Positions 1-64,000 of a stretch of 64,000 nucleotides of DNA are shown piece after piece. The first letter of the stretch is position 1. Every line of letters begins with the position of its first letter. Under the pieces are notes generated by a model. That model was not told where the DNA came from. It saw nothing but the letters and a program-made list of their open reading frames with translations, and ran no database searches. Location of the stretch: positions 434,001-498,000 of the forward strand of contig NZ_JARVWQ010000002.1 in NCBI RefSeq assembly GCF_029846255.1, given 5' to 3'. The DNA is from Amnibacterium sp. CER49. GTDB lineage: Bacteria > Actinomycetota > Actinomycetes > Actinomycetales > Microbacteriaceae. The translations under genes were made by a program, and so were the position numbers.

Positions 1-579
1 GACGAGGACGTCGGCGCGGAGCGATGCGATCATGCGGGTCGTCATCGACCCCATGAAGGCGCTGCACCAGTTGTAGTAGGTCCCACCGAGCCCGAGCAGG
101 GTCACCCCGCGGGCGACGCGCAGCTCGTTCAGCAGCGGCAGGGCGTTCGTGATGACGGTGAGCGGCGCCTTCGCCGACAGGTGCCGCGCCATGTGCTGGA
201 CGGTCGTCGAATCGTCGAGCAGCACCGCCTGCCCCGGCTCGAGGTGCTCCATCGCCGCGGCGGCGAGCGCCTCCTTCTCCCGCCGCTGCCGGGCGGCGCG
301 GTAGACGTCGCTCGACTCGACGAGCAGCGACGAGGTGGCGGTGGCGATGCCGCGGCTCTTGCGCAGCAGCCCGCGCGCCTCGAGCTCGTCGAGGTCGCGG
401 TGCACGGTCATGACGCTGATGTCGAAGCGGTCGGCGAGCTGCTCGATGCGGATCGTGCCGGCCGCCATCACCGCCTCGGTGATCGCGCGCTGCCGCGCCT
501 GCTGCCGACCCTGCCGCGTCTCGGCGGCGGGCCCCTGGCCCTGCTCCTCCCCCGCGCCCTCGAGGTCCGTCGCGCTCAT
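1..579 (-). CDS. DeoR-family transcriptional regulator (C-terminus cut by window edge)
   Basis: The visible 193 residues begin with a winged helix-turn-helix typical of DeoR/GlpR repressors: a recognition segment reading ISVMTVHRDLDELEARGLL, preceded by an ITEAVMAAGTIRIEQLADRF helix. A phosphosugar-binding domain begins after it (LLDDSTTVQHMARHL, then TVITNALPLLNEL). The ATG overlaps the stop of the isomerase gene upstream by four bases (ATGA), so this is the distal gene of the polyol operon. Regulators of this family usually respond to a phosphorylated sugar intermediate. By position this one is the likely repressor of its own operon, like EryD of erythritol loci, though that is inference. 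The end of the gene lies outside the window. Confidence 0.9.
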   Translation of the reverse strand, partial: MSATDLEGAGEEQGQGPAAETRQGRQQARQRAITEAVMAAGTIRIEQLADRFDISVMTVHRDLDELEARGLLRKSRGIATATSSLLVESSDVYRAARQRREKEALAAAAMEHLEPGQAVLLDDSTTVQHMARHLSAKAPLTVITNALPLLNELRVARGVTLLGLGGTYYNWCSAFMGSMTTRMIASLRADVLV

Positions 580-1364
580 CGCAGCGCCATCGCCTCGTCG
601 AGCACGGCGGCGACCGCCTCGGGGTCGTGCGCGAAGCGGCCGAGGAACAGGCCGTCCACCGCCCCGTCGAGCCGGCCGAGCAGGCCGGGGCCCGCGCTGC
701 CGCCGTAGATCACGGACGTCGGCGGCAGGTGCGGCCGGGTCGCGAGGAACGCGCGGATGCCGCTCGTCACCTCCGCGACGTGCTCGGGCGCGGCCGACGA
801 GTCGGCCCCGATGGCCCACTCGGGCTCGTAGGCGATGAGGAGCCCGGCGCCCTCGGGCGCGTCCGGCAGCCCGTCGAGCGCCGCGGCGAGCTGGGCGGTC
901 ACGTCCGCGATCGCGCCGGTCGCGTGCTGCCGGGTCCGCTCCCCCGCGCAGAGCACGGGGACGAGGTCGTTGCGGAGCGCAGCGGCGAGCTTGCGGCGGA
1001 TCGTGTCGTCGGTCTCGCCGAAGAACCGCCGCCGCTCGGCGTGCCCGATCTCGACGAGCTCGCACCCGACGGCGCGGAGGTCGGCGCCGCTGACGGCGCC
1101 CGTGTAGGCGCCGCGGTCCTCCCAGAAGAGGTCCTGCGCGCCGACGCGCACCGGCGTGCCCGCAGTCGCCTCGAGCACGCCGGCGAGGGCGGGCAGCGAG
1201 GGCAGGACGAAGACCCCCGCCGTGCCGCTCGCGGTCGCCTCGTGGTCGCGGACGATCTCGCCGATGCGCCGCGCCCAGGCGACGCTGCGCGCCGGGTCGA
1301 GGTACAGCTTCAGGCTGACCCCGATCAGGGGCCGGGGCAGCCCCGGCCCGGTGCGATCGGTCAC
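576..1364 (-). CDS. Triose-phosphate-isomerase-like tetrulose phosphate isomerase
   Basis: 262 residues from a GTG start reading VTDRTGPGLP. The TIM-barrel catalytic residues are visible: Lys19 (GVSLKLYLD), His108 (EIGHAERR) and Glu180 (AYEPEWAIG), with a phosphate-binding IYGGSAGPG near the end. The Asn two residues before the lysine in glycolytic TpiA (NWK) is Ser here. That, and its place beside an RpiB-like gene and a Dha-type kinase, points to the EryH/LerI group, which isomerises L-erythrulose 1-phosphate (tetrulose phosphate), rather than to glycolysis. It lies 7 bp after the RpiB-like gene and overlaps the DeoR gene by 4 bp. An upstream extension to 1655 exists but would overlap the RpiB-like gene, so the short form is chosen. 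Confidence 0.85.
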   Translation of the reverse strand: MTDRTGPGLPRPLIGVSLKLYLDPARSVAWARRIGEIVRDHEATASGTAGVFVLPSLPALAGVLEATAGTPVRVGAQDLFWEDRGAYTGAVSGADLRAVGCELVEIGHAERRRFFGETDDTIRRKLAAALRNDLVPVLCAGERTRQHATGAIADVTAQLAAALDGLPDAPEGAGLLIAYEPEWAIGADSSAAPEHVAEVTSGIRAFLATRPHLPPTSVIYGGSAGPGLLGRLDGAVDGLFLGRFAHDPEAVAAVLDEAMALR

Positions 1365-1371
1365 GGGCGGC

Positions 1372-1842
1372 TCAGGCGTCCGAGCGCTGCTCGTACTCGG
1401 TGAGCACGGCGACCTTCTCGGCCGAGGCGCTCCCCTCGTCGAACTCGTACTGCAGCCACTCGCGGGCGAGCCGCCGGGCGAGCTCGAGCCCGATGACGCG
1501 CTGCCCCATGGTGAGCACCTGAGCGTTGTTGCTGAGCACGCTGCGCTCGACCGAGTAGCTGTCGTGGGCCGTGACCGCACGGATGCCCGGCACCTTGTTC
1601 GCCGAGATCGCGACACCGAGCCCGGTGCCGCACACGAGCAGGGCACGGTCGGCATCGCCGGCGGCGACCCTCTCGGCGGCCGCGATCGCGATCGAGGGGT
1701 AGGGGGTGTGGCTCTGCGCGTCCACGCCCACGTCGGCCACGAGCTCGACGTCGGGGTTGCCCTCGAAGTCCTTCTTGATGGCCTCCTTGTAGTCGAACCC
1801 GGCGTCGTCCGAGCCGACCACCACGCGCCACTTCCTCGTCAT
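1372..1842 (-). CDS. RpiB/LacAB-family sugar phosphate isomerase (probable erythrulose 4-phosphate isomerase)
   Basis: 156 residues. The family hallmark [19 protein letters not shown] contains the catalytic Cys71, and [15 protein letters not shown] follows. These features place it in the RpiB family, closest in pattern to the EryI/DerI members of erythritol pathways, which convert D-erythrulose 4-phosphate (D-tetrulose 4-phosphate) to D-erythrose 4-phosphate. A role as ordinary ribose 5-phosphate isomerase B cannot be excluded from sequence alone. The ATG at 1842 overlaps the stop of the kinase gene (ATGA), and GGAGGAG precedes it at a good distance, so translation can be both coupled and independent. 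Confidence 0.88.
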
Positions 1843-3572
1843 TCGTCTCCTCCTTCGGCAAGGACCGCCGTCACAGCGGTCAGGGTTTGAGCCAGCGACA
1901 CGGCGCCCGGGTCGGGAGTGCCGCGGCTCTTCTCCACATGCGGACGGGCGCGTCCGAGCCGCGGCAGCAGGTCCGCGGTCGCCTCCGCGGCTGCGGTCGC
2001 GTCGGCGGCGGCGGCCCGCCACGCGACGGCGAGCGCCTCGCCGTTCCCGACGTGCGCGGCGAGCGAGTCGGTGAAGGGCACGAGCGCGTCGACGAGGGTC
2101 TTGTCGCCGACCTCGGCCTTGCCGAACCGGGTCACGGCGTCGCGCGCCGCGGCGACCGCCTCGGCCACCCGCTCGGCGCTCGGCGCCGCGTCGTCGCCGA
2201 GGCTCGTGCCGAGGGCGCGGAGGGCCGCCCCCCAGAGGGCGCCCGAGGTGCCGCCGGCCTTGTCGGCCCACGCGTCGCCCGCGAGCGCGAGGGTGGTGCC
2301 CGCGCCGGCGCCACGGTCGGCCGCGTCCCGGGCGGCCGCGTCCGCGGCGGTCGCGCCGCGCTGCATGCCGATGCCGTGGTCGCCGTCGCCGGCGACCGCG
2401 TCGAGGCGCCCGAGGGCGTCCGCCTCGCGGTCGATGGTCTCGCGGATCGCGGTGATCGCCCGCACGACCCGGCCGACCGCGCGCCTCGAGTCGTCGGAGG
2501 CGGGCGGGATCTCCTCCGCCGCGGCCTCCTCGGCCGCCGCCTCCTCGTCGACCTGCTCGCCCGCGGCGAGGTCGAGGCCGCCGGCACCCTTGCGGTAGGC
2601 CGGGGTGTAGGCGGGCGAGCGCCACGCCTGCTCGAGCTCCTCGTCGAGCCAGGTGAGGGTGAGCGACGCGCCCGCCATCTCGAAGCTCGTCGCGTACTCG
2701 CCGACCTCGGGTTCGACGATCGTGAGGCCCGCTCCCTCGAGCAGGTCGGCGATCGTCGTGTAGGCGACGAAGAGCTCCTCGGTCTTCACCGACCCGAGGC
2801 CGTTCAGGATCACGGCGACGCGGTCGGCGCCGTCGGGGCGCTCGGCGAGCAGCCGGTCGACGAAGAGGTGCGCGAGCTCCTCGGCGGTGGGCAGGTCGAC
2901 CTCGTCGATGCCGGGCTCCCCGTGGATGCCCATGCCCACCGCCATGCGGCCCGCCGGCACGGTGAAGAGCGGCTCCTCGGCGCCGGGCAGCGTGCAGCCG
3001 GAGAAGGCGACGCCGAGCGAGACGGTGCGGTCGTTGGCCCGCGCGGCGAGCGCCTCGACCTCCTCGAGAGAGCGGCCCTGCTCGGCGGCCCAGGCGGCGA
3101 CGCGGAACACGACGAGATCCCCGGCGATGCCGCGGCGCTTCTCGCGCTCGTCCTCCCCCGCGCTGAACACGTCGTCGGTGACGCGCACCGTGCGGCACGG
3201 GATGCCCTCGGCGTTCAGCCGCTCCTGCGCCTGGTCGAAGTTCAGCACGTCGCCCGCGTAGTTGCCGTACGACAGCAGCACGCCGGCGGGTGTCGCGACG
3301 GCCTTCGCGACCGAGTAGACCTGATGCGCCGACGGCGAGGCGAACACGTTGCCCATCGCGGCGCCGTGCGCGAGGCCCGGCCCGACGAGGCCGGCGAACG
3401 CCGGGTAGTGCCCGGAGCCGCCGCCGATGACGACGGCCACCTGGGTCTCGGGCGTGCGGGTGCGTCGGGCCACGCCACCCTCGACGCGGCGCACGAGGTC
3501 GCCGTTCGCCCGGACGAAGCCGGCCGTCAGCTCGTCGGTGAAGCGTGTCGGGTCGTTGCGCAGGTAGCTCAC
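1839..3572 (-). CDS. Fused DhaK-DhaL dihydroxyacetone-type kinase (probable erythrulose kinase)
   Basis: 577 residues. The DhaK domain (about 1-335) has [12 protein letters not shown] at 50-61 and the covalent-substrate histidine His217 in GIHGEPG. An Ala/Glu-rich linker (about 338-356) joins it to a DhaL ATP-binding domain with AGDGDHG at 394-400 and KAGGTSG. The order is that of single-chain ATP-dependent kinases, not of PTS-linked DhaKLM. Neighbouring isomerases of the tetrulose-phosphate type suggest D- or L-erythrulose as substrate, as in DerK/LerK of Mycobacterium; dihydroxyacetone remains possible. The start is GTG at 3572 with GAGGAGGAC upstream. The stop overlaps the RpiB-like start. 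Confidence 0.88.
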
Positions 3573-3631
3573 GTGTGGTCCGTCCTCCTCGAGCGGTGGA
3601 GCGGGGGCGGCGGTGCCGCCCCCGCGTCCTG

Positions 3632-4651
3632 CTACTGGCTGATGGTGAAGGGTCCCGTCATCTTGCTCACGTTGTCCTTCGTGATCAGGATGCAGTTGAA
3701 CGCCTGCTTCTCCTGGTTCGCTCCGGTCTTGCCGGTGCGGATGAAGCTGTCGGCCTCGTCGACGGCCTTCTTCGCGAAGGTCGCGACCGGCTGCAGCACG
3801 GTGTACTGCAGGGTGCCGGCCTTGATCGCGTCGACCGCGTCGGGCGAGCCGTCGAAGCCGCCGACCTTCACGTTCTTGATCTTCCCGGCCTCCTTGAGCG
3901 CCGCGATCGCGCCGAGCGCCATCTCGTCGTTGCCGGCGATGACCGCGTCGATCTTCGGGTGCGCCTGGAGGATCGACTGCATCTTGTCGTGGCCCTGGGT
4001 GCGGTCCCAGTTCGCGACCTGCTGCGCGACCTTCTTGTAGCCCGGGTACTGCGAGATCACGGTCTTGTAGCCGTTCGAGCGGGTGGCCGCGTTGTTGTCG
4101 GCCGGGTTGCCGTACAGCTCGACGTAGTCGGCCTTCTGCCCGACGGCCTTCACGAACTGCTGCGCGCCGATCGCGGCACCCTGGGCGTTGTTCGACACGA
4201 GCTGCGCCTTCGCGATGCCGGTCTGGTTGATCTCGGCGTTCACGAGGATCACCGGGATGCCCGCCGCGTTCGCCTTCTTCACGTTGCCGATCGAGCCGCT
4301 CGCGTTCGCGGGGTCGAGGATCAGCGCCACGGCGTGGCTCGAGATCGCGGTGTCGACCTGCTGGCTCTCCGCGTTCACGTCGCCCTTGCTCGCCGTGACC
4401 TTCGCCGTGTAGCCGAGCTTCTTCGCCTCGTCCGAGGCCACGTTGCCCTCGGTGAGCCAGTACGGGTTGGCCGGGTCGTTCACGATGATCGAGATCAGGC
4501 CGCCCTTCTTGCCGGAGCCGCCGGACGAGCTCGAGCTCGAGCTGCTCTTGCTGGAGCCGCCGGACGAGCCGGAGCCGCCGGATGCGCACCCGGCGAGCGC
4601 GACGGTGAGACCGATGCCGAGCGCGAGAGCCGCGCCTGCTTTGCGGGACAT
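3632..4651 (-). CDS. Sugar/polyol ABC transporter substrate-binding lipoprotein
   Basis: 339 residues with a lipoprotein signal: a hydrophobic segment ending LAGC, so Cys22 is the predicted lipidated residue. A Ser/Gly-rich tether of about 25 residues follows. The rest reads as a type-1 periplasmic binding protein of the ribose/xylose class ([53 protein letters not shown]). It should deliver the sugar alcohol to the RbsC-type permease encoded just upstream. It starts at ATG with GAAGGAA upstream and sits 59 bp before the kinase gene. The exact ligand is not readable from sequence; tetritols are the inference from the operon. Confidence 0.9.
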
Positions 4652-4690
4652 GCTGTGTTCCTTCTTCTCGGTGAGGTGGCAGCCCCGGCG

Positions 4691-5824
4691 CTAGCCGGCG
4701 GCCTTCTCGAGCACGGTGCGGTCGGCGCCTGCCGTCGCGGTGCTCGGAGCGGTGGCGGAGGGCGGGCTGCCCGCGCCGTTCTGGGCGGCACGGCGCCGGC
4801 CGCGGTACTGCACGGCGTTCAGCAGCACCGCGAGCACGATGACGGTGCCCGTGAAGACGGTCTGCCAGTACGCGGAGACGCCGACGATGACGAGGCCGTC
4901 GGACAGGAAGCCGATGACGAACGCGCCGAGCAGCGTGCCGCGGATGTTGCCGCGGCCGCCGGTGAGGGCGGCACCGCCGATGACGACCGCCGCGATGGCG
5001 GTCAGCTCGTAGGACGTGCCCGCCGTCGGGCTCGCCGAGGTCAGCTCGGAGGCGAGGATCACGCCCGCGATCGCGGCGCAGACGCCGGAGGCGACGTAGA
5101 CCCGCACCTTGACGCGCCGCACCGGCACGCCGGACAGCTCCGCGGCGCGCTCGTTGCCGCCCGAGGCGTACACCCAGCGACCGAAGACGGTGCGGTTCAG
5201 CACGAGGCTGACGAGCACGGCGACGACGATCATGACGAGCACGCCGATCGGCACGTTGAGGATGCGGTTGAACCCGAGCCAGTCGAAGCCGGTGTTGCCG
5301 AGCGCCGGGTCGCCGTCGAGGCTGCTGAACGTGAGGCCGTTCGTCATGAGCTCGGCGAGCCCGCGCACCGCGTAGAGGGTGCCCAGCGTGGCGACGAACG
5401 GGGCGACCTTCAGCCGGGCGACGAGGATGCCGTTCACGAGCCCGACGAGCGCGCCGACGGCGAGGGCGATCACCACGACGACCCAGACGGCCGGGTAGAG
5501 GGTGACCCCGCCGAGCTTCACGCCCTGCATGAGGAAGCCGGCCACCATGCCGGAGAGCCCGAGCGTCGAGCCGACCGACAGGTCGATGCCGCCGTTCAGG
5601 ATGACGAGCAACATCCCGATCGAGAGGATGGCGTACACGGACACGTGCGACGCCATCACGAGGATGTTGCCGACCGTCGGGTACGACTGCGGCGCCAGGA
5701 TCGTGAACACCACGAAGATGACGATGAGCGCGAGGAACGCGCGTCCCTCGAGCAGGATCTTGCCGAGGTCGAACCGGCTCGTCGCCGGGGCCTGGCCCTT
5801 CGGGGCCGCGGGGACCGTGGTCAT
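4691..5824 (-). CDS. ABC transporter permease, RbsC type
   Basis: 377 residues, strongly hydrophobic, with about ten membrane segments. Family landmarks include GGIDLSVGSTLGLSG and the cytoplasmic EAA-like stretch GGNERAAELSGVPVRR, followed by GGAALTGGRGNIRGT. This is the membrane channel of a ribose/xylose-class importer working with the ATPase encoded upstream and the lipoprotein encoded downstream. The start is ATG at 5824 (MTTVPAAPKGQAP), 20 bp after the ATPase stop. The C-terminal tail after GRRRAAQNG is low-complexity Ala/Thr/Ser and probably dispensable. Confidence 0.92.
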   Translation of the reverse strand: MTTVPAAPKGQAPATSRFDLGKILLEGRAFLALIVIFVVFTILAPQSYPTVGNILVMASHVSVYAILSIGMLLVILNGGIDLSVGSTLGLSGMVAGFLMQGVKLGGVTLYPAVWVVVVIALAVGALVGLVNGILVARLKVAPFVATLGTLYAVRGLAELMTNGLTFSSLDGDPALGNTGFDWLGFNRILNVPIGVLVMIVVAVLVSLVLNRTVFGRWVYASGGNERAAELSGVPVRRVKVRVYVASGVCAAIAGVILASELTSASPTAGTSYELTAIAAVVIGGAALTGGRGNIRGTLLGAFVIGFLSDGLVIVGVSAYWQTVFTGTVIVLAVLLNAVQYRGRRRAAQNGAGSPPSATAPSTATAGADRTVLEKAAG

Positions 5825-5844
5825 GCTGTCTTCCTCTGGTCGAT

Positions 5845-7389
5845 TCAGACCACGACCGCTTCTCCCGAAGCGGCCATGATCTCTTCCTTGGCCGCCTGCG
5901 GCCCGAACTCGGCGGAGATGCGTCCGCGGCGCAGCACGACGATGCGGTGGGCGATGCTCAGGCACTCGCCGACCTCGGACGTGGAGTAGACGACGGCGAG
6001 GCCCTCGCGGGCGCGATCCGCGAGGAGGCGGAAGACCTCGGCCTTCGCGCCGACGTCGATGCCGCGGCTCGGCTCGTCGAGCAGGATCACCTTGGGCCCG
6101 GTCGAGACGATCTTGCCGATCACGACCTTCTGCTGGTTCCCGCCCGACAGCGAGCCGATCGGGGCCGCTCCCCCGGACGTCTTCACCCGCACGTCGCGGA
6201 TGCCGGCCTCGACGAGCGAGCGCTCCGCGTCGCGGGACAGGAACAGGCCCTTCACGAAGCGGCCGACGCTCGACAGCGACAGGTTCTGGCCGACGGTCAT
6301 GGTCTGCACGAGACCGTCGCGCTGCCGGTCCTCGGGCACGAGGCCGAGGCCGGCGGCGAGCCGCTGCGCGATGCTCATCCGGCTGACGTCGCGGCCCTGC
6401 AGCACCACCCGGCCGCCCGTGACCGGGACCCGCCCCGCGACCGCCTCGAGCAGCTCGGTGCGCCCGGCTCCCATGAGGCCGTAGAGGCAGACGATCTCGC
6501 CGGCGCGCACGTCGAGCGAGAGGTGGTCGACGACGGAGCGGTCGGGGTTCTCGACGTCGGCGACGCTCACGTCGTCGATCGCGAGGGCGACCGGGCCGAA
6601 CTCGTAGCCGGCGGGCGGCTCGCCGAGGTCGAAGTTGTCGCCGACCATGCGGCGGACGATCCACTCGAGGTCGATGTCCTTCGCGAGCGCGTTCGCCGTG
6701 ATCGACCCGTCGCGGAGGACGACCGCGAAGTCGGTGATCTGCAGCGCCTCCTCGAGGTGGTGGGAGATGTAGACGATCGAGACGCCCTTGCGCTTCAGGT
6801 CCGCGATGACCCGGAACAGCACCTCGACCTCGGTGGCCGACAGCGCGCTCGTCGGCTCGTCCATGATGAGGATCCGCGCGTCGATCGAGAGGGCGCGGGC
6901 GATCTCGACGACCTGCTGCTGGCCGAGCCGGAGGTCCGAGACGAGCGCCGCGGGGTCGATGTCCTCGCCGAGCTCCTTCAGGATCTCGGCCGACTGCCGC
7001 CCCTCCTCCTTGTAGTCGACGCCCGTCGGCGTCCGGAGCTCGCGCCCCATGAAGATGTTGTCGCGCACGGACAGGTTCGGAGCGAGGCTCAGCTCCTGGT
7101 GGATGATCGAGATGCCGCGCTCGCGGGCGTCGACGGTGCTGCCGAACTGCACCTCGGCGCCGTCGAGCAGGATCCGCCCGGAGGTGGGCTGCTCGACGCC
7201 GGACAGGATCTTCATCAGGGTCGACTTGCCCGCGCCGTTCTCGCCGAAGAGCGTGGTGACCCGACCCCGGTGGATGTCGAAGTTCACGCCCTTCAGCGCC
7301 CGCGTGCCGCCGTACGTCTTGACGACGTCGCGGGCTGAGAGGACGACCTCGTCGGCCCCGGGTGCCGACGCGACGGTCTCGTCGCTCAC
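5845..7389 (-). CDS. ABC transporter ATP-binding protein, RbsA type (two nucleotide-binding domains)
   Basis: 514 residues holding two ABC cassettes. The first has Walker A GENGAGKST at 49-57 and Walker B ILIMDEPTSAL. The second has the degenerate P-loop LMGAGRTELL usual in RbsA/XylG proteins, an intact LSGGNQQK signature and Walker B VILLDEPSRGID. It powers uptake through the RbsC-type permease. The GTG start at 7389 overlaps the stop of the DUF2291 gene (GTGA), indicating translational coupling. Confidence 0.93.
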   Translation of the reverse strand: MSDETVASAPGADEVVLSARDVVKTYGGTRALKGVNFDIHRGRVTTLFGENGAGKSTLMKILSGVEQPTSGRILLDGAEVQFGSTVDARERGISIIHQELSLAPNLSVRDNIFMGRELRTPTGVDYKEEGRQSAEILKELGEDIDPAALVSDLRLGQQQVVEIARALSIDARILIMDEPTSALSATEVEVLFRVIADLKRKGVSIVYISHHLEEALQITDFAVVLRDGSITANALAKDIDLEWIVRRMVGDNFDLGEPPAGYEFGPVALAIDDVSVADVENPDRSVVDHLSLDVRAGEIVCLYGLMGAGRTELLEAVAGRVPVTGGRVVLQGRDVSRMSIAQRLAAGLGLVPEDRQRDGLVQTMTVGQNLSLSSVGRFVKGLFLSRDAERSLVEAGIRDVRVKTSGGAAPIGSLSGGNQQKVVIGKIVSTGPKVILLDEPSRGIDVGAKAEVFRLLADRAREGLAVVYSTSEVGECLSIAHRIVVLRRGRISAEFGPQAAKEEIMAASGEAVVV

Positions 7390-8051
7390 GACTTCACCGA
7401 GATCGTCGCGGGCGTGACGTTCCAGTTCTTCGGGTTGATGAGCTGGAACACCCCGGCGATCGTGATCGTCTTCCCGGTGAGGTCGGGCGCGCCCGCCTTC
7501 TTCAGCTCGGCCTTCAGCCGGTCGTTCAGCGCGGACGCGGCGTCCTGGTACTGGATCTGGTTCTCGAACTGCCCGAGCTGGATCTTGCCCGTGGCGTCGC
7601 GGAGGTCGGTGCCGTTGATCGCCGGCCCGAGCTGCACGTGCACGACCGTGTCCTTCGGCAGCCCCGCGACCGTCACGACCGGCAGGCCGGTCGCGTCGGC
7701 CTTGCCGACGGTGCCGGTGAGCTTCACCGGGACCTCGGGGCCGGCGCCGGAGTCGTTCGCGACGCCGTACTTCGTGCCGGCCGCTGTCGGGTCCTTCGCG
7801 AGCGCCGCGGCGAGCGTGGACGCGTCGACCGCGTGCTGCTCGATGAACCGCTGCTGCACCGGGAACGTCTTCTTGCCGTAGGCCGCCGCGCTGAAGGCGG
7901 GCGCTCCGCCGCTGCCGACGACCTGACCCTTGCCGACGACCTTCGTGCTGAGCGCCATGAGCGCGAGCACCACGACGATCACCGCGGCGATGACGATCCG
8001 CCTGACGAGCGGGCCGCGCGACGGGCGCTCCCCGGTGGCGACGGCCGTCAC
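7386..8051 (-). CDS. DUF2291-family membrane-anchored protein
   Basis: 221 residues from GTG at 8051 (VTAVATGERP). One N-terminal membrane segment (about residues 17-36, IVIAAVIVVVLALMALSTKV) is followed by a soluble, presumably extracytoplasmic domain without catalytic motifs that I recognise. The central stretch VVHVQLGPAINGTDLRDATG and the IQLGQFENQIQYQDAA that follows look like DUF2291. Such proteins tend to be encoded within sugar-alcohol ABC transporter operons and their role is not known to me. It overlaps both neighbours by four bases (GTGA each side), so it is made in fixed ratio with the dehydrogenase and the ATPase. A role in substrate capture or transporter assembly is only a guess. 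Confidence 0.8.
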   Translation of the reverse strand: MTAVATGERPSRGPLVRRIVIAAVIVVVLALMALSTKVVGKGQVVGSGGAPAFSAAAYGKKTFPVQQRFIEQHAVDASTLAAALAKDPTAAGTKYGVANDSGAGPEVPVKLTGTVGKADATGLPVVTVAGLPKDTVVHVQLGPAINGTDLRDATGKIQLGQFENQIQYQDAASALNDRLKAELKKAGAPDLTGKTITIAGVFQLINPKNWNVTPATISVKS

Positions 8052-9079
8052 AGCAGCACCCGCGACTCGGTGTCGTTCGGGCGGATCTGCAGCTTGCGGC
8101 CGGTGCCCTTGCGGAACATCTCGAGCGCCTCGGCGTAGTCGTCGAGGACGAACGAGTGGCTGATCATCGGCGTCGGCCGGATGGCCCCGGCCTCGAACAT
8201 CTCGACGGCCCGGCCGAACGAGTTGAGCACCGCCATCGTGCCGACGATCGAGATCTCGTCGCGGTAGACCCGGAACGGCGAGTAGTTCGCCGTGCGGTCG
8301 GCGGGCGCCACGCCGAAGTCCTGGAAGAAGCCGGCGGGCTTCACGCGCGTGAGGCCGTCCTCGATCGCCCGGATGTTGCCGGTGCAGTCGATGACGACGT
8401 CCCACTTCTCCCGTCCGGCGTCGTCGGCGCTCGTGAAGCGGTGCTCGACGCCGACCTCGGCCGCGGTCTGCAGCCGATCCTCGTTGAGGTCCACGACGGT
8501 GACGCTCGCGGCGCCCGCGCGCGGGGCGAGCTGCGCCATGAGCAGGCCCATCGTGCCGGCGCCGTAGACGAGCACGTGGTCGCCGAGGCGGCGGGGCAGC
8601 ACGTCCCAGCCGCGGATCGCGCAGGCGAGGGGCTCGATGAGCGCGGCCTCGAAGAGGTCGGTCTCGGGCTTCAGCTTGTAGACGTTGCTCGCCGGGGCGA
8701 CGAAGCGCTCCTGCGACGCCCCGTCGGAGGCGACGACGCCGAGGCCGTTCCAGAACCGGCAGAGGTTCTGGTGACCGTTCAGGCAGAACTCGCACTCGCC
8801 GCAGGTGGTGCTCGGGTTGATCGCGACGTGGTCGCCGACGTGGAAGTCGAAGACGCCGTCGTTGACCCCCTCGCCGAGGGCGATGATCGTGCCGGTCGCC
8901 TCGTGGCCCGGCACGAGCGGGAACACCGTGCCCTCGAACTCGCCGTCGAAGACGTGCGTGTCCGTGCCGCAGATACCGACCGCGGCGGTCTCGATGAGGA
9001 TCTCCTTGTAGCCGGGCTCGGGATCCGGCCGCTCCGTCAGCGAGAGCTTCCCCTCGGACTCGAACACCACTGCACGCAC
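8048..9079 (-). CDS. Zinc-dependent polyol/alcohol dehydrogenase
   Basis: 343 residues of the medium-chain dehydrogenase family. Catalytic zinc ligands Cys37 (GICGTD) and His59-Glu60 (PGHEATG) are present. The four structural-zinc cysteines are Cys93, 96, 99 and 107 (CGECEFC...NLC), and the NAD-binding loop is VYGAGTMGLLMAQ. It is predicted to oxidise the imported polyol to a ketose, such as erythritol or threitol to erythrulose, as the first step of the operon. I chose GTG at 9079 because GAAGGAG lies eight bases upstream. An in-frame GTG at 9118 would add 13 poorly conserved residues and lacks a ribosome site. This is the first gene of the operon. Confidence 0.88.
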   Translation of the reverse strand: MRAVVFESEGKLSLTERPDPEPGYKEILIETAAVGICGTDTHVFDGEFEGTVFPLVPGHEATGTIIALGEGVNDGVFDFHVGDHVAINPSTTCGECEFCLNGHQNLCRFWNGLGVVASDGASQERFVAPASNVYKLKPETDLFEAALIEPLACAIRGWDVLPRRLGDHVLVYGAGTMGLLMAQLAPRAGAASVTVVDLNEDRLQTAAEVGVEHRFTSADDAGREKWDVVIDCTGNIRAIEDGLTRVKPAGFFQDFGVAPADRTANYSPFRVYRDEISIVGTMAVLNSFGRAVEMFEAGAIRPTPMISHSFVLDDYAEALEMFRKGTGRKLQIRPNDTESRVLL

Positions 9080-9187
9080 CGCGAACGCTCCTTCGCATCC
9101 CTCCGACGCGCCGCTCACGTGAGGAGAAGCGCCGTCGGTCCCGTCCCGGTCCCGCCGGTGCCGGCGGTCCCCCGGCGGTCCCCCGCC

Positions 9188-9230
9188 GTGTGATCTTCGT
9201 GTGATCTTCTCACACGAGTCGTGTGAGAAG
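9188..9230. promoter_or_regulatory. Operator between the polyol operon and glpK: direct repeats plus 25-bp palindrome
   Basis: GTGTGATCTT occurs at 9188-9197 and again at 9199-9208, exactly 11 bp apart, one helical turn. It runs into a perfect 25-bp palindrome at 9206-9230 with 12-bp arms CTTCTCACACGA around a single G. The site is about 110 bp before the dehydrogenase start and about 105 bp before glpK, so one protein bound here could control both directions. The DeoR-type regulator of the operon is the obvious candidate. The binding protein is inference; the repeats are seen directly. Confidence 0.75.
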
Positions 9231-9335
9231 GACCATAAGCGCGGCGCGCCGGGTTGTCAACGCGGCCCTTCGGTAGCGTGGCGGCGTCGCCGGCCGACGA
9301 GGGTGCGGACGGCGCGTCCCGTGAAGGAGTCCGCC

Positions 9336-10847
9336 GTGGCCGACCACGTCCTCGCGCTCGATCAGGGCACCACCTCGACCCGCGCGATCCTCTTCGACCG
9401 CTCCGGCTCGATCGTCTCGGTCGGCCAGCTCGAGCACCGGCAGCTGCTCCCCCGCGCCGGCTGGGTCGAGCACGACCCCGACGAGATCTGGCGCAACACG
9501 CGCGAGGTGATCGGGCAGGCGCTGTCGCGCGCGAACGTGACGCGGCACGACATCGCGGCCGTGGGTATCACGAACCAGCGCGAGACCACGGTCGTGTGGG
9601 AGCGCAGCAGCGGGCGTCCGATCGCGAACGCCGTCGTGTGGCAGGACACCCGCACCCAGCCGCTCGTCGACGCCCTCGCGAAGGACGGCGGCGAGGAGCG
9701 CTTCCGGACCCGGACGGGCCTGCCCCTCTCGACCTACTTCGCGGGCACGAAGATCCGGTGGATCCTCGACTCCGTCGACGGGGCGCGGCGGCGGGCCGAG
9801 GCGGGCGAGCTGCTCTTCGGCACGACCGACACCTGGCTGCTCTGGAACCTGACCGGCGGTCCGGACGGGGGCGTGCACGCCACCGACGTGACGAACGCCT
9901 CCCGCACGCTCCTCATGGACCTCGAGACGCTCGCCTGGGACGACGAGCTGCTCGATCTGGTCGGCGTGCCGCGGGCGATGCTGCCCGAGATCCGCAGCTC
10001 CTCCGAGGTGTACGGCTCGGCCGAGCCCTCGAGCCTGCTGCGGGGCACGCCCATCGCCGGCATCCTCGGCGACCAGCAGGCGGCCACCTTCGGGCAGCTC
10101 TGCTTCGAGCCCGGCCAGGCGAAGAACACCTACGGCACCGGCAACTTCCTGCTGCTGCCGACCGGCACGGACATCGTCCGGAGCAGCCACGGCCTCCTCA
10201 CGACCGTGGCCCACCGGCTCGGGGACGCACCGGCCGCCTACGCGCTCGAGGGCTCGATCGCGGTGACCGGGTCGCTCGTGCAGTGGCTCCGCGACAACCT
10301 CGGCCTGATCGGCAGCGCGGCCGAGGTGGAGGCCCTCGCGGGGGACGTCCGGGACAACGGCGGCGCCTACTTCGTCCCGGCGTTCTCCGGCCTGTTCGCG
10401 CCCTACTGGCGGCCGGACGCCCGCGGGGCCCTCGTCGGCCTCACCCGGTTCGTCGACAAGCGGCACCTCGCGCGCGCCGTGCTCGAGGCGACGGCGTTCC
10501 AGACCCGCGACGTCGTCGAGGCTGCGAACGCGGACACGGGGCAGCCGCTGACCGAGCTGAAGGTCGACGGCGGCATGATCGCCAACGAGCTGCTCATGGG
10601 CTTCCAGGCCGACCTGCTCGGCGTCCCGGTGATCCGGCCGAAGGTCGCGGAGACGACGGCGCTCGGCGCCGCCTACGCCGCCGGGCTCGCCGTCGGCTTC
10701 TGGGACCTCGACGCGCTGCAGGAGCAGTGGGCGGAGGACCGGCGCTGGACCCCGTCGATGCCGGAGGACGAGCGCGAGCGGCAGTACCGCAACTGGGGGA
10801 AGGCGGTGCGCCGCAGCCTCGACTGGGTCGACGAGGACGTGCGCTGA
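9336..10847 (+). CDS. glpK: Glycerol kinase
   Basis: 503 residues of the FGGY kinase family. The opening [13 protein letters not shown] is the ATP-binding hairpin of GlpK, followed by [13 protein letters not shown], the substrate-site segment [12 protein letters not shown] and [20 protein letters not shown] near the end. It phosphorylates glycerol to glycerol 3-phosphate in the cytoplasm. The start is GTG at 9336 with GAAGGAG upstream; a longer reading from 9201 lacks conserved sequence and crosses the operator palindrome. It diverges from the polyol operon, which raises the possibility of shared control or of a four-carbon polyol as alternative substrate, but the motifs are those of ordinary GlpK. 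Confidence 0.95.
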
Positions 10848-10872
10848 GCGGCGCGCCGCTCGGGCGACCGGG

Positions 10873-11928
10873 TCAGACGCTCCGCGACGCGTCGACCCAG
10901 GCTGCGAGGCGCGCCTTCGCCGCTCCCGAGTCGACCGTCTCGGCCGCGGTGCGGTAGCGCTCGCGGAGCCGGCGCACCATCGGACGCTCCGCCTGCCCCG
11001 GGTCCTGCAGCAGGTCCCAGGCGACGAGCGCCGCCGCGGCGTTCAGCAGCACGAAGTCGCGCACCGGTCCCCCGTCGCCGTCGAGCACGCGGCGGAGCGC
11101 GGCGGCGTTGTCGTCCGGGGATCCCCCGACGAGGTCCTCGATGCGCGCGGTGGGCAGGCCGAGGTCGCCCGGGTGCACGTCGTGCTCGGTGACGGCGCCC
11201 GCCGACACCTCCCAGATGTGGCTGTGCCCGGTGGTCGAGAGCTCGTCGAGCCCGTCGTCGCCCCGCACGACGAGCGCCGTCGCCCCTCGGGTCTGCAGCA
11301 CGCCGGTGACGAGCGGCACGACCCTGGGGCTCGCGACGCCGAGCAGGTTCGCGTCGGGCCGCGCGGGGTTGCAGAGCGGGCCGAGGAAGTTGAACACCGT
11401 CGGCACGCCGAGCGCGGCGCGGGCCTCGGCCGCGTGCCGGAAGCCGGGGTGGAACGCCGACGCGAACACGAAGGTGAGGCCGACCCGCTCGAAGACGGCG
11501 GCGACCTGCCGGGCGTCGAGGTCCATCCGCAGGCCGAGCGCGGAGAGCACGTCGCTCGCGCCGGAGGCGGAGCTCGCGGCGCGGTTGCCGTGCTTCACGA
11601 CGGGGATCCCGGCCGCGGCGACGATGATCGCCGCCGTCGTCGAGACGTTCACGGTGCGGAAGCCGTCACCGCCCGTGCCGACGATGTCGACGGCGTCCGT
11701 CGGCACCTCGAGCGGCACCGCGCGGGCGAGCACCGCGTCGCGGAACCCGACGATCTCGTCGACCGTCTCGCCCTTCGCGCGGAGCGCCACGAGGAAGCCG
11801 GCGAGCGTCGCCGGCGACGCCTCGCCCGCCATGACGCGCTCCATCGCCCAGGTCGCCTCGGCGACGCGCAGATCACGTCCGTCGAGCAGCGCGGCGAGCA
11901 GTCTCGCCCATTCGGCGGCGTCGGGCAT
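10873..11928 (-). CDS. trpD: Anthranilate phosphoribosyltransferase
   Basis: 351 residues, the normal length. The PRPP-binding loop [19 protein letters not shown], and [12 protein letters not shown] are diagnostic. It transfers phosphoribose to anthranilate in tryptophan synthesis. It stands alone, not in a trp operon, which is common in actinobacteria. The gene converges with glpK, leaving 25 bp between the stops. The ATG lies six bases after a TAGGAT -10 hexamer and has no Shine-Dalgarno sequence, so the mRNA is probably leaderless. Confidence 0.96.
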
Positions 11929-11934
11929 GGGGCG

Positions 11935-11940
11935 ATCCTA
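11935..11940 (-). promoter_or_regulatory. Probable -10 element of trpD (leaderless)
   Basis: On the minus strand this reads TAGGAT, followed by six bases and the trpD ATG. With a transcription start 6-7 bases after the hexamer, the mRNA would begin at the start codon. No clear -35 is visible. Confidence 0.6.
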
Positions 11941-12045
11941 TCGACGCGCCCGGCGCCCCCGTTCCGGCTCGGGACGCGCCCCCGCGCACTGCCGACTCCC
12001 CGGGTCGATCGGCCCTCGCTGGGGGCCCACGTCCCCCCGGACCGC

Positions 12046-12051
12046 CATAAT
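12046..12051 (+). promoter_or_regulatory. Probable -10 element of ctaE (leaderless)
   Basis: CATAAT followed by six bases and then the GTG of ctaE at 12058. It sits in an AT-richer patch (CCATAATGATCATGTG) that stands out against the surrounding GC. No ribosome-binding site precedes the GTG. Confidence 0.55.
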
Positions 12052-12057
12052 GATCAT

Positions 12058-12687
12058 GTGAGTTCCGCGTCGATGCTTCAGACCACGTCGGCCCCGGCGG
12101 TGAACCGGCCGAACAGCGTCGCCGTCGGCACCATCGTGTGGCTCGGCAGCGAGGTGATGTTCTTCGCCGGCCTCTTCGCCATCTACTTCACGCTGAAGAC
12201 CTCGCTGCCCGCCGTGTGGGCGTCGAGCGTCGAGCACCTGAACGTGCCGTACGCGCTCACGAACACGATCGTCCTGGTGCTCAGCTCCTTCACCTGCCAG
12301 TTCGGGGTGTTCGCCGCCGAGCGGCTGCAGCCGCAGTCCACCGGCTGGAAGCCGTCCGAGTGGGGCATGGTCCGCTGGTTCTTCGTCACGTACGCGATGG
12401 GCGCGGTCTTCGTCACCGGTCAGGTGTTCGAGTACGCCAACCTCGTCTCCGAGGGCATCGCCATCAACAGCAGCGCCTACGGCTCCGCCTTCTACCTGAC
12501 GACCGGCTTCCACGCCCTCCACGTCACGGGCGGCCTGATCGCCTTCCTGCTGACGATCGGCCGCGCGTTCGCGGTGCGGACGTTCGGTCACCGCGAGGCC
12601 ACGACGGCGATCGTCGTGTCCTACTACTGGCACTTCGTCGACGTCGTGTGGATCGCCCTGTTCGTCGTCATCTACGTGCTGAAGTAA
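12058..12687 (+). CDS. ctaE: Cytochrome c oxidase subunit III
   Basis: 209 residues from GTG at 12058, with five hydrophobic segments. The family signature is [17 protein letters not shown] near the start, [12 protein letters not shown] in the middle and [14 protein letters not shown] at the end. It is a membrane subunit of the aa3 oxidase. As in other actinobacteria it is placed apart from ctaCD and ahead of qcrCAB, the pattern of the bcc-aa3 supercomplex. A second start, ATG at 12073, would remove five residues. The GTG is preferred because a -10 hexamer lies exactly in the leaderless position. Confidence 0.94.
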
Positions 12688-12702
12688 GGGAGTCCTGAGC
12701 CA

Positions 12703-13533
12703 GTGCTGTTCCCCATCCGAGCCCGGGCCGACGAGCGCCCGGCGCGCTCGCGCCGCCGCAGCGGCCGCCGCTCGCCGCTCGCCACAGTCGCTCTCGTCAC
12801 GATCGGCCTGCTGCTCACCGGTGGCGCGTACACGCTGTTCACGGCGTCCTCGGGCGCGAACGCGGCGATCGACCTGTCGAGCCCGCAGGCGATCGCGCAG
12901 GGCAAGAAGCTGTTCCAGGCGAACTGCGCCACCTGCCACGGCCTCGCGCTGCAGGGCACCGTCGCCGGCCCGTCGCTCATCGGCGTGGGGGCCGCGTCCG
13001 TCGACTTCCAGGTCGGCACCGGGCGCATGCCGATGGCCCGCGACGCACCCCAGGCCGAGGCCCGCCAGCCGGTCTTCACCGACACCCAGACGAAGCAGCT
13101 CGCGGCGTACGTCGCCTCCGTCGCGGCCGGTCCCGGCCTGCCGCCGAGCAAGTACCTGACGCTCACCGGCGACGCCACCCGCGGCGCCGAGCTGTTCCGC
13201 ATCAACTGCGCCATGTGCCACAACGTGGCGGGCGCCGGCGGTGCGCTCACCGAGGGCAAGTACGCCCCGAACCTGCAGGACACCACCCCGGCGCACATCT
13301 ACGAGGCCATGCTCACCGGCCCGCAGAACATGCCCGTCTTCAACGACGACAACATCACGCCGCAGGACAAGCAGGACATCATCACCGCGCTGAAGACGCA
13401 GGCGCAGAACGAGGACGTCGGCGGCTTCACGCTGGGCGACCTCGGTCCGGTCGCCGAGGGCCTGTTCCTCTGGATCTTCGGCCTCGGCGCGATCATCGCC
13501 TTCACGGTCTGGCTGACCGCCAGGGCGAACTGA
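12703..13533 (+). CDS. qcrC: Cytochrome bc1 complex dihaem cytochrome c subunit
   Basis: 276 residues. There is an N-terminal membrane anchor (about 27-46), two CXXCH haem sites (CATCH at 75-79, CAMCH at 169-173) and a C-terminal membrane helix (about 252-272). Two fused c-type domains of this sort are typical of actinobacterial QcrC, which carries electrons straight from the bc1 complex to the aa3 oxidase without a soluble cytochrome c. The GTG start at 12703 lies 15 bp after ctaE, with GGGAGT upstream. Confidence 0.95.
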   Translation: MLFPIRARADERPARSRRRSGRRSPLATVALVTIGLLLTGGAYTLFTASSGANAAIDLSSPQAIAQGKKLFQANCATCHGLALQGTVAGPSLIGVGAASVDFQVGTGRMPMARDAPQAEARQPVFTDTQTKQLAAYVASVAAGPGLPPSKYLTLTGDATRGAELFRINCAMCHNVAGAGGALTEGKYAPNLQDTTPAHIYEAMLTGPQNMPVFNDDNITPQDKQDIITALKTQAQNEDVGGFTLGDLGPVAEGLFLWIFGLGAIIAFTVWLTARAN

Positions 13534-13543
13534 CGGGAGAAGG

Positions 13544-14626
13544 ATGGCCACCGAAGAGCACACCGATGTCGTCCCCGCCGGGGACCGCACGGCGCAGTCG
13601 CCCTACTCGAACCCCGCCGGCTCGGCCGTGGTGCGGTCCGACTCGTTCCAGAACCCCGGCATGCCGCCCCACCGGGCGCGCGTCACCGACACCGACCCGA
13701 AGGCCGCGAAGCGCGCCGAGCGGATCATCGTCGGGCTGTTCTACATCTCGATCGTCGGCGCCGTGTTCGCGATGGCGGCCTACTTCGCCTTCCCGATCCG
13801 CAGCAACGATCTCGGCAGCGTCCGGCTCAACAACCTCATGGTCGGCCTCGGCCTGTCGTTCGCGCTGCTCGCGATCGGTGTCGGCGCGGTGCACTGGGGC
13901 AAGGTCCTCATGGCCGACCACGAGGGCGTCGACCTGCGGCACCCGCAGCGGGGCGACGAGCGCACCCGCGCCAGGGCGGTCGAGATCTTCCGCCTCGCCG
14001 ACGAGGAGTCGGGCTTCTCGCGTCGCTCCATCATCCGCAACGCGATGATCGCTGCCTTCGCCTTCCTGCCGTTCCCGGCGATCTTCCTGTTCCGCGACCT
14101 CGGCCCCGCATCCGGCACCCCGGCCGAGGCCTACTCGCACACGATGTGGAAGAAGGGGCTCCGGCTCACGAAGGACCCGTCCGGCGTGCCGATCAAGGCC
14201 TCCGACGTCACCATCGGCTCCGTCTTCCACGTCATCCCCGAGGGGCTGAACGACAAGGAGGACGCGCTCGAGGAGAAGGCGAAGGCCGCGGTGCTGCTCA
14301 TGCGCCTCGACCCCCGTCAACTGCGCATCTCCCCCGAGCGCAGGACCTGGAACTACAACGGCATCGTCGCCTACTCCAAGATCTGTACACACGTCGGCTG
14401 CCCCGTGGCCCTCTACGAGCAGCAGACGCACCACCTGCTCTGCCCGTGCCACCAGTCGCAGTTCGACATCACCAACGAGGCGGCGGTCATCTTCGGCCCC
14501 GCCAAGCGCCCGCTGCCGCAGCTGCCGATCACCGTGGACAGCGAGGGCTACCTGATCGCGCAGAGCGATTTCCATGAACCAGTCGGACCGAGCTTCTGGG
14601 AGCGTCGCGGTGACTACAACGCCTGA
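13544..14626 (+). CDS. qcrA: Cytochrome bc1 complex Rieske iron-sulfur subunit
   Basis: 360 residues with three hydrophobic segments in the first half. The Rieske 2Fe-2S motif follows: Cys281 and His283 in CTHVGC, then Cys300 and His303 in CPCHQSQFD. Three membrane passes before the Rieske domain is the actinobacterial form, unlike the single pass of proteobacteria. GAGAAGG precedes the ATG. The end overlaps the start region of qcrB. Confidence 0.95.
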   Translation: MATEEHTDVVPAGDRTAQSPYSNPAGSAVVRSDSFQNPGMPPHRARVTDTDPKAAKRAERIIVGLFYISIVGAVFAMAAYFAFPIRSNDLGSVRLNNLMVGLGLSFALLAIGVGAVHWGKVLMADHEGVDLRHPQRGDERTRARAVEIFRLADEESGFSRRSIIRNAMIAAFAFLPFPAIFLFRDLGPASGTPAEAYSHTMWKKGLRLTKDPSGVPIKASDVTIGSVFHVIPEGLNDKEDALEEKAKAAVLLMRLDPRQLRISPERRTWNYNGIVAYSKICTHVGCPVALYEQQTHHLLCPCHQSQFDITNEAAVIFGPAKRPLPQLPITVDSEGYLIAQSDFHEPVGPSFWERRGDYNA

Positions 14627-16262
14627 GACCACCACCGCCCCCGCCGAGGCGGTGTCGTTCGACCGCACGGAGGCGGCCGACGCGCGCCGCTCCGGCGCGG
14701 GCGTCACCGGGTGGGCGGCCAACTACCTGGACGAGCGGACGGGCATCAGCTACGTCGTCCGCGAGTTCGGGCGCAAGATCTTCCCCGACCACTGGTCGTT
14801 CATGCTGGGCGAGGTCTCGCTCTACAGCTTCGTGATCATCCTGCTGTCGGGCTCGTTCCTCACCTTCTTCTTCCAGGCGTCGATGGCCGAGGTCGTCTAC
14901 AACGGCTCGTACGTGCCGCTCAAGGGCCTGCAGATGTCGGCGGCCATGCAGTCCGCGCTCGACATCTCGTTCGACATCCGCGGCGGCCTGCTCATGCGGC
15001 AGATCCACCACTGGGCGGCGCTGCTCTTCATCGCCGCGACCGGCGTGCACATGATGCGCATCTTCTTCACCGGTGCGTTCCGCAAGCCGCGCGAGCTCAA
15101 CTGGGTCATCGGCTTCACGCTGTTCATCCTCGCGATGGGCGAGGGCTTCACCGGCTACTCGCTGCCCGACGACCTGCTCTCCGGCAACGGCCTGCGCATC
15201 ATCGCGGGCATGGTCGAGGGCATCCCGTTCATCGGCAGCTGGATCGAGTGGTTCCTGTTCGGCGGCCAGTTCCCCGGCACCGCGATCGTCGGGCGCCTCT
15301 ACACGCTGCACATCCTGCTGCTGCCGGCCGCGGTGGTCGCCCTGATCGGCCTCCACCTCGTGTTCGTCGTCGTGCAGAAGCACACGCAGTTCGCCGGTCC
15401 CGGCCGGACGAACGACAACGTGATCGGCTACCCGATCCTCCCGGTGTACGCGGCGAAGGCCGGCGGGTTCTTCTTCATCGTGTTCGGCGTCGTCGTGCTC
15501 ATCGCGACGTTCTTCACGATCAACCCGATCTGGACCTACGGCCCCTACGACCCCTCCCCCGTGTCCGCCGGTACCCAGCCCGACTGGTACATCGGCTTCG
15601 CGGACGGCGCCCTGCGCCTCGTGCCGCACGGCTGGGAGTTCGTGCTCTTCAACACGACGTACTCGCTCAACATCATCGCGCCGATCGCGGTGCTCGGCCT
15701 GTTCATCGTCACGGCGATGGCGTACCCCTTCCTCGAGGGCTGGGTCACGGGCGACAAGCGCGAGCACCACATCGCCGACCGGCCGCGCAACATGCCGACC
15801 CGCACGGCCATCGGTGCGGCCGGGGTCACCTTCTACGCGGTCCTCTGGGCGGCGGCGAGCTCGGACCTCATCGCGACGCACTTCCGGCTGTCCATCGAGG
15901 GCGTCATCGTCTCGATGCAGTTCACGCTGATCATCGGGCCGTTCATCGCCTACTTCGTCGCGAAGCGCATCTGCCTCGCGCTGCAGAAGAAGGACCGCGA
16001 GATGGCGCTGCACGGCTACGAGTCGGGCCGCATCGTCCGGCTCCCGGGCGGCGAGTTCATCGAGGTGCACGAGCCGGTCGACGAGTACGAGCGCTGGAAG
16101 CTCGTCAGCTACAACGACTACGAGCCGCTCATGCTCCGCCCGAACGCGAACGGCAAGATCCCGCCGCAGGAGCGCGTGCGCGCGGTGCTGTCGCGGTGGT
16201 TCTTCGAGGACCGCATCGAGCCCGTGTCGACGACCGAGGTGGAGCTGGCATCGCACCACTGA
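14610..16262 (+). CDS. qcrB: Cytochrome bc1 complex cytochrome b subunit
   Basis: 550 residues from GTG at 14610 (VTTTPETTTAP). Many membrane helices are visible, with haem-ligand helices such as MRQIHHWAALLFIAATGVHM and the later LLPAAVVALIGLHLVFVVVQ. It forms the quinol-oxidising core with QcrA and QcrC. Start choice: GGGAG lies about eight bases before this GTG, whereas the in-frame ATG at 14574 has none. Either start overlaps the end of qcrA, so the two are translationally coupled. The hydrophilic C-terminal tail (after KKDREMALHGYESG) is long, as in other actinobacteria. Confidence 0.93.
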   Translation: MTTTPETTTAPAEAVSFDRTEAADARRSGAGVTGWAANYLDERTGISYVVREFGRKIFPDHWSFMLGEVSLYSFVIILLSGSFLTFFFQASMAEVVYNGSYVPLKGLQMSAAMQSALDISFDIRGGLLMRQIHHWAALLFIAATGVHMMRIFFTGAFRKPRELNWVIGFTLFILAMGEGFTGYSLPDDLLSGNGLRIIAGMVEGIPFIGSWIEWFLFGGQFPGTAIVGRLYTLHILLLPAAVVALIGLHLVFVVVQKHTQFAGPGRTNDNVIGYPILPVYAAKAGGFFFIVFGVVVLIATFFTINPIWTYGPYDPSPVSAGTQPDWYIGFADGALRLVPHGWEFVLFNTTYSLNIIAPIAVLGLFIVTAMAYPFLEGWVTGDKREHHIADRPRNMPTRTAIGAAGVTFYAVLWAAASSDLIATHFRLSIEGVIVSMQFTLIIGPFIAYFVAKRICLALQKKDREMALHGYESGRIVRLPGGEFIEVHEPVDEYERWKLVSYNDYEPLMLRPNANGKIPPQERVRAVLSRWFFEDRIEPVSTTEVELASHH

Positions 16263-16747
16263 CGTCGGACCCGTCGAGCAGGAGGCCCGCGCTCTCGAGC
16301 GCGGGCCTCCTGCTGTTCCGTCGTGTGGGGGGCTCGCCGGAGGTGCTGCTCGGCCACATGGGCGGCCCGTTCTGGGCCCGCAAGCAGGAGGGTGCCTGGT
16401 CGGCGCCCAAGGGAGTCGTGGAGCCCGGCGAGCGGCCCTTCGAGGCCGCGCTGCGCGAGTTCACCGAGGAGACGGGCCTGCCGGTCCCGCAGGCGGACTG
16501 GACGCCGCTCGGCACCGTCCGCGCCTCGGGCAAGGCGATCGAGCTGTGGGCCGGCGAGAGCGATGTCGAGCTCACCGGCTTCTCCCCCGGCACCTTCGCG
16601 CTCGAGTGGCCGCCGCGCTCGGGGCGCACCGTGCAGGTGCCCGAGATCGACGCCCTGCGCTGGGTGCCGCTGCCCGAGGCCGCGACACTGCTCACGAAGG
16701 GGCAGCGCCCGTTCCTGGAGCGCCTGGCTCCGCTGCTCGAGCGCTGA
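16259..16747 (+). CDS. NUDIX hydrolase (start uncertain)
   Basis: About 160 residues with a complete Nudix box, GX5EX7REUXEEXGU, in GVVEPGERPFEAALREFTEETG. The opening beta strand SAGLLLFRR and GGPFWARKQEGAWSAPKG are typical of the family, so coding must begin before 16295. No ATG, GTG or TTG lies between the qcrB stop and that strand. The options are CTG at 16259, overlapping the qcrB stop by four bases, or GTG at 16196 inside qcrB. The substrate is unknown; related proteins clean up nucleoside diphosphate derivatives. The terminator-like hairpin after qcrB lies inside this reading frame. Confidence 0.8.
   Translation: MTSDPSSRRPALSSAGLLLFRRVGGSPEVLLGHMGGPFWARKQEGAWSAPKGVVEPGERPFEAALREFTEETGLPVPQADWTPLGTVRASGKAIELWAGESDVELTGFSPGTFALEWPPRSGRTVQVPEIDALRWVPLPEAATLLTKGQRPFLERLAPLLER
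16278..16313 (+). terminator. Perfect 16-bp hairpin after qcrB, inside the NUDIX reading frame
   Basis: Arms GCAGGAGGCCCGCGCT and its exact complement enclose a CTCG loop, 16 bp after the qcrB stop. The hairpin is strong enough to terminate ctaE-qcrCAB transcription, but only a weak T stretch follows. Its bases also encode the RRPALSSAGLLL strand of the NUDIX protein. Confidence 0.65.
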
Positions 16748-16765
16748 GGTCACGCGGTAGCGGTG

Positions 16766-16799
16766 GCGTCGCGCGGTGTGCATGCCGACCGCGCGACGC
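16766..16799 (+). terminator. 12-bp inverted repeat after the NUDIX gene
   Basis: GCGTCGCGCGGT and its exact complement are separated by ten bases, starting 19 bp after the NUDIX stop. It could end the rightward transcript. A further pair CATGCCGA/TCGGCATG (16781-16788 with 16824-16831) offers an alternative fold. Confidence 0.5.
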
Positions 16800-16848
16800 C
16801 CCAGGCACCGCGCGACGAGGCGATCGGCATGGAGCAGCTCCCGCGGCA

Positions 16849-16908
16849 CTTCGGTATGCCGTCGGGACGCGTGTCGGCGCTCGTCGGGCTGCAGATGTCC
16901 GGACGGCA
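16849..16908 (+). repeat. Dispersed intergenic repeat, copy A
   Basis: This 60-base segment matches the reverse complement of 33862-33921 at 47 of 60 positions without gaps; the core TGTCGGCGCTCGTC is identical. It lies between the convergent NUDIX and ctaF genes. The read-through peptides also resemble each other (MPS..SALV.L), so it may be a decayed short coding element as well as a DNA repeat. Confidence 0.65.
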
Positions 16909-16940
16909 GACGAGGGGGCGTGAGCGGGCGGCCACGAACG

Positions 16941-16978
16941 GCAGGAGCCGCCGCCCCGGGAGGGACGGCGGCTCCTGC
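16941..16978 (-). terminator. Terminator hairpin of ctaCDF
   Basis: GCAGGAGCCGCCG and its exact complement (13-bp stem) are separated by 12 bases, starting 22 bp beyond the ctaF stop. Being symmetrical it can act on both convergent transcripts. Confidence 0.7.
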
Positions 16979-16999
16979 AGGCCGCGACAGGCGGGCGGA

Positions 17000-17440
17000 T
17001 CAGCGGGCGAAGAAGCCCCGGTAGTACTCGTAGACCCAGCCGACGAGCGCCACGATCGCGATGGCGCCACCGATGAAGGCGACCCAGATGCCGATCACGA
17101 AGCCGAGGAAGCCGAGGGCCGCCGATGCGGCGAGCAGGATCGGCCACCAGCTGTACGGGCTGAAGAAGCCGAGCTCGGGGTCGCCGTCGTCGATGCTCGC
17201 GTCGGGGCGGTCCTCGGGCAGCACGCCGCCCTGCCCCAGGCGGGAGCGGTTGACGTAGAACCCGATGAAGAGGGCCATGACCGCCGTGAGCAGCAGGCAG
17301 ACGGTGCCGATGGGCTCGACGCGACCGCCGCCGCCACCGTTCGTGGTCCCTGCGAAGAACAGGTTCCAGATGGTGTAGACGACGTCCGCGAGGAACGCGT
17401 AGGCCGAGATGAACCAGAAGAAGTAGACGTTCGCGCGCAT
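17000..17440 (-). CDS. ctaF: Cytochrome c oxidase subunit IV (actinobacterial CtaF)
   Basis: 146 residues with four hydrophobic segments: two at the N-terminus (MRANVYFFWFISAYAFLAD, then TVCLLLTAVMALFIGFYVN) and two near the C-terminus. A glycine run (TTNGGGGGR) fills the first loop. This small subunit is specific to actinobacterial aa3 oxidases. It starts 6 bp after the ctaD stop and is the last gene of ctaCDF. Confidence 0.92.
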   Translation of the reverse strand: MRANVYFFWFISAYAFLADVVYTIWNLFFAGTTNGGGGGRVEPIGTVCLLLTAVMALFIGFYVNRSRLGQGGVLPEDRPDASIDDGDPELGFFSPYSWWPILLAASAALGFLGFVIGIWVAFIGGAIAIVALVGWVYEYYRGFFAR

Positions 17441-17446
17441 GGCCGG

Positions 17447-19195
17447 TTACCGCACGTTCCCACGAGCGGCGTCGAACGTCGGCGCCTCGGGCGCGTCCTT
17501 CACCGGGCCGACACCGAACGGCAGACCCGCCTCGGGGTGGTTCAGATCGAACGCCGGCGACTCGCTGCGGATGCGCGGGATCGACGTGAAGTTGTGGCGC
17601 GGCGGCGGGCACGACGTCGCCCACTCGAGGCTGCGGGCGTAGCCCCACGGGTCGTTCACCGTCACCTTGGGCGCTCGACGGGCCGTGATCCACACGTTGT
17701 AGAGGAACGGGAGGATCGAGAGGCCGAGGATCGCGGCACCGATCGACGACAGCTCGTTCAGCCCACCGAAGCCGTCACCCGGCTGGTAGGTGGCGTACCG
17801 ACGGGGCATCCCGAGCACGCCGAGCCAGTGCTGCACGAGGAACGTCATGTGGAAGCCGATGAACAGCGTCCAGAAGTGGACCTTGCCGAGGCGCTCGTCG
17901 AGCATCTTGCCCGTGAACTTCGGCCACCAGAAGTAGAAGCCCGCGAACATCGCGAACACGACCGTGCCGAACACGACGTAGTGGAAGTGCGCCACCACGA
18001 AGTAGCTGTCGGACAGGTGGAAGTCGAGCGGCGGCGAACCGAGGATCACGCCGGTGATGCCACCGAACGTGAAGGTGATGAGGAAGCCGATCACCCAGAG
18101 CATCGGCGTCTCGAAGGTGACCGAGCCGCGCCACATGGTGAAGGTCCAGTTGAGGATCTTCACGCCGGTCGGCACCGCGATGAGCATCGTGAGGAGCGCG
18201 AAGAACGGCAGCAGCACCGAGCCCGTGACGTACATGTGGTGCGCCCACACCGCGACCGAGAGCGCCGCGATCGAGATGGTCGCGTAGACGAGGGTGCGGT
18301 AGCCGAAGATCGGCTTGCGGCTGAAGACCGGGATGACCTCGCTGATGATGCCGAAGAACGGCAGCGCGATGATGTAGACCTCCGGGTGCCCGAAGAACCA
18401 GAAGAGGTGCTGCCAGAGGATCGCGCCGCCCGAGCCGCTCTCGAAGACGTGCGCGCCGAGGGTGCGGTCGGCGCCGAGGCAGAGCAGCGCCGCGGCGAGG
18501 ACCGGGAACGCGATCACGACGAGCACGCTCGTGATGAAGACGTTCCAGGTGAAGATCGGCATCCGGAACATCGTCATGCCGGGGGCGCGCATCGTGATGA
18601 CGGTGGTGATGAAGTTCACCGAGCCGAGGATCGTGCTGAAGCCGGAGAGGCCGAGGCCGAAGACCCAGAGCGAGCTGCCCATTCCCGGCGAGTAGAGCGA
18701 CGACGACAGCGGCGCGTACGCGGTCCAGCCGAAGCTCGCCGCGCCCTCGGGCAGGAACTCGCCCGAGACGGCGATGAAGCTGCCGAAGGAGAACAGCCAG
18801 TACGCGAGCGCGTTGAGCCGGGGGAAGGCGACGTCGGGCGCGCCGATCTGCAGCGGCATGATCACGTTCGTGAAGCCCGCGAAGAGCGGCGTCGCGAACA
18901 TGAGCAGCATGATCGTGCCGTGCATCGTGAACAGCTGGTTGTAGATCTCCGGCGTGGGCACGAGGTGCAGGCCCGGCTCGGCCAGCTGGCCGCGGATCAC
19001 GAGCGCGAGGATGCCGCCGACCAGGAAGTAGATGAACGACGTGACGAGGTACAGGTACCCGATGCGCTTGTGATCGGTGGTGGTGAGGTACTGCACCACG
19101 ATGTTGCCCTTGCGGGCGACCGGCCGATCGCCGATCCCGGTGGACTCACCCGCCGGAAGAGCCGGGGTGCCCGGCCTGCCGAGTGTCGTCGTCAT
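17447..19195 (-). CDS. ctaD: Cytochrome c oxidase subunit I
   Basis: 582 residues with about twelve membrane helices. Haem and copper ligands sit in [23 protein letters not shown] and [10 protein letters not shown]. It is the catalytic subunit reducing oxygen to water. The ATG at 19195 shares one base with the TAA of ctaC (TAATG). The long C-terminal tail after [14 protein letters not shown] is typical of the actinobacterial form. Confidence 0.97.
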
Positions 19196-20145
19196 TACTT
19201 TCCGCTCCCCGTGAGGCCGCTGGTGTCGTTGCCGCCGCGGCGGTTTGTCTCGCTGCCGGCAGGCACGCCGGAGTCCTGGGACCCCACCGCGGCGGAGTTG
19301 TCGTCCTTGTTCAGGTTCGTGCCGAGCTGACCCACGTTGCCCGCCGAGCGCAGCTGCTGGATGTACGCGGTGTACTCCGCCGGGGTCACGACCTTGACGG
19401 TGAACAGCATGCGCGAGTGGTACTCGCCGCAGAGCTCGGCGCACTTGCCCGCGTAGGTGCCGGTGCGCGTCGGCGTGAAGTCCATGTAGTTCGTCTGACC
19501 TGCGATCAGGTCCTTCTTGTACAGGAAGTCGATGACCCAGAAGGAGTGGTTCACGTCACGGGTGCGCAGCTGCAGCTCGACCGTCTTGTTCACGGGCAGC
19601 ACGAGCTGCGGCACCGCCGACTCGACGAAGCCGGTGCGGGGCGTGCCCTCGGCTGCGGGCACCGCCTGGACACCCGCGGAGTAGACGTTCTCCTTGACGT
19701 AGTTGAAGTCCCACGCCCATTGCTTGCCGAACACCTGCACGGTGACGTCCGGGTTCTGCGTGCGCGTCTCGATGATCTGCTGGTCGCGCGCCGTGAAGGC
19801 GAACAGGCCGAGCACGGTGATGACCGGCACGAGCGTGTAGAAGATCTCGATCGGCATGTTGTACCGGATCTGCAGCGGCAGGCCCGTCTGGCCGCGGCGC
19901 CGCCGGTAGGCGATCGCGAAGGCGATGATCAGACCCCAGGTGACGAACCCGATGAGCAGGCCGACGATCCACGAGCCGACCCAGAGGTCGGAGACCCGCT
20001 GGGTGTGGTTCGTGACGGGCTGCTGCCCTGCGACGAAGCCGGGCAGGTAGCCGTGCTCCTGCAGGGTGGAGCAGCCGGTGAGGCTGATCAGCACTGCGGC
20101 GGCGAGCCCCGGCAGCAGGAGCAGGCGTCGTCGGTTCTTGCGCAC
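19195..20145 (-). CDS. ctaC: Cytochrome c oxidase subunit II
   Basis: 316 residues from GTG at 20145 ([11 protein letters not shown]). A lipoprotein-type signal ends ISLTGC, two membrane helices follow, and then the copper-A domain with [12 protein letters not shown]. The WAWDFNY and [12 protein letters not shown] segments are diagnostic. It accepts electrons from QcrC. The C-terminal tail is rich in Asn, Ser and Gly. GAGAGGG lies six bases before the GTG. Confidence 0.95.
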
Positions 20146-20182
20146 CGGTGCCCTCTCGGTATCCAGCGGATGAGACGTCGTC

Positions 20183-20188
20183 AGCCTA
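20183..20188 (-). promoter_or_regulatory. Probable -10 element of ctaCDF
   Basis: TAGGCT on the minus strand, 37 bases before the ctaC GTG, giving a short leader that contains the GAGAGGG ribosome site. Confidence 0.5.
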
Positions 20189-20244
20189 CCGGTCCGGGGC
20201 GATGCGGAGCCCCGGCGATGGGTGCGAGACGGCGCACGGACGAG

Positions 20245-20276
20245 ACGAGGCGCGCCCCCGCGGGGGCGCGCCTCGT
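20245..20276 (-). terminator. Perfect 32-bp palindromic terminator after erpA
   Basis: ACGAGGCGCGCCCCCG is followed directly by its reverse complement, 18 bp beyond the erpA stop. The palindrome has no spacer, so any hairpin loop must be made from stem bases. No T tract follows. Confidence 0.65.
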
Positions 20277-20294
20277 GCATCTCGGAGCGGACGC

Positions 20295-20663
20295 TCAGTG
20301 GAAGGAGTCGCCGCAGGCGCAGCTGCCCTGCGCGTTGGGGTTGTCGATCGTGAAGCCCTGCTTGCTGATCGTGTCCTCGAAGTCGACGGTCGCGCCGTCG
20401 AGGTACGGGACGCTCATGCGGTCGACGACGACCTCGACGCCGTCGAAGTCGACGGTGGCGTCCCCGTCGAGCAGGCGCTCGTCGAAGTAGAGCTGGTAGA
20501 TGAGGCCGGAGCAGCCGCCGGGCTGCACCGCGAGTCGGAGGCGCAGGTCGTCACGGCCCTCCTGTGCCAGCAGGCTCTTCACCTTGTCGGCGGCCGCCGC
20601 GGTGAGCAGCACGCCGTGGCCGGTGTCCGTCGTGGGCTTGCCCGTGAGCGCGATGTCGGTCAT
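20295..20663 (-). CDS. erpA: Iron-sulfur cluster carrier/insertion protein, HesB/ErpA (A-type)
   Basis: 122 residues. The three cluster-binding cysteines of A-type carriers are present: Cys51 in GGCSGL, and Cys115 and Cys117 in SCACGDSF at the C-terminus. It hands Fe-S clusters to apoproteins; the neighbouring Rieske-containing complex is an obvious client, though that is only context. The ATG at 20663 is preceded by TACCAT and seven bases and has no ribosome site, so it is probably leaderless. An in-frame ATG three codons upstream lies between that hexamer and the chosen start. Confidence 0.92.
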   Translation of the reverse strand: MTDIALTGKPTTDTGHGVLLTAAAADKVKSLLAQEGRDDLRLRLAVQPGGCSGLIYQLYFDERLLDGDATVDFDGVEVVVDRMSVPYLDGATVDFEDTISKQGFTIDNPNAQGSCACGDSFH

Positions 20664-20670
20664 GGGATGC

Positions 20671-20676
20671 ATGGTA
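20671..20676 (-). promoter_or_regulatory. Probable -10 element of erpA (leaderless)
   Basis: TACCAT on the minus strand, then seven bases, then the ATG at 20663. Confidence 0.6.
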
Positions 20677-20707
20677 GGCCGCGGAGCGCCGTTCCGGGTG
20701 CCGCCGC

Positions 20708-22105
20708 TCACAGGCTCCGCGTGGCGAGCCGGGCGAGCAGCAGCGCCTCCGCGGTGATGGCGCGCCGCAGCACGCCGAGGTCCTGCGACTCCCCCGGCGA
20801 GTGCGCCCGCGACGACGGGTCCTCGACGCCGGTGAGCAGGATCTGCGCCCGCGGGAACGCCTCGGCGAGCGTCGAGACGAACGGGATCGAGCCGCCGATT
20901 CCGGTCGCGACGGGCGCGGAGCCGAAGCCGTCCTCGAGCGCCTCGCGGGCGAGCTGCGCCGCCCAGCCGTCCTGGTCGATGCGGAACGGCTCGCCGAGGT
21001 CGACGTCGGCGAAGTGGAGGTGCGCGCCGAACGGCGCTGCGTGCTCGAGGTGCCGCCGCACCGCCGCGTAGGCGTCCGCGGCCCGCTGGCCGGGCGCGAC
21101 CCGCACGCTGATGCGGACGCGCACCGACGGCTGCAGCGTGTTGGACGCGTTCTGCACGTCCGGGGCGTCGATGCCGGTGACCGTGATCGAGGGCCCGCGC
21201 CAGAGCCGGTCGGCGACGCTGCCGGCGCCGACCGCGGTCACGCCGGGCAGCAGCCCGGCGTCGCGCGCGAGCTGCTCCGGCGTCGGACCGTCCGCGGCGT
21301 CCGGCTCGGCGGCGGTGGTGAGGCCGGGAACCGCCACCGCGCCGGTGTCGTCCCAGAGCGTGGCGAGCAGCCGGATCGCGGTGAGCATCGCGTCGGGCAC
21401 CGCTCCCCCGAACATGCCGGAGTGCGAGGCGTGCTCGAGCGTCGCGACCGTGAGGGCGAACGTCACGTTGCCGCGCAGGCTCGAGGTGAGGGCCGGCACC
21501 TCGGTGCTCACGTTGTCGGAGTCCGCGACGATGATCACGTCGGCGGCGAGCACGTCGCGGTGCTCGGCGAGGAAGGCCTCGAACGAGCGGGAGCCCGCCT
21601 CCTCCTCCCCCTCGATGAAGAGCGAGACGCCGACGGCGAAGGCGTCGCCGAGCGCGGCGGCCGCTGCCGTGACGGCGGCGAGATGCGTCACGACGCCCGC
21701 CTTGTCGTCGGACGCGCCGCGCCCGTACAGCCGCTCCCCCACGAGCGTCGGCTCGAACGGCGGCGCGTCCCAGAGCTCGTCGCGGCCGGCCGGCTGCACG
21801 TCGTGGTGCGCGTAGAGCAGGATCGTCGGCCGCCCGGGCGCCGCGGGACGCACCGCGAGCACCGCCGGGTTGCCCACCGCGCCGTCGTCGCCGTACGCGG
21901 CCCGGTGCACGCCGACCTCGTCGAACAGCCCGGTGTCCCGGAACAGCGCCGCGACGGCCTCGGCGCTCCGCTCCACCTCCTCGGGCGAGAACCCGGGGAA
22001 GGCGACGGACGGGATGCGCACGAGCCGCCCCAACGCGGCGACCGCGGCCGGGAAGCCCGCCGCGACCGCGTCGAGGACGGGCTGCTCCGATGGATCGACG
22101 GCCAT
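20708..22105 (-). CDS. M20-family metallopeptidase (dipeptidase)
   Basis: 465 residues. Zinc ligands and catalytic residues are visible in LLYAHHDVQP (His101), GRGASDDKAG (Asp133-Asp134) and FIEGEEEAGS (Glu165-169). The dimerisation domain follows, and the last ligand is in PSSRAHSPGES. This is the pattern of CNDP-type cytosolic dipeptidases. The specific substrate is unknown. It shares its promoter region with the divergent DUF3043 gene and is probably translated from a leaderless ATG at 22105. Confidence 0.92.
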   Translation of the reverse strand: MAVDPSEQPVLDAVAAGFPAAVAALGRLVRIPSVAFPGFSPEEVERSAEAVAALFRDTGLFDEVGVHRAAYGDDGAVGNPAVLAVRPAAPGRPTILLYAHHDVQPAGRDELWDAPPFEPTLVGERLYGRGASDDKAGVVTHLAAVTAAAAALGDAFAVGVSLFIEGEEEAGSRSFEAFLAEHRDVLAADVIIVADSDNVSTEVPALTSSLRGNVTFALTVATLEHASHSGMFGGAVPDAMLTAIRLLATLWDDTGAVAVPGLTTAAEPDAADGPTPEQLARDAGLLPGVTAVGAGSVADRLWRGPSITVTGIDAPDVQNASNTLQPSVRVRISVRVAPGQRAADAYAAVRRHLEHAAPFGAHLHFADVDLGEPFRIDQDGWAAQLAREALEDGFGSAPVATGIGGSIPFVSTLAEAFPRAQILLTGVEDPSSRAHSPGESQDLGVLRRAITAEALLLARLATRSL

Positions 22106-22110
22106 GCCGG

Positions 22111-22118
22111 TAACCTTA
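22111..22118. promoter_or_regulatory. Overlapping divergent -10 elements (M20 peptidase / DUF3043)
   Basis: TAACCT reads forward at 22111-22116, and TAAGGT reads on the minus strand at 22118-22113. The reverse hexamer is followed by seven bases and the peptidase ATG. The forward one starts a leader of about 18 bases carrying GGAGGA before the DUF3043 GTG. Two polymerases could not occupy both at once. Confidence 0.6.
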
Positions 22119-22141
22119 GAGACCCGATCAGGAGGACTCCC

Positions 22142-22753
22142 GTGGCGAAGAAGGCACCCGCCGAGCAGGCTCCCGCCGTCCCCGCACGGCCCTCCCGCGG
22201 CCGGAAGGCCGCAGCCGAGCCGGTGGCGGAACCGCAGGGCGCCGGCAAGAACCGCCCGACGCCGTCGCGGCGCGATGCCGAGCAGGCCCGCCGCCGCCCT
22301 CTGGTGCCGGACGACCGGCGTGCCGCCCAGAAGGCGTCGCGGGCGCAGGTCGCCGCCGAGCGCGAGCGGGCCCGGCTCGGCATGGCCGCCGGCGAGGAGC
22401 GCTACCTGCCGCGCGCCGACCGCGGACCCCAGCGCCGTCTCACGCGCGACCTGCTCGACCGGCGCTTCACGCTCGGCGAGCTGCTCATCCCGATCTTCGC
22501 GGTGTTCCTCGTCATCACCTTCGTGGTGCCGGGCCTGTACCAGAGCGTGCTCCTCATCACCCTCTACGGGTTCATCGTGCTCGCGGTGCTCGACGGCCTG
22601 CTCGCCGCGCGGTCGATCCGCAAGCGGCTCGAGGAGCGCTTCGGCGCCGGTTCCGTCGAGCGCGGGCTCAACTGGTACGTCATCAAGCGGGCGCTGCAGC
22701 TCCGCGCGCTGCGGACGCCGCGGCCTCAGGTGAAGCGGTGGCAGAAGGTCTAG
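22142..22753 (+). CDS. DUF3043-family membrane protein
   Basis: 203 residues from GTG at 22142 with GGAGGACTCCC just upstream. The first half is basic, Ala/Pro-rich and probably disordered. Two hydrophobic helices follow: one around LIPIFAVFLVITFVV and a second spanning LLITLYGFIVLAVLDGLLAA. The protein ends in a basic RRPQ/VKRW-type tail (RPQVKRWQKV). This layout is that of the actinobacterial DUF3043 family, whose function is unknown to me. Nothing in its surroundings (peptidase on one side, pyrD converging on the other) indicates a job. Confidence 0.85.
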   Translation: MAKKAPAEQAPAVPARPSRGRKAAAEPVAEPQGAGKNRPTPSRRDAEQARRRPLVPDDRRAAQKASRAQVAAERERARLGMAAGEERYLPRADRGPQRRLTRDLLDRRFTLGELLIPIFAVFLVITFVVPGLYQSVLLITLYGFIVLAVLDGLLAARSIRKRLEERFGAGSVERGLNWYVIKRALQLRALRTPRPQVKRWQKV

Positions 22754-22784
22754 CGCCTGACGGGCAGACCACGAACGGCCGGCG

Positions 22785-23840
22785 CTACGCCCTGGCGAGC
22801 TCCGCCGCCCACCCGGGTCCGGCGTAGAGGAACCCGGTGTAGCCCTGCACGAGGTCGGCGCCCGCGGCCAGCCGCTCGCGCACGTGGGCCGCCGTCTCGA
22901 CGCCGCCGACGCTGATCACGACCCGGTCCGCAGACAGGGCCGCGCGCAGCACGCGGAGCACCGCGAGGGAGCGGTCGGCGATCGGCGCGCCCGAGAGCCC
23001 GCCGTCGCCCATCCTGCCGACCAGGTCGGCAGGGGTGCGGAGACCGGCCCGACCGGTGCTCGTGTTCGTCGCGACGACGCCGGCGAGCCCGAGGCGGTCG
23101 GTGAGCGCGGCGATGTGGCCGATGGCCTCGTCGTCGAGGTCGGGCGCGATCTTCACGAGGAGCGGCACCGCGCCGGCCTCCTCGGCGACCGCCGCGAGCA
23201 GCGGCTCGAGCCGGTCGAGCTCCTGCAGGCCACGGAGTCCCGGGGTGTTCGGCGAGCTGACGTTCACGACGAGGTAGTCGGCCACGGGCGCGAGGAGCCG
23301 GGCGCTGACGCGGTAGTCGTCGATCGCGTCCTCGACCGCGACGACGCGGCTCTTGCCGATGTTCACCCCGACCACGGGCAGCGCGCCCTCGCGCCGGAGC
23401 GTCGCGAGCCGCGCTGCGACCGCCTCGGCGCCGTCGTTGTTGAAGCCCATCCGGTTGAGAAGCGCGCGGTCCTGCACGAGGCGGAAGAGCCGGGGCCGTG
23501 GGTTGCCGGGCTGCGGCCGGGCCGTGACCGTGCCGATCTCGACGTGCCCGAACCCGAGCGCGCCGAGTCCGCGCAGGCCGACGGCGTTCTTGTCGAACCC
23601 CGCGGCGAGCCCGAACCGGTTCGGGAACGGAAGTCCCATCACCGTGACGGGCTCGCCCCGGGCGGTGCGCCGGCGCACCGCCCGAGCGAAGGTCGGCGAG
23701 ACGCCGAGCAGCCGGATCGCGTCCATCGCGAGGTGGTGCGCCCGCTCGGGGTCGAGCCGGCGGAGCACGGTCCGGAACACGACGCCGTATGCGGCCCGCA
23801 CGGCCCGGGCGGCCGGTCCCGGCCGTCGCGTCATCGCCAC
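22785..23840 (-). CDS. pyrD: Dihydroorotate dehydrogenase (quinone), class 2
   Basis: 351 residues. The N-terminal helix region (RAAYGVVFRTVLRRLDPERAHH) marks the membrane-associated class 2 enzyme. FMN- and substrate-binding segments include GLAAGFDKNAVG, NRMGFNNDGA, VVNVSSPNTPGLR and ISVGGVETAAHV. It oxidises dihydroorotate in pyrimidine synthesis and passes electrons to the quinone pool. The start is GTG at 23840 or ATG at 23834, two codons later; neither has a clear ribosome site. It begins 7 bp after the nrdR stop, so the two are co-transcribed. Confidence 0.95.
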   Translation of the reverse strand: MAMTRRPGPAARAVRAAYGVVFRTVLRRLDPERAHHLAMDAIRLLGVSPTFARAVRRRTARGEPVTVMGLPFPNRFGLAAGFDKNAVGLRGLGALGFGHVEIGTVTARPQPGNPRPRLFRLVQDRALLNRMGFNNDGAEAVAARLATLRREGALPVVGVNIGKSRVVAVEDAIDDYRVSARLLAPVADYLVVNVSSPNTPGLRGLQELDRLEPLLAAVAEEAGAVPLLVKIAPDLDDEAIGHIAALTDRLGLAGVVATNTSTGRAGLRTPADLVGRMGDGGLSGAPIADRSLAVLRVLRAALSADRVVISVGGVETAAHVRERLAAGADLVQGYTGFLYAGPGWAAELARA

Positions 23841-23847
23841 GTCGCGG

Positions 23848-24315
23848 TCAGGCGCCGGGTGCCGGCGAGGAGTTCTCCATGCGCAGCAGCGTGATCGCGG
23901 CCTCGAAGTCGTCGAGCGACGAGAACCCCTGGTAGACGCTGGCGAAGCGCAGGAACGCGACCTCGTCGAGCTCGCGCAGCGGCGGCAGCACCGCGAGACC
24001 GATGTCGTTCGACTCGATCTGGCTCGCTCCGGTCGCCCGGATGGTCTCCTCGACGCGCTGCGCGAGCTGCGCCAGGTCGCCCTCGGTGACGGGCCGGCCC
24101 TGGCAGGCCTTCTTGACGCCGGAGACGACCTTGTCGCGGCTGAAGGGCTCGAGCACGCCGTTGCGCTTGATCACGTTGAGGCTGGCCGTCTCGGTGGTGG
24201 AGAAGCGGCGGTGGCACTGCGGGCACTGCCGCCGGCGGCGGATGGCGAGGCCGTCGTCGCTCACGCGGGAGTCGACGACCCTGGTGTCCGGGTTGCGGCA
24301 GAACGGGCAGAACAT
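23848..24315 (-). CDS. nrdR: Transcriptional repressor NrdR
   Basis: 155 residues. The zinc ribbon uses Cys3, Cys6, Cys31 and Cys34 (MFCPFC...CPQC) and is followed by an ATP-cone domain ([19 protein letters not shown], then [10 protein letters not shown]). It senses ATP/dATP and represses ribonucleotide reductase genes, none of which lie in this window. The ATG is preceded by TAGCAT plus seven bases, so it is probably leaderless. Confidence 0.96.
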
Positions 24316-24322
24316 CGGGACG

Positions 24323-24328
24323 ATGCTA
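24323..24328 (-). promoter_or_regulatory. Probable -10 element of nrdR-pyrD (leaderless)
   Basis: TAGCAT on the minus strand, seven bases, then the nrdR ATG. Confidence 0.6.
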
Positions 24329-24405
24329 CCGGGGATGCGGCGACACGCCAGCGCAAGAATGACACGCCTGTGATTCGGCGCCGCCGCGGAGGAAGCGCGC
24401 CCCGA

Positions 24406-25710
24406 TCAGGCGAAGCGGGCGTCGATCGCATCGCCGTGGGCCGGGAGGTCCTCGGCGTCGGCGAGCGCACGCACGTGCGGTCGCGCCTCGGCCAGGGCGT
24501 CGCGATCGTACTCGACGACCTGCTGCTGACGCAGGAACGGCCGCACCGACAGCCCGGCCGAGAACCGCGCGGTGCCGCCCGTCGGCAGCACGTGGTTCGA
24601 TCCGGCGAGGTAGTCGCCGAGGCTCACCGGCGTCGATGGCCCGACGAACACCGCTCCCGCCTCGGTGAGTCGCGGCACGAGTGCTGCGGGGTCCGCGGTC
24701 TGCACCTCGAGGTGCTCGGGCGCGTAGGCGTTGCTCACCGCCACGGCGGCGGCGAGATCGTCGACGAGCACGACCGCGGACTGCTCGCCGCGGAGCGCCT
24801 CGCGCACGCGGCGGGCGTGGTGGGTGCGGCCCGCGAGCTCCTCGACCCGCGCGGCGACGGCGGCGGCGAGCTCCGCGGAGTCCGTGACGAGCACGGCGGC
24901 GGCCATCTCGTCGTGCTCGGCCTGGCTCACGAGGTCGGCGGCGACCAGGCCCGCGTCGGCGGTGGCGTCGGCGACGACGAGGATCTCGGTCGGGCCGGCC
25001 TCGGCGTCGATGCCGATGCGTCCGGCGAGGGCGCGCTTCGCGGCGGCGACGAAGACGTTGCCAGGCCCCGTGACGACGTCGACGGGTTCGAGCCCGACGG
25101 CGGGAACCCCGTGGGCGAAGGCCCCGATCGCGCCGGCGCCGCCCATCGCGTAGACCTCGTCGACGCCGAGCAGCCCGGCAGCGCCGAGGATCACGGGGTG
25201 CACGCGGCCGCCGAAGGCCCGCTGGCCGGGCGACGCGATGGCGATGCCGCGCACGCCGGCGACCTGGGCGGGCACCGTGTTCATGACGACGCTCGACGGG
25301 TAGACGGCCTTGCCGCCCGGCACGTAGAGCCCCACCCGGCGCACCGGCTGCCAGCGCTGGGTCACGACCGCGCCCGCGCCGAGGCGGGTCTCGGCCGGCT
25401 GCGGCAGCTGCGCACGGCTCGCGGCACCGACGCGCTCGACGGCGAGCTCGAGCGCGGTGCGCACCCTCGATTCGAGGGCGTCGACCGCGGCGCGGATCTC
25501 GTCGGCCGGCACCCGGAGCGCGGGCGGGCGCCCGCCGTCGTACCGCTCGGCCTGCTCGAGCAGGGCGGCCTCGCCGCGCGTGCGGACGTCCTCGATGAGC
25601 GGCAGGACCGCGGCCTGGGCGGTGCCGGGATCGGTCGCCGCGCGCGGCAGCCTGGCCGAGATCGTGGCCCGGTCGAGGGCGCTCCCCCGAAGGTCGATGG
25701 TCCGCAGCAC
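24406..25710 (-). CDS. hisD: Histidinol dehydrogenase
   Basis: 434 residues, normal for HisD. Recognisable segments are VGLYVPGGKAVYPSSVVMN, VYAMGGAGAIGAFAHG, VTGPGNVFVAAAKR, GPTEILVVAD, and the zinc-site QAEHDEMA with a downstream EHLEVQT. It carries out the last two oxidations of histidine synthesis. It is separate from the rest of any his operon here, since nrdR follows it. The GTG start lies eight bases after a TAGGCT hexamer. Confidence 0.97.
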   Translation of the reverse strand: MLRTIDLRGSALDRATISARLPRAATDPGTAQAAVLPLIEDVRTRGEAALLEQAERYDGGRPPALRVPADEIRAAVDALESRVRTALELAVERVGAASRAQLPQPAETRLGAGAVVTQRWQPVRRVGLYVPGGKAVYPSSVVMNTVPAQVAGVRGIAIASPGQRAFGGRVHPVILGAAGLLGVDEVYAMGGAGAIGAFAHGVPAVGLEPVDVVTGPGNVFVAAAKRALAGRIGIDAEAGPTEILVVADATADAGLVAADLVSQAEHDEMAAAVLVTDSAELAAAVAARVEELAGRTHHARRVREALRGEQSAVVLVDDLAAAVAVSNAYAPEHLEVQTADPAALVPRLTEAGAVFVGPSTPVSLGDYLAGSNHVLPTGGTARFSAGLSVRPFLRQQQVVEYDRDALAEARPHVRALADAEDLPAHGDAIDARFA

Positions 25711-25718
25711 GGCGAGTG

Positions 25719-25724
25719 AGCCTA
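25719..25724 (-). promoter_or_regulatory. Probable -10 element of hisD
   Basis: TAGGCT on the minus strand, eight bases before the hisD GTG. The 28-bp palindrome at 25744-25771 would lie across the -35 region. Confidence 0.5.
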
Positions 25725-25743
25725 CCGAGCGCTCGTGTCGATG

Positions 25744-25771
25744 GTCTTCGACGCGTGCACGCGTCGAAGAC
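25744..25771. repeat. Perfect 28-bp palindrome upstream of hisD
   Basis: The arm GTCTTCGACGCGTG is directly followed by its reverse complement. It lies between the hisD promoter and the dnaE terminator. A related 28-base element with the same outer eight bases on both sides is at 34034-34061. It could be an operator for hisD or a mobile or structural palindrome. Confidence 0.65.
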
Positions 25772-25785
25772 GTCGTTGACCGTCC

Positions 25786-25811
25786 GGAGGGCCGCGCGCG
25801 AGCGGCCCTCC
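25786..25811 (-). terminator. Terminator hairpin of dnaE
   Basis: GGAGGGCCGC and its exact complement with a six-base loop, about 40 bp beyond the dnaE stop on the minus strand. Confidence 0.6.
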
Positions 25812-25853
25812 TCCCGACTCAGCGCAGGGTGGCTGCCCCCATGGGCGCCGGAT

Positions 25854-28800
25854 TCACAAGCAGCTGGGCCCGAGCAGGCTCTTCAGCTCGCCGAAGAGGT
25901 CGGCGGTGATCTCGACCGGGAACGGGATCTCGAACACGCGCGCCGTGCCGCCGCGGGTGAGCCGCAGGCGTACCTCGGTGCTGCCGGCGTTGCGGATGAG
26001 CACGTCGTTCAGCGACTTGACCACCTCGGTCGTCGCCCGGTGGTCGGGCAGCGTGATCGTGAGCGGGCCGGAGCCGAGGCTGACGCCGAGATCGGGCACG
26101 AACAGGCTGTTCGCGTGGATGTTCATGCCGTCGTCGCGGGCCGAGACGCGCCCGCGGATCACGACGACGCTGTCGGCGAGGAGCGCCGGCGCGAACTCCT
26201 GGTAGGCCTTGCCGAGGAACATGACGCTCACCGAGCCGCCGAAGTCCTCGATCTGCACGATGCCGTACTGGTTGCCGGAGTTGCGTGCGACGCGGTGCTG
26301 CACCTCGGTGACGAGCCCCGCGAGCGTGACCTGCTCGCCGTCCGGCGCGACCTCGAGGGCGAGGAGGTCGCCGATCGAGGTGGAGGCGTGCTTCGCGAGC
26401 GCGGCCTCGAGACCCGCGAGCGGGTGGTCGGAGACGTAGAGCCCGAGCATCTCGCGCTCGAAGGCGAGCTTCTCCTTCTTCGGCCACTCCGGCCGCTCGG
26501 GCACGTGGTCGGGCTCCTCCTCGAACTCGAGCAGGCCGCCGAAGAGGTCGATCTGCCCGTTCGCCTCGTTGCGCTTGATCGAGACCGCGGCGTCGACCGC
26601 GTCCTCGTGGATCTCGAGCAGCGCCCGGCGGGTGGCGCCGAGCGAGTCGAAGGCGCCCGCCTTGATGAGCGACTCGACGGTGCGCTTGTTCGCGACGCCG
26701 AGCGGCACCTTGCGCAGAAAGTCGTGGAACGAGGTGAAGCGGCCCTTCTCCTGCCGCGCGGCGATGATCTGGTCGACCACGTTGAAGCCGACGTTGCGCA
26801 CCGCGCCGAGGCCGAAGCGGATGTCCTCGCCGACGGCCGCGAAGAACCCGATCGACTCGTTCACGTCCGGCGGCAGCACGCGGATGCGCATGCGGCGGCA
26901 CTCGTTCAGGTAGACGGCGAGCTTGTCGCGGGCGTCGCCGACGGAGGTGAGCAGCGCCGCCATGTACTCGGCCGGGAAGTGCGCCTTCAGGTAGGCGGTC
27001 CAGTAGGACAGGACGCCGTAGGCCGCCGAGTGCGCTTTGTTGAACGCGTAGTCCGAGAACGGCAGCAGGATGTCCCAGAGCGTCTGGACCGCCTCGTCGG
27101 AGTAGCCGCGCTCGTTCATGCCGGCCTTGAAGCCCGCGAACTGCTTGTCGAGCTCGGCCTTCTTCTTCTTGCCCATCGCGCGGCGCAGGATGTCGGCCTG
27201 GCCGAGGCTGAAGCCGGCGAGCTTCTGCGCGATGGCCATGACCTGCTCCTGGTACACGATCAGGCCGTAGGTCGTGCCGAGCACCTCGCGGAGCGGTTCG
27301 GCGAGCTCGGGGTGGATCGGGACGATCTCCTGCAGGCCGTTCTTGCGCAGCGCGTAGTTCGTGTGCGAGTTGGCGCCCATGGGGCCCGGCCGGTACAGCG
27401 CGCCGACGGCGGAGATGTCCTCGAAGTTGTCGGGCTTCATGAGGCGCAGCAGCGACCGCATGGGTCCGCCGTCGAACTGGAAGACGCCGAGTGTGTCACC
27501 GGCCGCGAGCAGCTTGTAGGTCTTCTCGTCGGTGAGCGGCAGGTCTTCGAGCACCGGGCGGTGGCCCCGGTTCGCCTTGATGTTGTCGAGGGCGTCCTCG
27601 ATGATCGTGAGGTTGCGGAGCCCCAGGAAGTCCATCTTGATGAGGCCGAGCGACTCGCACGCCGGGTAGTCGAACTGCGTGACGATCTGGCCGTCCTGCT
27701 CGCGGCGCTGGATCGGGATGATGTCGGTGAGCGGCGCGCTCGACATGATGACGCCGCAGGCGTGCACGCCCCACTGGCGCTTCAGCCCCTCGAGGCCCAG
27801 GGCGGTGTCGAAGACCGTCTTGGCCTCGGGGTCGGTCTCGACGACCGCGCGGATGTCGCCGGCCTCCTTGTAGCGCTTGTCCTTCGGGTCGAAGATGCCG
27901 GACAGCGAGATGTCCTTGCCCATGACGGCGGGCGGCATCGCCTTCGTGAGCTTCTCGCCCATGCCGAAGGGGAACCCGAGCACCCGGGACGAGTCCTTGA
28001 GCGCCTGCTTCGCCTTGATCGTGCCGAAGGTGACGATCTGGCTCACGCGGTCGTCGCCGTACTTGTCGGTGACGTAGCGGAGCACCTCGTCGCGCCGGCG
28101 CTCGTCGAAGTCGACGTCGAAGTCGGGCATCGAGATGCGGTCGGGGTTCAGGAACCGCTCGAAGATCAGGCCGTGCTGGAGGGGGTCGAGGTCGGTGATG
28201 CGCATGGCGTACGCGGCCATGGATCCCGCGCCGGAGCCGCGGCCGGGGCCGACCCGGATGCCGTGGCGCTTGCTCCAGTTGATGAAGTCGGCGACGACGA
28301 GGAAGTAGCCCGGGAAGCCCATCTGGACGATGACCTGCTTCTCGTACTCCGCCTGCTTGCGCACCGCCTCGGGCACGCCGTCGGGGTAGCGCTGCTCGAG
28401 GCCGCGGTCGACCTCCTTGATGAACCAGCTGTCCTCGGTCTCGCCCTCGGGCACCGGGAACCGGGGCATGTAGTTCGCCTTGGTGTCGAACTCGATCTCG
28501 CAGCGCTCCGCGATGAGCAGGGTGTTGTCGCAGGCCTCGGGCAGCTCGCGGAAGATGTGCCGCATCTCGGCGGCGGACTTCAGGTAGTACTCGTCGCCGT
28601 CGAACTTGAAGCGGTTCGGGTCGTCGAGCGTGGAGCCCGACTGCACGCAGAGCAGCGCCGCGTGGCTCGTCGCGTCCTCGGCGTGCGTGTAGTGGAGGTC
28701 GTTGGTGGCGACGATCGGCAGCGACAGCTCTCGCGCGAGCCGCAGCAGGTCCTGCTGCACCCGCCGCTCGACGGCGATGCCGTGGTCCATGATCTCGACG

Positions 28801-29360
28801 AAGAAGTTGTCGCGGCCGAAGATGTCGCGGAACTCGGCGGCGGCCGCGACGGCGGCGTCGTACTGGCCGAGCCGAAGGCGGGTCTGCACCTCGCCGCCGG
28901 GGCAGCCGGTGGTGGCGATGAGGCCCTCGTGGTGCTCGTGCAGCAGCTCGCGGTCCATGCGGGGCTTGAAGTAGTAGCCCTCGATCGACGCCCGCGACGA
29001 CAGCTTGAACAGGTTGTGCAGCCCCGTCGTGCTCTCGGCCAGCAGGGTCATGTGGGTGTAGGCGCCCGAGCCGGAGACGTCGTTCTCGCCGCCGTCGCCC
29101 CACCGCACGCGGGTCTTGTCGCCGCGGTGGGTGCCGGGCGTGAGGTAGGCCTCGGTGCCGATGATCGCCTTCACGCCCGTGGCCTGCGACTGCTTCCAGA
29201 AGTCGAAGGCGCCGAAGGTGTTGCCGTGATCGGTGATGGCGATGGCGGGCATGCCCTGCTTCTCGGCCTCGGCGAGCATGTCGCCGAGGCGCGCCGCGCC
29301 GTCGAGCATCGAGTACTCGGAGTGGACGTGCAGGTGGACGAAACTGTCGGCCGCGCTCAT
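25854..29360 (-). CDS. dnaE: DNA polymerase III alpha subunit, DnaE type
   Basis: 1168 residues. The N-terminal PHP domain opens SFVHLHVHSEYSMLDGA with AITDHGN soon after. The polymerase palm has the catalytic PDFDVDFDERRRDEV, preceded by VGPGRGSGAGSMAAYA. A helix-hairpin-helix and an OB-fold (VTLAGLVTEVQHRVARNSG) follow toward the C-terminus. It is the replicative polymerase subunit. The start is ATG at 29360. A TAGGGT hexamer nine bases upstream suggests a very short leader. It is the fourth gene of the lspA side of the division cluster but separated from the GNAT gene by 124 bp. Confidence 0.97.
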   Translation of the reverse strand: MSAADSFVHLHVHSEYSMLDGAARLGDMLAEAEKQGMPAIAITDHGNTFGAFDFWKQSQATGVKAIIGTEAYLTPGTHRGDKTRVRWGDGGENDVSGSGAYTHMTLLAESTTGLHNLFKLSSRASIEGYYFKPRMDRELLHEHHEGLIATTGCPGGEVQTRLRLGQYDAAVAAAAEFRDIFGRDNFFVEIMDHGIAVERRVQQDLLRLARELSLPIVATNDLHYTHAEDATSHAALLCVQSGSTLDDPNRFKFDGDEYYLKSAAEMRHIFRELPEACDNTLLIAERCEIEFDTKANYMPRFPVPEGETEDSWFIKEVDRGLEQRYPDGVPEAVRKQAEYEKQVIVQMGFPGYFLVVADFINWSKRHGIRVGPGRGSGAGSMAAYAMRITDLDPLQHGLIFERFLNPDRISMPDFDVDFDERRRDEVLRYVTDKYGDDRVSQIVTFGTIKAKQALKDSSRVLGFPFGMGEKLTKAMPPAVMGKDISLSGIFDPKDKRYKEAGDIRAVVETDPEAKTVFDTALGLEGLKRQWGVHACGVIMSSAPLTDIIPIQRREQDGQIVTQFDYPACESLGLIKMDFLGLRNLTIIEDALDNIKANRGHRPVLEDLPLTDEKTYKLLAAGDTLGVFQFDGGPMRSLLRLMKPDNFEDISAVGALYRPGPMGANSHTNYALRKNGLQEIVPIHPELAEPLREVLGTTYGLIVYQEQVMAIAQKLAGFSLGQADILRRAMGKKKKAELDKQFAGFKAGMNERGYSDEAVQTLWDILLPFSDYAFNKAHSAAYGVLSYWTAYLKAHFPAEYMAALLTSVGDARDKLAVYLNECRRMRIRVLPPDVNESIGFFAAVGEDIRFGLGAVRNVGFNVVDQIIAARQEKGRFTSFHDFLRKVPLGVANKRTVESLIKAGAFDSLGATRRALLEIHEDAVDAAVSIKRNEANGQIDLFGGLLEFEEEPDHVPERPEWPKKEKLAFEREMLGLYVSDHPLAGLEAALAKHASTSIGDLLALEVAPDGEQVTLAGLVTEVQHRVARNSGNQYGIVQIEDFGGSVSVMFLGKAYQEFAPALLADSVVVIRGRVSARDDGMNIHANSLFVPDLGVSLGSGPLTITLPDHRATTEVVKSLNDVLIRNAGSTEVRLRLTRGGTARVFEIPFPVEITADLFGELKSLLGPSCL

Positions 29361-29484
29361 CGTGCGCTCACCCTAGGTGCTGCCTCGGACAGTGGCAGTT
29401 TCTCCTGCTCACGGCGCGGGTTCGCGTCGACTCGCCTCACCGACCGCACGCGGATCCCCTGGTCGGAGCTGTGTCGCGGCGTTC

Positions 29485-30015
29485 TCACGGCGTGTCGGGC
29501 TCGTCGGCGATCCGCTGCCACAGCAGGTGGTCGCGCCACTCCCCCGCGATGTGCAGGTACTTCGGCGCGAGCCCGATGCGGGTGAAGCCGTTCCGGCGGA
29601 GCACCGCCTGGCTGCGGACGTTGTCGACCAGGGTGCTCGCCTCGACGCGGTGCAGCCCGAGCGCGGTGAAGGCGTGCGCGAGCAGCTCGCCGAGCGCCGC
29701 GGAGGCGAGGCCTCGGCCGTTCGCGCCCTGCGCGACCCAGTACCCGACCCGGGCGTTCCGGTACGGGCCGTGCTCGATGCCCGTGAGCGTGATCCGTCCG
29801 GCGATGCGTCCGTCGTCGCGGACGATCGCCCATGCGAGCGCACGCCCGGCGTCGGCCTGGCGCAGCAGGTCGCCGAGCACGGCGGCCTGCCCGGGCTCGG
29901 TGAACCAGACGTCGGGCCGGACCGGGTCGTAGGGCGCGAGGAACGCGCGGTTGCCGGTGACGAGCGCGGCGAGCTCGGGCGCGTCCGCGAGCGTGAGGGG
30001 TCTGGTGGCGGTCAT
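29485..30015 (-). CDS. GNAT-family N-acetyltransferase, RimJ/RimL-like
   Basis: 176 residues from ATG at 30015. The acetyl-CoA-binding loop appears as VAQGANGRGLASAALGELLAHAF, preceded by the NARVGYWV strand. HRVEASTLVDNVRSQAVLRRNGF then matches the ribosomal-protein or spermidine acetyltransferase type (RimJ/RimL/SpeG). Its target is unknown. It lies on the same strand as rluD with a hairpin between them. No clear ribosome-binding site precedes the ATG, so the start is moderately certain. Confidence 0.85.
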   Translation of the reverse strand: MTATRPLTLADAPELAALVTGNRAFLAPYDPVRPDVWFTEPGQAAVLGDLLRQADAGRALAWAIVRDDGRIAGRITLTGIEHGPYRNARVGYWVAQGANGRGLASAALGELLAHAFTALGLHRVEASTLVDNVRSQAVLRRNGFTRIGLAPKYLHIAGEWRDHLLWQRIADEPDTP

Positions 30016-30067
30016 CTCGACGACGCCATCATCGCCCGAGGGCCCGGCCCGCGGGGCCCGCGTCGCG

Positions 30068-30091
30068 GCGGAGGCGAGGAACCGCCTCCGC
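30068..30091 (-). terminator. Hairpin after rluD
   Basis: GCGGAGGC and its exact complement with an eight-base loop, 16 bp beyond the rluD stop. Confidence 0.5.
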
Positions 30092-30106
30092 TCCCAGCTC
30101 CCGCGC

Positions 30107-31024
30107 TCACTCGGCCAGCGTGTCGAGGGCGACCTGGAGGTCCTCCGGCAGCGGGCTCTCGAACTCGACCCACTCCCCAGTCGACGGGTGCTCGAAGCCG
30201 AGGCGCACGGCGTGCAGCCACTGCCTCGTGAGGCCGAGCCGGGCGGCGAGCACGGGGTCGGCGCCGTACATCGTGTCGCCGGCGAGCGGATGCCGCAGCG
30301 AGGCGAAGTGGACCCGGATCTGATGGGTGCGCCCGGTCTCGAGGTGCACGTCGAGCAGCGTCGCCGCGCGGAACGCCTCGACGGTCTCGTAGTGGGTGAT
30401 CGACGGCCGCCCGTCCGCGAGCACGGCGAACCTGTACTCGCTGCGCGGGTGCCGTCCGATGGGCGCGTCGATCGTGCCGGAGGTGGGATCGGGGTGCCCC
30501 TGCGCGAGTGCGAGGTACCGCTTCTCGACGGTGCGCTCCTTGAACGCCCGCTTGAGGACGGTGTACGCGTGCTCGCTCTTCGCGACGACCATGAGGCCGC
30601 TCGTGCCGGCGTCGAGGCGGTGCACGACGCCCGCGCGCTCGGCAGCGCCGGAGGTGCTGACCCGGACGCCGGCCGCGGCGAGGCCGCCGACGACCGAGGG
30701 GCCGGTCCAGCCGGGCGAGGGGTGCGCCGCGACCCCGGCGGGCTTGTCGACGACGATGACGTCGTCGTCCTCGTGCACGACGCCGAGGCCGGGCACGGCG
30801 ACGGGCTCGGGCGGCGGCTCGCGCTCGTCCGTCCACTCGACTGAGAGGAGGGCTCCGGCAGCGAGCCGGTCGGACTTCGACGCGCTACGGAAGTCGATGC
30901 GCACCCCGCCGGCATCGGCGATCTGGCCGACGCGGGTGCGCGAGAGCCCGAGCAGCTTCGCCACGCCGACGTCGACGCGCTCGCCGGCGAGGCCGTCGGG
31001 CACCGGCAGGGTGCGCTCGGGCAT
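30107..31024 (-). CDS. rluD: Ribosomal large-subunit pseudouridine synthase, RluD family
   Basis: 305 residues. An N-terminal S4 RNA-binding domain ([20 protein letters not shown]) precedes the catalytic domain with Asp138 in [28 protein letters not shown] then completes the RluA-family signature. It converts uridines in 23S rRNA to pseudouridine. It begins one base after the lspA stop, the usual actinobacterial lspA-rluD pair. Confidence 0.94.
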
Positions 31025-31025
31025 G

Positions 31026-31742
31026 TCAGCCCTGCTCGCGGTGATCGGCCTGCTCGCGGTGATCGGCCTGCTCGCGGTGATCGGCCTGCTCGCGAGGATC
31101 GGTGCGCTCGCGCGTGGCGGGCTGCTCGCCGGTGTCGGCCTGCTCGGCGGCACCGGGGTGCTCGCGGGTGCCGGTGCGGCGCACCCCGTCGAGGCCGACC
31201 CCGCGGAGGGTGAGCAGGATGAAGAGCGCCATGCTCGCCACGATCGCCGAGTCGGCGAGGTTGAAGACGGCGGGCAGCAGCGGGATCTGCAGGAAGTCGA
31301 CGACGTGCCCCACCCCGAACCCGGGCGGACGCGTGAGGCGGTCGATGAGGTTGCCGAGCGTGCCGCCGAGCAGCAGCCCGAAGAGCAGGGCCCACCCGAG
31401 CGACCGGATGCGCGGCGCCGAGACGACGAGGAACACGACGACGGCGGCCGCGATGAGGGAGAACACCCAGGTCGAGCCGCTCGCCATCGAGAAGGCGGCT
31501 CCCGCGTTCTCGAGGCGGCGGAAGACGAGCAGGCTGCCGAGCACCTCGCGCGGGGCGTCCTCGGGCAGCAGCGCCACGACGAGCGCCTTGCTCCCCTGGT
31601 CGAGGACGAGCACGAGCGCGGCGACGACGCCGAGCAGCCCGAAGACCGCCGCACGCGCGCGACGTGGGCGGTCCCCCCGAGCAGACGAAGGCGCCGCCGT
31701 CCCCGGCGGCGCCTGATCGTCGGCGGGCTCAGTTGCCGCCAA
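31026..31742 (-). CDS. lspA: Lipoprotein signal peptidase with extended C-terminal repeat tail
   Basis: 238 residues, well above the usual 160-180. The core has four membrane segments with [25 protein letters not shown] and the catalytic-Asp region VDFLQ...FNLADSAI. It cleaves signal peptides of lipoproteins such as the substrate-binding protein of this window. The first 33 residues are Pro/Ala/Arg-rich. The last 45 or so are hydrophilic and end in repeated HREQAD units. The only start that keeps the first helix is TTG at 31742, overlapping the divIVA end by 14 bp; it has a weak ribosome site. Confidence 0.92.
31032..31103 (-). repeat. 18-bp tandem repeat in the lspA 3' end
   Basis: CTGCTCGCGGTGATCGGC on the plus strand occurs exactly at 31032-31049, 31050-31067 and 31068-31085. 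A fourth copy at 31086-31103 matches at 16 of 18 positions. In frame it adds HREQAD hexapeptides to the LspA tail. Confidence 0.9.
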
Positions 31743-32385
31743 AGCCCTGGAAGCCCGACGGGGCGGGTGCCGAGGCGACGCCCACGTTGTACGAGCCCGA
31801 GTTCACGATGTTCGAGGAGTCGAGCTCGCGGAGCTGGCCCTCGATGTAGTTCTTCAGCTTCTGCCGGTACTCGCGCTCGAAGGTGCGGAGCTCGTCGATG
31901 CGGTGCTCGAGCACGGCACGCTCCTGGTCGAGCGAGCTGATCTGCTGACGCTGCTTCGCCTCGGCCTCGGCGACCACGCGGGCGGCGGTGGCGTGGCCCT
32001 CCGCGATGAGCGCATCCCGCTTCTCGACACCCTCACGGACGTGCTCCTCGTGGAGCCGGCGCGCGAGCTGCAGCAGGTTGTTCGTGTTCGAGGGGTCGAT
32101 GGAGCCGACCGAGCCGACGTCGACCTGCCCGGTCGGGTAGCCGAGCTGCGGGGCCGGCTGCTGCGTCTGCTCGCCCGTCGGGGGCTGGTTCGAGCGCTGC
32201 AGCTCGGCGATGCGCGACTCGCTCGCGATGAGGCGCTGGCGGAGGTCCTCGTTCTCCTGACCGAGGCGGCGGAGCTCGACGACCACCTCGTCGAGGAAGT
32301 CGTCGACCTCGTCCTGGTCGTAGCCCTCGCGGAACTTCGTCGGCTGGAAACGCTTGTTGACGACGTCTTCAGGCGTGAGGGCCAT
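31729..32385 (-). CDS. divIVA: Polar growth/division protein DivIVA (Wag31)
   Basis: 218 residues. The conserved N-terminal DivIVA domain reads [20 protein letters not shown] with [18 protein letters not shown] Gln/Pro-rich linker follows, then a long coiled coil from about residue 100 to 190 ([19 protein letters not shown]). In actinobacteria it marks poles and directs tip growth. The ATG has GAAGGTGG upstream within a leader of about 41 bases. Confidence 0.95.
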
Positions 32386-32432
32386 GCTGTGCCACCTTCA
32401 TGGTCTGCGGATGAAGCGGATGCGGTCCCGAC

Positions 32433-32438
32433 AGGCTA
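32433..32438 (-). promoter_or_regulatory. Probable -10 element of divIVA
   Basis: TAGCCT on the minus strand, 47 bases before the divIVA ATG. It gives divIVA-lspA-rluD a promoter of their own within the 237-bp gap after sepF. Confidence 0.5.
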
Positions 32439-32622
32439 GCGCGGGCCCGCGTTCGGGGGCCGATCGACGACGGGCGTGGCGTGGCGTGTCGTTGCGGAGC
32501 CGATACCTGTGGGACGACCCTCCCGGCGGGGCCCGGGCACGCCGACGGGCGCCCTCGGCGGCGGCCGCCGGAGGCGGTCGGGACGTCGGGGCGCGAGGTC
32601 GGCGGAGCGGCGCCGGGCGCGC

Positions 32623-33069
32623 TCAGCCCGGGAAGCCGGCGTCGATCTCCCCGGTGTCGCTCGGGTCCTCGCCGGACACGTTGATGTGCTCGGGCGAGAG
32701 CAGGAACACCTTGCTGGTGACGCGCTCGATACGGCCGCGGAGACCGGTCGAGAGGCCGGAGGCGAAGTCGACGAGCCGTCGGGCCTCGGCCTCGCTCATC
32801 TGCGTGAGGTTGATGATGACGGGCGTGCCTTCACGGAAGTGCTCCGCGATCGCCTGGGCGTCGCGGTACTGCTTCGGGTGCACGGTGAGGATCTCGTTCA
32901 GCTCGGGCACGACCCCGCGGAGCGGCTGCCGCTTCGGCAGCGGCGTGACGGGCGCTCGCTGCACCGCGGGCGCCACCGGCACCGGCGGCTCGACCGGCTC
33001 GTCGTAGTCGTCGTACTGGTCGTCGGCGAGGCCGAGCCAGACCATCGACTTACGGATCGGGTTGGACAA
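32623..33069 (-). CDS. sepF: Cell division protein SepF
   Basis: 148 residues from a TTG start at 33069 (TTG TCC AAC CCG) with GGAGGATCCAA directly upstream. The N-terminal amphipathic membrane-binding helix reads [14 protein letters not shown] and is followed by an acidic [10 protein letters not shown] linker. The SepF fold then carries [40 protein letters not shown] and [13 protein letters not shown]. It anchors FtsZ to the membrane in actinobacteria, which lack FtsA. It follows yggS by 55 bp. Confidence 0.93.
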
Positions 33070-33124
33070 TTGGATCCTCCACGGGCTGACGCGCCCGCCC
33101 CCCGCGGTGCCGCCCGAGGGCACC

Positions 33125-33793
33125 TTAGCGAACGGGCGGTCGCGGCCCCGTGATCGCCACGCCGATGCGGAGGTGTGTCGCACCGGCCGCGATCGCCGCC
33201 TCGAAGTCGCCCGACATGCCCGCGGACATCGCGGTCGCGCCGGGCGCGACGCGGCGCACGCGCTCGCCGACGGCGGCGAGGCGCGCGAACGCCCGGGCGG
33301 GCTCCTCCCCCTGCGGCGCGACGGCCATCACGCCGAGCAGCGGCAGGCCCGCTTCGAGGATCCGCTGCGCGAGGCCCTCGGCGTCGTCGGGCGCGGCGCC
33401 GCCCCGCCCGGTCGCGCCGCCCGTCAGGTCGATCTCGAGGAACGCGGACGTCGGCACGGGGGCGAGCGCGTCGACGAGCACCGCCCGGTCGACCGAGTGG
33501 ATCACGTCGGCGTAGCGGGCGACCTGCCGGGCCTTGTTCGTCTGCAGCTGCCCGACGAAGTGCCAGGTCGCGTCCGGGAGCGCCGCGGCCTTGTCGCGCG
33601 CCTCGGGGTGACGGCTCTCGCCGAAGTCGGTCACGCCGAGGGCGGCGAGGCGCTCGATCAGCGCGAGCGGCTGGAACTTCGTGACGACGATCGTCACGAC
33701 CTCGCCGGGGTCGCGACCGGCGGCGCGGGCGGCGTCGGCGACGCGGCCCCGCACCTGCTGCAGCCGCCCCTCGAGCCCGTCGTCCTCCGTCAT
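33125..33793 (-). CDS. yggS: YggS/YlmE-family pyridoxal-phosphate-binding protein
   Basis: 222 residues from ATG at 33793. The PLP lysine is in [32 protein letters not shown], then [23 protein letters not shown], complete the family pattern. These proteins keep vitamin B6 and amino acid pools in balance. In actinobacteria the gene is fixed between ftsZ and sepF. A TAGCGT hexamer ten bases upstream suggests a very short leader. Confidence 0.92.
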
Positions 33794-33861
33794 CGCGCCC
33801 TCGACGCTAGCCGAGCCCTCGCTCCCCCGCCGTCGACGTCGTCGCGCCGCGGGCACGCGTA

Positions 33862-33921
33862 TGCCGTCGGGCCCCGTGTAGCCGGACGAGCGCCGACAGA
33901 GGTGCCGACGGCATGCAGAAG
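33862..33921 (-). repeat. Dispersed intergenic repeat, copy B
   Basis: Its reverse complement matches 16849-16908 at 47 of 60 positions. It lies between yggS and ftsZ. It also contains its own inverted repeat, with ATGCCGTCGG at 33861-33870 and the complement at 33904-33913. Confidence 0.65.
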
Positions 33922-33993
33922 CCGGGCTGGCCGGAGCTGGAGGCATGGCAGGCGCCGAGCCGTGCGGTCAGACGGCCGACCTTCGGAACGGGA

Positions 33994-34019
33994 GCCCGGG
34001 CGCTCGCGCGCGCCCGGGC
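33994..34019. other. Intergenic hairpin between yggS and ftsZ
   Basis: GCCCGGGCGC and its exact complement with loop TCGCGC. Part of a 295-bp gap that also holds dispersed repeat copy B, a 28-bp palindrome and the ftsZ terminator, and no gene. Confidence 0.5.
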
Positions 34020-34033
34020 GGAGTGCCAGCGAC

Positions 34034-34061
34034 GTCTTCGATGCGCTCGCGGATCGAAGAC
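34034..34061. repeat. 28-bp imperfect palindrome related to the hisD element
   Basis: The outer eight bases GTCTTCGA and TCGAAGAC are identical to those of the element at 25744-25771. Twenty-two of 28 positions match overall. The centre is no longer symmetrical. Confidence 0.6.
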
Positions 34062-34073
34062 AGTGAGCACCGC

Positions 34074-34107
34074 CCCTGAGTTCCTGCGCTAGCGCAGGAA
34101 CTCAGGG
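34074..34107 (-). terminator. 34-bp perfect palindrome spanning the ftsZ stop codon
   Basis: CCCTGAGTTCCTGCGCT is followed by its exact complement. One half encodes the last FtsZ residues (PEFLR) and the stop; the other half is the first 15 bases beyond the gene. It can fold into a strong hairpin and probably ends the dcw transcript. Confidence 0.7.
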
Positions 34108-35246
34108 ATGTCGAGGTCGTCGTCGTCCTGGTCGTCGTAGCCGCCGTCGAGGTCACTCGTCTGGGTGAGCGTCGTGGTCTCGGCGACGAGCTGCCACTCG
34201 TGCGAGCCGGTCGAGTTCGCGTCGGCGACTCCCGGACCCGCGGTGGCGCTGCGAGCGGACTCGACGAAGCTGCTGCGGCGGACGTCGCGGGCGCGGACGC
34301 CCTCGCCGTCGAAGCCGGCGGCGATGACGGTGACCCGCACCTCGTCGCCGAGGGTGTCGTCGATGACGGCGCCGAAGATGATGTTCGCCTCGGGGTGCAC
34401 GGCCTCCTGCACGAGCTTCGCCGCGTCGTTGATCTCGAGGATGCCGAGGTTCGAGCCGCCCTGGATGGACAGCAGCACGCCGTGCGCGCCGTCGATCGAC
34501 GCCTCGAGCAGCGGTGAGGCGACCGCGAGCTCGGCGGCCTTGATGGCGCGGTCGGCGCCGCGGGCGGAGCCGATGCCCATGAGCGCGCTGCCGGCGCCCT
34601 GCATGACGCTCTTCACGTCGGCGAAGTCGAGGTTGATGAGACCAGGGGTCGTGATGAGGTCGGTGATGCCCTGGACGCCGGCGAGCAGCACCTGGTCGGC
34701 GGTCTGGAAGGCCTCGACGATCGAGATGCCGCGGTCGCTGATCTCGAGCAGCCGGTCGTTCGGCACGACGATGAGCGTGTCGACCTCGTTGCCGAGCGAC
34801 TGGACGCCGCGCTCGGCCTGCGCGCCGCGGCGCTTGCCCTCGAAGGAGAACGGCTTCGTGACGACGCCGATGGTGAGCGCGCCGATCGACTTCGCGATGC
34901 GGGCGACCACGGGCGCGCCGCCGGTGCCGGTCCCGCCGCCCTCACCGGCGGTGACGAAGACCATGTCGGCCCCGGCGAGGGCCTCCTCGATCTCCTCCGC
35001 GTGGTCCTCGGCGGCGCGCCGGCCGACCTCCGGGTCGGCGCCGGCACCGAGGCCCCGGGTGAGCTCGCGGCCGACGTCGAGCTTCACGTCGGCGTCGGAG
35101 AGGAGCAGCGCCTGGGCGTCGGTGTTGATCGCCACGAACTCCACGCCGCGGAGGCCGAGCTCGATCATGCGGTTGACGGCGTTCACGCCGCCGCCGCCGA
35201 CGCCGACGACCTTGATCACGGCGAGGTAGTTCTGGTTCGTCGTCAC
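34089..35246 (-). CDS. ftsZ: Cell division GTPase FtsZ
   Basis: 385 residues from GTG at 35246. The tubulin signature GGGTGTG is at 103-109, with the T7-loop residues in [15 protein letters not shown] variable linker leads to the conserved C-terminal peptide DLDIPEFLR that binds SepF and FtsW. It polymerises into the Z ring. It lies 147 bp after ftsQ, a gap with its own likely promoter. Confidence 0.97.
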
Positions 35247-35325
35247 TCTGGGAGGGGCCTTCCGTCGGGTCCTCAACCTCTACTTGAGGGTGAAAGTCCT
35301 GGTCTGCGCGGGGTTCGCAGACATG

Positions 35326-35331
35326 ACGGTA
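35326..35331 (-). promoter_or_regulatory. Probable -10 element of ftsZ
   Basis: TACCGT on the minus strand within the 146-bp ftsQ-ftsZ gap, about 72 bases of leader before the ftsZ GTG. Internal ftsZ promoters are common in actinobacteria. Confidence 0.4.
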
Positions 35332-35392
35332 AGCGGAAGCACCATGCGGTGCCGTGTCGACGCGCCGCGAACGAGGGCCTTGGGTCGCGGTC

Positions 35393-36253
35393 TCAGCGGG
35401 TCGCGACGACGCCCGGCGCCGACACGTCGATCACGTGCGCGCCCCGCGCCGCCGAGACGAGCGCGGCGCTGAGCGCGGCCGCCTTCGCCGCGCTCCGCTC
35501 CGCGCTCCCCCACTCGACCCGGCGGCCGTCCGCGAGGACGAGCACCACGTCGTCGGCGCTGCGCGCCGTGAGCGTGGTCACCCGTGACGCGATCGGCCGC
35601 GGCAGCGCGGCGAGCACGGCTCCCGCCGACGCGCCGGCAGCAGCGGGTGCCTGCGCGGGCACCACGACGAGCGGGTAGCCCGACCAGCGGCGCGCCGCGG
35701 TCGCGAGGTGCACCTGGGCCGCGTCCACGAGGGCGTAGCCGGTCGGCGTGCGCACCTGCCCGACGGGCGTGCGCTCGACCACCTCGACCTGCAGGCGGTC
35801 GGGCGGCAGGCGGACCGCACGGAAGCTCTGCACGCGCGCGACCCCGCCGACGGCGCGGGCCACCGCGCGCTGGTCGACGAGCGCGATCGGTACCCCGACC
35901 TCGGCCGCGAGGCGGGCCCGGACGGCCGCGGCGACGGCCGGGCTCGCCCCGGTCACGACGACCTGGCGCACGGCGAACGCAGGCGACACGGCGAGCAGCA
36001 GCGGCGCGGCCACCGCGAGGGCGAGGAACCCGCCACCGCCGAGCAGCACGAGGCGGCGACGCCGGGCGGACCGGGTGAAGCGACGGACCTCCGACGCCTC
36101 GGCCCGGCGCCGCGCGCGTCGCGCCGCCCGGAGCGCCGCGCGATCCTGCCGCGGGGATGGCAGCGCCGCGCCGGCGACCCGTGCCTCCGGGTCGTCGCCC
36201 GCCGCGGGCTCCGCGGGCCGGACGAGCAGGTCGAACGTGTCGGTCCCGGTCAC
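35393..36253 (-). CDS. ftsQ: Cell division protein FtsQ
   Basis: 286 residues from GTG at 36253, overlapping the murC stop by four bases. A basic cytoplasmic region is followed by one membrane helix ([21 protein letters not shown]). The extracytoplasmic POTRA begins [21 protein letters not shown], then [12 protein letters not shown] marks the FtsQ-type domain. It links division proteins across the membrane. Confidence 0.9.
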
Positions 36254-37668
36254 CGGGCGGAGACCGGCTGCCCGGAGCGCGCCGCGAGGGCGTCGAGGAT
36301 CTGCGGCACGAGCCGGTACACCGAGCCGCACCCGAGCGTCACGACGAAGTCGCCGGGCCGGGCGAGCTCGGCCACCTTCTCGGCCGCCGCCCCCCAGTCG
36401 GGCACGTAGTCGACGGCGGCGGCGTCGGTGAAGCGCTCGCTGACGAGCGCTCCCGTGACGCCCGGCACCGGGTCCTCCCGGGCGCCGTCGACGTCGAGCA
36501 CCACGGTGTGGTCGGCACGGCGCTCGAGCACCTCGGCGAAGCGGCCCGCCATGGCCTGCGTGCGGGAGTAGAGGTGCGGCTGATGCACGGCGAGGATGCG
36601 CCCGTCGCCGACGACGGTGCGGGCCGCGGTGAGCGCCGCGTCCACCTCCGCCGGCAGGTGCGCGTAGTCGTCGTAGACGCTGATCCCGTCCACACGACCC
36701 TTCAGATCGAACCGCCGACCCGTGCCGCCGAAGCGCGCGACGGCCGCGGCGGCCTCGTCGAGCCGGTACCCGAGGCCCAGCAGCACGGCGACCGCCCCGG
36801 CCGCGTTCAGCACGTTGTGCCTGCCCGGGATCCGCAGGGTCAGGTGCACCGAGCGGCCGCCGGCGGAGAGCACGCCAGAGGCGGGACCGTCGGTGCGGAT
36901 GTCGGTGACGCGCACGTCGGCCTCGGGCGACTCCCCGTAGGTGCGCACCGTCCGCTCCGGGATCGCCGCCCGGACCCGACGGGCCCCCGGGTCGTCGGCG
37001 TTGATCACGAGCAGCTCCGACGCCTGCGTGCCGAACCGCACGAACGCGTCGTCGAACGCCTCCACGGTGCCGTAGTGGTCGAGGTGATCGGCGTCGACGT
37101 TCAGCACGAGCGCGATCGCCGTGTCGTAGAGCAGGAACGAGCCGTCCGACTCGTCCGCCTCGATGACGAAGAGGTCGCCGCTCCCGAGCCGGGACGAGGT
37201 GCCGAAGTCCTTGATCACACCGCCGTCGACGAAGCCCGGGTCGGCGCCGAGCGCGTCGAGGGCGACCGCGATCATGCCGGTCGTGGTGGTCTTGCCGTGC
37301 GCGCCCGCGACGGAGACCAGCCGGTCGTCGCCGATCAGCGCCTTGAGGGCGTGCGAGCGGTGCAGCACGGGGACGCCGCGACGGCGGGCCTCGGCGAGCT
37401 CCGGGTTGTCGGGCCAGAGCGCGCTCGTGACGACGATCGCGTCGACGTCGCCGACGTTCCCGGCCTCGTGCCCGATCGAGATCGTCGCCCCGAGCCCGCC
37501 CAGGGTGTCGGTGTTCGCGTTCCGAGCCCGGTCCGAGCCGGACACCGTCGCCCCGCGGGCGAGGAACAGGCGGGCGATCCCGCTCATGCCCGCGCCGCCG
37601 ATGCCGACGAAGTGCACCCGGTCGAGCCGGGCCGGGATCGGGACGTCGAGGTCGGGCTTGATCGTCAT
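36250..37668 (-). CDS. murC: UDP-N-acetylmuramate--L-alanine ligase
   Basis: 472 residues. Rossmann-like opening [20 protein letters not shown] loop [10 protein letters not shown] at 121-130, EADESDGSF and the ligase segment [14 protein letters not shown] are all in order. It adds the first amino acid of the muropeptide stem. The stop overlaps ftsQ, and the start overlaps the murG stop region. Confidence 0.96.
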
Positions 37669-38756
37669 GCGCCGAACCCTACGCGCGCCCCGTCGCCGAG
37701 CACGGTGCGGGCGAGGCGCGTCATGCGGACCGCCCCGTCGCGGACGCCGCCCGCCTGGGCCGCCTCGGTCATCGCGGTGAGGCGCACCGACGAGGCGAGC
37801 AGCGGCAGCACGCGGTTCCGCACGGCCTCCGGCGTGAAGTCGGCGTCGTCGACGAGCAGGGCGCCGCCCGCGCGGACGACCCCGGCGGCGTTGAACCGCT
37901 GCTCGCCGTTGCCGACCGGGTAGGGCACGTAGACGGCGGGGATCCCGAGCGCCGACAGCTCGCTCACGGTCGAGGCGCCCGCGCGGGACACCGCGAGGTC
38001 GGCCACCGCGAGCGCGAGGTCCATCCGGTCGGCGTACTGGAGCATCCGGTAGCCGGGCAGCCCCGGGTCGTCGACGTCCCCGCGGCTGCCGGCGAGGTGG
38101 AGCACCTGCCAGCCGGCGTCGAGCACGGCGCGCGCGCTCGCGGTCACGGCGCGGTTGATGCGGTCGGCGCCGAGCGAGCCGCCCGTGACGAGCAGCACGG
38201 GCCGGTCGGCGGCGAGGTCGAAGAACCTGAGCGCCTCGCCGCGCACCGCGGCGCGGTCGAGGGCGGCGATCTCGCGCCGCAGGGGCATCCCGACGACCTC
38301 GGCGTGCGGCAGCGGGGTGCCGTCGAAGGTGACGCCGACGGCCGTCGTGAGCCGGGCGCCGAGCCGGTTGGCGAGGCCGGGCTTCGCGTTCTGCTCGTGC
38401 ACGGCGATCGGCACCCGGCGGCGGCGCGCCGCGAGGTAGGCGGGTGCGGCGGCGTAGCCCCCGAACCCGATCACGGCGTCGACCCCACGATCGGCGAGGT
38501 GGCCGGCCGTCGTGGCGATCGAGCCGAGCACCGCCCGCGGGAAGCGCACCGCCGCCGCGTCGAGGCGGCGCGGGAACGGCAGGCGCGGGATCACGAGCAG
38601 CTCGTAGCCGCGGGACGGCACGAGCCGCGCCTCGAGCCCCTCGGCCGTGCCGAGCACGAGCACGTCGTCGCCCTGCGCCGTGAGCTCGTCGGCCACGGCG
38701 AGCAGCGGGTTCACGTGGCCGGCGGTGCCGCCGCCGGCGAGCAGCCAGGTGGTCAC
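37665..38756 (-). CDS. murG: UDP-N-acetylglucosamine--lipid I N-acetylglucosaminyltransferase
   Basis: 363 residues from GTG at 38756. The glycine loop [37 protein letters not shown] and the donor-site [16 protein letters not shown] are diagnostic. It makes lipid II at the inner membrane face. It overlaps the ftsW stop by four bases. Confidence 0.96.
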
Positions 38757-40009
38757 GCGGATCCTCCTCGAACGGGTGCGGGTCGATGACGGAGGGGCGG
38801 GGCGGACGGCGCCCGACCGTCCTTCGACGCGTTCGCGAGCGCCATGACCGCGCCGACGGCGAGCAGGTTCGCGATCATCGACGACCCGCCCGCGGAGACG
38901 AAGGGCAGCGGGACGCCGAACACGGGGGCGAGCCCGAGCACGACCGCGATGTTCGCGAAGGCCTGGCCGACGAGCCACGCGAGCGCCATGCCGACGGCCG
39001 CGCGGGTGAACCGGTCGCGGCTCGCGGTGACGATGCGGAGCGCGACGACAGCGAGCGCGACGAACAGCAGCAGCAGCACGAGCAGCCCGACGAGGCCCGT
39101 CTCCTCCCCGATCACGGCGAGGATGAAGTCGTTGTCGGCCTCGGGCAGCCAGAACCACTTCGACACCGAGTTGCCGATGCCGACGCCGAACAGGCCACCG
39201 TTCGCGAGCGCCCAGATCGCCTGCTGCGCCTGCCAGCAGGTGCCGAGCACGTCGCCGTTGCACCCGTGCGACCAGGCCGCGAGCCGGTCGACGCGGGACC
39301 CGCGGGAGGCGGCCGCGAGGCCGAACACGAGGGCGGCGAGCACGGTGAGCGAGCCCAGGGTGGCGATCCGCACCCCGGAGAAGTAGAGGCCCGCGAGCAC
39401 GATGAGCCCGATGATCATCGAGGTGCCGAGGTCCTTGCCGAGCAGCACCACGAGGATCGCGAGCGCCGCCGGCAGCAGCACCGGCAGCAGGCCGACGAAG
39501 CCGAGCCGCTCGGCCTTGCGGCGGCTCAGCACGGCGGCGATGAGGAGCACGAGGCCGAGCTTCACGAACTCCGAGGGCTGCAGGGTGAACCCGGCGATGC
39601 GGATCCAGTTGCGGTTGCCGTTGACCGTGAGCCCGAGCGGCGTGAGCACGGTGAGCAGCTGCACGACGACCGCGCCCGCGAAGACGATGGGCGCCGACCG
39701 CAGCAGCACCGCGGGCTTCAGGCGGGACACGAGCAGCATGAGCGCGACGCCGAGCGACTCCGCGATCGCCTGCCGGCCGAAGTCGGCGTACGGGTTGCCG
39801 ACGCGCTGCGACTGCTCGACCGAGGAGGCCGACAGCACCATGAGCAGGCCGAAGGCCGCGAGGAACAGCGTGATCGCGCCGAGGGCGTAGTAGTCGGGTG
39901 TGCCGACGCGCGAGAGCGGCGGCAGCGCCACCCGCACGGTCCGCATGCGGCGTCGCACGAAGAGCGGGATCACGTCGGCGGTGCGCTGCACGGCCGTCTC
40001 GGTCTCCAT
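38753..40009 (-). CDS. ftsW: Peptidoglycan glycosyltransferase FtsW
   Basis: 418 residues of the SEDS family with about ten membrane helices. Landmarks are [14 protein letters not shown], the catalytic-Asp region [34 protein letters not shown] and [18 protein letters not shown]. It polymerises glycan strands with FtsI at the septum. It starts with ATG and precedes murG. Confidence 0.95.
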
Positions 40010-40033
40010 GCGCCTCCTGAGCTCGGGTGCGGC

Positions 40034-41500
40034 TCAGCCCCCCGCCGCGCGGACGGCCTCGGCGAAACGCCGGCCGCGGTCCGCGTAGTCGGTGAACTGG
40101 TCCATCGACGCCGCCGCCGGGGCGAGCAGCACGACGTCGCCGGGTGCGGCGAGGTCGAGGGCCGCCGCCACGGCGTCCGGCATGACCCGATCAGTCTCCC
40201 CCGCGGTCACCTCCGCCACGGGGACGTCGGGTGCGTGTCGCCCGAGCGCCGCGAGGAACGCGGACCGGTCGGCGCCGATCAGCACGACGCCCGCGAGCCG
40301 GCCGGCGGCCGCCTCGACGAGCGGCGCGACGTCGACGCCCTTCGTGAGGCCGCCCGCGACCCAGACGACGCGCTCGAACGCGCCGAGCGACGCGGTCGCG
40401 GCGTGCGGGTTCGTGGCCTTCGAGTCGTCGACGAAGCGCACGCCGTCGATCTCGCCCACGGGCTGGATGCGGTGCGCGTCGAGCTCGAACGAGCGCAGCG
40501 CGTCGCGGATCGCGACCGGCGGCACGCCCGCCGCGCGGGCGAGCGCCGCGGCGGCGAGCACGTCCTGCACCACGTGCGGGGCCGCGAGGCCGTGCTCGGC
40601 GAGGTCCTCGACCGTCGTCAGCTCGAGCGCCGACCGGCGGCGGTCGTCGAGGAACGCGCGGTCGGCGAGGATGCCGTCGACGACGCCGAGCTCCGAGACC
40701 GCGGGCACCCCGAGGGTGAAGCCGACGGCCCGTGCCCCCTCGACGACGTCGGCGTCCTCGACCATGCGCATCGTGACGGGATCGTCGACGTTGTAGACGC
40801 AGGCGACCCTCGTGCGCTCGTAGACGTGCGCCTTCGCGGCGATGTACGCCTCGCGCGAGCCGTGCCAGTCGAGGTGGTCGTCGGCGATGTTGAGGCAGAC
40901 GCTCGCGAGCGGGCTGACGAGGTTCACCCAGTGCAGCTGGTAGCTCGACAGCTCGACCACGAGCACGTCGTGGCCGCCGGGCTCGCGGATCGCGTCGAGC
41001 ACGGGGCTGCCGATGTTGCCGCACGCCCGGGCGCGCAGGCCGCCCGCCTGCAGCATGGCGGTGGCGAGCTGCGTCGTGGTGGTCTTGCCGTTCGTGCCGG
41101 TGATCGCGATCCACTCGGCGGGCGCGCCCTCCTTGTCGCGGAGGCGCCAGGCGAGCTCGACGTCGCCGAGGACGGGGATGCCGGCCGCGGCCGCCTCGGC
41201 GAGCGCGGGGACGTCGGGGTGGTAGCCGGGGCTCACGACGACGAGCTCGGCGCCGTGCTCGCGCACCGCGGCGGCCTGCGCGGCCTCGTCGCCCGCGACG
41301 AAGCGGGCACCGATCACGTCGATCAGCTCGATGCGGTCGGCCGCCGCGCCGGCGCCGGTGACGAGGACGTCGCAGCCGAGCTCGACGAGGGTGTCGGCGA
41401 CGGAGAAGCCCGTCACCCCGGCGCCGAGCACGGCGACCCTCAGCCCCCGCCAGTCGGCGGACCAGCTGGTGAGGCCGGCGACGCGCTCGGCGGGGCTCAC
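40034..41500 (-). CDS. murD: UDP-N-acetylmuramoylalanine--D-glutamate ligase
   Basis: 488 residues from GTG at 41500, overlapping the mraY stop. The ATP loop [11 protein letters not shown] is at about 133-143, with [10 protein letters not shown] and [12 protein letters not shown] as MurD-specific segments. It adds D-glutamate to the stem. Confidence 0.96.
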
Positions 41501-42627
41501 GCGCTCGTCCGGGACAGCCACTCGAGGTAGAAGAGGCCGACGCCGAGGCCCGCGGAGAGGCCTGCGATGATCCAGAACCGCACGACGACGGTGACCTCGG
41601 CCCAGCCCTTCAGCTCGAAGTGGTGGTGCAGGGGGCTCATGAGGAAGATCCGCTTGCCGCGGGTGACCTTGAAGTAGGCGCGCTGCAGGATCACCGACCC
41701 GGTGACGATGACGAAGAGGCCGCCGATCAGCACGAGCAGCAGCTCGGTGCGGCTGAACACGGCGAGGGCGGCGAGGGCGCCGCCGAGGCCGAGCGAGCCG
41801 GTGTCGCCCATGAAGATCTGCGCCGGGGAGGTGTTCCACCAGAGGAACCCGATGAGCGCGCCGGTGATGCATGCCGCGACGATGCCGAGGTCGAGCGGGT
41901 CGCGGACGTCGTAGCACTTGAAGAGGTTCGCCTTCAGCACGTCGCCCCGGAAGCACGACTGGTTGTACTGCCAGAAGCCGATGATGATGTACGACCCGAT
42001 CGCGAAGATCGACGACCCGGTGGCGAGCCCGTCGAGGCCGTCGGCGACGTTGACGCCGTTCGAGGTCGACGTGACGATCGCCTGGATCCAGACGACGAAG
42101 ACGATCACGCCCGCGACCGCGCCGAACAGGCCGACGAAGCTGAGCACCTGGCCGTTCACGGTGAGGTCGCGCACGAACGAGACGGCCGTGTCGGCGGGCG
42201 TGACGCTGCGTCCCTTCAGCTCGCGCGGGAACTGCAGCGACAGCAGCGCGAAGACGGTGCCGACGATCACCTGACCGGCGACCTTCGCCCAGCCGCCGAG
42301 GCCGAGGCTGCGCTGGTTGCGGGTCTTCAGCAGGTCGTCGGTGAAGCCGACGAGCCCGAGCCCGACCATGAGGAACAGCACGAGCAGCGGCGAGACGCTG
42401 ATCGCCCGGCTGGAGGTGAGGCAGCCGACGAAGTAGCCGAGGACCGAGGCGAGGATGATGACGACGCCGCCCATGGTGGCGGTCCCGCGCTTCGCGTGGT
42501 GCGTGACCGGTCCGTCGTCGCGGATGAACTGGCCCCACTGCAGCCGGTGGAACAGCCGGATGAACAGCGGCGTCAGGAACAGCGTGAAGAGCAGCGCGAA
42601 GGCCGCGCCGGTGAGGAGCGCCTGCAC
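41497..42627 (-). CDS. mraY: Phospho-N-acetylmuramoyl-pentapeptide transferase
   Basis: 376 residues with ten membrane helices. Catalytic segments are [39 protein letters not shown] and the histidine-rich [15 protein letters not shown]. It makes lipid I. The GTG start directly abuts the murF stop. Confidence 0.96.
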
Positions 42628-44040
42628 CTAGGCGCCCCTGCTCCAGCGCTCGCCGAGGCGATCGCCGAGGTGGCGCAGGCCCGCCGCGTTGGACGACTTG
42701 ACGAGCACGGTGTCGCCGGGCTCGACGATCGCGGCGAGCAGCGCCTCGGCCTCCTCGATGGTCGGGGCGTAGAGGCTCTCGCCGTTCCAGGAGCCCTGCG
42801 CCTCGGCGGAGAGGTGGATGCGCTTCGCGCCCTCGCCGACGACGAGGAGCTGGTCGATGTTGAGGCGCACCGCGAGGAGGCCGACGCGGTCGTGCTCCTC
42901 ACCCGCCAGGTCGCCGAGCTCGGTCATCTCGCCGAGCACCGCGATGGTGCGGCGCGGCCCGATCTGGGCGAGCGTCTTGAGCGCCGCGGCCATGGAGTCG
43001 GGCGAGGCGTTGTAGGCGTCGTTCACGACCGTGACGGGGTCGGTGGCGAGCACCTCCATGCGCCAGCGCTCGGCGCGGGGCACGGCGACGAGGCCCTCGA
43101 CGATGGTGTCGATGCCGATGCCGAGCGCGTGCGCGGCGGCCGCCGCGGCGAGCGCGTTCATGACGTGGTGCTCGCCGAGCACCTGGAAGCGCACCTCGCG
43201 GGACTCGCCGCCCGGCAGGCGCAGCACGAAGGTCGTGCCCTGCGCGGTGGCGTCGATGTCGGTCGCGGTGACCTGCGCCTCGGGCGTGAGGCCGAACCAG
43301 AGCACCGTCGCGCTCGTCCGCTCGGCCATGCCCGCGACGCGCGGGTCGTCGCGGTTCAGCACCGCGACGTCGTCGGGGACGAGGTCGGTGACCATCTCGG
43401 ACTTCGCGGTGACGGTCCTCTCGATGCCGCCGAACTCGCCGGCGTGGGCGAGACCGACCTTGAGCACGACGCCGACGTCGGGGTGCGCGAGCGACACGAG
43501 CCGCGCGATGTCGCCGATGTGGCTCGCACCCATCTCGGCGACGAGGTACTCGGTGTCCTCGGTGATCTCGAGCATGGTGAGCGGCCCCCCGACCTCGTTG
43601 TTGAACGAGGCGCGCGAGGCGACGGTCGCCCCCGCGCGGCCGCAGATCTCGCGCAGCAGGTTCTTCGTCGTCGTCTTGCCGTTCGAGCCGGTGATGCCGA
43701 CGATCTTCAGGCGCCCGCCGGCCTTGCCCCGGCGCACCACCTCGGCGGCGAGCGCGGCGAGGGCCTCGGTCGCGTCGGCCACGACGACCTGCGGCACCGG
43801 CAGCGGCAGCACGCGCTCGACGAGCAGCAGCACGGCGCCCTTCTCGACGGCGGCGGCCGCGAAGTCGTGGCCGTCCATGGCCTCGCCGCGGCGGGCGACG
43901 AACACGCCGCCCGGCACGACGTCGCGGGAGTCGGTCTCGACGGGGCCGGCGACCACCGTGTCGGCGGTCGCGTCGGTGCCGTCCGTGGCGAGCGTGCCGC
44001 CCGTGGCGCGGGCGATCTCGGAGAGCTGGAGGGCGATCAC
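42628..44040 (-). CDS. murF: UDP-N-acetylmuramoyl-tripeptide--D-alanyl-D-alanine ligase
   Basis: 470 residues from GTG. The ATP loop GITGSNGKTTT is at 115-125, followed by EMGASHIGDI and the late NDAYNASPDSMAAAL that marks MurF. It adds D-Ala-D-Ala to the tripeptide. Only four bases separate it from the murE stop. Confidence 0.96.
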   Translation of the reverse strand: MIALQLSEIARATGGTLATDGTDATADTVVAGPVETDSRDVVPGGVFVARRGEAMDGHDFAAAAVEKGAVLLLVERVLPLPVPQVVVADATEALAALAAEVVRRGKAGGRLKIVGITGSNGKTTTKNLLREICGRAGATVASRASFNNEVGGPLTMLEITEDTEYLVAEMGASHIGDIARLVSLAHPDVGVVLKVGLAHAGEFGGIERTVTAKSEMVTDLVPDDVAVLNRDDPRVAGMAERTSATVLWFGLTPEAQVTATDIDATAQGTTFVLRLPGGESREVRFQVLGEHHVMNALAAAAAAHALGIGIDTIVEGLVAVPRAERWRMEVLATDPVTVVNDAYNASPDSMAAALKTLAQIGPRRTIAVLGEMTELGDLAGEEHDRVGLLAVRLNIDQLLVVGEGAKRIHLSAEAQGSWNGESLYAPTIEEAEALLAAIVEPGDTVLVKSSNAAGLRHLGDRLGERWSRGA

Positions 44041-44044
44041 GTCG

Positions 44045-45628
44045 CTACTGCTCGTCCGGCCCGGCGTAGGCGGGCTCCCAGCCCGCCTCCTGCAGCGCGA
44101 CGCGAGCGTCGCTTCGAGCCGAGTACGGCAGCTTCACGCCGGCGACCTCCCGGTAGTTCTCGTGGCCCGGTCCAGCGTAGAGGATGCTGTCCCCCTCGCC
44201 CGCGAGACGGACCGCGAGCCGGACGGCCTCGCGGGGGTCGGGCACCTCGTGCAGCTCGCCCTCCGGGCGGGCAGCGCGGGCGCCCTGCAGCAGGGCGGCG
44301 CGGATGGTCGCCGGGTCCTCGCTGCGGGGGTGGAAGTCGGTGATGACGACGGCGTCGGCCTCGCGGGCGGCGATGGCGCCCATGTCGGCGCGCTTCGTGC
44401 GGTCGCGGTCGCCGTCGGCGCCGAACACCATGACGACACGGCCGGGGGTGACCTTCCGGAGCGCCTTGAGGGTGGTCTCGAACGCGTCGGGCGTGTGCCC
44501 GTAGTCGAGGTAGAACGCGGGTCCCCGCGCGCCGGAGAGCCGCTCGATGCGACCCGGGATGCGCGCGTCGATGCCGCCGTCGCGGGTGAGCACGTGGTCG
44601 ATCTCGCCGAGGTCGATGCCGCCCTCGACGAGCATCACGATGGCGAGCGCCGCGTTCGCGGCCATGTAGGCGCCGAAGAACGGCACGCTCGTCGACAGGG
44701 TGCGGCCGTCGGGACCGTGGAGCGTGAACGCGGTGCGGTCGGCGCTCTCGTCGGTCACCTCGACGTGCCAGTCGGCGTCCGCGTCGCCGAGCGCGACGGT
44801 GGCGATCGGGATGCGGGACTCGTCGGCGATGCGCCGGCCCCACTCGCCGTCGACGAGCACGACGCCGCGGGACGCACGGTCGGGGTCGAAGAGTGCGAGC
44901 TTCGCGGCGAAGTACTCCTCGAGGTCGCCGTAGTCGTCGAGGTGGTCGTGCGAGAGGTTCGTGAAGCCGGCGACGTCGAACACGACGCCGTCGACGCGGT
45001 GGCGGCTGAGCGCCTGCGCCGAGACCTCCACGGCGGCGGCGCGGACGCCCGCCTCCTTCATGCGGGCGAGCATCGCGTGCAGGTCGCTCGCCTCGGGCGT
45101 CGTGAGCGACGAGACGAGCGTGACGTCGCCGACGCGGCGCTCGGCGGTCGAGGTGAGCGCCGAGAGGATGCCGAGCTGCTGCAGCACGCCGTCGAGCAGG
45201 TGCACGACGCTCGTCTTGCCGTTCGTGCCGGTGACGGCGTAGAGCTGCGGCAGGCCCGAGTCGGTGCGGTACACGAAGCTCGCCACGGCCCCGAGCGCGG
45301 CGCGCGGGTCGGCGGTGACGAGCACGGGCACCTCGAGCCCGGCGATGAGCGCAGCGCCCGCCGGGTCGGTGAGCACGCCCGTGGCGCCGGCCGCGACCGC
45401 GTCGGCGGCGTAGGCGGCCCCGTGCGCGTTGCGGCCCTGCAGGGCGACGTAGAGGTCGCCGTCCTCGATGCCCTTCGAGGAGAGCGAGACGCCCTCCACC
45501 TCGGCCTCGCCGAGGTCGCCCTGCGTGTCGAAGCCGAACTCCTCGGCCAGGCGTGCGAGCGACCGGGGTACCGGATGCTCGGGTCGGAGGCCCTCGCCCA
45601 TCCGCTCCCTCTCCTCGTTGCGCGTCAC
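44045..45628 (-). CDS. murE: UDP-N-acetylmuramoyl-tripeptide synthetase, non-DAP type
   Basis: 527 residues from GTG at 45628. ATP loop VTGTNGKTS is at about 132-140, the carbamylated-lysine region is present, and SHDHLDDYGDLEEYFAAK is MurE-like. At the position where DAP-adding enzymes have DNPR, this protein has FHPR (ITDFHPRSEDP, residues about 429-439). A different third residue such as lysine, ornithine or diaminobutyrate is therefore likely, in line with type-B peptidoglycan of Microbacteriaceae. The start overlaps the ftsI stop by four bases. Confidence 0.94.
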   Translation of the reverse strand: MTRNEERERMGEGLRPEHPVPRSLARLAEEFGFDTQGDLGEAEVEGVSLSSKGIEDGDLYVALQGRNAHGAAYAADAVAAGATGVLTDPAGAALIAGLEVPVLVTADPRAALGAVASFVYRTDSGLPQLYAVTGTNGKTSVVHLLDGVLQQLGILSALTSTAERRVGDVTLVSSLTTPEASDLHAMLARMKEAGVRAAAVEVSAQALSRHRVDGVVFDVAGFTNLSHDHLDDYGDLEEYFAAKLALFDPDRASRGVVLVDGEWGRRIADESRIPIATVALGDADADWHVEVTDESADRTAFTLHGPDGRTLSTSVPFFGAYMAANAALAIVMLVEGGIDLGEIDHVLTRDGGIDARIPGRIERLSGARGPAFYLDYGHTPDAFETTLKALRKVTPGRVVMVFGADGDRDRTKRADMGAIAAREADAVVITDFHPRSEDPATIRAALLQGARAARPEGELHEVPDPREAVRLAVRLAGEGDSILYAGPGHENYREVAGVKLPYSARSDARVALQEAGWEPAYAGPDEQ

Positions 45629-47385
45629 CAGGTCGTCGGCAGGTCGGGTGAGCGCGTCCCGGACGGGATCACGCCGTTCGCCTGCAGCACCCGCGCCATC
45701 ACGTCGCGGAACACGGGTGCGGCCGCCTGGGAGGTGTTCATCTTAGAAGGCGCGTTCAGATCGACGTAGACGACGTACCGCGGCGACTCCGCCGGGGCGA
45801 CCCCGGCCACCGAGACGAGGTACTGCTTCGAGTAGCCGCCGTGGCCGTCGGACTCCTGCGCCGTGCCCGTCTTGATGCCGACCCGGTAGCCGGGGATCGC
45901 GACGTCCTTCGCGAGCCAGCCCTTCGTCGCGACGTCCTCGAGCATCGCGATCGAGCCCTTCGCCGCGGCCGGGGACACGATGCGCGTGCCCGCGGCCACG
46001 GGCGTGCGGTGCACCTGGCCGTCGGGCGTCGTGCAGGAGGACACGAGCCGCACGGGCAGCCGCACGCCGCCGTTCGCGAGCGTCGCGTAGGCGCTCGCCA
46101 TCTGGACCGCGGTGGAGGTGAGGCCCTGGCCGAACATCGTCGCGATGCGGGTCTGGGGATCCCACCTCGACGGCCCCCCGCCGAGGTCGCCGCCCGCCTC
46201 CGCGCCGAAGCCGACCGAGGTCGGGGTGCCGAAGCCGAAGCGCTGCAGGTAGCGGTAGCGGACCTCGTCGTTCATCGCCGTCGCGAGCCGGCTGATGCCG
46301 GTGTTGCTCGACTGCACGAGCACGCCGGTCAGCGTGAGGTGCTCGGTGGGGTGCGTCTCGCTGTCGGCGATGTTCACGCCGGGCGGGGTCCAGCGGTACG
46401 GCGCGACCACCCGCGAGGCCGGCGTCGCGAGGCGCCGGTCGAGCAGCGCCGCGGCGGTGATGGTCTTCATCGTCGAGCCCGGCTCGTAGGGCGCGGTGAA
46501 GGCGCGGGAGCCGAGCGAGCCGCTGTCGGTCGACGCGGTGGCGTTCACGTCGTTCGGATCGACCGAGGGCCAGTCGGCGACCGCGAGCAGCCGCCCGGTC
46601 CGCACCTCCTCGACGACCACGGATCCCCACTTCGCCCCGGTCTGCTTGGCGCGGGCCGCGAGGGTCTGCTGGGCGAACCACTGCAGGTCGCGGTCGATCG
46701 TGAGGGTGACCTCGCCGCCCTGCGTCGCCGGCTTCGTGGTCACCGCGGTGCCGGGGATCGGGGTGCCGTCGAGGGCGCTCTCGTACTCGACGGTGCCGTC
46801 GGCGCCCTGCAGGCAGCGGTTCTCGCCGTACTCGATGCCCGCCTGCGCCTCGCCCGAGGAGCCGACGAAACCGACCAGGTTGCCGGCGACCGCGCCGTTC
46901 GGGTACACCCGCCGCTGCGACTCGTCGTAGTAGAGCCACGGCACCTGCAGCGCCTTCACCCGCGTCAGCGCCGCGAGCGGCACCGACTTCGCGAGCACCG
47001 CGTAGTCCGACGAGCGGTCCTTCGTGAGGGTCCGCTCGACGCCCGGCTCCGGGACGCCCAGAGCGGCGGCGATGCGCGCGGCGGCGGCGTGCACGGATCC
47101 GGCCTGCGCCGCGAGCCGCGGCGACGCGGAGACCGTGTAGACCGGGATCCCGCCGGCGAGCACGACCCCGTTCCGGTCGACGATCTCGCCGCGTGTGCCC
47201 GGCACCGTGCGCTCCTGGCTGCGGCGGTCCTTCGACTCGGCGCGGAGCGCGTCGGCGTGCACCACCTGCACGTCGACGAGGCGCCCGAGGAAGACCAGGG
47301 TCGCCACGACCACGAGCAGCAGCACGAGCACGGGCCGCAGGCCCCGCCGGCGCCTCGGCCCCGCAGGTATCGGTCGCGCAGGCAT
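45625..47385 (-). CDS. ftsI: Septal transpeptidase FtsI (class B penicillin-binding protein)
   Basis: 586 residues from ATG at 47385. A basic N-terminus and one membrane helix (LRPVLVLLLVVVATLVFLG) precede the dimerisation domain (VPGTRGEIVDRNGVVLA). The transpeptidase domain has active Ser-x-x-Lys in EPGSTMKTI, SSN in VQSSNTGIS and KTG in GIKTGTAQE. It cross-links septal peptidoglycan. TACCGT lies seven bases before the ATG, so a leaderless internal promoter is likely. Confidence 0.95.
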   Translation of the reverse strand: MPARPIPAGPRRRRGLRPVLVLLLVVVATLVFLGRLVDVQVVHADALRAESKDRRSQERTVPGTRGEIVDRNGVVLAGGIPVYTVSASPRLAAQAGSVHAAAARIAAALGVPEPGVERTLTKDRSSDYAVLAKSVPLAALTRVKALQVPWLYYDESQRRVYPNGAVAGNLVGFVGSSGEAQAGIEYGENRCLQGADGTVEYESALDGTPIPGTAVTTKPATQGGEVTLTIDRDLQWFAQQTLAARAKQTGAKWGSVVVEEVRTGRLLAVADWPSVDPNDVNATASTDSGSLGSRAFTAPYEPGSTMKTITAAALLDRRLATPASRVVAPYRWTPPGVNIADSETHPTEHLTLTGVLVQSSNTGISRLATAMNDEVRYRYLQRFGFGTPTSVGFGAEAGGDLGGGPSRWDPQTRIATMFGQGLTSTAVQMASAYATLANGGVRLPVRLVSSCTTPDGQVHRTPVAAGTRIVSPAAAKGSIAMLEDVATKGWLAKDVAIPGYRVGIKTGTAQESDGHGGYSKQYLVSVAGVAPAESPRYVVYVDLNAPSKMNTSQAAAPVFRDVMARVLQANGVIPSGTRSPDLPTTW

Positions 47386-47392
47386 CGCGCCG

Positions 47393-47398
47393 ACGGTA
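47393..47398 (-). promoter_or_regulatory. Probable -10 element of ftsI (leaderless)
   Basis: TACCGT on the minus strand, seven bases, then the ftsI ATG. Confidence 0.55.
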
Positions 47399-47450
47399 CG
47401 CGAGGCCGGCGATCGCCCCGGGGCGACGCTCCGAGGTCGCCCGAGGCGGG

Positions 47451-47945
47451 CTAGCGGCCCGTCACGAGCGCGTTCGCCACCTCGCCGACGCCGACCGCGC
47501 TCCCCCGCGTCGCCGCGGTGCGCGAGCCGAGCACCCGCCCCGAGCCGAGCTCGAGGTAGGCGGGCGCGTCCTGCTGCACCATGCCGAGCGCCGTCGCGGC
47601 GGCGGCGAGGTGCTGCGGCGAGGCGAGCACCTGCAGCTGCTCGCGGCCCACCTGCTGCTGCCGCGCGAGCTGCACCGACCGGGTCGTGAGCGCGTCGATG
47701 CGGTAGGCGGCGTCCGCGGTGCCGATCGACAGCACGAGCTGCGCGGCGAGCACGCAGCCGACGCCGGCGACGAGGCTCCCGGCGAGCAGCACCTTCGCGC
47801 GGCCCACCCTCGGCGACGCGAGCGGCGACCGGGCGGGTGCGAGCGGCGACTCGAGCGGCGGCAGCGGCGCCGGCAGCAGCGCGGCCGCGGCCATCGATGC
47901 GGGCGTCGGCCTGCGGACAGGATCGAACGCGAATGCAGAGCTCAT
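47451..47945 (-). CDS. ftsL: FtsL-like division membrane protein
   Basis: 164 residues. A Pro/Ala-rich cytoplasmic part of about 50 residues is followed by one membrane helix (KVLLAGSLVAGVGCVLAAQLV). A short coiled-coil-like stretch comes next (RIDALTTRSVQLARQQQVGRE). Sequence similarity to FtsL is weak, as usual, but size, topology and position between rsmH and ftsI identify it. The ribosome site GGGGGA lies in the loop of a small hairpin before the ATG. Confidence 0.75.
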   Translation of the reverse strand: MSSAFAFDPVRRPTPASMAAAALLPAPLPPLESPLAPARSPLASPRVGRAKVLLAGSLVAGVGCVLAAQLVLSIGTADAAYRIDALTTRSVQLARQQQVGREQLQVLASPQHLAAAATALGMVQQDAPAYLELGSGRVLGSRTAATRGSAVGVGEVANALVTGR

Positions 47946-47964
47946 GAACAGTCCCCCAACTGTT
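47946..47964 (-). promoter_or_regulatory. Hairpin enclosing the ftsL ribosome-binding site
   Basis: On the minus strand AACAGT and ACTGTT enclose TGGGGG immediately before the ftsL ATG. Six base pairs could partly restrict the ribosome site. Modest evidence. Confidence 0.35.
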
Positions 47965-47983
47965 GCTGGTACTCCAGCCGCTC

Positions 47984-48961
47984 CTAGCGGAGCGGTACTC
48001 CTCGGCCGCGCGGGTTCCCCCGAACCCGTTCGGCCGCCCGGAGCCGCACGGATGCGGCCCGGGGGTTCTGCTGCACCTCCGCGTCGCCCGCACCGGGTGC
48101 GCCCCGGGAGAGCATCGTGAAGGTGGGTGCCGCGTCCTCCGGCTCGACCGGCAGTCCCCGAGGGGCGGTCGAGACCGTGCGGGCGGTGATCGCCCGCTTG
48201 ACGATGCGGTCCTCGAGCGAATGGTACGACAGCACGACGATCCGGCCGTGGAGCGACAGGCGGTCGAGCGCCGCGGGGATCGCGGCCTGGAGCACCTCCA
48301 GTTCGCGGTTCACCTCGATGCGGAGCGCCTGGAAGACCCGCTTCGCCGGATGGCCGTGGCCGCTCCTCGCGCGCATCGGCGTGAGCGGCTCGAGCACCGC
48401 CACGAGCTCGGCGGAGGTCGTGATCGGACGCGTGCGGCGGGCGGCGACGATGCCGGCGGCGTACCGCCGCGCCAGCTTCTCCTCGCCGTACGTCCAGAGG
48501 ATGCGCGCGAGCTCGGCCTCGTCGGCGGTGTTCACCACGTCGGCGGCGGTGCGCTCCTCGTCGGGATCCATCCGCATGTCGAGCGGGGTGTCCCGCGAGT
48601 AGCTGAAGCCGCGGTCGTCGCGGTCGAGCTGCAGCGACGAGACGCCGAGGTCGAACAGCACGCCCTGCGCGAGCGGCAGCCCGAGCCCGTCGAGCACGTC
48701 GGGGATCTCGTCGTAGACGGCCCTCGCGGCTCGGAAGCGCTCGCCGAAGGGCTCGAGGCGCGCGCTCGCGAGCGCGAGGGCCTCGGGGTCGCGGTCGACG
48801 CCGACGACCGTGAGGCCGGGGAACTCGGTCAGCAGCGCCTCGCTGTGACCGCCGAGGCCGAGCGTGGCGTCGACGACGACGTCGCCCTCCGCCGACACGG
48901 CCGGCCGGAGCAGCTCGACGGTCTCCGGCAGGAGCACGGGCACGTGGAGGGCGGTCGTCAT
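47984..48961 (-). CDS. rsmH: 16S rRNA (cytosine1402-N4)-methyltransferase
   Basis: 325 residues from ATG at 48961 (MTTALHVPVLLPETVELL). The SAM-binding VVDATLGLGGHSEALL and VGVDRDPEALALA are followed by FDLGVSSLQLD and the late VLSYHSLEDRIVKR. It methylates the ribosomal decoding site and is always second in the dcw cluster. The stop is TAG at 47984. Confidence 0.95.
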   Translation of the reverse strand: MTTALHVPVLLPETVELLRPAVSAEGDVVVDATLGLGGHSEALLTEFPGLTVVGVDRDPEALALASARLEPFGERFRAARAVYDEIPDVLDGLGLPLAQGVLFDLGVSSLQLDRDDRGFSYSRDTPLDMRMDPDEERTAADVVNTADEAELARILWTYGEEKLARRYAAGIVAARRTRPITTSAELVAVLEPLTPMRARSGHGHPAKRVFQALRIEVNRELEVLQAAIPAALDRLSLHGRIVVLSYHSLEDRIVKRAITARTVSTAPRGLPVEPEDAAPTFTMLSRGAPGAGDAEVQQNPRAASVRLRAAERVRGNPRGRGVPLR

Positions 48962-49152
48962 GTCGCGCCGGCCCCCGGCGTCCTTATCGGGCCGTGCCAC
49001 CGGATCCCCATCCGTGTCCTCGTCCTGCCACCGGGGAAGTGTGTCAGGGCGGGCTCGACGTCCCCCCACCCCTCGACCTGCCGCCGGGGAAGTGGCGTCA
49101 GGGAGGAAGGGGCGAGGGCTCGTCACGGCTGGGAGTCGGGTGTCGCGGACCG

Positions 49153-49584
49153 TCAGAGGATCCCGGGGACCACCTCCCCCGAGGTCTCGGAGAACGCGTC
49201 CTCCTGCTCGGCGAGGTAGGTCTCCCACGCCTTCGCGTCCCAGATCTCGACCCGGTCGCCGACGCCGAGCACCGCGAGCTCGCGGTCGAGCCCGGCGTAG
49301 GCGCGGAGCGCGGGCGGGATCGTGACCCGGCGCTGCTTGTCGGGCGTCTCGTCGTGGGCGCCCGACAGGAACACGCGGAGGTAGTTGCGCGCATCGCGGC
49401 TCGTCACCGGGGCCTGGCGGATCCGCTCGTGCATCCTGCCGAACTCGGCGGCGCTGAACACGTACACGCAGCGCTCCTGCCCGCGGGTCATCACGACGCC
49501 CTCTGCGAGCTCGTCCGCGAACTTGGCCGGCAGGATGATCCGCCCTTTCTCGTCGAGTCGGGGCGCGTAGGTACCGAGGAACAC
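49153..49584 (-). CDS. mraZ: Transcriptional regulator MraZ
   Basis: 143 residues, two tandem SpoVT/AbrB-like halves: [28 protein letters not shown] and the second around [18 protein letters not shown]. It binds direct repeats in its own promoter and represses the dcw cluster. The start is GTG at 49584 with a strong GGAGGGGGTGGGG upstream. It is the first gene of the cluster. Confidence 0.95.
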
Positions 49585-49616
49585 GGCACCCCACCCCCTC
49601 CGAGTGCTGGTCTTAG

Positions 49617-49651
49617 CCCCACTTTACTCCACTGCGCTCCACCTCCTCCAC
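49617..49651 (-). promoter_or_regulatory. MraZ operator and mraZ promoter
   Basis: On the minus strand GTGGAG occurs three times and GTGGGG once, spaced 9, 10 and 10 bases (plus-strand CTCCAC/CCCCAC at 49646, 49637, 49627, 49617). A TAAAGT -10 hexamer at 49626-49621 sits among them. The arrangement fits autorepression by MraZ, whose known sites are short G-rich repeats at one-turn spacing. Confidence 0.7.
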
Positions 49652-49659
49652 CACAGAAC

Positions 49660-49929
49660 GCTTCCGAGGGCTCCGACACGCGCGGATGTGCCGCGGAATG
49701 GGGGCACGACCACCTCCCCCGCGCACGCCGTCGACGCCTCCGACGCGCGGCCGGAGCGCGCGGGAACCGCCGAGGGACGCAGGGATCGCGGGGGCGGCGG
49801 TGCGCAGTGGAGGGATCGCGGGCCGGTGGAGCGCCGTGGAGGGCGTCCGCGGCCGCGGCGCCGCCCCAGGAACGACGAACGCCCCGTCGCCGGGGTCGGC
49901 GCGGGGCGTTCGGGAAGGAGGGGCGGGCG
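49660..49929. other. Gene-free region upstream of mraZ
   Basis: I see no gene here. It holds a 12-bp direct repeat AGGGATCGCGGG at 49781-49792 and 49811-49822, several GTGGAG words on the plus strand, and the DUF3040 terminator at its right end. Confidence 0.5.
49877..49911 (-). terminator. Terminator hairpin of the DUF3040 gene
   Basis: GAACGCCCCG and its exact complement flank a 15-base loop, 19 bp beyond the DUF3040 stop. Confidence 0.6.
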
Positions 49930-50271
49930 TCAGGCCCGGCGGCGGCGGTCCCAGCGAGCGGTGAGGCGGTCGAGCAGGGGGCTGCGGCGGCGGAGGACGC
50001 GCGGCATGCGGCGGCGAGGGTTGCCGACCGCGACGAGCACGCCCGCGAACATGACGGCGAAGCCGACGACCCCGACGATCCACGCCTGGAGGACGACGCC
50101 GAGGAGCAGCACCGCGACCCCCGCGAGGCCGAGCAGCACGCCACCGACGACGGCGGTGTAGTTCACGCCGGTGCGGACCCGGCCGACGCTCGCGACGAAA
50201 TCGGCGTCGCCGTGGTACAGGCTGCGCTCCATCTCGTCGAGCAGTCGCTGCTCCTGCTCCGAAAGCGGCAT
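49930..50271 (-). CDS. DUF3040-family membrane protein
   Basis: 113 residues. The N-terminus MPLSEQEQRLLDEMERSLY is the hallmark of the actinobacterial DUF3040 family. Two adjacent membrane helices follow (TAVVGGVLLGLAGVAVLLLG, then WIVGVVGFAVMFAGVLVA), and a very basic C-terminal tail. The function is unknown. It is a regular neighbour of the mraZ end of the division cluster. GAGAGGGAG precedes the ATG. Confidence 0.9.
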   Translation of the reverse strand: MPLSEQEQRLLDEMERSLYHGDADFVASVGRVRTGVNYTAVVGGVLLGLAGVAVLLLGVVLQAWIVGVVGFAVMFAGVLVAVGNPRRRMPRVLRRRSPLLDRLTARWDRRRRA

Positions 50272-50347
50272 CCGGACTCCCTCTCCACCGAATGTTGACG
50301 GGTCAGGCGACCGTCGCCCGGCCGAGTGTAGCCACGGGAGCCATGGC

Positions 50348-50353
50348 TAGGCT
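50348..50353 (+). promoter_or_regulatory. Probable -10 element of the polyprenyl synthase gene (leaderless)
   Basis: TAGGCT, seven bases, then GTG at 50361. A tandem TAGGC word precedes it. Confidence 0.55.
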
Positions 50354-50360
50354 AGGCGGC

Positions 50361-51479
50361 GTGAGCGCCGGCGCCAGGCTCGTGGATCTCGTGCAATCCA
50401 GGATCGACGGGTTCCTCGACGAGCGCACTCCGATTCTCGCCGCGATCGGCGATGAGGCCGCCGTGTTCGACCGCTTCTCAAGGGACTTTCTGAGGATCGG
50501 CAAGCGCTATCGCGCCCGGTTCTGCTACTGGGGATGGCAGGCCGTGCAGGGCGGCGACCGGCTCGAGGATCCGCTCGGTACGGACCCCCGCCGCGACCTT
50601 CCGGCGGTGGTGTCCGCGGCCGCCGCGCTCGAGCTGTTCCACGCCGCGGCGCTCGTGCACGACGACCTCATCGACTCCTCCGACACGCGCCGCGGCATGC
50701 CCGCCGCGCACCGGCTGTTCGAGCGCGAGCACCGCGTGCGCGACCGGGTGGGCGACGCGGAGCGCTTCGGCCGCTCGTCGGCGGTGCTGCTCGGCGACCT
50801 GCTGCTCGTCTGGAGCGACGAGCTGTTCGCCGAAGCCCTCGACGAGCTCGCCGACGAGGGGGCGGGCCGCGCCGCCCGCGCCGAGTTCAACCGGATGCGC
50901 ATCGACGTGACCGCGGGTCAGTACCTCGACATCGTCGCCGAGGCCGCGTGGCCCGAGGTGCCCGACGAGAAGGCCATCGCCTACGCCGAGCGGGTCATCA
51001 CGTACAAGTCGGCGAAGTACTCGATCGAGGCGCCGCTCGCGATCGGGGCGTGCCTCGGCCGGGCCCGGCCCGACCAGCTCCACGCCCTCCGCGGCTTCGG
51101 CCTGCCGCTCGGCATCGCCTTCCAGCTGCGTGACGACCTGCTCGGCGTCTTCGGCGACAGCGAGGTCACCGGCAAGCCGGCGGGCGACGACCTCGTCGAG
51201 GGCAAGCGCACGGTGCTCATCGCCCTCGCGCGGCAGGGCCTGCCGATGTCGGCGCGGCGGACGGTCGACGAGCTGCTCGGCGACCCCGACCTCGACCCGG
51301 AGCAGGTCGCGGCGCTGCAGGAGACCATCCGCTCCTCGGGGGCGATCGAGGAGGTCGAGCGGATGATCACGGAGAACGTCGACCGCGCGCTCGACGCCCT
51401 CGACGGCGCCGACCTGACGCCCGACGCGCTGACCGCGCTGTCGGGGCTCGCCGAGTCGGTGAGCGTCCGCGTCGCTTGA
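50361..51479 (+). CDS. idsA: Polyprenyl diphosphate synthase (IdsA/GGPP-synthase type)
   Basis: 372 residues from GTG at 50361 (VSAGARLVDL). The first aspartate-rich motif DDLIDSSD is at 101-108 and the second is in FQLRDDLLGVFGD; KTAKY-like TYKSAKYSIEAP is also present. It condenses isopentenyl diphosphate to prenyl chains for carotenoids, quinones or lipids. Chain length cannot be judged safely. Start choice: an in-frame ATG at 50343 would lie before the TAGGCT hexamer, whereas GTG at 50361 sits exactly seven bases after it. Confidence 0.9.
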   Translation: MSAGARLVDLVQSRIDGFLDERTPILAAIGDEAAVFDRFSRDFLRIGKRYRARFCYWGWQAVQGGDRLEDPLGTDPRRDLPAVVSAAAALELFHAAALVHDDLIDSSDTRRGMPAAHRLFEREHRVRDRVGDAERFGRSSAVLLGDLLLVWSDELFAEALDELADEGAGRAARAEFNRMRIDVTAGQYLDIVAEAAWPEVPDEKAIAYAERVITYKSAKYSIEAPLAIGACLGRARPDQLHALRGFGLPLGIAFQLRDDLLGVFGDSEVTGKPAGDDLVEGKRTVLIALARQGLPMSARRTVDELLGDPDLDPEQVAALQETIRSSGAIEEVERMITENVDRALDALDGADLTPDALTALSGLAESVSVRVA

Positions 51480-51565
51480 GGCCCGGCTCTCCCCTCGGGC
51501 ACCGATCCGGTCGAGCGGCCGACCCGCCGCGGATCCGGACCGGGTTGGCGGCGGGTCCGTGATCA

Positions 51566-51648
51566 CGCCCGGGATCAGGCGGTGCGCCCGGGATCAGGCG
51601 GCAGAGGCCGGTGGTGCCTGAACGCGGGAGGGGGGCCTGAACGCGGGA
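51566..51648. repeat. Two pairs of 19-bp-period repeats in opposite orientation
   Basis: CGCCCGGGATCAGGCGG occurs at 51566-51582 and 51585-51601, period 19. GCCTGAACGCGGGA occurs at 51616-51629 and 51635-51648, also period 19. The two pairs are related in inverse (CCTGA followed by a C/G-rich CGGG), so the transcript can fold on itself. It lies between the convergent idsA and Rv2175c-like genes. Confidence 0.7.
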
Positions 51649-51662
51649 AGCGTGCGCGGGCG

Positions 51663-52004
51663 CTAGAGCGCGAGCGCCTGCGCCACGCGGCGCACCTCGG
51701 CCTTGCGGCCGGCGCGCAGCGCGTCGATCGGCGCGGCGCCGAGGCTCTCCTCCTCGTTCAGCAGCCAGAAGACCGCGCTCTCGTCGTCGAAGCCGCTGTC
51801 GTTCAGCAGGATCGCGGTGCCGCGCAGCTCGGGCAGCGGCCCGTCGTCGCCGAGGAACGCCGCCGGGATCCGCAGCACGCCGTCCCGTCGCACGGCGAGC
51901 AGGTGCCGCTCCTCGATCAGCCGCCGGACGCGGCCCGGGGTGAGGCCGAGCCGCTCCGCGACGTCGGGGATCGGCAGCCAGTCGCGCTCGTCGCCGTTCG
52001 CCAT
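51663..52004 (-). CDS. Rv2175c-like winged-helix DNA-binding protein
   Basis: 113 residues. WLPIPDVAERLGLTPGRVRRLIEERHLLAVRRDG is a helix-turn-helix of the excisionase-like kind (residues about 9-42). LRIPAAFLG and ESAVFWLLNEEESLG in the C-terminal half match the Rv2175c group. In Mycobacterium the protein is a substrate of PknL. A PknL-like kinase is encoded nearby here too. No Thr or Ser occurs in the few residues before the HTH. The ATG at 52004 has GGAGG immediately upstream, closer than ideal, so an earlier start is possible. Confidence 0.82.
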   Translation of the reverse strand: MANGDERDWLPIPDVAERLGLTPGRVRRLIEERHLLAVRRDGVLRIPAAFLGDDGPLPELRGTAILLNDSGFDDESAVFWLLNEEESLGAAPIDALRAGRKAEVRRVAQALAL

Positions 52005-52101
52005 GCCTCCAGGATGCCGCACCCGGCTGCCCCCCGAAGACGTGCGGGCACGAGGCGCACCTCCGCGCGAGGCGGTCCCCCGGTTCCGTCGTGCCCGTCG
52101 G

Positions 52102-52107
52102 TACCGT
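52102..52107 (+). promoter_or_regulatory. Probable -10 element of the LysM gene
   Basis: TACCGT, 43 bases before the ATG at 52151; the leader carries GAGGGAACG. Confidence 0.4.
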
Positions 52108-52150
52108 TCCTCCCACGCCTTCCCGGGGGGAGCAAGGCGGAGAGGGAACG

Positions 52151-53155
52151 ATGAGCTCGACGCTGTCCACGGACGGACCGAAGTCGGAGCCGCAGGCGCG
52201 GGGGCGCCACGCGGCACCACGCGCGAAGCGGCGCCTGACGCCGCTCGGCGCCGTGCCCGGCACGATCCGGTCGCTCGCCCGCACGTTCGCCGGACCGGCG
52301 GGGCTCCCGGTCCCCCATGTCGCGCACGTGGCGGTCCAGGGCCCCGCTCCGTCCGAGAGCGGCGTCGCCGCTGCGTCGCCGGACCGGCTCGCGGGGGCGA
52401 TCCGTGTCGTCGTCGGACCCGACGAGACCGTCGCCGACATCGCGGCCGCCCACGGCGTCTCGACCGCCGCGGTGCTCGCGCTGAACGGCCTCGGCTGGCG
52501 CACACCCGTCCGGGAGGGCGACGAGCTGCTCGTCCGCCCCGCCGCGCGGGCCGCGGACCCGGTCGCGCCCGTCGGCGTGCACGTGGTGCGCGAGGGCGAG
52601 ACGCTCGACGACCTCGCCGCGCGCCACGGCGTCGCGGTCGCCGCGCTGCTGCTCGCGAACGGGCTGTCGCGCGGCGCGGCACTCCGGGCGGGCTCCGAGC
52701 TCGTCGTGCCGGCACCGAAGCGCCGCGCGAGCGGCCCCGTCGTGCTCGCGGGCGACATGCGCGCGAACGCCGCGGGCATCGTCGCCGCGGGCCGGCTGCT
52801 CGGCGCTCCGGACGACGCGGTCGTCGTCGCGCTCGCCGCGGCCATGCAGGACTCGTGCCTGCACAACCTCGACTTCGGCGAGGACGACGCGGTGGGCGTG
52901 CTGCAGCTGCGCCCGAGCGACGGCTGGGGCACCGAGGCCGAGCTCCTCGACCCGCGGAAGGCGGCGACCGCGTTCCTCCGCGGTCCGCGCTTCCCCGGCG
53001 GCGGGACGCGCGGCCTGCTCGAGCTGCCCGGCTGGGAGTTCCTCGCCGTCGGCGAGGTCGCGACCGCGGTGCTGCTGCGCGGCACCGCGACCGGCTACGG
53101 GCGCTGGGAGCGCAGCGCCCGCTCCTGGCTCGAGGACCTCGACCGGGGCCGTTGA
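52151..53155 (+). CDS. LysM-domain protein with lytic-transglycosylase-like C-terminus
   Basis: 334 residues from ATG at 52151 with GAGGGAACG upstream. Two LysM peptidoglycan-binding modules can be read: VVVGPDETVADIAAAHGVST (about 96-140) and VHVVREGETLDDLAARHGVA (about 149-190). The C-terminal part contains AAMQDSCLHNLDFGEDDAVG and LQLRPSDGWGTEAELLDP. This resembles a module common in actinobacterial secreted wall enzymes (ES.L.NL..GDRDS.G.FQQRPSQGWG). No clear signal peptide is visible at the N-terminus, which is basic. Its place between the PknL-like kinase and its predicted target suggests a wall-related function. Confidence 0.75.
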   Translation: MSSTLSTDGPKSEPQARGRHAAPRAKRRLTPLGAVPGTIRSLARTFAGPAGLPVPHVAHVAVQGPAPSESGVAAASPDRLAGAIRVVVGPDETVADIAAAHGVSTAAVLALNGLGWRTPVREGDELLVRPAARAADPVAPVGVHVVREGETLDDLAARHGVAVAALLLANGLSRGAALRAGSELVVPAPKRRASGPVVLAGDMRANAAGIVAAGRLLGAPDDAVVVALAAAMQDSCLHNLDFGEDDAVGVLQLRPSDGWGTEAELLDPRKAATAFLRGPRFPGGGTRGLLELPGWEFLAVGEVATAVLLRGTATGYGRWERSARSWLEDLDRGR

Positions 53156-53224
53156 GCCCGGTACCGGATCGGGCCAGTCCGCGGCACGCCGGGCGCGGCC
53201 CCCGGCAGGTGCGAGGGCCGTTCG

Positions 53225-53230
53225 TAGACT
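53225..53230 (+). promoter_or_regulatory. Probable -10 element of pknL (leaderless)
   Basis: TAGACT, seven bases, then the GTG at 53238. Confidence 0.6.
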
Positions 53231-53237
53231 GCCCGGC

Positions 53238-54596
53238 GTGACCGCGGCGCCTCCCGATCCGATGGTCGGGCGCCTGCTCGACAGCCGGTACCAGATCCGC
53301 GCCCGCATCGCGCGAGGCGGCATGGCGACCGTGTACCTCGCCACCGATCTGCGCCTCGACCGTCGCGTCGCGGTGAAGATCATGCATCCGCACCTCGCCG
53401 ACGACGCGAGCTTCCGCGACCGCTTCATCCAGGAGGCGCGCAGCGCGGCCCGCCTGGCGCACCCGAACGTCGTCAACGTCTTCGACCAGGGTCAGGACGC
53501 GGGGCTCGCGTACCTCGTCATGGAGTACCTGCAGGGCATCACCCTGCGGGACCTGCTCGGCGAGTACGGCCGGCTCACGCCGGAGCAGACGATCGACATC
53601 CTCGAGGCGGTGCTCGCGGGCCTCGTCGCGGCGCACAAGTCGGGCATCATCCACCGCGACCTGAAGCCCGAGAACGTGCTGCTCGCCGACGACGGCCGCA
53701 TCAAGATCGGCGACTTCGGCCTCGCCCGCGCCGCGACGAGCCACACGGCGAGCGGGCAGGCGCTGCTCGGCACGATCGCGTACCTCTCCCCCGAGCTCGT
53801 CACCCGGGGCATCGCGGACACCCGCAGCGACGTCTACGCGGTCGGCATCATGATGTACGAGATGCTCGTCGGCGAGCAGCCCTTCAAGGGCGAGCAGCCG
53901 GTGCAGATCGCCTACCAGCACGCGAACGACTCGGTGCCCGCGCCGTCGCTGAAGAACCCGTCGGTGCCGCCGGCGCTCGACGACCTGACGCTCTGGGCCA
54001 CCGCGCGCGACCCGGAGCAGCGGCCCCGCGACGCCCGCGCGATGCTCGACCACCTCTTCGAGCTGCAGCACGCGATGCGCGACGACCAGGCGCCGGCGCA
54101 GCGCACGAGCGTCCTGCCCTCCGCCGCGGCGACGCGCGTGCTCGAGCCGGCCGCGCCCCCGGCTCCGGTGCCGATGCGGCCCCGGGCGAGCGCACCGGTG
54201 CCCGTCGGCGCGGTCGCCCGCCTGCAGGCCGCGACGACGAAGGCGCACAAGCGCGGGGCGTGGGCGTTCGCGATCGTGCTGGTCGCGGGCCTCGTCGCCG
54301 CCTGCACGGGCTGGGCGCTCGGCGCCGCGGGCGCCCCGGCCGCCCGGGGCGCGAGCCTCACCGGCTTCACGACCACGGCGGGCCGCGTGCCGGCCGTGCG
54401 CGGGCTCAGCACGCCCGAGGCGCTGCGGGCGCTCCACGCCGCCGAGCTCGCGCTCGGCCCGGTGCTGCACCGGGCGGCCGGTGGCCCGGAGGGCTCGGCG
54501 CTCGCCGTGCTCGACGCGTCCGGGCACACGCTGCGCGCGGGCGCCACGCCGGCGCCCGGGGTGCGCGTCCGGCTCGTGGTCGCCGGCGGCCAGTAG
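53238..54596 (+). CDS. pknL: Serine/threonine protein kinase, PknL/PknB-like
   Basis: 452 residues from GTG. Kinase elements in order: glycine loop IARGGMATVYLA, Lys47 (AVKIM), catalytic Asp141 (IHRDLKPENV), KIGDFGLAR and LGTIAYLSPE. A juxtamembrane Pro/Ala region leads to one membrane helix (about 341-362). The extracytoplasmic tail holds a single divergent PASTA-like unit (RVPAVRGLSTPEALRALHAA). The adjacency to the Rv2175c-like gene identifies the PknL locus. It probably reads a wall signal and phosphorylates cytoplasmic targets. Confidence 0.88.
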   Translation: MTAAPPDPMVGRLLDSRYQIRARIARGGMATVYLATDLRLDRRVAVKIMHPHLADDASFRDRFIQEARSAARLAHPNVVNVFDQGQDAGLAYLVMEYLQGITLRDLLGEYGRLTPEQTIDILEAVLAGLVAAHKSGIIHRDLKPENVLLADDGRIKIGDFGLARAATSHTASGQALLGTIAYLSPELVTRGIADTRSDVYAVGIMMYEMLVGEQPFKGEQPVQIAYQHANDSVPAPSLKNPSVPPALDDLTLWATARDPEQRPRDARAMLDHLFELQHAMRDDQAPAQRTSVLPSAAATRVLEPAAPPAPVPMRPRASAPVPVGAVARLQAATTKAHKRGAWAFAIVLVAGLVAACTGWALGAAGAPAARGASLTGFTTTAGRVPAVRGLSTPEALRALHAAELALGPVLHRAAGGPEGSALAVLDASGHTLRAGATPAPGVRVRLVVAGGQ

Positions 54597-54615
54597 CCGC
54601 TCGGTCCCGCCGGAC

Positions 54616-55992
54616 TCAGCGGCTGCGCCGCTGCCCGAGCTCCTCGGCGACGAGGAAGGCGAGCTCGAGCGACTGCATGTGGTTCAGTCGCGGGTCGCAG
54701 AGCGATTCGTACCGGGTCGAGAGGGTCTCCTCGTCGATGTGCTCGGAACCGCCGAGGCACTCGGTCACGTCGTCGCCCGTGAGCTCGACGTGGATGCCAC
54801 CCGGCCAGGTGCCGGCGTGCCGGTGCGCCTCGAAGAACCCGCGCACCTCGTCGACGACGTCGTCGAAGCGACGGGTCTTGTAGCCGGTCGGCGTGGTGAT
54901 GCCGTTGCCGTGCATCGGGTCGGTGATCCAGAGCGGCGTCGACTCGAACCGCTGCGCGGCCTCGAGCAGCGGCGGCAGCGCGTCGCGGATGCGACCCGCG
55001 CCCATGCGCGTGATGAGCGTGAGCCGGCCGGGCTCGCGGTCCGGATCCACGAGGTCGACGAGCCGCTCGAGCTCGTCGGCCGTCATGGCCGGGCCGACCT
55101 TCACGCCGATCGGGTTGCGGATGCGGGAGACGAAGTCGAGGTGCGCGTGCCCGAGCTGCCGGGTGCGCTCGCCGATCCAGACGAAGTGCGCCGAGGTGTC
55201 GACGGGCGTGCCGTTGCGGGAGTCGATGCGGGTCATCGCCCGCTCGTACTCCATGAGCAGCGCCTCGTGGGCGGTGTAGAACTCGACGCGCTTCAGCTCG
55301 TCGAAGTCCGCGCCCGCCGCCTCCATGAACCGCACGGCCCGGTCGATCTCGCCGGCGAGGCCCTCGTAGCGCTGGTTCGCGGGGTTCGTCGCGAACCCCC
55401 TGTTCCAGCTGTGCACCTCGCGGAGGTCGGCGAAGCCGCCCTGCGTGAACGCCCGCACCAGGTTCAGCGTGGCCGCCGCCGTGTGGTAGCCGCGGACCAG
55501 GCGCTGCGGGTCGTGGGCGCGGGACGCGGCGGTGAACTCGTAGCCGTTCACCATGTCGCCGCGGTAGGCGGGCAGCGTCGTGCCGTCGCGGGTCTCGGTG
55601 TCGCTCGAGCGGGGCTTCGCGAACTGCCCCGCCATCCGGCCCATCTTCACCACCGGCACGGACGCGCCGTAGGTGAGCACGACCGCCATCTGCAGGATCG
55701 TCTTCACGCGGGAGCGGATCTGATCGGCGGTCGCGCCGGAGAAGGTCTCGGCGCAGTCGCCGCCCTGGAGCACGAACGCGCGCCCCGCGGCCGCGGCGGC
55801 GAGCCGCGCGCGCAGCTGGTCGATCTCGCCCGCGAAGACGAGCGGCGGCAGCGCGGCGATCTCGGCGGCGACCGCCTCGACGGCCCCGCCGTCGGGCCAG
55901 GTGGGCTGCTGGGCGACGGGCAGCGTGCGCCAGTGGTCGAGGCCGGCGAGGACCTCGGGACGCGCGGCGACGACGGGTTCGGTGGCGGACAT
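54616..55992 (-). CDS. aroG: 3-deoxy-7-phosphoheptulonate synthase, class II
   Basis: 458 residues. This is the plant-like class II DAHP synthase: LQGGDCAETF, KMGRMAGQFAKPRS, FYTAHEALLMEYE, WIGERTRQ and ITDPMHGNG are landmarks. It condenses erythrose 4-phosphate and phosphoenolpyruvate at the start of the aromatic pathway; erythrose 4-phosphate is also the expected end product of the polyol operon. It begins 6 bp after the acyltransferase stop and shares its transcript. Confidence 0.97.
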   Translation of the reverse strand: MSATEPVVAARPEVLAGLDHWRTLPVAQQPTWPDGGAVEAVAAEIAALPPLVFAGEIDQLRARLAAAAAGRAFVLQGGDCAETFSGATADQIRSRVKTILQMAVVLTYGASVPVVKMGRMAGQFAKPRSSDTETRDGTTLPAYRGDMVNGYEFTAASRAHDPQRLVRGYHTAAATLNLVRAFTQGGFADLREVHSWNRGFATNPANQRYEGLAGEIDRAVRFMEAAGADFDELKRVEFYTAHEALLMEYERAMTRIDSRNGTPVDTSAHFVWIGERTRQLGHAHLDFVSRIRNPIGVKVGPAMTADELERLVDLVDPDREPGRLTLITRMGAGRIRDALPPLLEAAQRFESTPLWITDPMHGNGITTPTGYKTRRFDDVVDEVRGFFEAHRHAGTWPGGIHVELTGDDVTECLGGSEHIDEETLSTRYESLCDPRLNHMQSLELAFLVAEELGQRRSR

Positions 55993-55998
55993 CGTCGT

Positions 55999-56688
55999 TC
56001 ACGCCGCCTTCGCCGGCGCGGCCTGCCGCAGCGTGCTCGCGTACACGTCGAGGTACTCCTGGCCCGAGAGGCGGGCGATCGCGACCATGATCTCGTCGGT
56101 GATCGACCGGAGGATGAAGCGGTCGGACTCGAGCCCGTCGAAGCGGGAGAAGTCGAGCGGCTCGCCGATGACGACGCCGATGCGGCGCACCTTCGGGATG
56201 CGGCGCCCGATGGGCATCGCCTTCTCGGTGTCGATCATCGCGACGGGGATCACCGGCACGTGACCCTCGAGGATCATGCGGGCGACGCCCGTTCGGCCGC
56301 GGAAGAGCTTGCCGTTCGGGCTGCGGGTGCCCTCGGGGTAGATGCCGAGCAGGTCGCCGCGGCGGAGCACCTGCAGCCCGGTCTGCAGCGACGCCTCGGA
56401 CGCCTTCCCCCCGGAGCGGTCGATGGACAGCTGGCCGAGCGAGTTCATGAGCCAGCGGATCACGAAGCCGCGCAGGCCGCGGCCCGTGAAGTAGTCGCTC
56501 TTCGCGAGGAAGTAGACGGGACGCTTCACCGCGAGCGGCAGGAAGATCGAGTCGATCACCGACAGGTGGTTCGAGGCGAGGATCGCGGGACCCGAGTCGG
56601 GCACGTTCTCGAGCCCGGTCGCCCACGGCCGGAAGGTCGAGCGGATGTAGGGACCCGCGAACAGGTTCTTCAGCAGGAAGTACAGCAC
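55999..56688 (-). CDS. plsC: 1-acylglycerol-3-phosphate O-acyltransferase (PlsC family)
   Basis: 229 residues. The acyltransferase motifs are His41-x4-Asp46 (SNHLSVIDS) and EGTRS at 119-123; PVIPVAMIDTE follows. An N-terminal hydrophobic segment ties it to the membrane. It transfers acyl chains to lysophosphatidate in phospholipid synthesis. GTG start with GAAAGGG upstream, leader of about 30 bases after TAGCGT. Confidence 0.92.
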   Translation of the reverse strand: MLYFLLKNLFAGPYIRSTFRPWATGLENVPDSGPAILASNHLSVIDSIFLPLAVKRPVYFLAKSDYFTGRGLRGFVIRWLMNSLGQLSIDRSGGKASEASLQTGLQVLRRGDLLGIYPEGTRSPNGKLFRGRTGVARMILEGHVPVIPVAMIDTEKAMPIGRRIPKVRRIGVVIGEPLDFSRFDGLESDRFILRSITDEIMVAIARLSGQEYLDVYASTLRQAAPAKAA

Positions 56689-56717
56689 GCTTCGGACAGC
56701 CCTTTCGCCGGCCTGAA

Positions 56718-56723
56718 ACGCTA
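56718..56723 (-). promoter_or_regulatory. Probable -10 element of plsC-aroG
   Basis: TAGCGT on the minus strand, with GAAAGGG between it and the GTG start. Confidence 0.45.
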
Positions 56724-56755
56724 CCGGACGGCCGCGCCCACCGCGGACGCGTGCC

Positions 56756-57727
56756 TCAGGCGCGGGAGCGGTACTCGTGGATCGGGTCGCCGAAGTGGAT
56801 GCGCGCGAGGTCGGCCGCCCCGACGGCGCCCGCGTCGTTCAGCATCTCGGCGACCGCGAACGAGGGCTCGGGGTGGTAGCCGCGCGCGGGCAGGTGCTCG
56901 AGGTACGCCGCCCGGATGGGGTCGAGCAGCTTGTCGCCCGAGCTCGCGACGCCGCCGCCGATCACGAAGAGCTGCGGGTCGAGCACCGCGGAGAGGCTCG
57001 CGGCGGCCTGCCCGAGCCACGAGCCGAGCTGCCGGAGGGCGGCGAGGGCGCCCGGGTCGTCGTCGTCGACGAGCGCGGCGATCGCGGCGCCGTCGAGGGT
57101 GCCGCCGGCGGCCGCCCGCGCCTCGGCGAGCGGCACACCGATGCCGCCGCCGTCGGCGATCGCGTTGGCCATCCGCAGCAGGGCCCGCCCGGATCCGTAC
57201 TGCTCGATGCAGCCGCGCGCGCCGCAGCCGCACGGCAGCCCGTCGGGCACGACCCGGAGGTGGCCGAGCTCGCCCGCGACCCCGAACCCGCCGCGCAGCA
57301 GCCGGTCGTCGGCGACGACCGCGCCGCCGACGCCGGTGCCGCTCGTGATCATGACCATGTCGGAGACGAGCCGGCCCGCGCCGTAGCGGAACTCGGCCCA
57401 GCCCGCGGCGTTCGCGTCGTTCTCGATGATCACGGGCAGCGACAGGCGCGCCTCGAGGCGCTGGCGGAAGGGCTCGTTGCGCCAGCGGATGTTCGGGGCG
57501 TAGTAGACGATCGACTGGCCCGCGTCGATGAAGCCGGCGGCCGCGACGCCGACGGCCAGGGTGCGGCCGCCCGCGAGGTCCTGCACCATCTCGACGACGC
57601 TCGTCTCGAGGGCGCCGGGGTCGCCCGCGTCGGTCGCGACGCGGCGGGACTCGACGATCGTGCCGAGCTCGTCGACGAGGGCTCCGGCGATCTTCGTGCC
57701 TCCGATGTCGATGCCGATCGCCTGCAC
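56756..57727 (-). CDS. ROK-family glucokinase
   Basis: 323 residues from GTG. DIGGTK at 7-12 is the ATP site, ENDANAAGWAE carries the catalytic Asp104, and GELGHLRVV with CGCGARGC gives the zinc ligands (His156, Cys166, Cys168, Cys173) of ROK sugar kinases. GVGGAVV and IGGGVASSGD complete the fold. It most likely phosphorylates glucose. TAGACT lies seven bases before the GTG, so it is probably leaderless. It diverges from the acyl-CoA ligase gene. Confidence 0.93.
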   Translation of the reverse strand: MQAIGIDIGGTKIAGALVDELGTIVESRRVATDAGDPGALETSVVEMVQDLAGGRTLAVGVAAAGFIDAGQSIVYYAPNIRWRNEPFRQRLEARLSLPVIIENDANAAGWAEFRYGAGRLVSDMVMITSGTGVGGAVVADDRLLRGGFGVAGELGHLRVVPDGLPCGCGARGCIEQYGSGRALLRMANAIADGGGIGVPLAEARAAAGGTLDGAAIAALVDDDDPGALAALRQLGSWLGQAAASLSAVLDPQLFVIGGGVASSGDKLLDPIRAAYLEHLPARGYHPEPSFAVAEMLNDAGAVGAADLARIHFGDPIHEYRSRA

Positions 57728-57734
57728 GGACCGG

Positions 57735-57740
57735 AGTCTA
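57735..57740 (-). promoter_or_regulatory. Probable -10 element of the ROK kinase gene (leaderless)
   Basis: TAGACT on the minus strand, seven bases, then GTG at 57727. Confidence 0.6.
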
Positions 57741-57750
57741 GGGTGCCCGC

Positions 57751-57756
57751 TACGAT
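57751..57756 (+). promoter_or_regulatory. Probable -10 element of the acyl-CoA ligase gene
   Basis: TACGAT, giving a leader of about 35 bases with GAGGAG before the GTG at 57797. Confidence 0.45.
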
Positions 57757-57796
57757 CGAGGTCCCGCCGATCGGCGGTGACGCGAGGAGCCTTCAC

Positions 57797-59617
57797 GTGC
57801 AGGAGATCGAGGCGCGGGCGCTGGCGCCGGCGGAGCCGGCGCTGAACGTCGCCGACCTCCTCGCCCTGCGTGTGCGCAGCACGCCCGGCCGCCCGCTGTT
57901 CGCGAAGCCGCAGGGCGACGGCTGGCACGACGTGACCGCCGCCGCCTTCGAGCGCGAGGTGATCGCCGTCGCGAAGGGCCTCGTCGCATCCGGCGTCGAG
58001 CCCGGCGACCGCATCGGGCTGCTCGCTCGCACGAGCTACGAGTGGACGCTCGTCGACTTCGCCGCCTGGTACGCGGGCGCCCTCGTCGTGCCGGTGTACG
58101 AGACGAGCGCGCCCGAGCAGGTGCGATGGATCCTCACCGACTCCGGCGCCCGCGGCGTCGTCGTCGAGACGGCCGAGCACTACACACGGGTCGACGAGGT
58201 GCTGCCCGATCTGCCCGACGTCGACCTCGTCTGGCAGCTCCACCTCGGCGACCTCGCGAAGCTCGCCGAGCGCGGCCGCGGGATCGACGACGCCGAGATC
58301 GACCGGCGGCGGCAGCTCGCCACCGAGACCGACGTCGCCACGATCATCTACACGGCGGGCACCACCGGGCGCCCCAAGGGGTGCGTGCTCACGCACGGCA
58401 ACTTCGTCGAGCTCGCCCGCAACACGACCCTCGCGATCCCCGAGGTCGTCAACGAGCGCGCGTCGACGCTCCTCTTCATCACCCTCGCGCACGTGTTCGC
58501 ACGCTTCATCTCGGTGCTCGCCGTGCACGGCGGCGTGCAGGTCGGGCACCAGGCCGACACGTCACGGCTGCTGCCGGCGCTCGCGTCGTTCCAGCCGACG
58601 TTCCTGCTCGCGGTCCCCCGGGTGTTCGAGAAGGTCTACAACTCCGCCGAGCAGAAGGCCGAGAGCAGCGGCCGCGGCGACGTCTTCCGCTGGGCGGCCG
58701 CCACCGGCATCGCCTGGAGCGAGGCGAAGGACGCGGGTCACGTGCCCGCGGCGCTCGCCGCGAAGTACGCGGTCGCGAACGCGCTCGTGTTCCGCACCCT
58801 GCGCCGGGCGCTCGGCGGGCACGTCCGGTGGGCCGTGTCCGGGTCGGCGCCGCTCGGCGTGCGGCTCGGGCACTTCTACCGGGCCATCGGCGTGACGATC
58901 CTCGAGGGCTACGGGCTCACCGAGACGACGGCGCCGACCACCGTCAACCGGCCGTCGCGCTTCAAGATCGGCACGGTCGGCACGGTGCTGCCGGGCATCG
59001 CGGTGCGCATCGCCGACGACGGCGAGGTCGAGACCCGTGGCATCCAGGTGTTCCGCGAGTACTGGCGGAACCCCGAGGCGACCGCCGAGACGTTCGACGA
59101 CGGGTGGTTCCGCACCGGCGACCTCGGCCGCCTCGACGACGATGGCTACCTCACGATCACCGGCCGCAAGAAGGAGATCATCGTCACCGCGGGCGGCAAG
59201 AACGTCGCGCCCGCCGAGCTCGAGGACGCGATGCGGGCGAACCCGATCGTGAGCCAGGTGGTGGTCGTCGGCGACGGGCGCCCGTTCATCGCCGCGCTCG
59301 TCACGCTCGACGCCGACATGCTGCCCACCTGGCTCACGAACCACGGCGAGGACCCGTCCCTCTCCCCTGCGCAGGCGGCCGAGCTGCCGGCGGTGCGCGA
59401 CGAGGTGCAGCGGGCCGTCGACGCCGCGAACACGCACGTGTCCCGGGCGGAGGGCATCCGCGCCTTCGCGATCCTGCCCACGGACTTCAGCGAGGCCGAC
59501 GGCACGTTGACGCCGAAGCTGAGCATCAAGCGGCACGTCATCCTCGAGCGGCACGCCGCCGACATCGAGCGCCTCTACAGCGACGCGAAGCGCAGCCGCG
59601 AGACCGCGGCGCACTGA
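57797..59617 (+). CDS. Long-chain acyl-CoA synthetase (AMP-forming)
   Basis: 606 residues from GTG at 57797, which has GAGGAG seven bases upstream. The adenylation motifs are IIYTAGTTGRPKGCVLTHGN, EGYGLTETTAPTTVN, DDGWFRTGDLGRLDDDGYL and the final-lysine region LTPKLSIKRHVI. The first of these departs from the usual YTSGTTG by an alanine. It activates fatty acids to CoA thioesters. An in-frame upstream GTG at 57743 would precede the promoter hexamer. Confidence 0.92.
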   Translation: MQEIEARALAPAEPALNVADLLALRVRSTPGRPLFAKPQGDGWHDVTAAAFEREVIAVAKGLVASGVEPGDRIGLLARTSYEWTLVDFAAWYAGALVVPVYETSAPEQVRWILTDSGARGVVVETAEHYTRVDEVLPDLPDVDLVWQLHLGDLAKLAERGRGIDDAEIDRRRQLATETDVATIIYTAGTTGRPKGCVLTHGNFVELARNTTLAIPEVVNERASTLLFITLAHVFARFISVLAVHGGVQVGHQADTSRLLPALASFQPTFLLAVPRVFEKVYNSAEQKAESSGRGDVFRWAAATGIAWSEAKDAGHVPAALAAKYAVANALVFRTLRRALGGHVRWAVSGSAPLGVRLGHFYRAIGVTILEGYGLTETTAPTTVNRPSRFKIGTVGTVLPGIAVRIADDGEVETRGIQVFREYWRNPEATAETFDDGWFRTGDLGRLDDDGYLTITGRKKEIIVTAGGKNVAPAELEDAMRANPIVSQVVVVGDGRPFIAALVTLDADMLPTWLTNHGEDPSLSPAQAAELPAVRDEVQRAVDAANTHVSRAEGIRAFAILPTDFSEADGTLTPKLSIKRHVILERHAADIERLYSDAKRSRETAAH

Positions 59618-59643
59618 CCTCCGGCCCGGCGCCGAGGCCGCCC

Positions 59644-60150
59644 TCAGGGGGTGCGGCTCAGGAACCAGGGCGACCGGCGCACCGCCGCCATCGCCTCGCG
59701 GCGCACCTCGGGCTCGAGCCGCTGCAGGTAGACCCGGCCGTCGAGGTGGTCCTGCTCGTGCTGCAGCGCCTCGGCCAGCACCCCCTCACCGACGACCTCA
59801 GCCGTGCTCCCGTCGAGCAGCCGGCCGGTCGAGCGCGCCCAGGGGTGGCGGCGGATCGGGAAGCTGAGGTCGGGCACGGAGAGGCAGCCCTCGTCGAACA
59901 GCGTCGGCTCGCCGCGCACCTCGGCGAGCTCGGGGTCGAGCAGGTAGCCGACCTGCCCGTCGACGTTGTAGGCGAAGGCGCGGGTGGCGACGCCGATCTG
60001 GTTCGCGGCGACGCCCGCGCGTCCGGGCACCCTCACGGTGTCGAGCAGGTCCTGCACGAGGGCCTCGAGCCGCTCGTCCGGCTCCCCCGCGGGCTCGGCC
60101 ACGGTGCGCAGCACCGGGTCGCCGAAGAGTCGGATGTCGCGGACGGTCAC
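59644..60150 (-). CDS. def: Peptide deformylase
   Basis: 168 residues. The three deformylase motifs are present: GVAANQIG at 46-53, EGCLS with metal ligand Cys89, and QHEQDHLDG with His131 and His135. It removes the formyl group from new proteins. The start is GTG, 13 bp after the ParA-like gene, so they share a transcript. Confidence 0.96.
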   Translation of the reverse strand: MTVRDIRLFGDPVLRTVAEPAGEPDERLEALVQDLLDTVRVPGRAGVAANQIGVATRAFAYNVDGQVGYLLDPELAEVRGEPTLFDEGCLSVPDLSFPIRRHPWARSTGRLLDGSTAEVVGEGVLAEALQHEQDHLDGRVYLQRLEPEVRREAMAAVRRSPWFLSRTP

Positions 60151-60163
60151 GCCGTCAAGCGTG

Positions 60164-61876
60164 TCAGACCTCGACCTCGCGCCTCGCCGGGAGCCCGTCG
60201 ACGACGAGCGCCGCGAGCTCGCGCGACGCGTCCTTCGTGGTCTGCTTCAGGTCCTTGTACGAGACGACGGAGCCGGCGGCGAGCTGCGCGTCGTAGGGGA
60301 TGCGCACGATCGCGCGCACGCGGCTCGCGAAGTGGGTCTCGATCTCGTCGAGCTTCACGAGACTCGTGCCGTGCGTCGCCGTGTTGATCGCGACGACGGC
60401 GTTGCGGACGAGGTCGCCGTACCCGTTCGCCTCGAGCCACGTGAGGGTCTCGGAGGCGAGCCGCGCCTCGTCGACGCTGCCGCCCGACACGATCACGACG
60501 GAGTCCGCCCGCTGGAGCGTCGCCCGCATGACCGAGTGGACGATGCCGGTGCCGCAGTCGGTGAGGACGATCGAGTAGTAGCGAGCGGCGAGGTCGGCGA
60601 CGACGTTGTAGTCGTTCTCGTCGAACGCCTCCGAGAGCAGTGGGTCGGTGTCCGACGCGAGGATGTCGAGGCGCGTCTCGTCGCGGGAGACCAGCGTGCT
60701 GAAGTCGGTGAAGCCGGTGATCGCGCTCGCACGGGTGACGACGTCGCGGACGGTCGCGCGGGTCTGCTTGGGCACCCGCTCGGACAGCGTGCCGCGGTCC
60801 GGGTTCGCGTCGACGGCGATGATGCGGTCCTCGCGCAGCGTGGCGAGGGTCATGCCGAGCAGCGTTGTGACGGTCGTCTTGCCGACGCCGCCCTTGCGGG
60901 TGAGCACCGGCACGAACCGGGTGCCGCCCTCGAACTGCTTCGCGATGCGGCCCGCCTGCTCCTTGCGGATGCGCTCGATCGCGGAGTCGCCGAGGTTCAG
61001 CTTCTTGAAGGTGGCGGCGTAGACGAACCTGTTCCACGTGCCGGTCGGCGCCTGCCGCGGCCGCCCGCCGCCCTCGATGAGGCGGTCGGGCGTGAGCATC
61101 GCCGCCGACTCGGGCTCACCCGCGGGCGTGCCGGCGCGGCGCTCGCGCCTCGTCGCGGTGCCTGCGCCGTCGAGTCGCGGGACCTCGCCGGTCGCGCCGG
61201 GCAGGTGGCCGCCGAGCGGACCGTGCGGGCTGACCCGCGCGCCGCCCAGCAGGGCGTCGTAGGCGGCGCCGGTGCGGCGCGGGACGGCGGGCATGCCGCC
61301 GGTGGTGCGCGGCAGGCCTCCCGTGGTGCGCGGAACGGGACCGGTCGTGCGCGCGATCGCGCCCGTGCTGAACGCCTGGGGGCCGGTGACCCGGTCGCCG
61401 CTCGGGCGCCACGGCTCGGGGGCGGCCTCGATCGCCGGGACGTCACCCGTGCTCGCGAGGAGCGAGATGCTCGCCGTGCCGGCCGGGGCGAGCCCGCCGG
61501 GGTCGATCGTGCTGTCGTCGATGCGGACCCGCGCCTCGTCCTCGGGCATCTCGCTCCGCGGCAGGGGCGGCAGCTCGACTTCGATGGAGGGGTGCTCGGC
61601 CAGGCGGGCGCGCTCCTCGAGCAGGCGGGTGAGACCCGGCCGGACCAGCGTGCCGGTGTGCGTCGCGCGAGCGGGACGGACGTCCTCGTGCTCGGGGGCG
61701 GCGGACGCGACGTCGGGGACCGCCGCGGACGCGACGCCGACCTCGTCCCCGGCGGCGCGGGTCACGAGGCTCACCTGGAGCGGCTCGTCGTGGCGCGACG
61801 CGTCGCCGTGGCCTGCGGGCAGGTCCGGCTTCTTGCGCTTGTTCGCCACGGCTTCAGCTCCCTTGACGGGGGTCAC
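60164..61876 (-). CDS. ParA/MinD-like ATPase with long variable N-terminus
   Basis: 570 residues. The C-terminal 265 residues form a deviant-Walker ATPase: RKGGVGKTT (Lys about 333), IAVDANPDRGTL and VLTDCGTGI. The N-terminal 300 residues are low-complexity and contain a repeated RTTG unit (ARTTGPVPRTTGGLPRTTGG). Proteins of this sort in actinobacteria are annotated as chromosome partitioning or MinD-like and usually lack a ParB partner, as here; the function is open. GTG at 61876 is exactly seven bases after TAGAGT. A competing GTG at 61849 has AAGGGAG upstream. Confidence 0.85.
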   Translation of the reverse strand: MTPVKGAEAVANKRKKPDLPAGHGDASRHDEPLQVSLVTRAAGDEVGVASAAVPDVASAAPEHEDVRPARATHTGTLVRPGLTRLLEERARLAEHPSIEVELPPLPRSEMPEDEARVRIDDSTIDPGGLAPAGTASISLLASTGDVPAIEAAPEPWRPSGDRVTGPQAFSTGAIARTTGPVPRTTGGLPRTTGGMPAVPRRTGAAYDALLGGARVSPHGPLGGHLPGATGEVPRLDGAGTATRRERRAGTPAGEPESAAMLTPDRLIEGGGRPRQAPTGTWNRFVYAATFKKLNLGDSAIERIRKEQAGRIAKQFEGGTRFVPVLTRKGGVGKTTVTTLLGMTLATLREDRIIAVDANPDRGTLSERVPKQTRATVRDVVTRASAITGFTDFSTLVSRDETRLDILASDTDPLLSEAFDENDYNVVADLAARYYSIVLTDCGTGIVHSVMRATLQRADSVVIVSGGSVDEARLASETLTWLEANGYGDLVRNAVVAINTATHGTSLVKLDEIETHFASRVRAIVRIPYDAQLAAGSVVSYKDLKQTTKDASRELAALVVDGLPARREVEV

Positions 61877-61883
61877 GGGTTCG

Positions 61884-61889
61884 ACTCTA
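61884..61889 (-). promoter_or_regulatory. Probable -10 element of the ParA-like gene (leaderless)
   Basis: TAGAGT on the minus strand, seven bases, then GTG at 61876. Confidence 0.55.
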
Positions 61890-61987
61890 ACTTGAGGGTT
61901 GCGCCGTCCCCCGGAGGCGCGCCACGCGGGTTGGGGGCGTGTCGCGGGCGCCGGAGCTCTGGGCGTCGCCGCGGGGTGGAGCCAGGA

Positions 61988-62011
61988 GGGGAGGCCATTT
62001 CTGGCCTCCCC
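61988..62011 (-). terminator. Hairpin downstream of pyc
   Basis: GGGGAGGCCA and its exact complement around a TTTC loop, 73 bp beyond the pyruvate carboxylase stop. Confidence 0.6.
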
Positions 62012-62024
62012 CGCGACCCCAGCG

Positions 62025-62047
62025 CCGGAGCCCGTCCCGGGCTCCGG
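62025..62047 (-). terminator. Second hairpin downstream of pyc
   Basis: CCGGAGCCCG and its exact complement around a three-base loop, 37 bp beyond the stop. With the hairpin at 61988-62011 it forms a double terminator. Confidence 0.55.
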
Positions 62048-62083
62048 AGGACGACGAGCCCGAGTCCGCGCCCGCCGCGTCGC

Positions 62084-64000
62084 TCATTCCACCACGACGA
62101 GCAGATCCCCCGCCTCGACCTGCGCGGTGCCCTGCACCGCGAGCCGGCCGACGGAGCCGGCGACGGGCGTCGTGATCGACGCCTCCATCTTCATGGCCTC
62201 GATCGTCGCGATCGTCTCGCCGGGCTCGACCCGCTGCCCCTGCTCGACCTTGACGGTGACGACCCCCGCGAAGGGCGCGCCGACGTGGCCGGCGCGGTTC
62301 GGGTCGGCCTTCTCCGCCGACCGGGTCACGACCGTGATGCTCCGGTCGCGCACGTACACGGGTCGGAGCTGCCCGTTCAGGGTGGTCATGACCGTGCGCA
62401 TGCCCTTGTCGTCGGCCTCGCCGATCGCCTCGAGCCCCACGAACAGCAGCACGCCCCGGCCGATGCGCACGATGTGCTCGGCCCCGGGCTGCAGCCCGTA
62501 GAGGTAGTCGGCGGTGTCGAGCACGGAGAGGTCGCCGAACTGCTCGCGCTGCTCGGTGAAGATGCGCGTCGGCCCCGGGAACAGCAGGCGGTTCAGGGTC
62601 GCGCGACGGGTGGCGCCGTCGCCGTCGAGCGCGGCCCGGTCGTCATCGGAGAGCGGCGTGACGCCCACCTTCACGTCGCGGCCGGCGAGCACCCGGCTCC
62701 GGAACGGCTCCGGCCACCCGCCGGGCAGGTCGCCGAGCTCACCGGCCATGAAGCCGATCACCGAGTCGGGGATGTCGTAGCGCTCGGGGTGCTCCTCGAA
62801 GTCGTGCGGGTCGGCCTCGGTGGCCGCCAGCTGGAGGGCGAGGTCGCCGACGACCTTCGACGACGGCGTCACCTTCGGGATGCGCCCGAGGATCTCGTTC
62901 GAGGCGGCGTAGAGGTCCTCGATCAGCTCGAACCGGTCGGCGAGCCCGAGCGCGATCGCCTGCTGGCGGAGGTTCGAGAGCTGGCCGCCCGGGATCTCGT
63001 GCTTGTAGACCCGGCCCGTCGGCCCCGGCAGACCGGACTCGAACGGCTTGTAGAGGCCGCGGACGGCCTCCCAGTACGGCTCGAGGTCGGACACGGCCTG
63101 CAGCGGGATGCCGGTGTCGCGCTCGGTGTGCGCGAGCGCGGCGACGAGTGCCGAGAAGGAGGGCTGGCTCGTCGTGCCGGCCATCGGCGCGCTCGCCACG
63201 TCGACCGCGTCCGCCCCCGCGGCGCTGGCGGCGAGCAGCGTGGCGAGCTGGCCGCCCGCGGTGTCGTGCGTGTGCACGTGCACGGGGAGCTCGAACTCCT
63301 GGCGCAGCGCGGTGACGAGCTTCGCGGCGGCGAAGGGGCGCAGCAGGCCCGCCATGTCCTTGATGGCGAGCACGTGCGCACCCGCCTGCACCATCTGCTC
63401 GGCGAGGCGCAGGTAGTAGTCGAGCGTGTACAGCGTCTCGTTCGGGTCGAGGAGGTCCGCGGTGTAGCAGAGGCCCGTCTCGGCGACGGCGGTACCGGTG
63501 GCGAGCACCGCGTCGACCGCCGGCCGGATCTGCGCCACGTCGTTCAGCGCGTCGAAGATGCGGAACACGTCGACGCCGGTCGCGGCGGCCTCACGCACGA
63601 ACGCGTCGGTCACCTCGGTCGGATACGGGGTGTAGCCGACCGTGTTGCGGCCGCGGAGCAGCATCTGGATCGCGACGTTCGGCAGCGCCTCCCGCAGCGT
63701 GGCGAGCCGCTCCCAGGGGTCCTCGCCGAGGAAGCGCAGCGCGACGTCGTAGGTCGCGCCGCCCCACGCCTCGACGGTGAGCAGCTGCGGGGTGAGCCGC
63801 GCGACGTGCGGCGCGACGGCAGCGAGGTCGCGGGTGCGCACGCGGGTGGCGAGCAGCGACTGGTGCGCGTCGCGGAAGGTGGTCTCGGTGACGGCGAGCG
63901 CGGTCTGCTCGCGGAGCGCCTTCGCCCAGCCCGCGGGGCCGAGCTCGAGCAGCCGCTGCCTCGAACCCGCGGGAGCCGGTGCGTGCAGGTCCACGGCGGG
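62084..64000 (-). CDS. pyc: Pyruvate carboxylase, C-terminal part (N-terminus beyond window)
   Basis: About 638 residues visible, open at the right edge. The carboxyltransferase domain is recognised by TTFRDAHQSLLATRVRT, FRIFDALNDVAQ, IKDMAGLLRP and the metal ligands in HVHTHDTAGG. A PYC-specific middle domain follows, and the biotinyl domain ends with the lysine in IEAMKMEAS. The biotin carboxylase half must lie to the right. It makes oxaloacetate from pyruvate. The other reading, an oxaloacetate decarboxylase alpha chain, is less likely given the length and the KHEIPGGQLSNLRQQA segment within a PYC layout. Confidence 0.93.
   Translation of the reverse strand, partial: PAVDLHAPAPAGSRQRLLELGPAGWAKALREQTALAVTETTFRDAHQSLLATRVRTRDLAAVAPHVARLTPQLLTVEAWGGATYDVALRFLGEDPWERLATLREALPNVAIQMLLRGRNTVGYTPYPTEVTDAFVREAAATGVDVFRIFDALNDVAQIRPAVDAVLATGTAVAETGLCYTADLLDPNETLYTLDYYLRLAEQMVQAGAHVLAIKDMAGLLRPFAAAKLVTALRQEFELPVHVHTHDTAGGQLATLLAASAAGADAVDVASAPMAGTTSQPSFSALVAALAHTERDTGIPLQAVSDLEPYWEAVRGLYKPFESGLPGPTGRVYKHEIPGGQLSNLRQQAIALGLADRFELIEDLYAASNEILGRIPKVTPSSKVVGDLALQLAATEADPHDFEEHPERYDIPDSVIGFMAGELGDLPGGWPEPFRSRVLAGRDVKVGVTPLSDDDRAALDGDGATRRATLNRLLFPGPTRIFTEQREQFGDLSVLDTADYLYGLQPGAEHIVRIGRGVLLFVGLEAIGEADDKGMRTVMTTLNGQLRPVYVRDRSITVVTRSAEKADPNRAGHVGAPFAGVVTVKVEQGQRVEPGETIATIEAMKMEASITTPVAGSVGRLAVQGTAQVEAGDLLVVVE

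Follow-up and report, generated by a model that had tools for sequence, protein, structure and literature searches.

A putative four-carbon sugar alcohol operon with an EryEFG-type importer and oxidation-first enzymes in Amnibacterium sp. CER49

The window analysed here is a 64,000-nucleotide stretch of contig NZ_JARVWQ010000002.1 from Amnibacterium sp. CER49, and positions 1–9079 carry a closely packed series of genes on the minus strand (Table 1). Pfam and NCBIfam profiles confirmed the zinc dehydrogenase, DUF2291 protein, RbsABC-type importer, DhaK-DhaL kinase, RpiB-like and TIM-like proteins and DeoR regulator that a sequence-only reading of this DNA had named, each gene in the order given there. 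The near-continuous packing it described (overlaps, or gaps within 60 bp) was also found, adjacent genes overlapping by 4 bases or lying 7 to 59 bases apart. The genes listed by that reading were thus all present, but its term 'complete' was not quite right, because the operon runs on past the window edge: the window starts inside the operon, and the contig carries a second dehydrogenase and DhaK-DhaL-DhaM genes beyond position 1, giving 13 operon genes in total. Chance does not account for the gene set, since the same order recurs elsewhere; the run from DH1 to the RpiB gene was identified in 11 of the 17 other family genomes that carry this dehydrogenase, as well as on an Arthrobacter plasmid. 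Assignment of the DNA to a likely member of the Microbacteriaceae was correct, and the same-family genome L182 contains L072 (Microbacteriaceae bacterium, JAVECW010000102.1) letter for letter, so this record was counted two times; the percentages for L178 and L179 are identical.

Table 1. Features of the operon and its surroundings, in window coordinates (negative positions lie on the contig before position 1).
Feature	Position	Strand	Basis
DH1, zinc-dependent polyol dehydrogenase, 343 aa, GTG start, first operon gene	8048..9079	-	ADH_N + ADH_zinc_N
DUF2291 protein, 221 aa, accessory gene of EryEFG-type importers	7386..8051	-	PF10054, 142 bits
Importer ATPase, RbsA/EryE type, 514 aa	5845..7389	-	two ABC_tran stretches
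Importer permease, RbsC/EryF type, 377 aa	4691..5824	-	PF02653
Substrate-binding protein, EryG type, 339 aa	3632..4651	-	PF13407
Fused DhaK-DhaL kinase, 577 aa, proposed L-erythrulose kinase (LerK type)	1839..3572	-	Dak1 + Dak2
RpiB-like protein	1372..1842	-	PF02502
TIM-like protein	576..1364	-	PF00121
DeoR/GlpR-type regulator, 290 aa	579 to -293 (window part 1..579)	-	HTH_DeoR + DeoRC
Second zinc dehydrogenase (DH2), outside window	-1315 to -290	-	contig continuation
DhaK (DhaK2), outside window	-2397 to -1396	-	contig continuation
DhaL, outside window	-3049 to -2411	-	contig continuation
DhaM-type EIIA-HPr protein, outside window	end at -3728, start not settled	-	contig continuation
Divergent glpK, glycerol kinase, neighbour outside cassette	9336..10847 (start by eye)	+	FGGY domains
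Candidate operator, repeated GTGTGA half-sites: AAGATCACACG twice in tandem (minus strand), then TCACACGAGTCGTGTGA	9187..9226	.	sequence, between DH1 and glpK; weak

The binding protein is 74.0% identical over residues 51–339 to EryG of Rhizobium leguminosarum WSM1325, which places it above the BLASTP identity cut-off for EryG of Geddes et al. 2013 (74% against 73%; PMC3599248). The accessible part of that account includes WSM1325 among the strains analysed and mentions a hypothetical gene at the place of DUF2291 in the ery locus (PMC3599248). Identities to the R. leguminosarum counterparts were 72% for the ATPase (WSM1325 ery locus), 69% for the permease and 51% over 170 residues for the DUF2291 protein. 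The DUF2291 gene directly precedes the ATPase gene here and in two R. leguminosarum ery loci, and the block DUF2291-ATPase-permease-binding protein-DeoR was found inside ery loci of that species, one being that of WSM1325. At 12 pocket positions, those of E. coli ribose-binding protein, the binding protein is identical to R. leguminosarum EryG throughout (12/12) and differs from E. coli RbsB at six; none of the ribose-type residues F15, F16, D89 and R90 is present. Among solved structures it is closest to 5ibq and 4ry0, which the PDB names ribose transporter proteins and which presumably originate from R. etli, with apiose as the presumed ligand of 5ibq. The M. smegmatis binding protein solved as 4rsm is matched only distantly, with 100 bits where 5ibq reaches 268. 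The importer is predicted to be of the EryEFG type, and that type favours erythritol. On its own the importer is no novelty among Actinobacteria, since eryEFG have already been reported in Solirubrobacter, an actinobacterial genus. The enzymes are absent from the available part of that account of the erythritol importer genes (PMC10722151).

The TIM-like protein scored below the curated 'tim' cut-off (85.5 against 130.6), which the other TIM of the genome passes with 164.2 and R. leguminosarum EryH misses with 122.8. It has Ser in place of Asn before the Lys and GR in place of GG at the phosphate site, and falls in a clade apart from classical TpiA (100/100). In the RpiB-like protein Cys66 is retained and Ser occupies the position of the ring-opening His (E. 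coli His99), at which the other RpiB of the genome has His. Among RpiBs whose locus also holds a TIM gene of this kind, 84/84 have Ser, against His in 29 of 30 phylum RpiBs, the phylum TIM and RpiB loci being the best-scoring 30 each rather than a random draw. The trees included 12 of the 30 fetched phylum TIMs and 18 of the 30 fetched phylum RpiBs; to the TIM tree the scan contributed a further 28 of its 80 loci and the family set 10 of its 17. Two TIM rows that have no letters at the GG site were omitted. Clustering of the isomerases with classical TpiA and RpiB, which the sequence-only reading regarded as evidence against it, was not observed, the RpiB-like protein also standing apart from other RpiBs in a tree with a long-branch warning.

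Two profile scores count against the tetritol reading. The RpiB-like protein passes TIGR02133, 'ribose-5-phosphate isomerase' (198 against 168.2), a name rejected as evidence, the same model matching both RpiBs of the genome; it fails model NF051858 for the rhizobial D-erythrulose-4-phosphate isomerase DerI (152.9 against 240), on which the R. leguminosarum gene scores 256.7. Its closest solved relatives are 3qd5 and 3sdw, two C. immitis entries, for which the accessible text reports Ser in place of the ring-opening His and suspects that the substrate has a shorter chain (PMC3212906). Ring opening would be unneeded for four-carbon phosphates, because these cannot form a ring. We lean towards regarding the His-to-Ser change as the mark of a whole class of 'RpiB' proteins acting on four-carbon phosphates, one that would separate ribose-5-phosphate from erythrulose-4-phosphate isomerases across bacteria and fungi, correct the TIGR02133 label and name the substrate of the fungal 3qd5 and 3sdw; with it, mobile mosaic tetritol operons (a Rhizobium-type importer plus an actinobacterial L-erythrulose module) would be recognisable from sequence alone.

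The fused kinase fell below the curated dihydroxyacetone-kinase cut-offs (dak_ATP, 358.5 against 574.95; dhaK1, 283.8 against 406.25), whereas the downstream DhaK2 passes that of dhaK1 with 463.2 and the downstream DhaL passes its own. As far as computation addresses it, these missed cut-offs argue against a kinase specific for dihydroxyacetone, a result that the sequence-only reading had listed as contrary to its proposal. The fused kinase carries SGHYPAF and NYAGD, the motifs of the kinase branch found in company with these isomerases. The exact string IHGEPG is missing in 11 of 83 kinases. Relatives of DH1 in other genera are 72–88% identical, and most of them head the same operon.

Judged by gene content and order, protein families, residue marks, trees and recurrence, the operon in all likelihood encodes an EryEFG-type importer and the oxidation-first breakdown of a four-carbon sugar alcohol, most likely erythritol, with L-threitol possible. 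Import and degradation of a four-carbon polyol, with oxidation first and a Dha-type kinase second, had been proposed in the sequence-only reading and best explains the combination of the EryG-type importer, the isomerases outside classical TpiA and RpiB, and the branch motifs of the kinase. The sugar alcohol would enter through the importer with its DUF2291 partner and be oxidised to erythrulose by DH1, perhaps also by DH2; the fused DhaKL kinase would phosphorylate erythrulose with ATP, and the TIM-like enzyme would convert L-erythrulose 1-phosphate to D-erythrulose 4-phosphate.

Among 80 TIM-like loci, DhaKL was found in 71 and an RpiB match in 72, and 43 adjoin two further genes that presumably belong to the D-apionate route, a name reportedly due to Carter et al. 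in 2018. The kinase and isomerases alone are consequently a mark of erythrulose, not of a tetritol. This apionate-type branch, exemplified by Pectobacterium L038, lies beside MFS, xylose-isomerase-like TIM-barrel and PGDH_C genes. It has the kinase (59%), the TIM-like protein (50%) and an RpiB-like gene in common with the operon and differs in its upper pathway, and 41 of the 43 apionate-type loci lack an EryEFG-type importer or DH1 match. The operon might serve D-apionate or a pentose of branched or cyclic form (D-apiose, D-ribose), with a ribose/apiose-type importer and lower enzymes that process the resulting L-erythrulose. The 43 loci and the PDB names of 5ibq and 4ry0 agree with such a role, but we consider it improbable: neither apionate-type gene is among the 13 operon genes. 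L036, the sole locus among the 80 with an importer beside apionate-type genes and no DH1, keeps F15, F16, D89 and R90, whereas the binding protein studied here has none of them and is 74% identical to EryG (the binding-protein count leaves out L037, which fell under the score limit). A ribose or apiose importer was rejected on this identity and the pocket positions, and an apionate operon on the absence of the two extra genes.

In another reading the operon would handle D-threitol or free erythrulose instead of erythritol, D-erythrulose would be the intermediate and the TIM-like step a side branch. This would fit the two dehydrogenases, which possibly serve one isomer each. It would also fit the accessible parts of accounts in which EltD and LerK turn erythritol into D-erythrulose 4-phosphate and L-threitol into L-erythrulose 1-phosphate (PMC10733421) and L-erythrulose was used to isolate a strain of Curtobacterium citreum (PMC12780249). 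The importer, however, is of the erythritol type, and a TIM-like gene is present in 11 of 14 importer-bearing family loci, L170 and L183 ending at contig edges and L180 lacking the gene, which makes this reading quite improbable.

All six other genomes of the genus have glpK and dhaK side by side and divergent, 0.4–2.3 kb apart with no cassette gene between them; in this genome the putative tetritol cassette sits between the two. The downstream DhaKLM genes are taken as the dihydroxyacetone kinase native to the genus, next to which the cassette settled. A glycerol/dihydroxyacetone operon, in which the dehydrogenases would oxidise glycerol, the Dha kinases would yield dihydroxyacetone phosphate and the TIM would lead into glycolysis, could draw on the glpK divergent from DH1, on the downstream DhaK-DhaL-DhaM (DhaK and DhaL above curated cut-offs) and on a PTS enzyme I encoded in the genome, but was rejected as very unlikely: glpK and dhaK need no tetritol operon as explanation, because they are neighbours without the cassette in those 6/6 genomes, the fused kinase misses cut-offs that DhaK2 passes and has other motifs, the TIM-like protein is not classical, and neither the RpiB nor the EryG-type importer would have a role.

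The enzymes proposed for tetritol breakdown (dehydrogenase, Dak kinase, TIM-like and RpiB-like isomerases) form the same set as in Mycolicibacterium smegmatis, whose kinase and isomerases we take to be Dak-, TIM- and RpiB-like; the likeness is drawn from pathway descriptions, and the importer differs, being of the EryEFG type here. In the available portions of those descriptions, EltD, LerK, LerI and DerI (a dehydrogenase, a kinase and two isomerases) lead to D-erythrose 4-phosphate (PMC10733421, PMC10190533, PMC12780249), and with all four an E. coli strain makes erythrose 4-phosphate from two tetritols (PMC10733421). The R. leguminosarum ery locus (eryEFG, eryABCD, eryR-tpiB-rpiB) shares the importer block with DUF2291 and DeoR (51–74% identical) and the residue marks of both isomerases, but these are only 36% (TIM) and 51% over 109 residues (RpiB) identical, and the two TIM proteins belong to different clades. 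Pfam and NCBIfam detected none of the enzymes of the kinase-first Brucella/Rhizobium pathway (the kinase EryA, the dehydrogenase EryB and the epimerase EryC) among the 13 operon genes, the sole FGGY kinase beside the operon being glpK. In the yeast Yarrowia lipolytica, a eukaryote, an erythritol cluster (EYD1, EYK1, EYI1, EUF1) also brings together a dehydrogenase, an erythrulose kinase, an RpiB-like and a TIM-like protein; according to the accessible text its authors propose a kinase-first order, and deletion of the RpiB-like gene strongly impairs erythritol use (PMC5992420).

The contrast with Brucella eryABCD drawn in the sequence-only reading holds as to order; the novelty it implied is weaker, the same enzyme logic having been published, according to later papers, for M. 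smegmatis. What is new is therefore the combination, together with the His-to-Ser mark: the operon is a new combination of known parts, not a new system, and reveals no new reaction. No description of this importer/enzyme combination was found among the matches listed in open-licence literature. Erythritol is a widely used sweetener, and the operon suggests that the importer and enzymes of its use are exchangeable modules crossing phyla; it also offers enzymes for four-carbon sugar conversion. The Ser mark could repair mis-annotation of erythrulose-phosphate isomerases as ribose-5-phosphate isomerases, and would tie a structural question left open in 2011 (3qd5/3sdw) to a pathway. Two bacterial erythritol routes are described in the accessible part of PMC12780249.

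A shared operator was sought in 15 upstream regions, where no 8-mer was common to more than four. The candidate operator between DH1 and glpK gave two matches at one mismatch against 0.49 expected, a number reached by 9 of 100 shuffles. The DeoR protein, which is 59% identical to the DeoR protein encoded behind R. leguminosarum eryG and 33% identical to EryR, is probably the repressor of the operon, perhaps acting through the GTGTGA sites upstream of DH1.

Import and breakdown of a tetritol, with oxidation first and a Dha-type kinase second, was the interpretation of the cassette in the sequence-only reading and it holds, as do the gene list, order and spacing, which gene coordinates and domain searches showed to be correct. 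The novelty goes no further than three points: an importer and regulator of Rhizobium type joined to an actinobacterial L-erythrulose module, a placement at the glycerol/dihydroxyacetone locus, and a residue mark of four-carbon isomerases. The start of the window falls within the operon, and the contig carries further operon genes outside it. The genome (two contigs, 3.36 Mb; window at C2:434001-498000) contained two DhaK domains, both at the operon locus, two TIM genes, two RpiB genes and one match to the PTS enzyme I N-terminal domain. Directly behind the cassette, after a gap of 80 bases, lay DhaK-DhaL-DhaM, including an EIIA-HPr fusion (window -3728 to -1396; L003:6272-8604, L003 being the window locus), and these genes are possibly co-transcribed with the cassette.

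Genes of the operon region reaching beyond the window start (negative positions, contig beyond the window)
Feature	Position	Basis
DeoR	extends to -293	contig sequence and domains
DH2, second zinc dehydrogenase	-1315 to -290	contig sequence and domains
DhaK	-2397 to -1396	contig sequence and domains
DhaL	-3049 to -2411	contig sequence and domains
DhaM-type EIIA-HPr protein	ends at -3728	contig sequence and domains

The fused DhaK-DhaL kinase passed the general Dak family model only (732 vs 492); its scores were too low for the dak_ATP, dhaK1 and DhaL models. The downstream DhaK and DhaL exceeded their own cut-offs. Among 83 relatives of the fused kinase, the SGH motif took the form SGH[YF]P[AG]F in 81, as against SGHEP[LM]H in 8/8 DhaK proteins, and NYAGD (82/83) likewise stood against NYTGD (8/8). 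Identity was 59% to a Pectobacterium protein, which we take to be of the kind assayed as L-erythrulose kinase. A tetritol would be taken up via the EryEFG-type importer, oxidised to erythrulose by the zinc dehydrogenase DH1 (NAD-type motif, by eye), phosphorylated by the fused kinase, and converted to D-erythrose 4-phosphate by the TIM-like and RpiB-like isomerases. The same dehydrogenase-kinase-isomerase chain is reported for M. smegmatis in passages of later papers (PMC10733421, PMC10190533, PMC12780249). According to the relevant passage of the first of these, the product from erythritol is D-erythrulose 4-phosphate and that from L-threitol is L-erythrulose 1-phosphate, and from this split the TIM-like gene hints at L-erythrulose among the intermediates of the operon. 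DH2 was 30% identical to DH1, and its closest solved relatives were sorbitol dehydrogenases.

Neither isomerase clustered with classical groups. A tree built from 60 TIM proteins placed that of the window and 41 others in a clade (support 100/100) separate from 14 classical and 4 alphaproteobacterial TIMs; in the RpiB tree, 45 proteins of cassette, rhizobial and enterobacterial type separated from 20 others at 100/98, with a long-branch warning. Ser preceded the catalytic Lys in 92/92 TIM-like proteins from the retrieved loci and in 3/3 rhizobial-type EryH, where 12/12 classical TIMs had Asn; at the phosphate site, Arg took the place of the second Gly in 90 of the 92 (two had no letter there) and in 3/3 EryH, the Gly being kept in 12/12 classical TIMs. 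Among solved relatives, 11ef bears the name L-erythrulose-1-phosphate isomerase, and the best one for the TIM-like protein, 3s6d, presumably comes from the same fungus (Coccidioides) as 3qd5 and 3sdw, the best solved relatives (189 bits) of the RpiB-like protein (window 1372-1842; L003:11372-11842).

In that RpiB-like protein Ser replaces the ring-opening His, as in 84/84 RpiBs (best match per locus) of loci that also carry a TIM-like gene, all 84 conserving the active-site Cys. The His was retained in 29 of 30 RpiBs of the phylum, these being best-scoring matches and not a random draw; the sole exception, L155, had FGGY kinase matches nearby. Loss of this residue would be expected in an erythrulose-4-phosphate isomerase, because four-carbon 4-phosphates cannot form the ring. 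For the Coccidioides structures, the 2011 structure paper describes replacement of the His by Ser109, slightly different phosphate binding and a suspected, unconfirmed shorter-chain substrate (PMC3212906); this fungal RpiB probably acts on a four-carbon phosphate. The NCBIfam model TIGR02133 labels both RpiBs of the genome, including the housekeeping one (L012:1429-1938), ribose-5-phosphate isomerase, so that the label is not decisive for the RpiB-like protein, and such naming may mislead annotation of operons of this type.

Among the tblastn matches listed in the plasmid collection, the binding protein showed 73.6-75.6% identity across 40 records, all rhizobial by name. The match sits in the erythritol locus of R. 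leguminosarum BIHB 1148 and WSM1325, with genes for DUF2291, ATPase, permease, binding protein and DeoR on one strand, and for FGGY kinase, a glycerol-3-phosphate-dehydrogenase-like protein, a TIM barrel protein, a sugar-binding regulator, DeoR, triose-phosphate isomerase and RpiB on the other. In our reading these loci show the arrangement described by Geddes et al. (2013; PMC3599248), eryEFG and eryABCD-eryR-tpiB-rpiB; the relevant sections of that paper include WSM1325 in the strain list, apply an EryG cut-off of 73% and begin the eryEFG transcript with a hypothetical gene. Pairwise identities to WSM1325 were 74.0% (binding protein), 72.4% (ATPase), 69.5% (permease) and 51.2% (DUF2291 protein). 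In the R. leguminosarum loci L004 (17016-21210) and L221 (15018-19216), eryG was followed by a second DeoR gene, an FGGY kinase and a GlpD-like gene; the window DeoR was nearer to this second DeoR than to EryR (58.8% and 33.5%, respectively, pairwise with WSM1325).

At what we take to be the 12 sugar-contact positions of the E. coli ribose-binding protein RbsB, with residues taken from the alignment, the window protein equalled R. leguminosarum EryG at 12/12 and was unlike RbsB at 6. All twelve matched the window in 22 of 25 EryG-like rows (window included) and two rows differed at one position; L036 alone retained the ribose-type F15, F16, D89 and R90. In this Agromyces locus the importer lies beside apionate-type genes without DH1, the only such case among 80 loci. 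The nearest solved relatives, 5ibq and 4ry0 (268 bits), retain the ribose-type residues by eye in the printed alignment.

In 6/6 other genomes of the genus, glpK and dhaK lay close together in divergent orientation, separated by 0.37 to 2.25 kb free of cassette genes, and DH1 was not found in these six at E 1e-90. Their interval held a MIP channel gene (5/6) and a PF04198 (sugar-binding regulator domain) gene (4/6); in the window's genome both are present elsewhere and the ten-gene cassette from DH1 to DH2 takes their place. DhaKLM is therefore the dihydroxyacetone kinase native to the genus, and the cassette either replaced, or was inserted into, the glpK-dhaK site, a direction that we infer from a small sample.

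DH1 was detected at E 1e-90 or better in 17 of 397 other genomes of the family. Importer genes lay behind it in 14, the run DH1-DUF2291-importer-kinase-RpiB was found in 11 (several contigs being short) and DH2 followed in 5; DhaK2, DhaL2 and DhaM were nowhere the best match within these 17 stretches. In Arthrobacter sp. FW306-07-I, a plasmid typed as conjugative carried DH1-DUF2291-importer-kinase-RpiB-TIM-DeoR-DH2 (L006, 3479-14170); to one side lay an IS30 transposase and to the other, beyond one hypothetical gene, a site-specific integrase.

A pattern scan for TIM-like relatives kept 80 of at least 545 confirmed loci, several stopping at contig edges. Two neighbour genes, which we assign to the apionate route, occurred as a pair in 43: 31 with one MFS type, 10 without, one with the importer, and one with importer and DH1. 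Another MFS type was present in 17, including seven Curtobacterium loci, and the rest had importer and DH1 (4), importer only (1), DH1 only (3) or none (12). In L073 the DH1-importer operon adjoined a kinase-isomerase set that included the apionate-type pair, and in L190 a set of which one apionate-type gene, of PGDH_C type, was seen where the stretch ended, an arrangement in which two upper routes may share a single lower route. The Curtobacterium loci (L017, L019, L022, L023, L028, L031 and L034) each held genes for an MFS transporter, a kinase of the operon's kind and a TIM-like protein. This cluster is a candidate L-erythrulose pathway, because isolation on L-erythrulose yielded a strain of Curtobacterium citreum and the Discussion of that paper calls the pathway unknown (PMC12780249).
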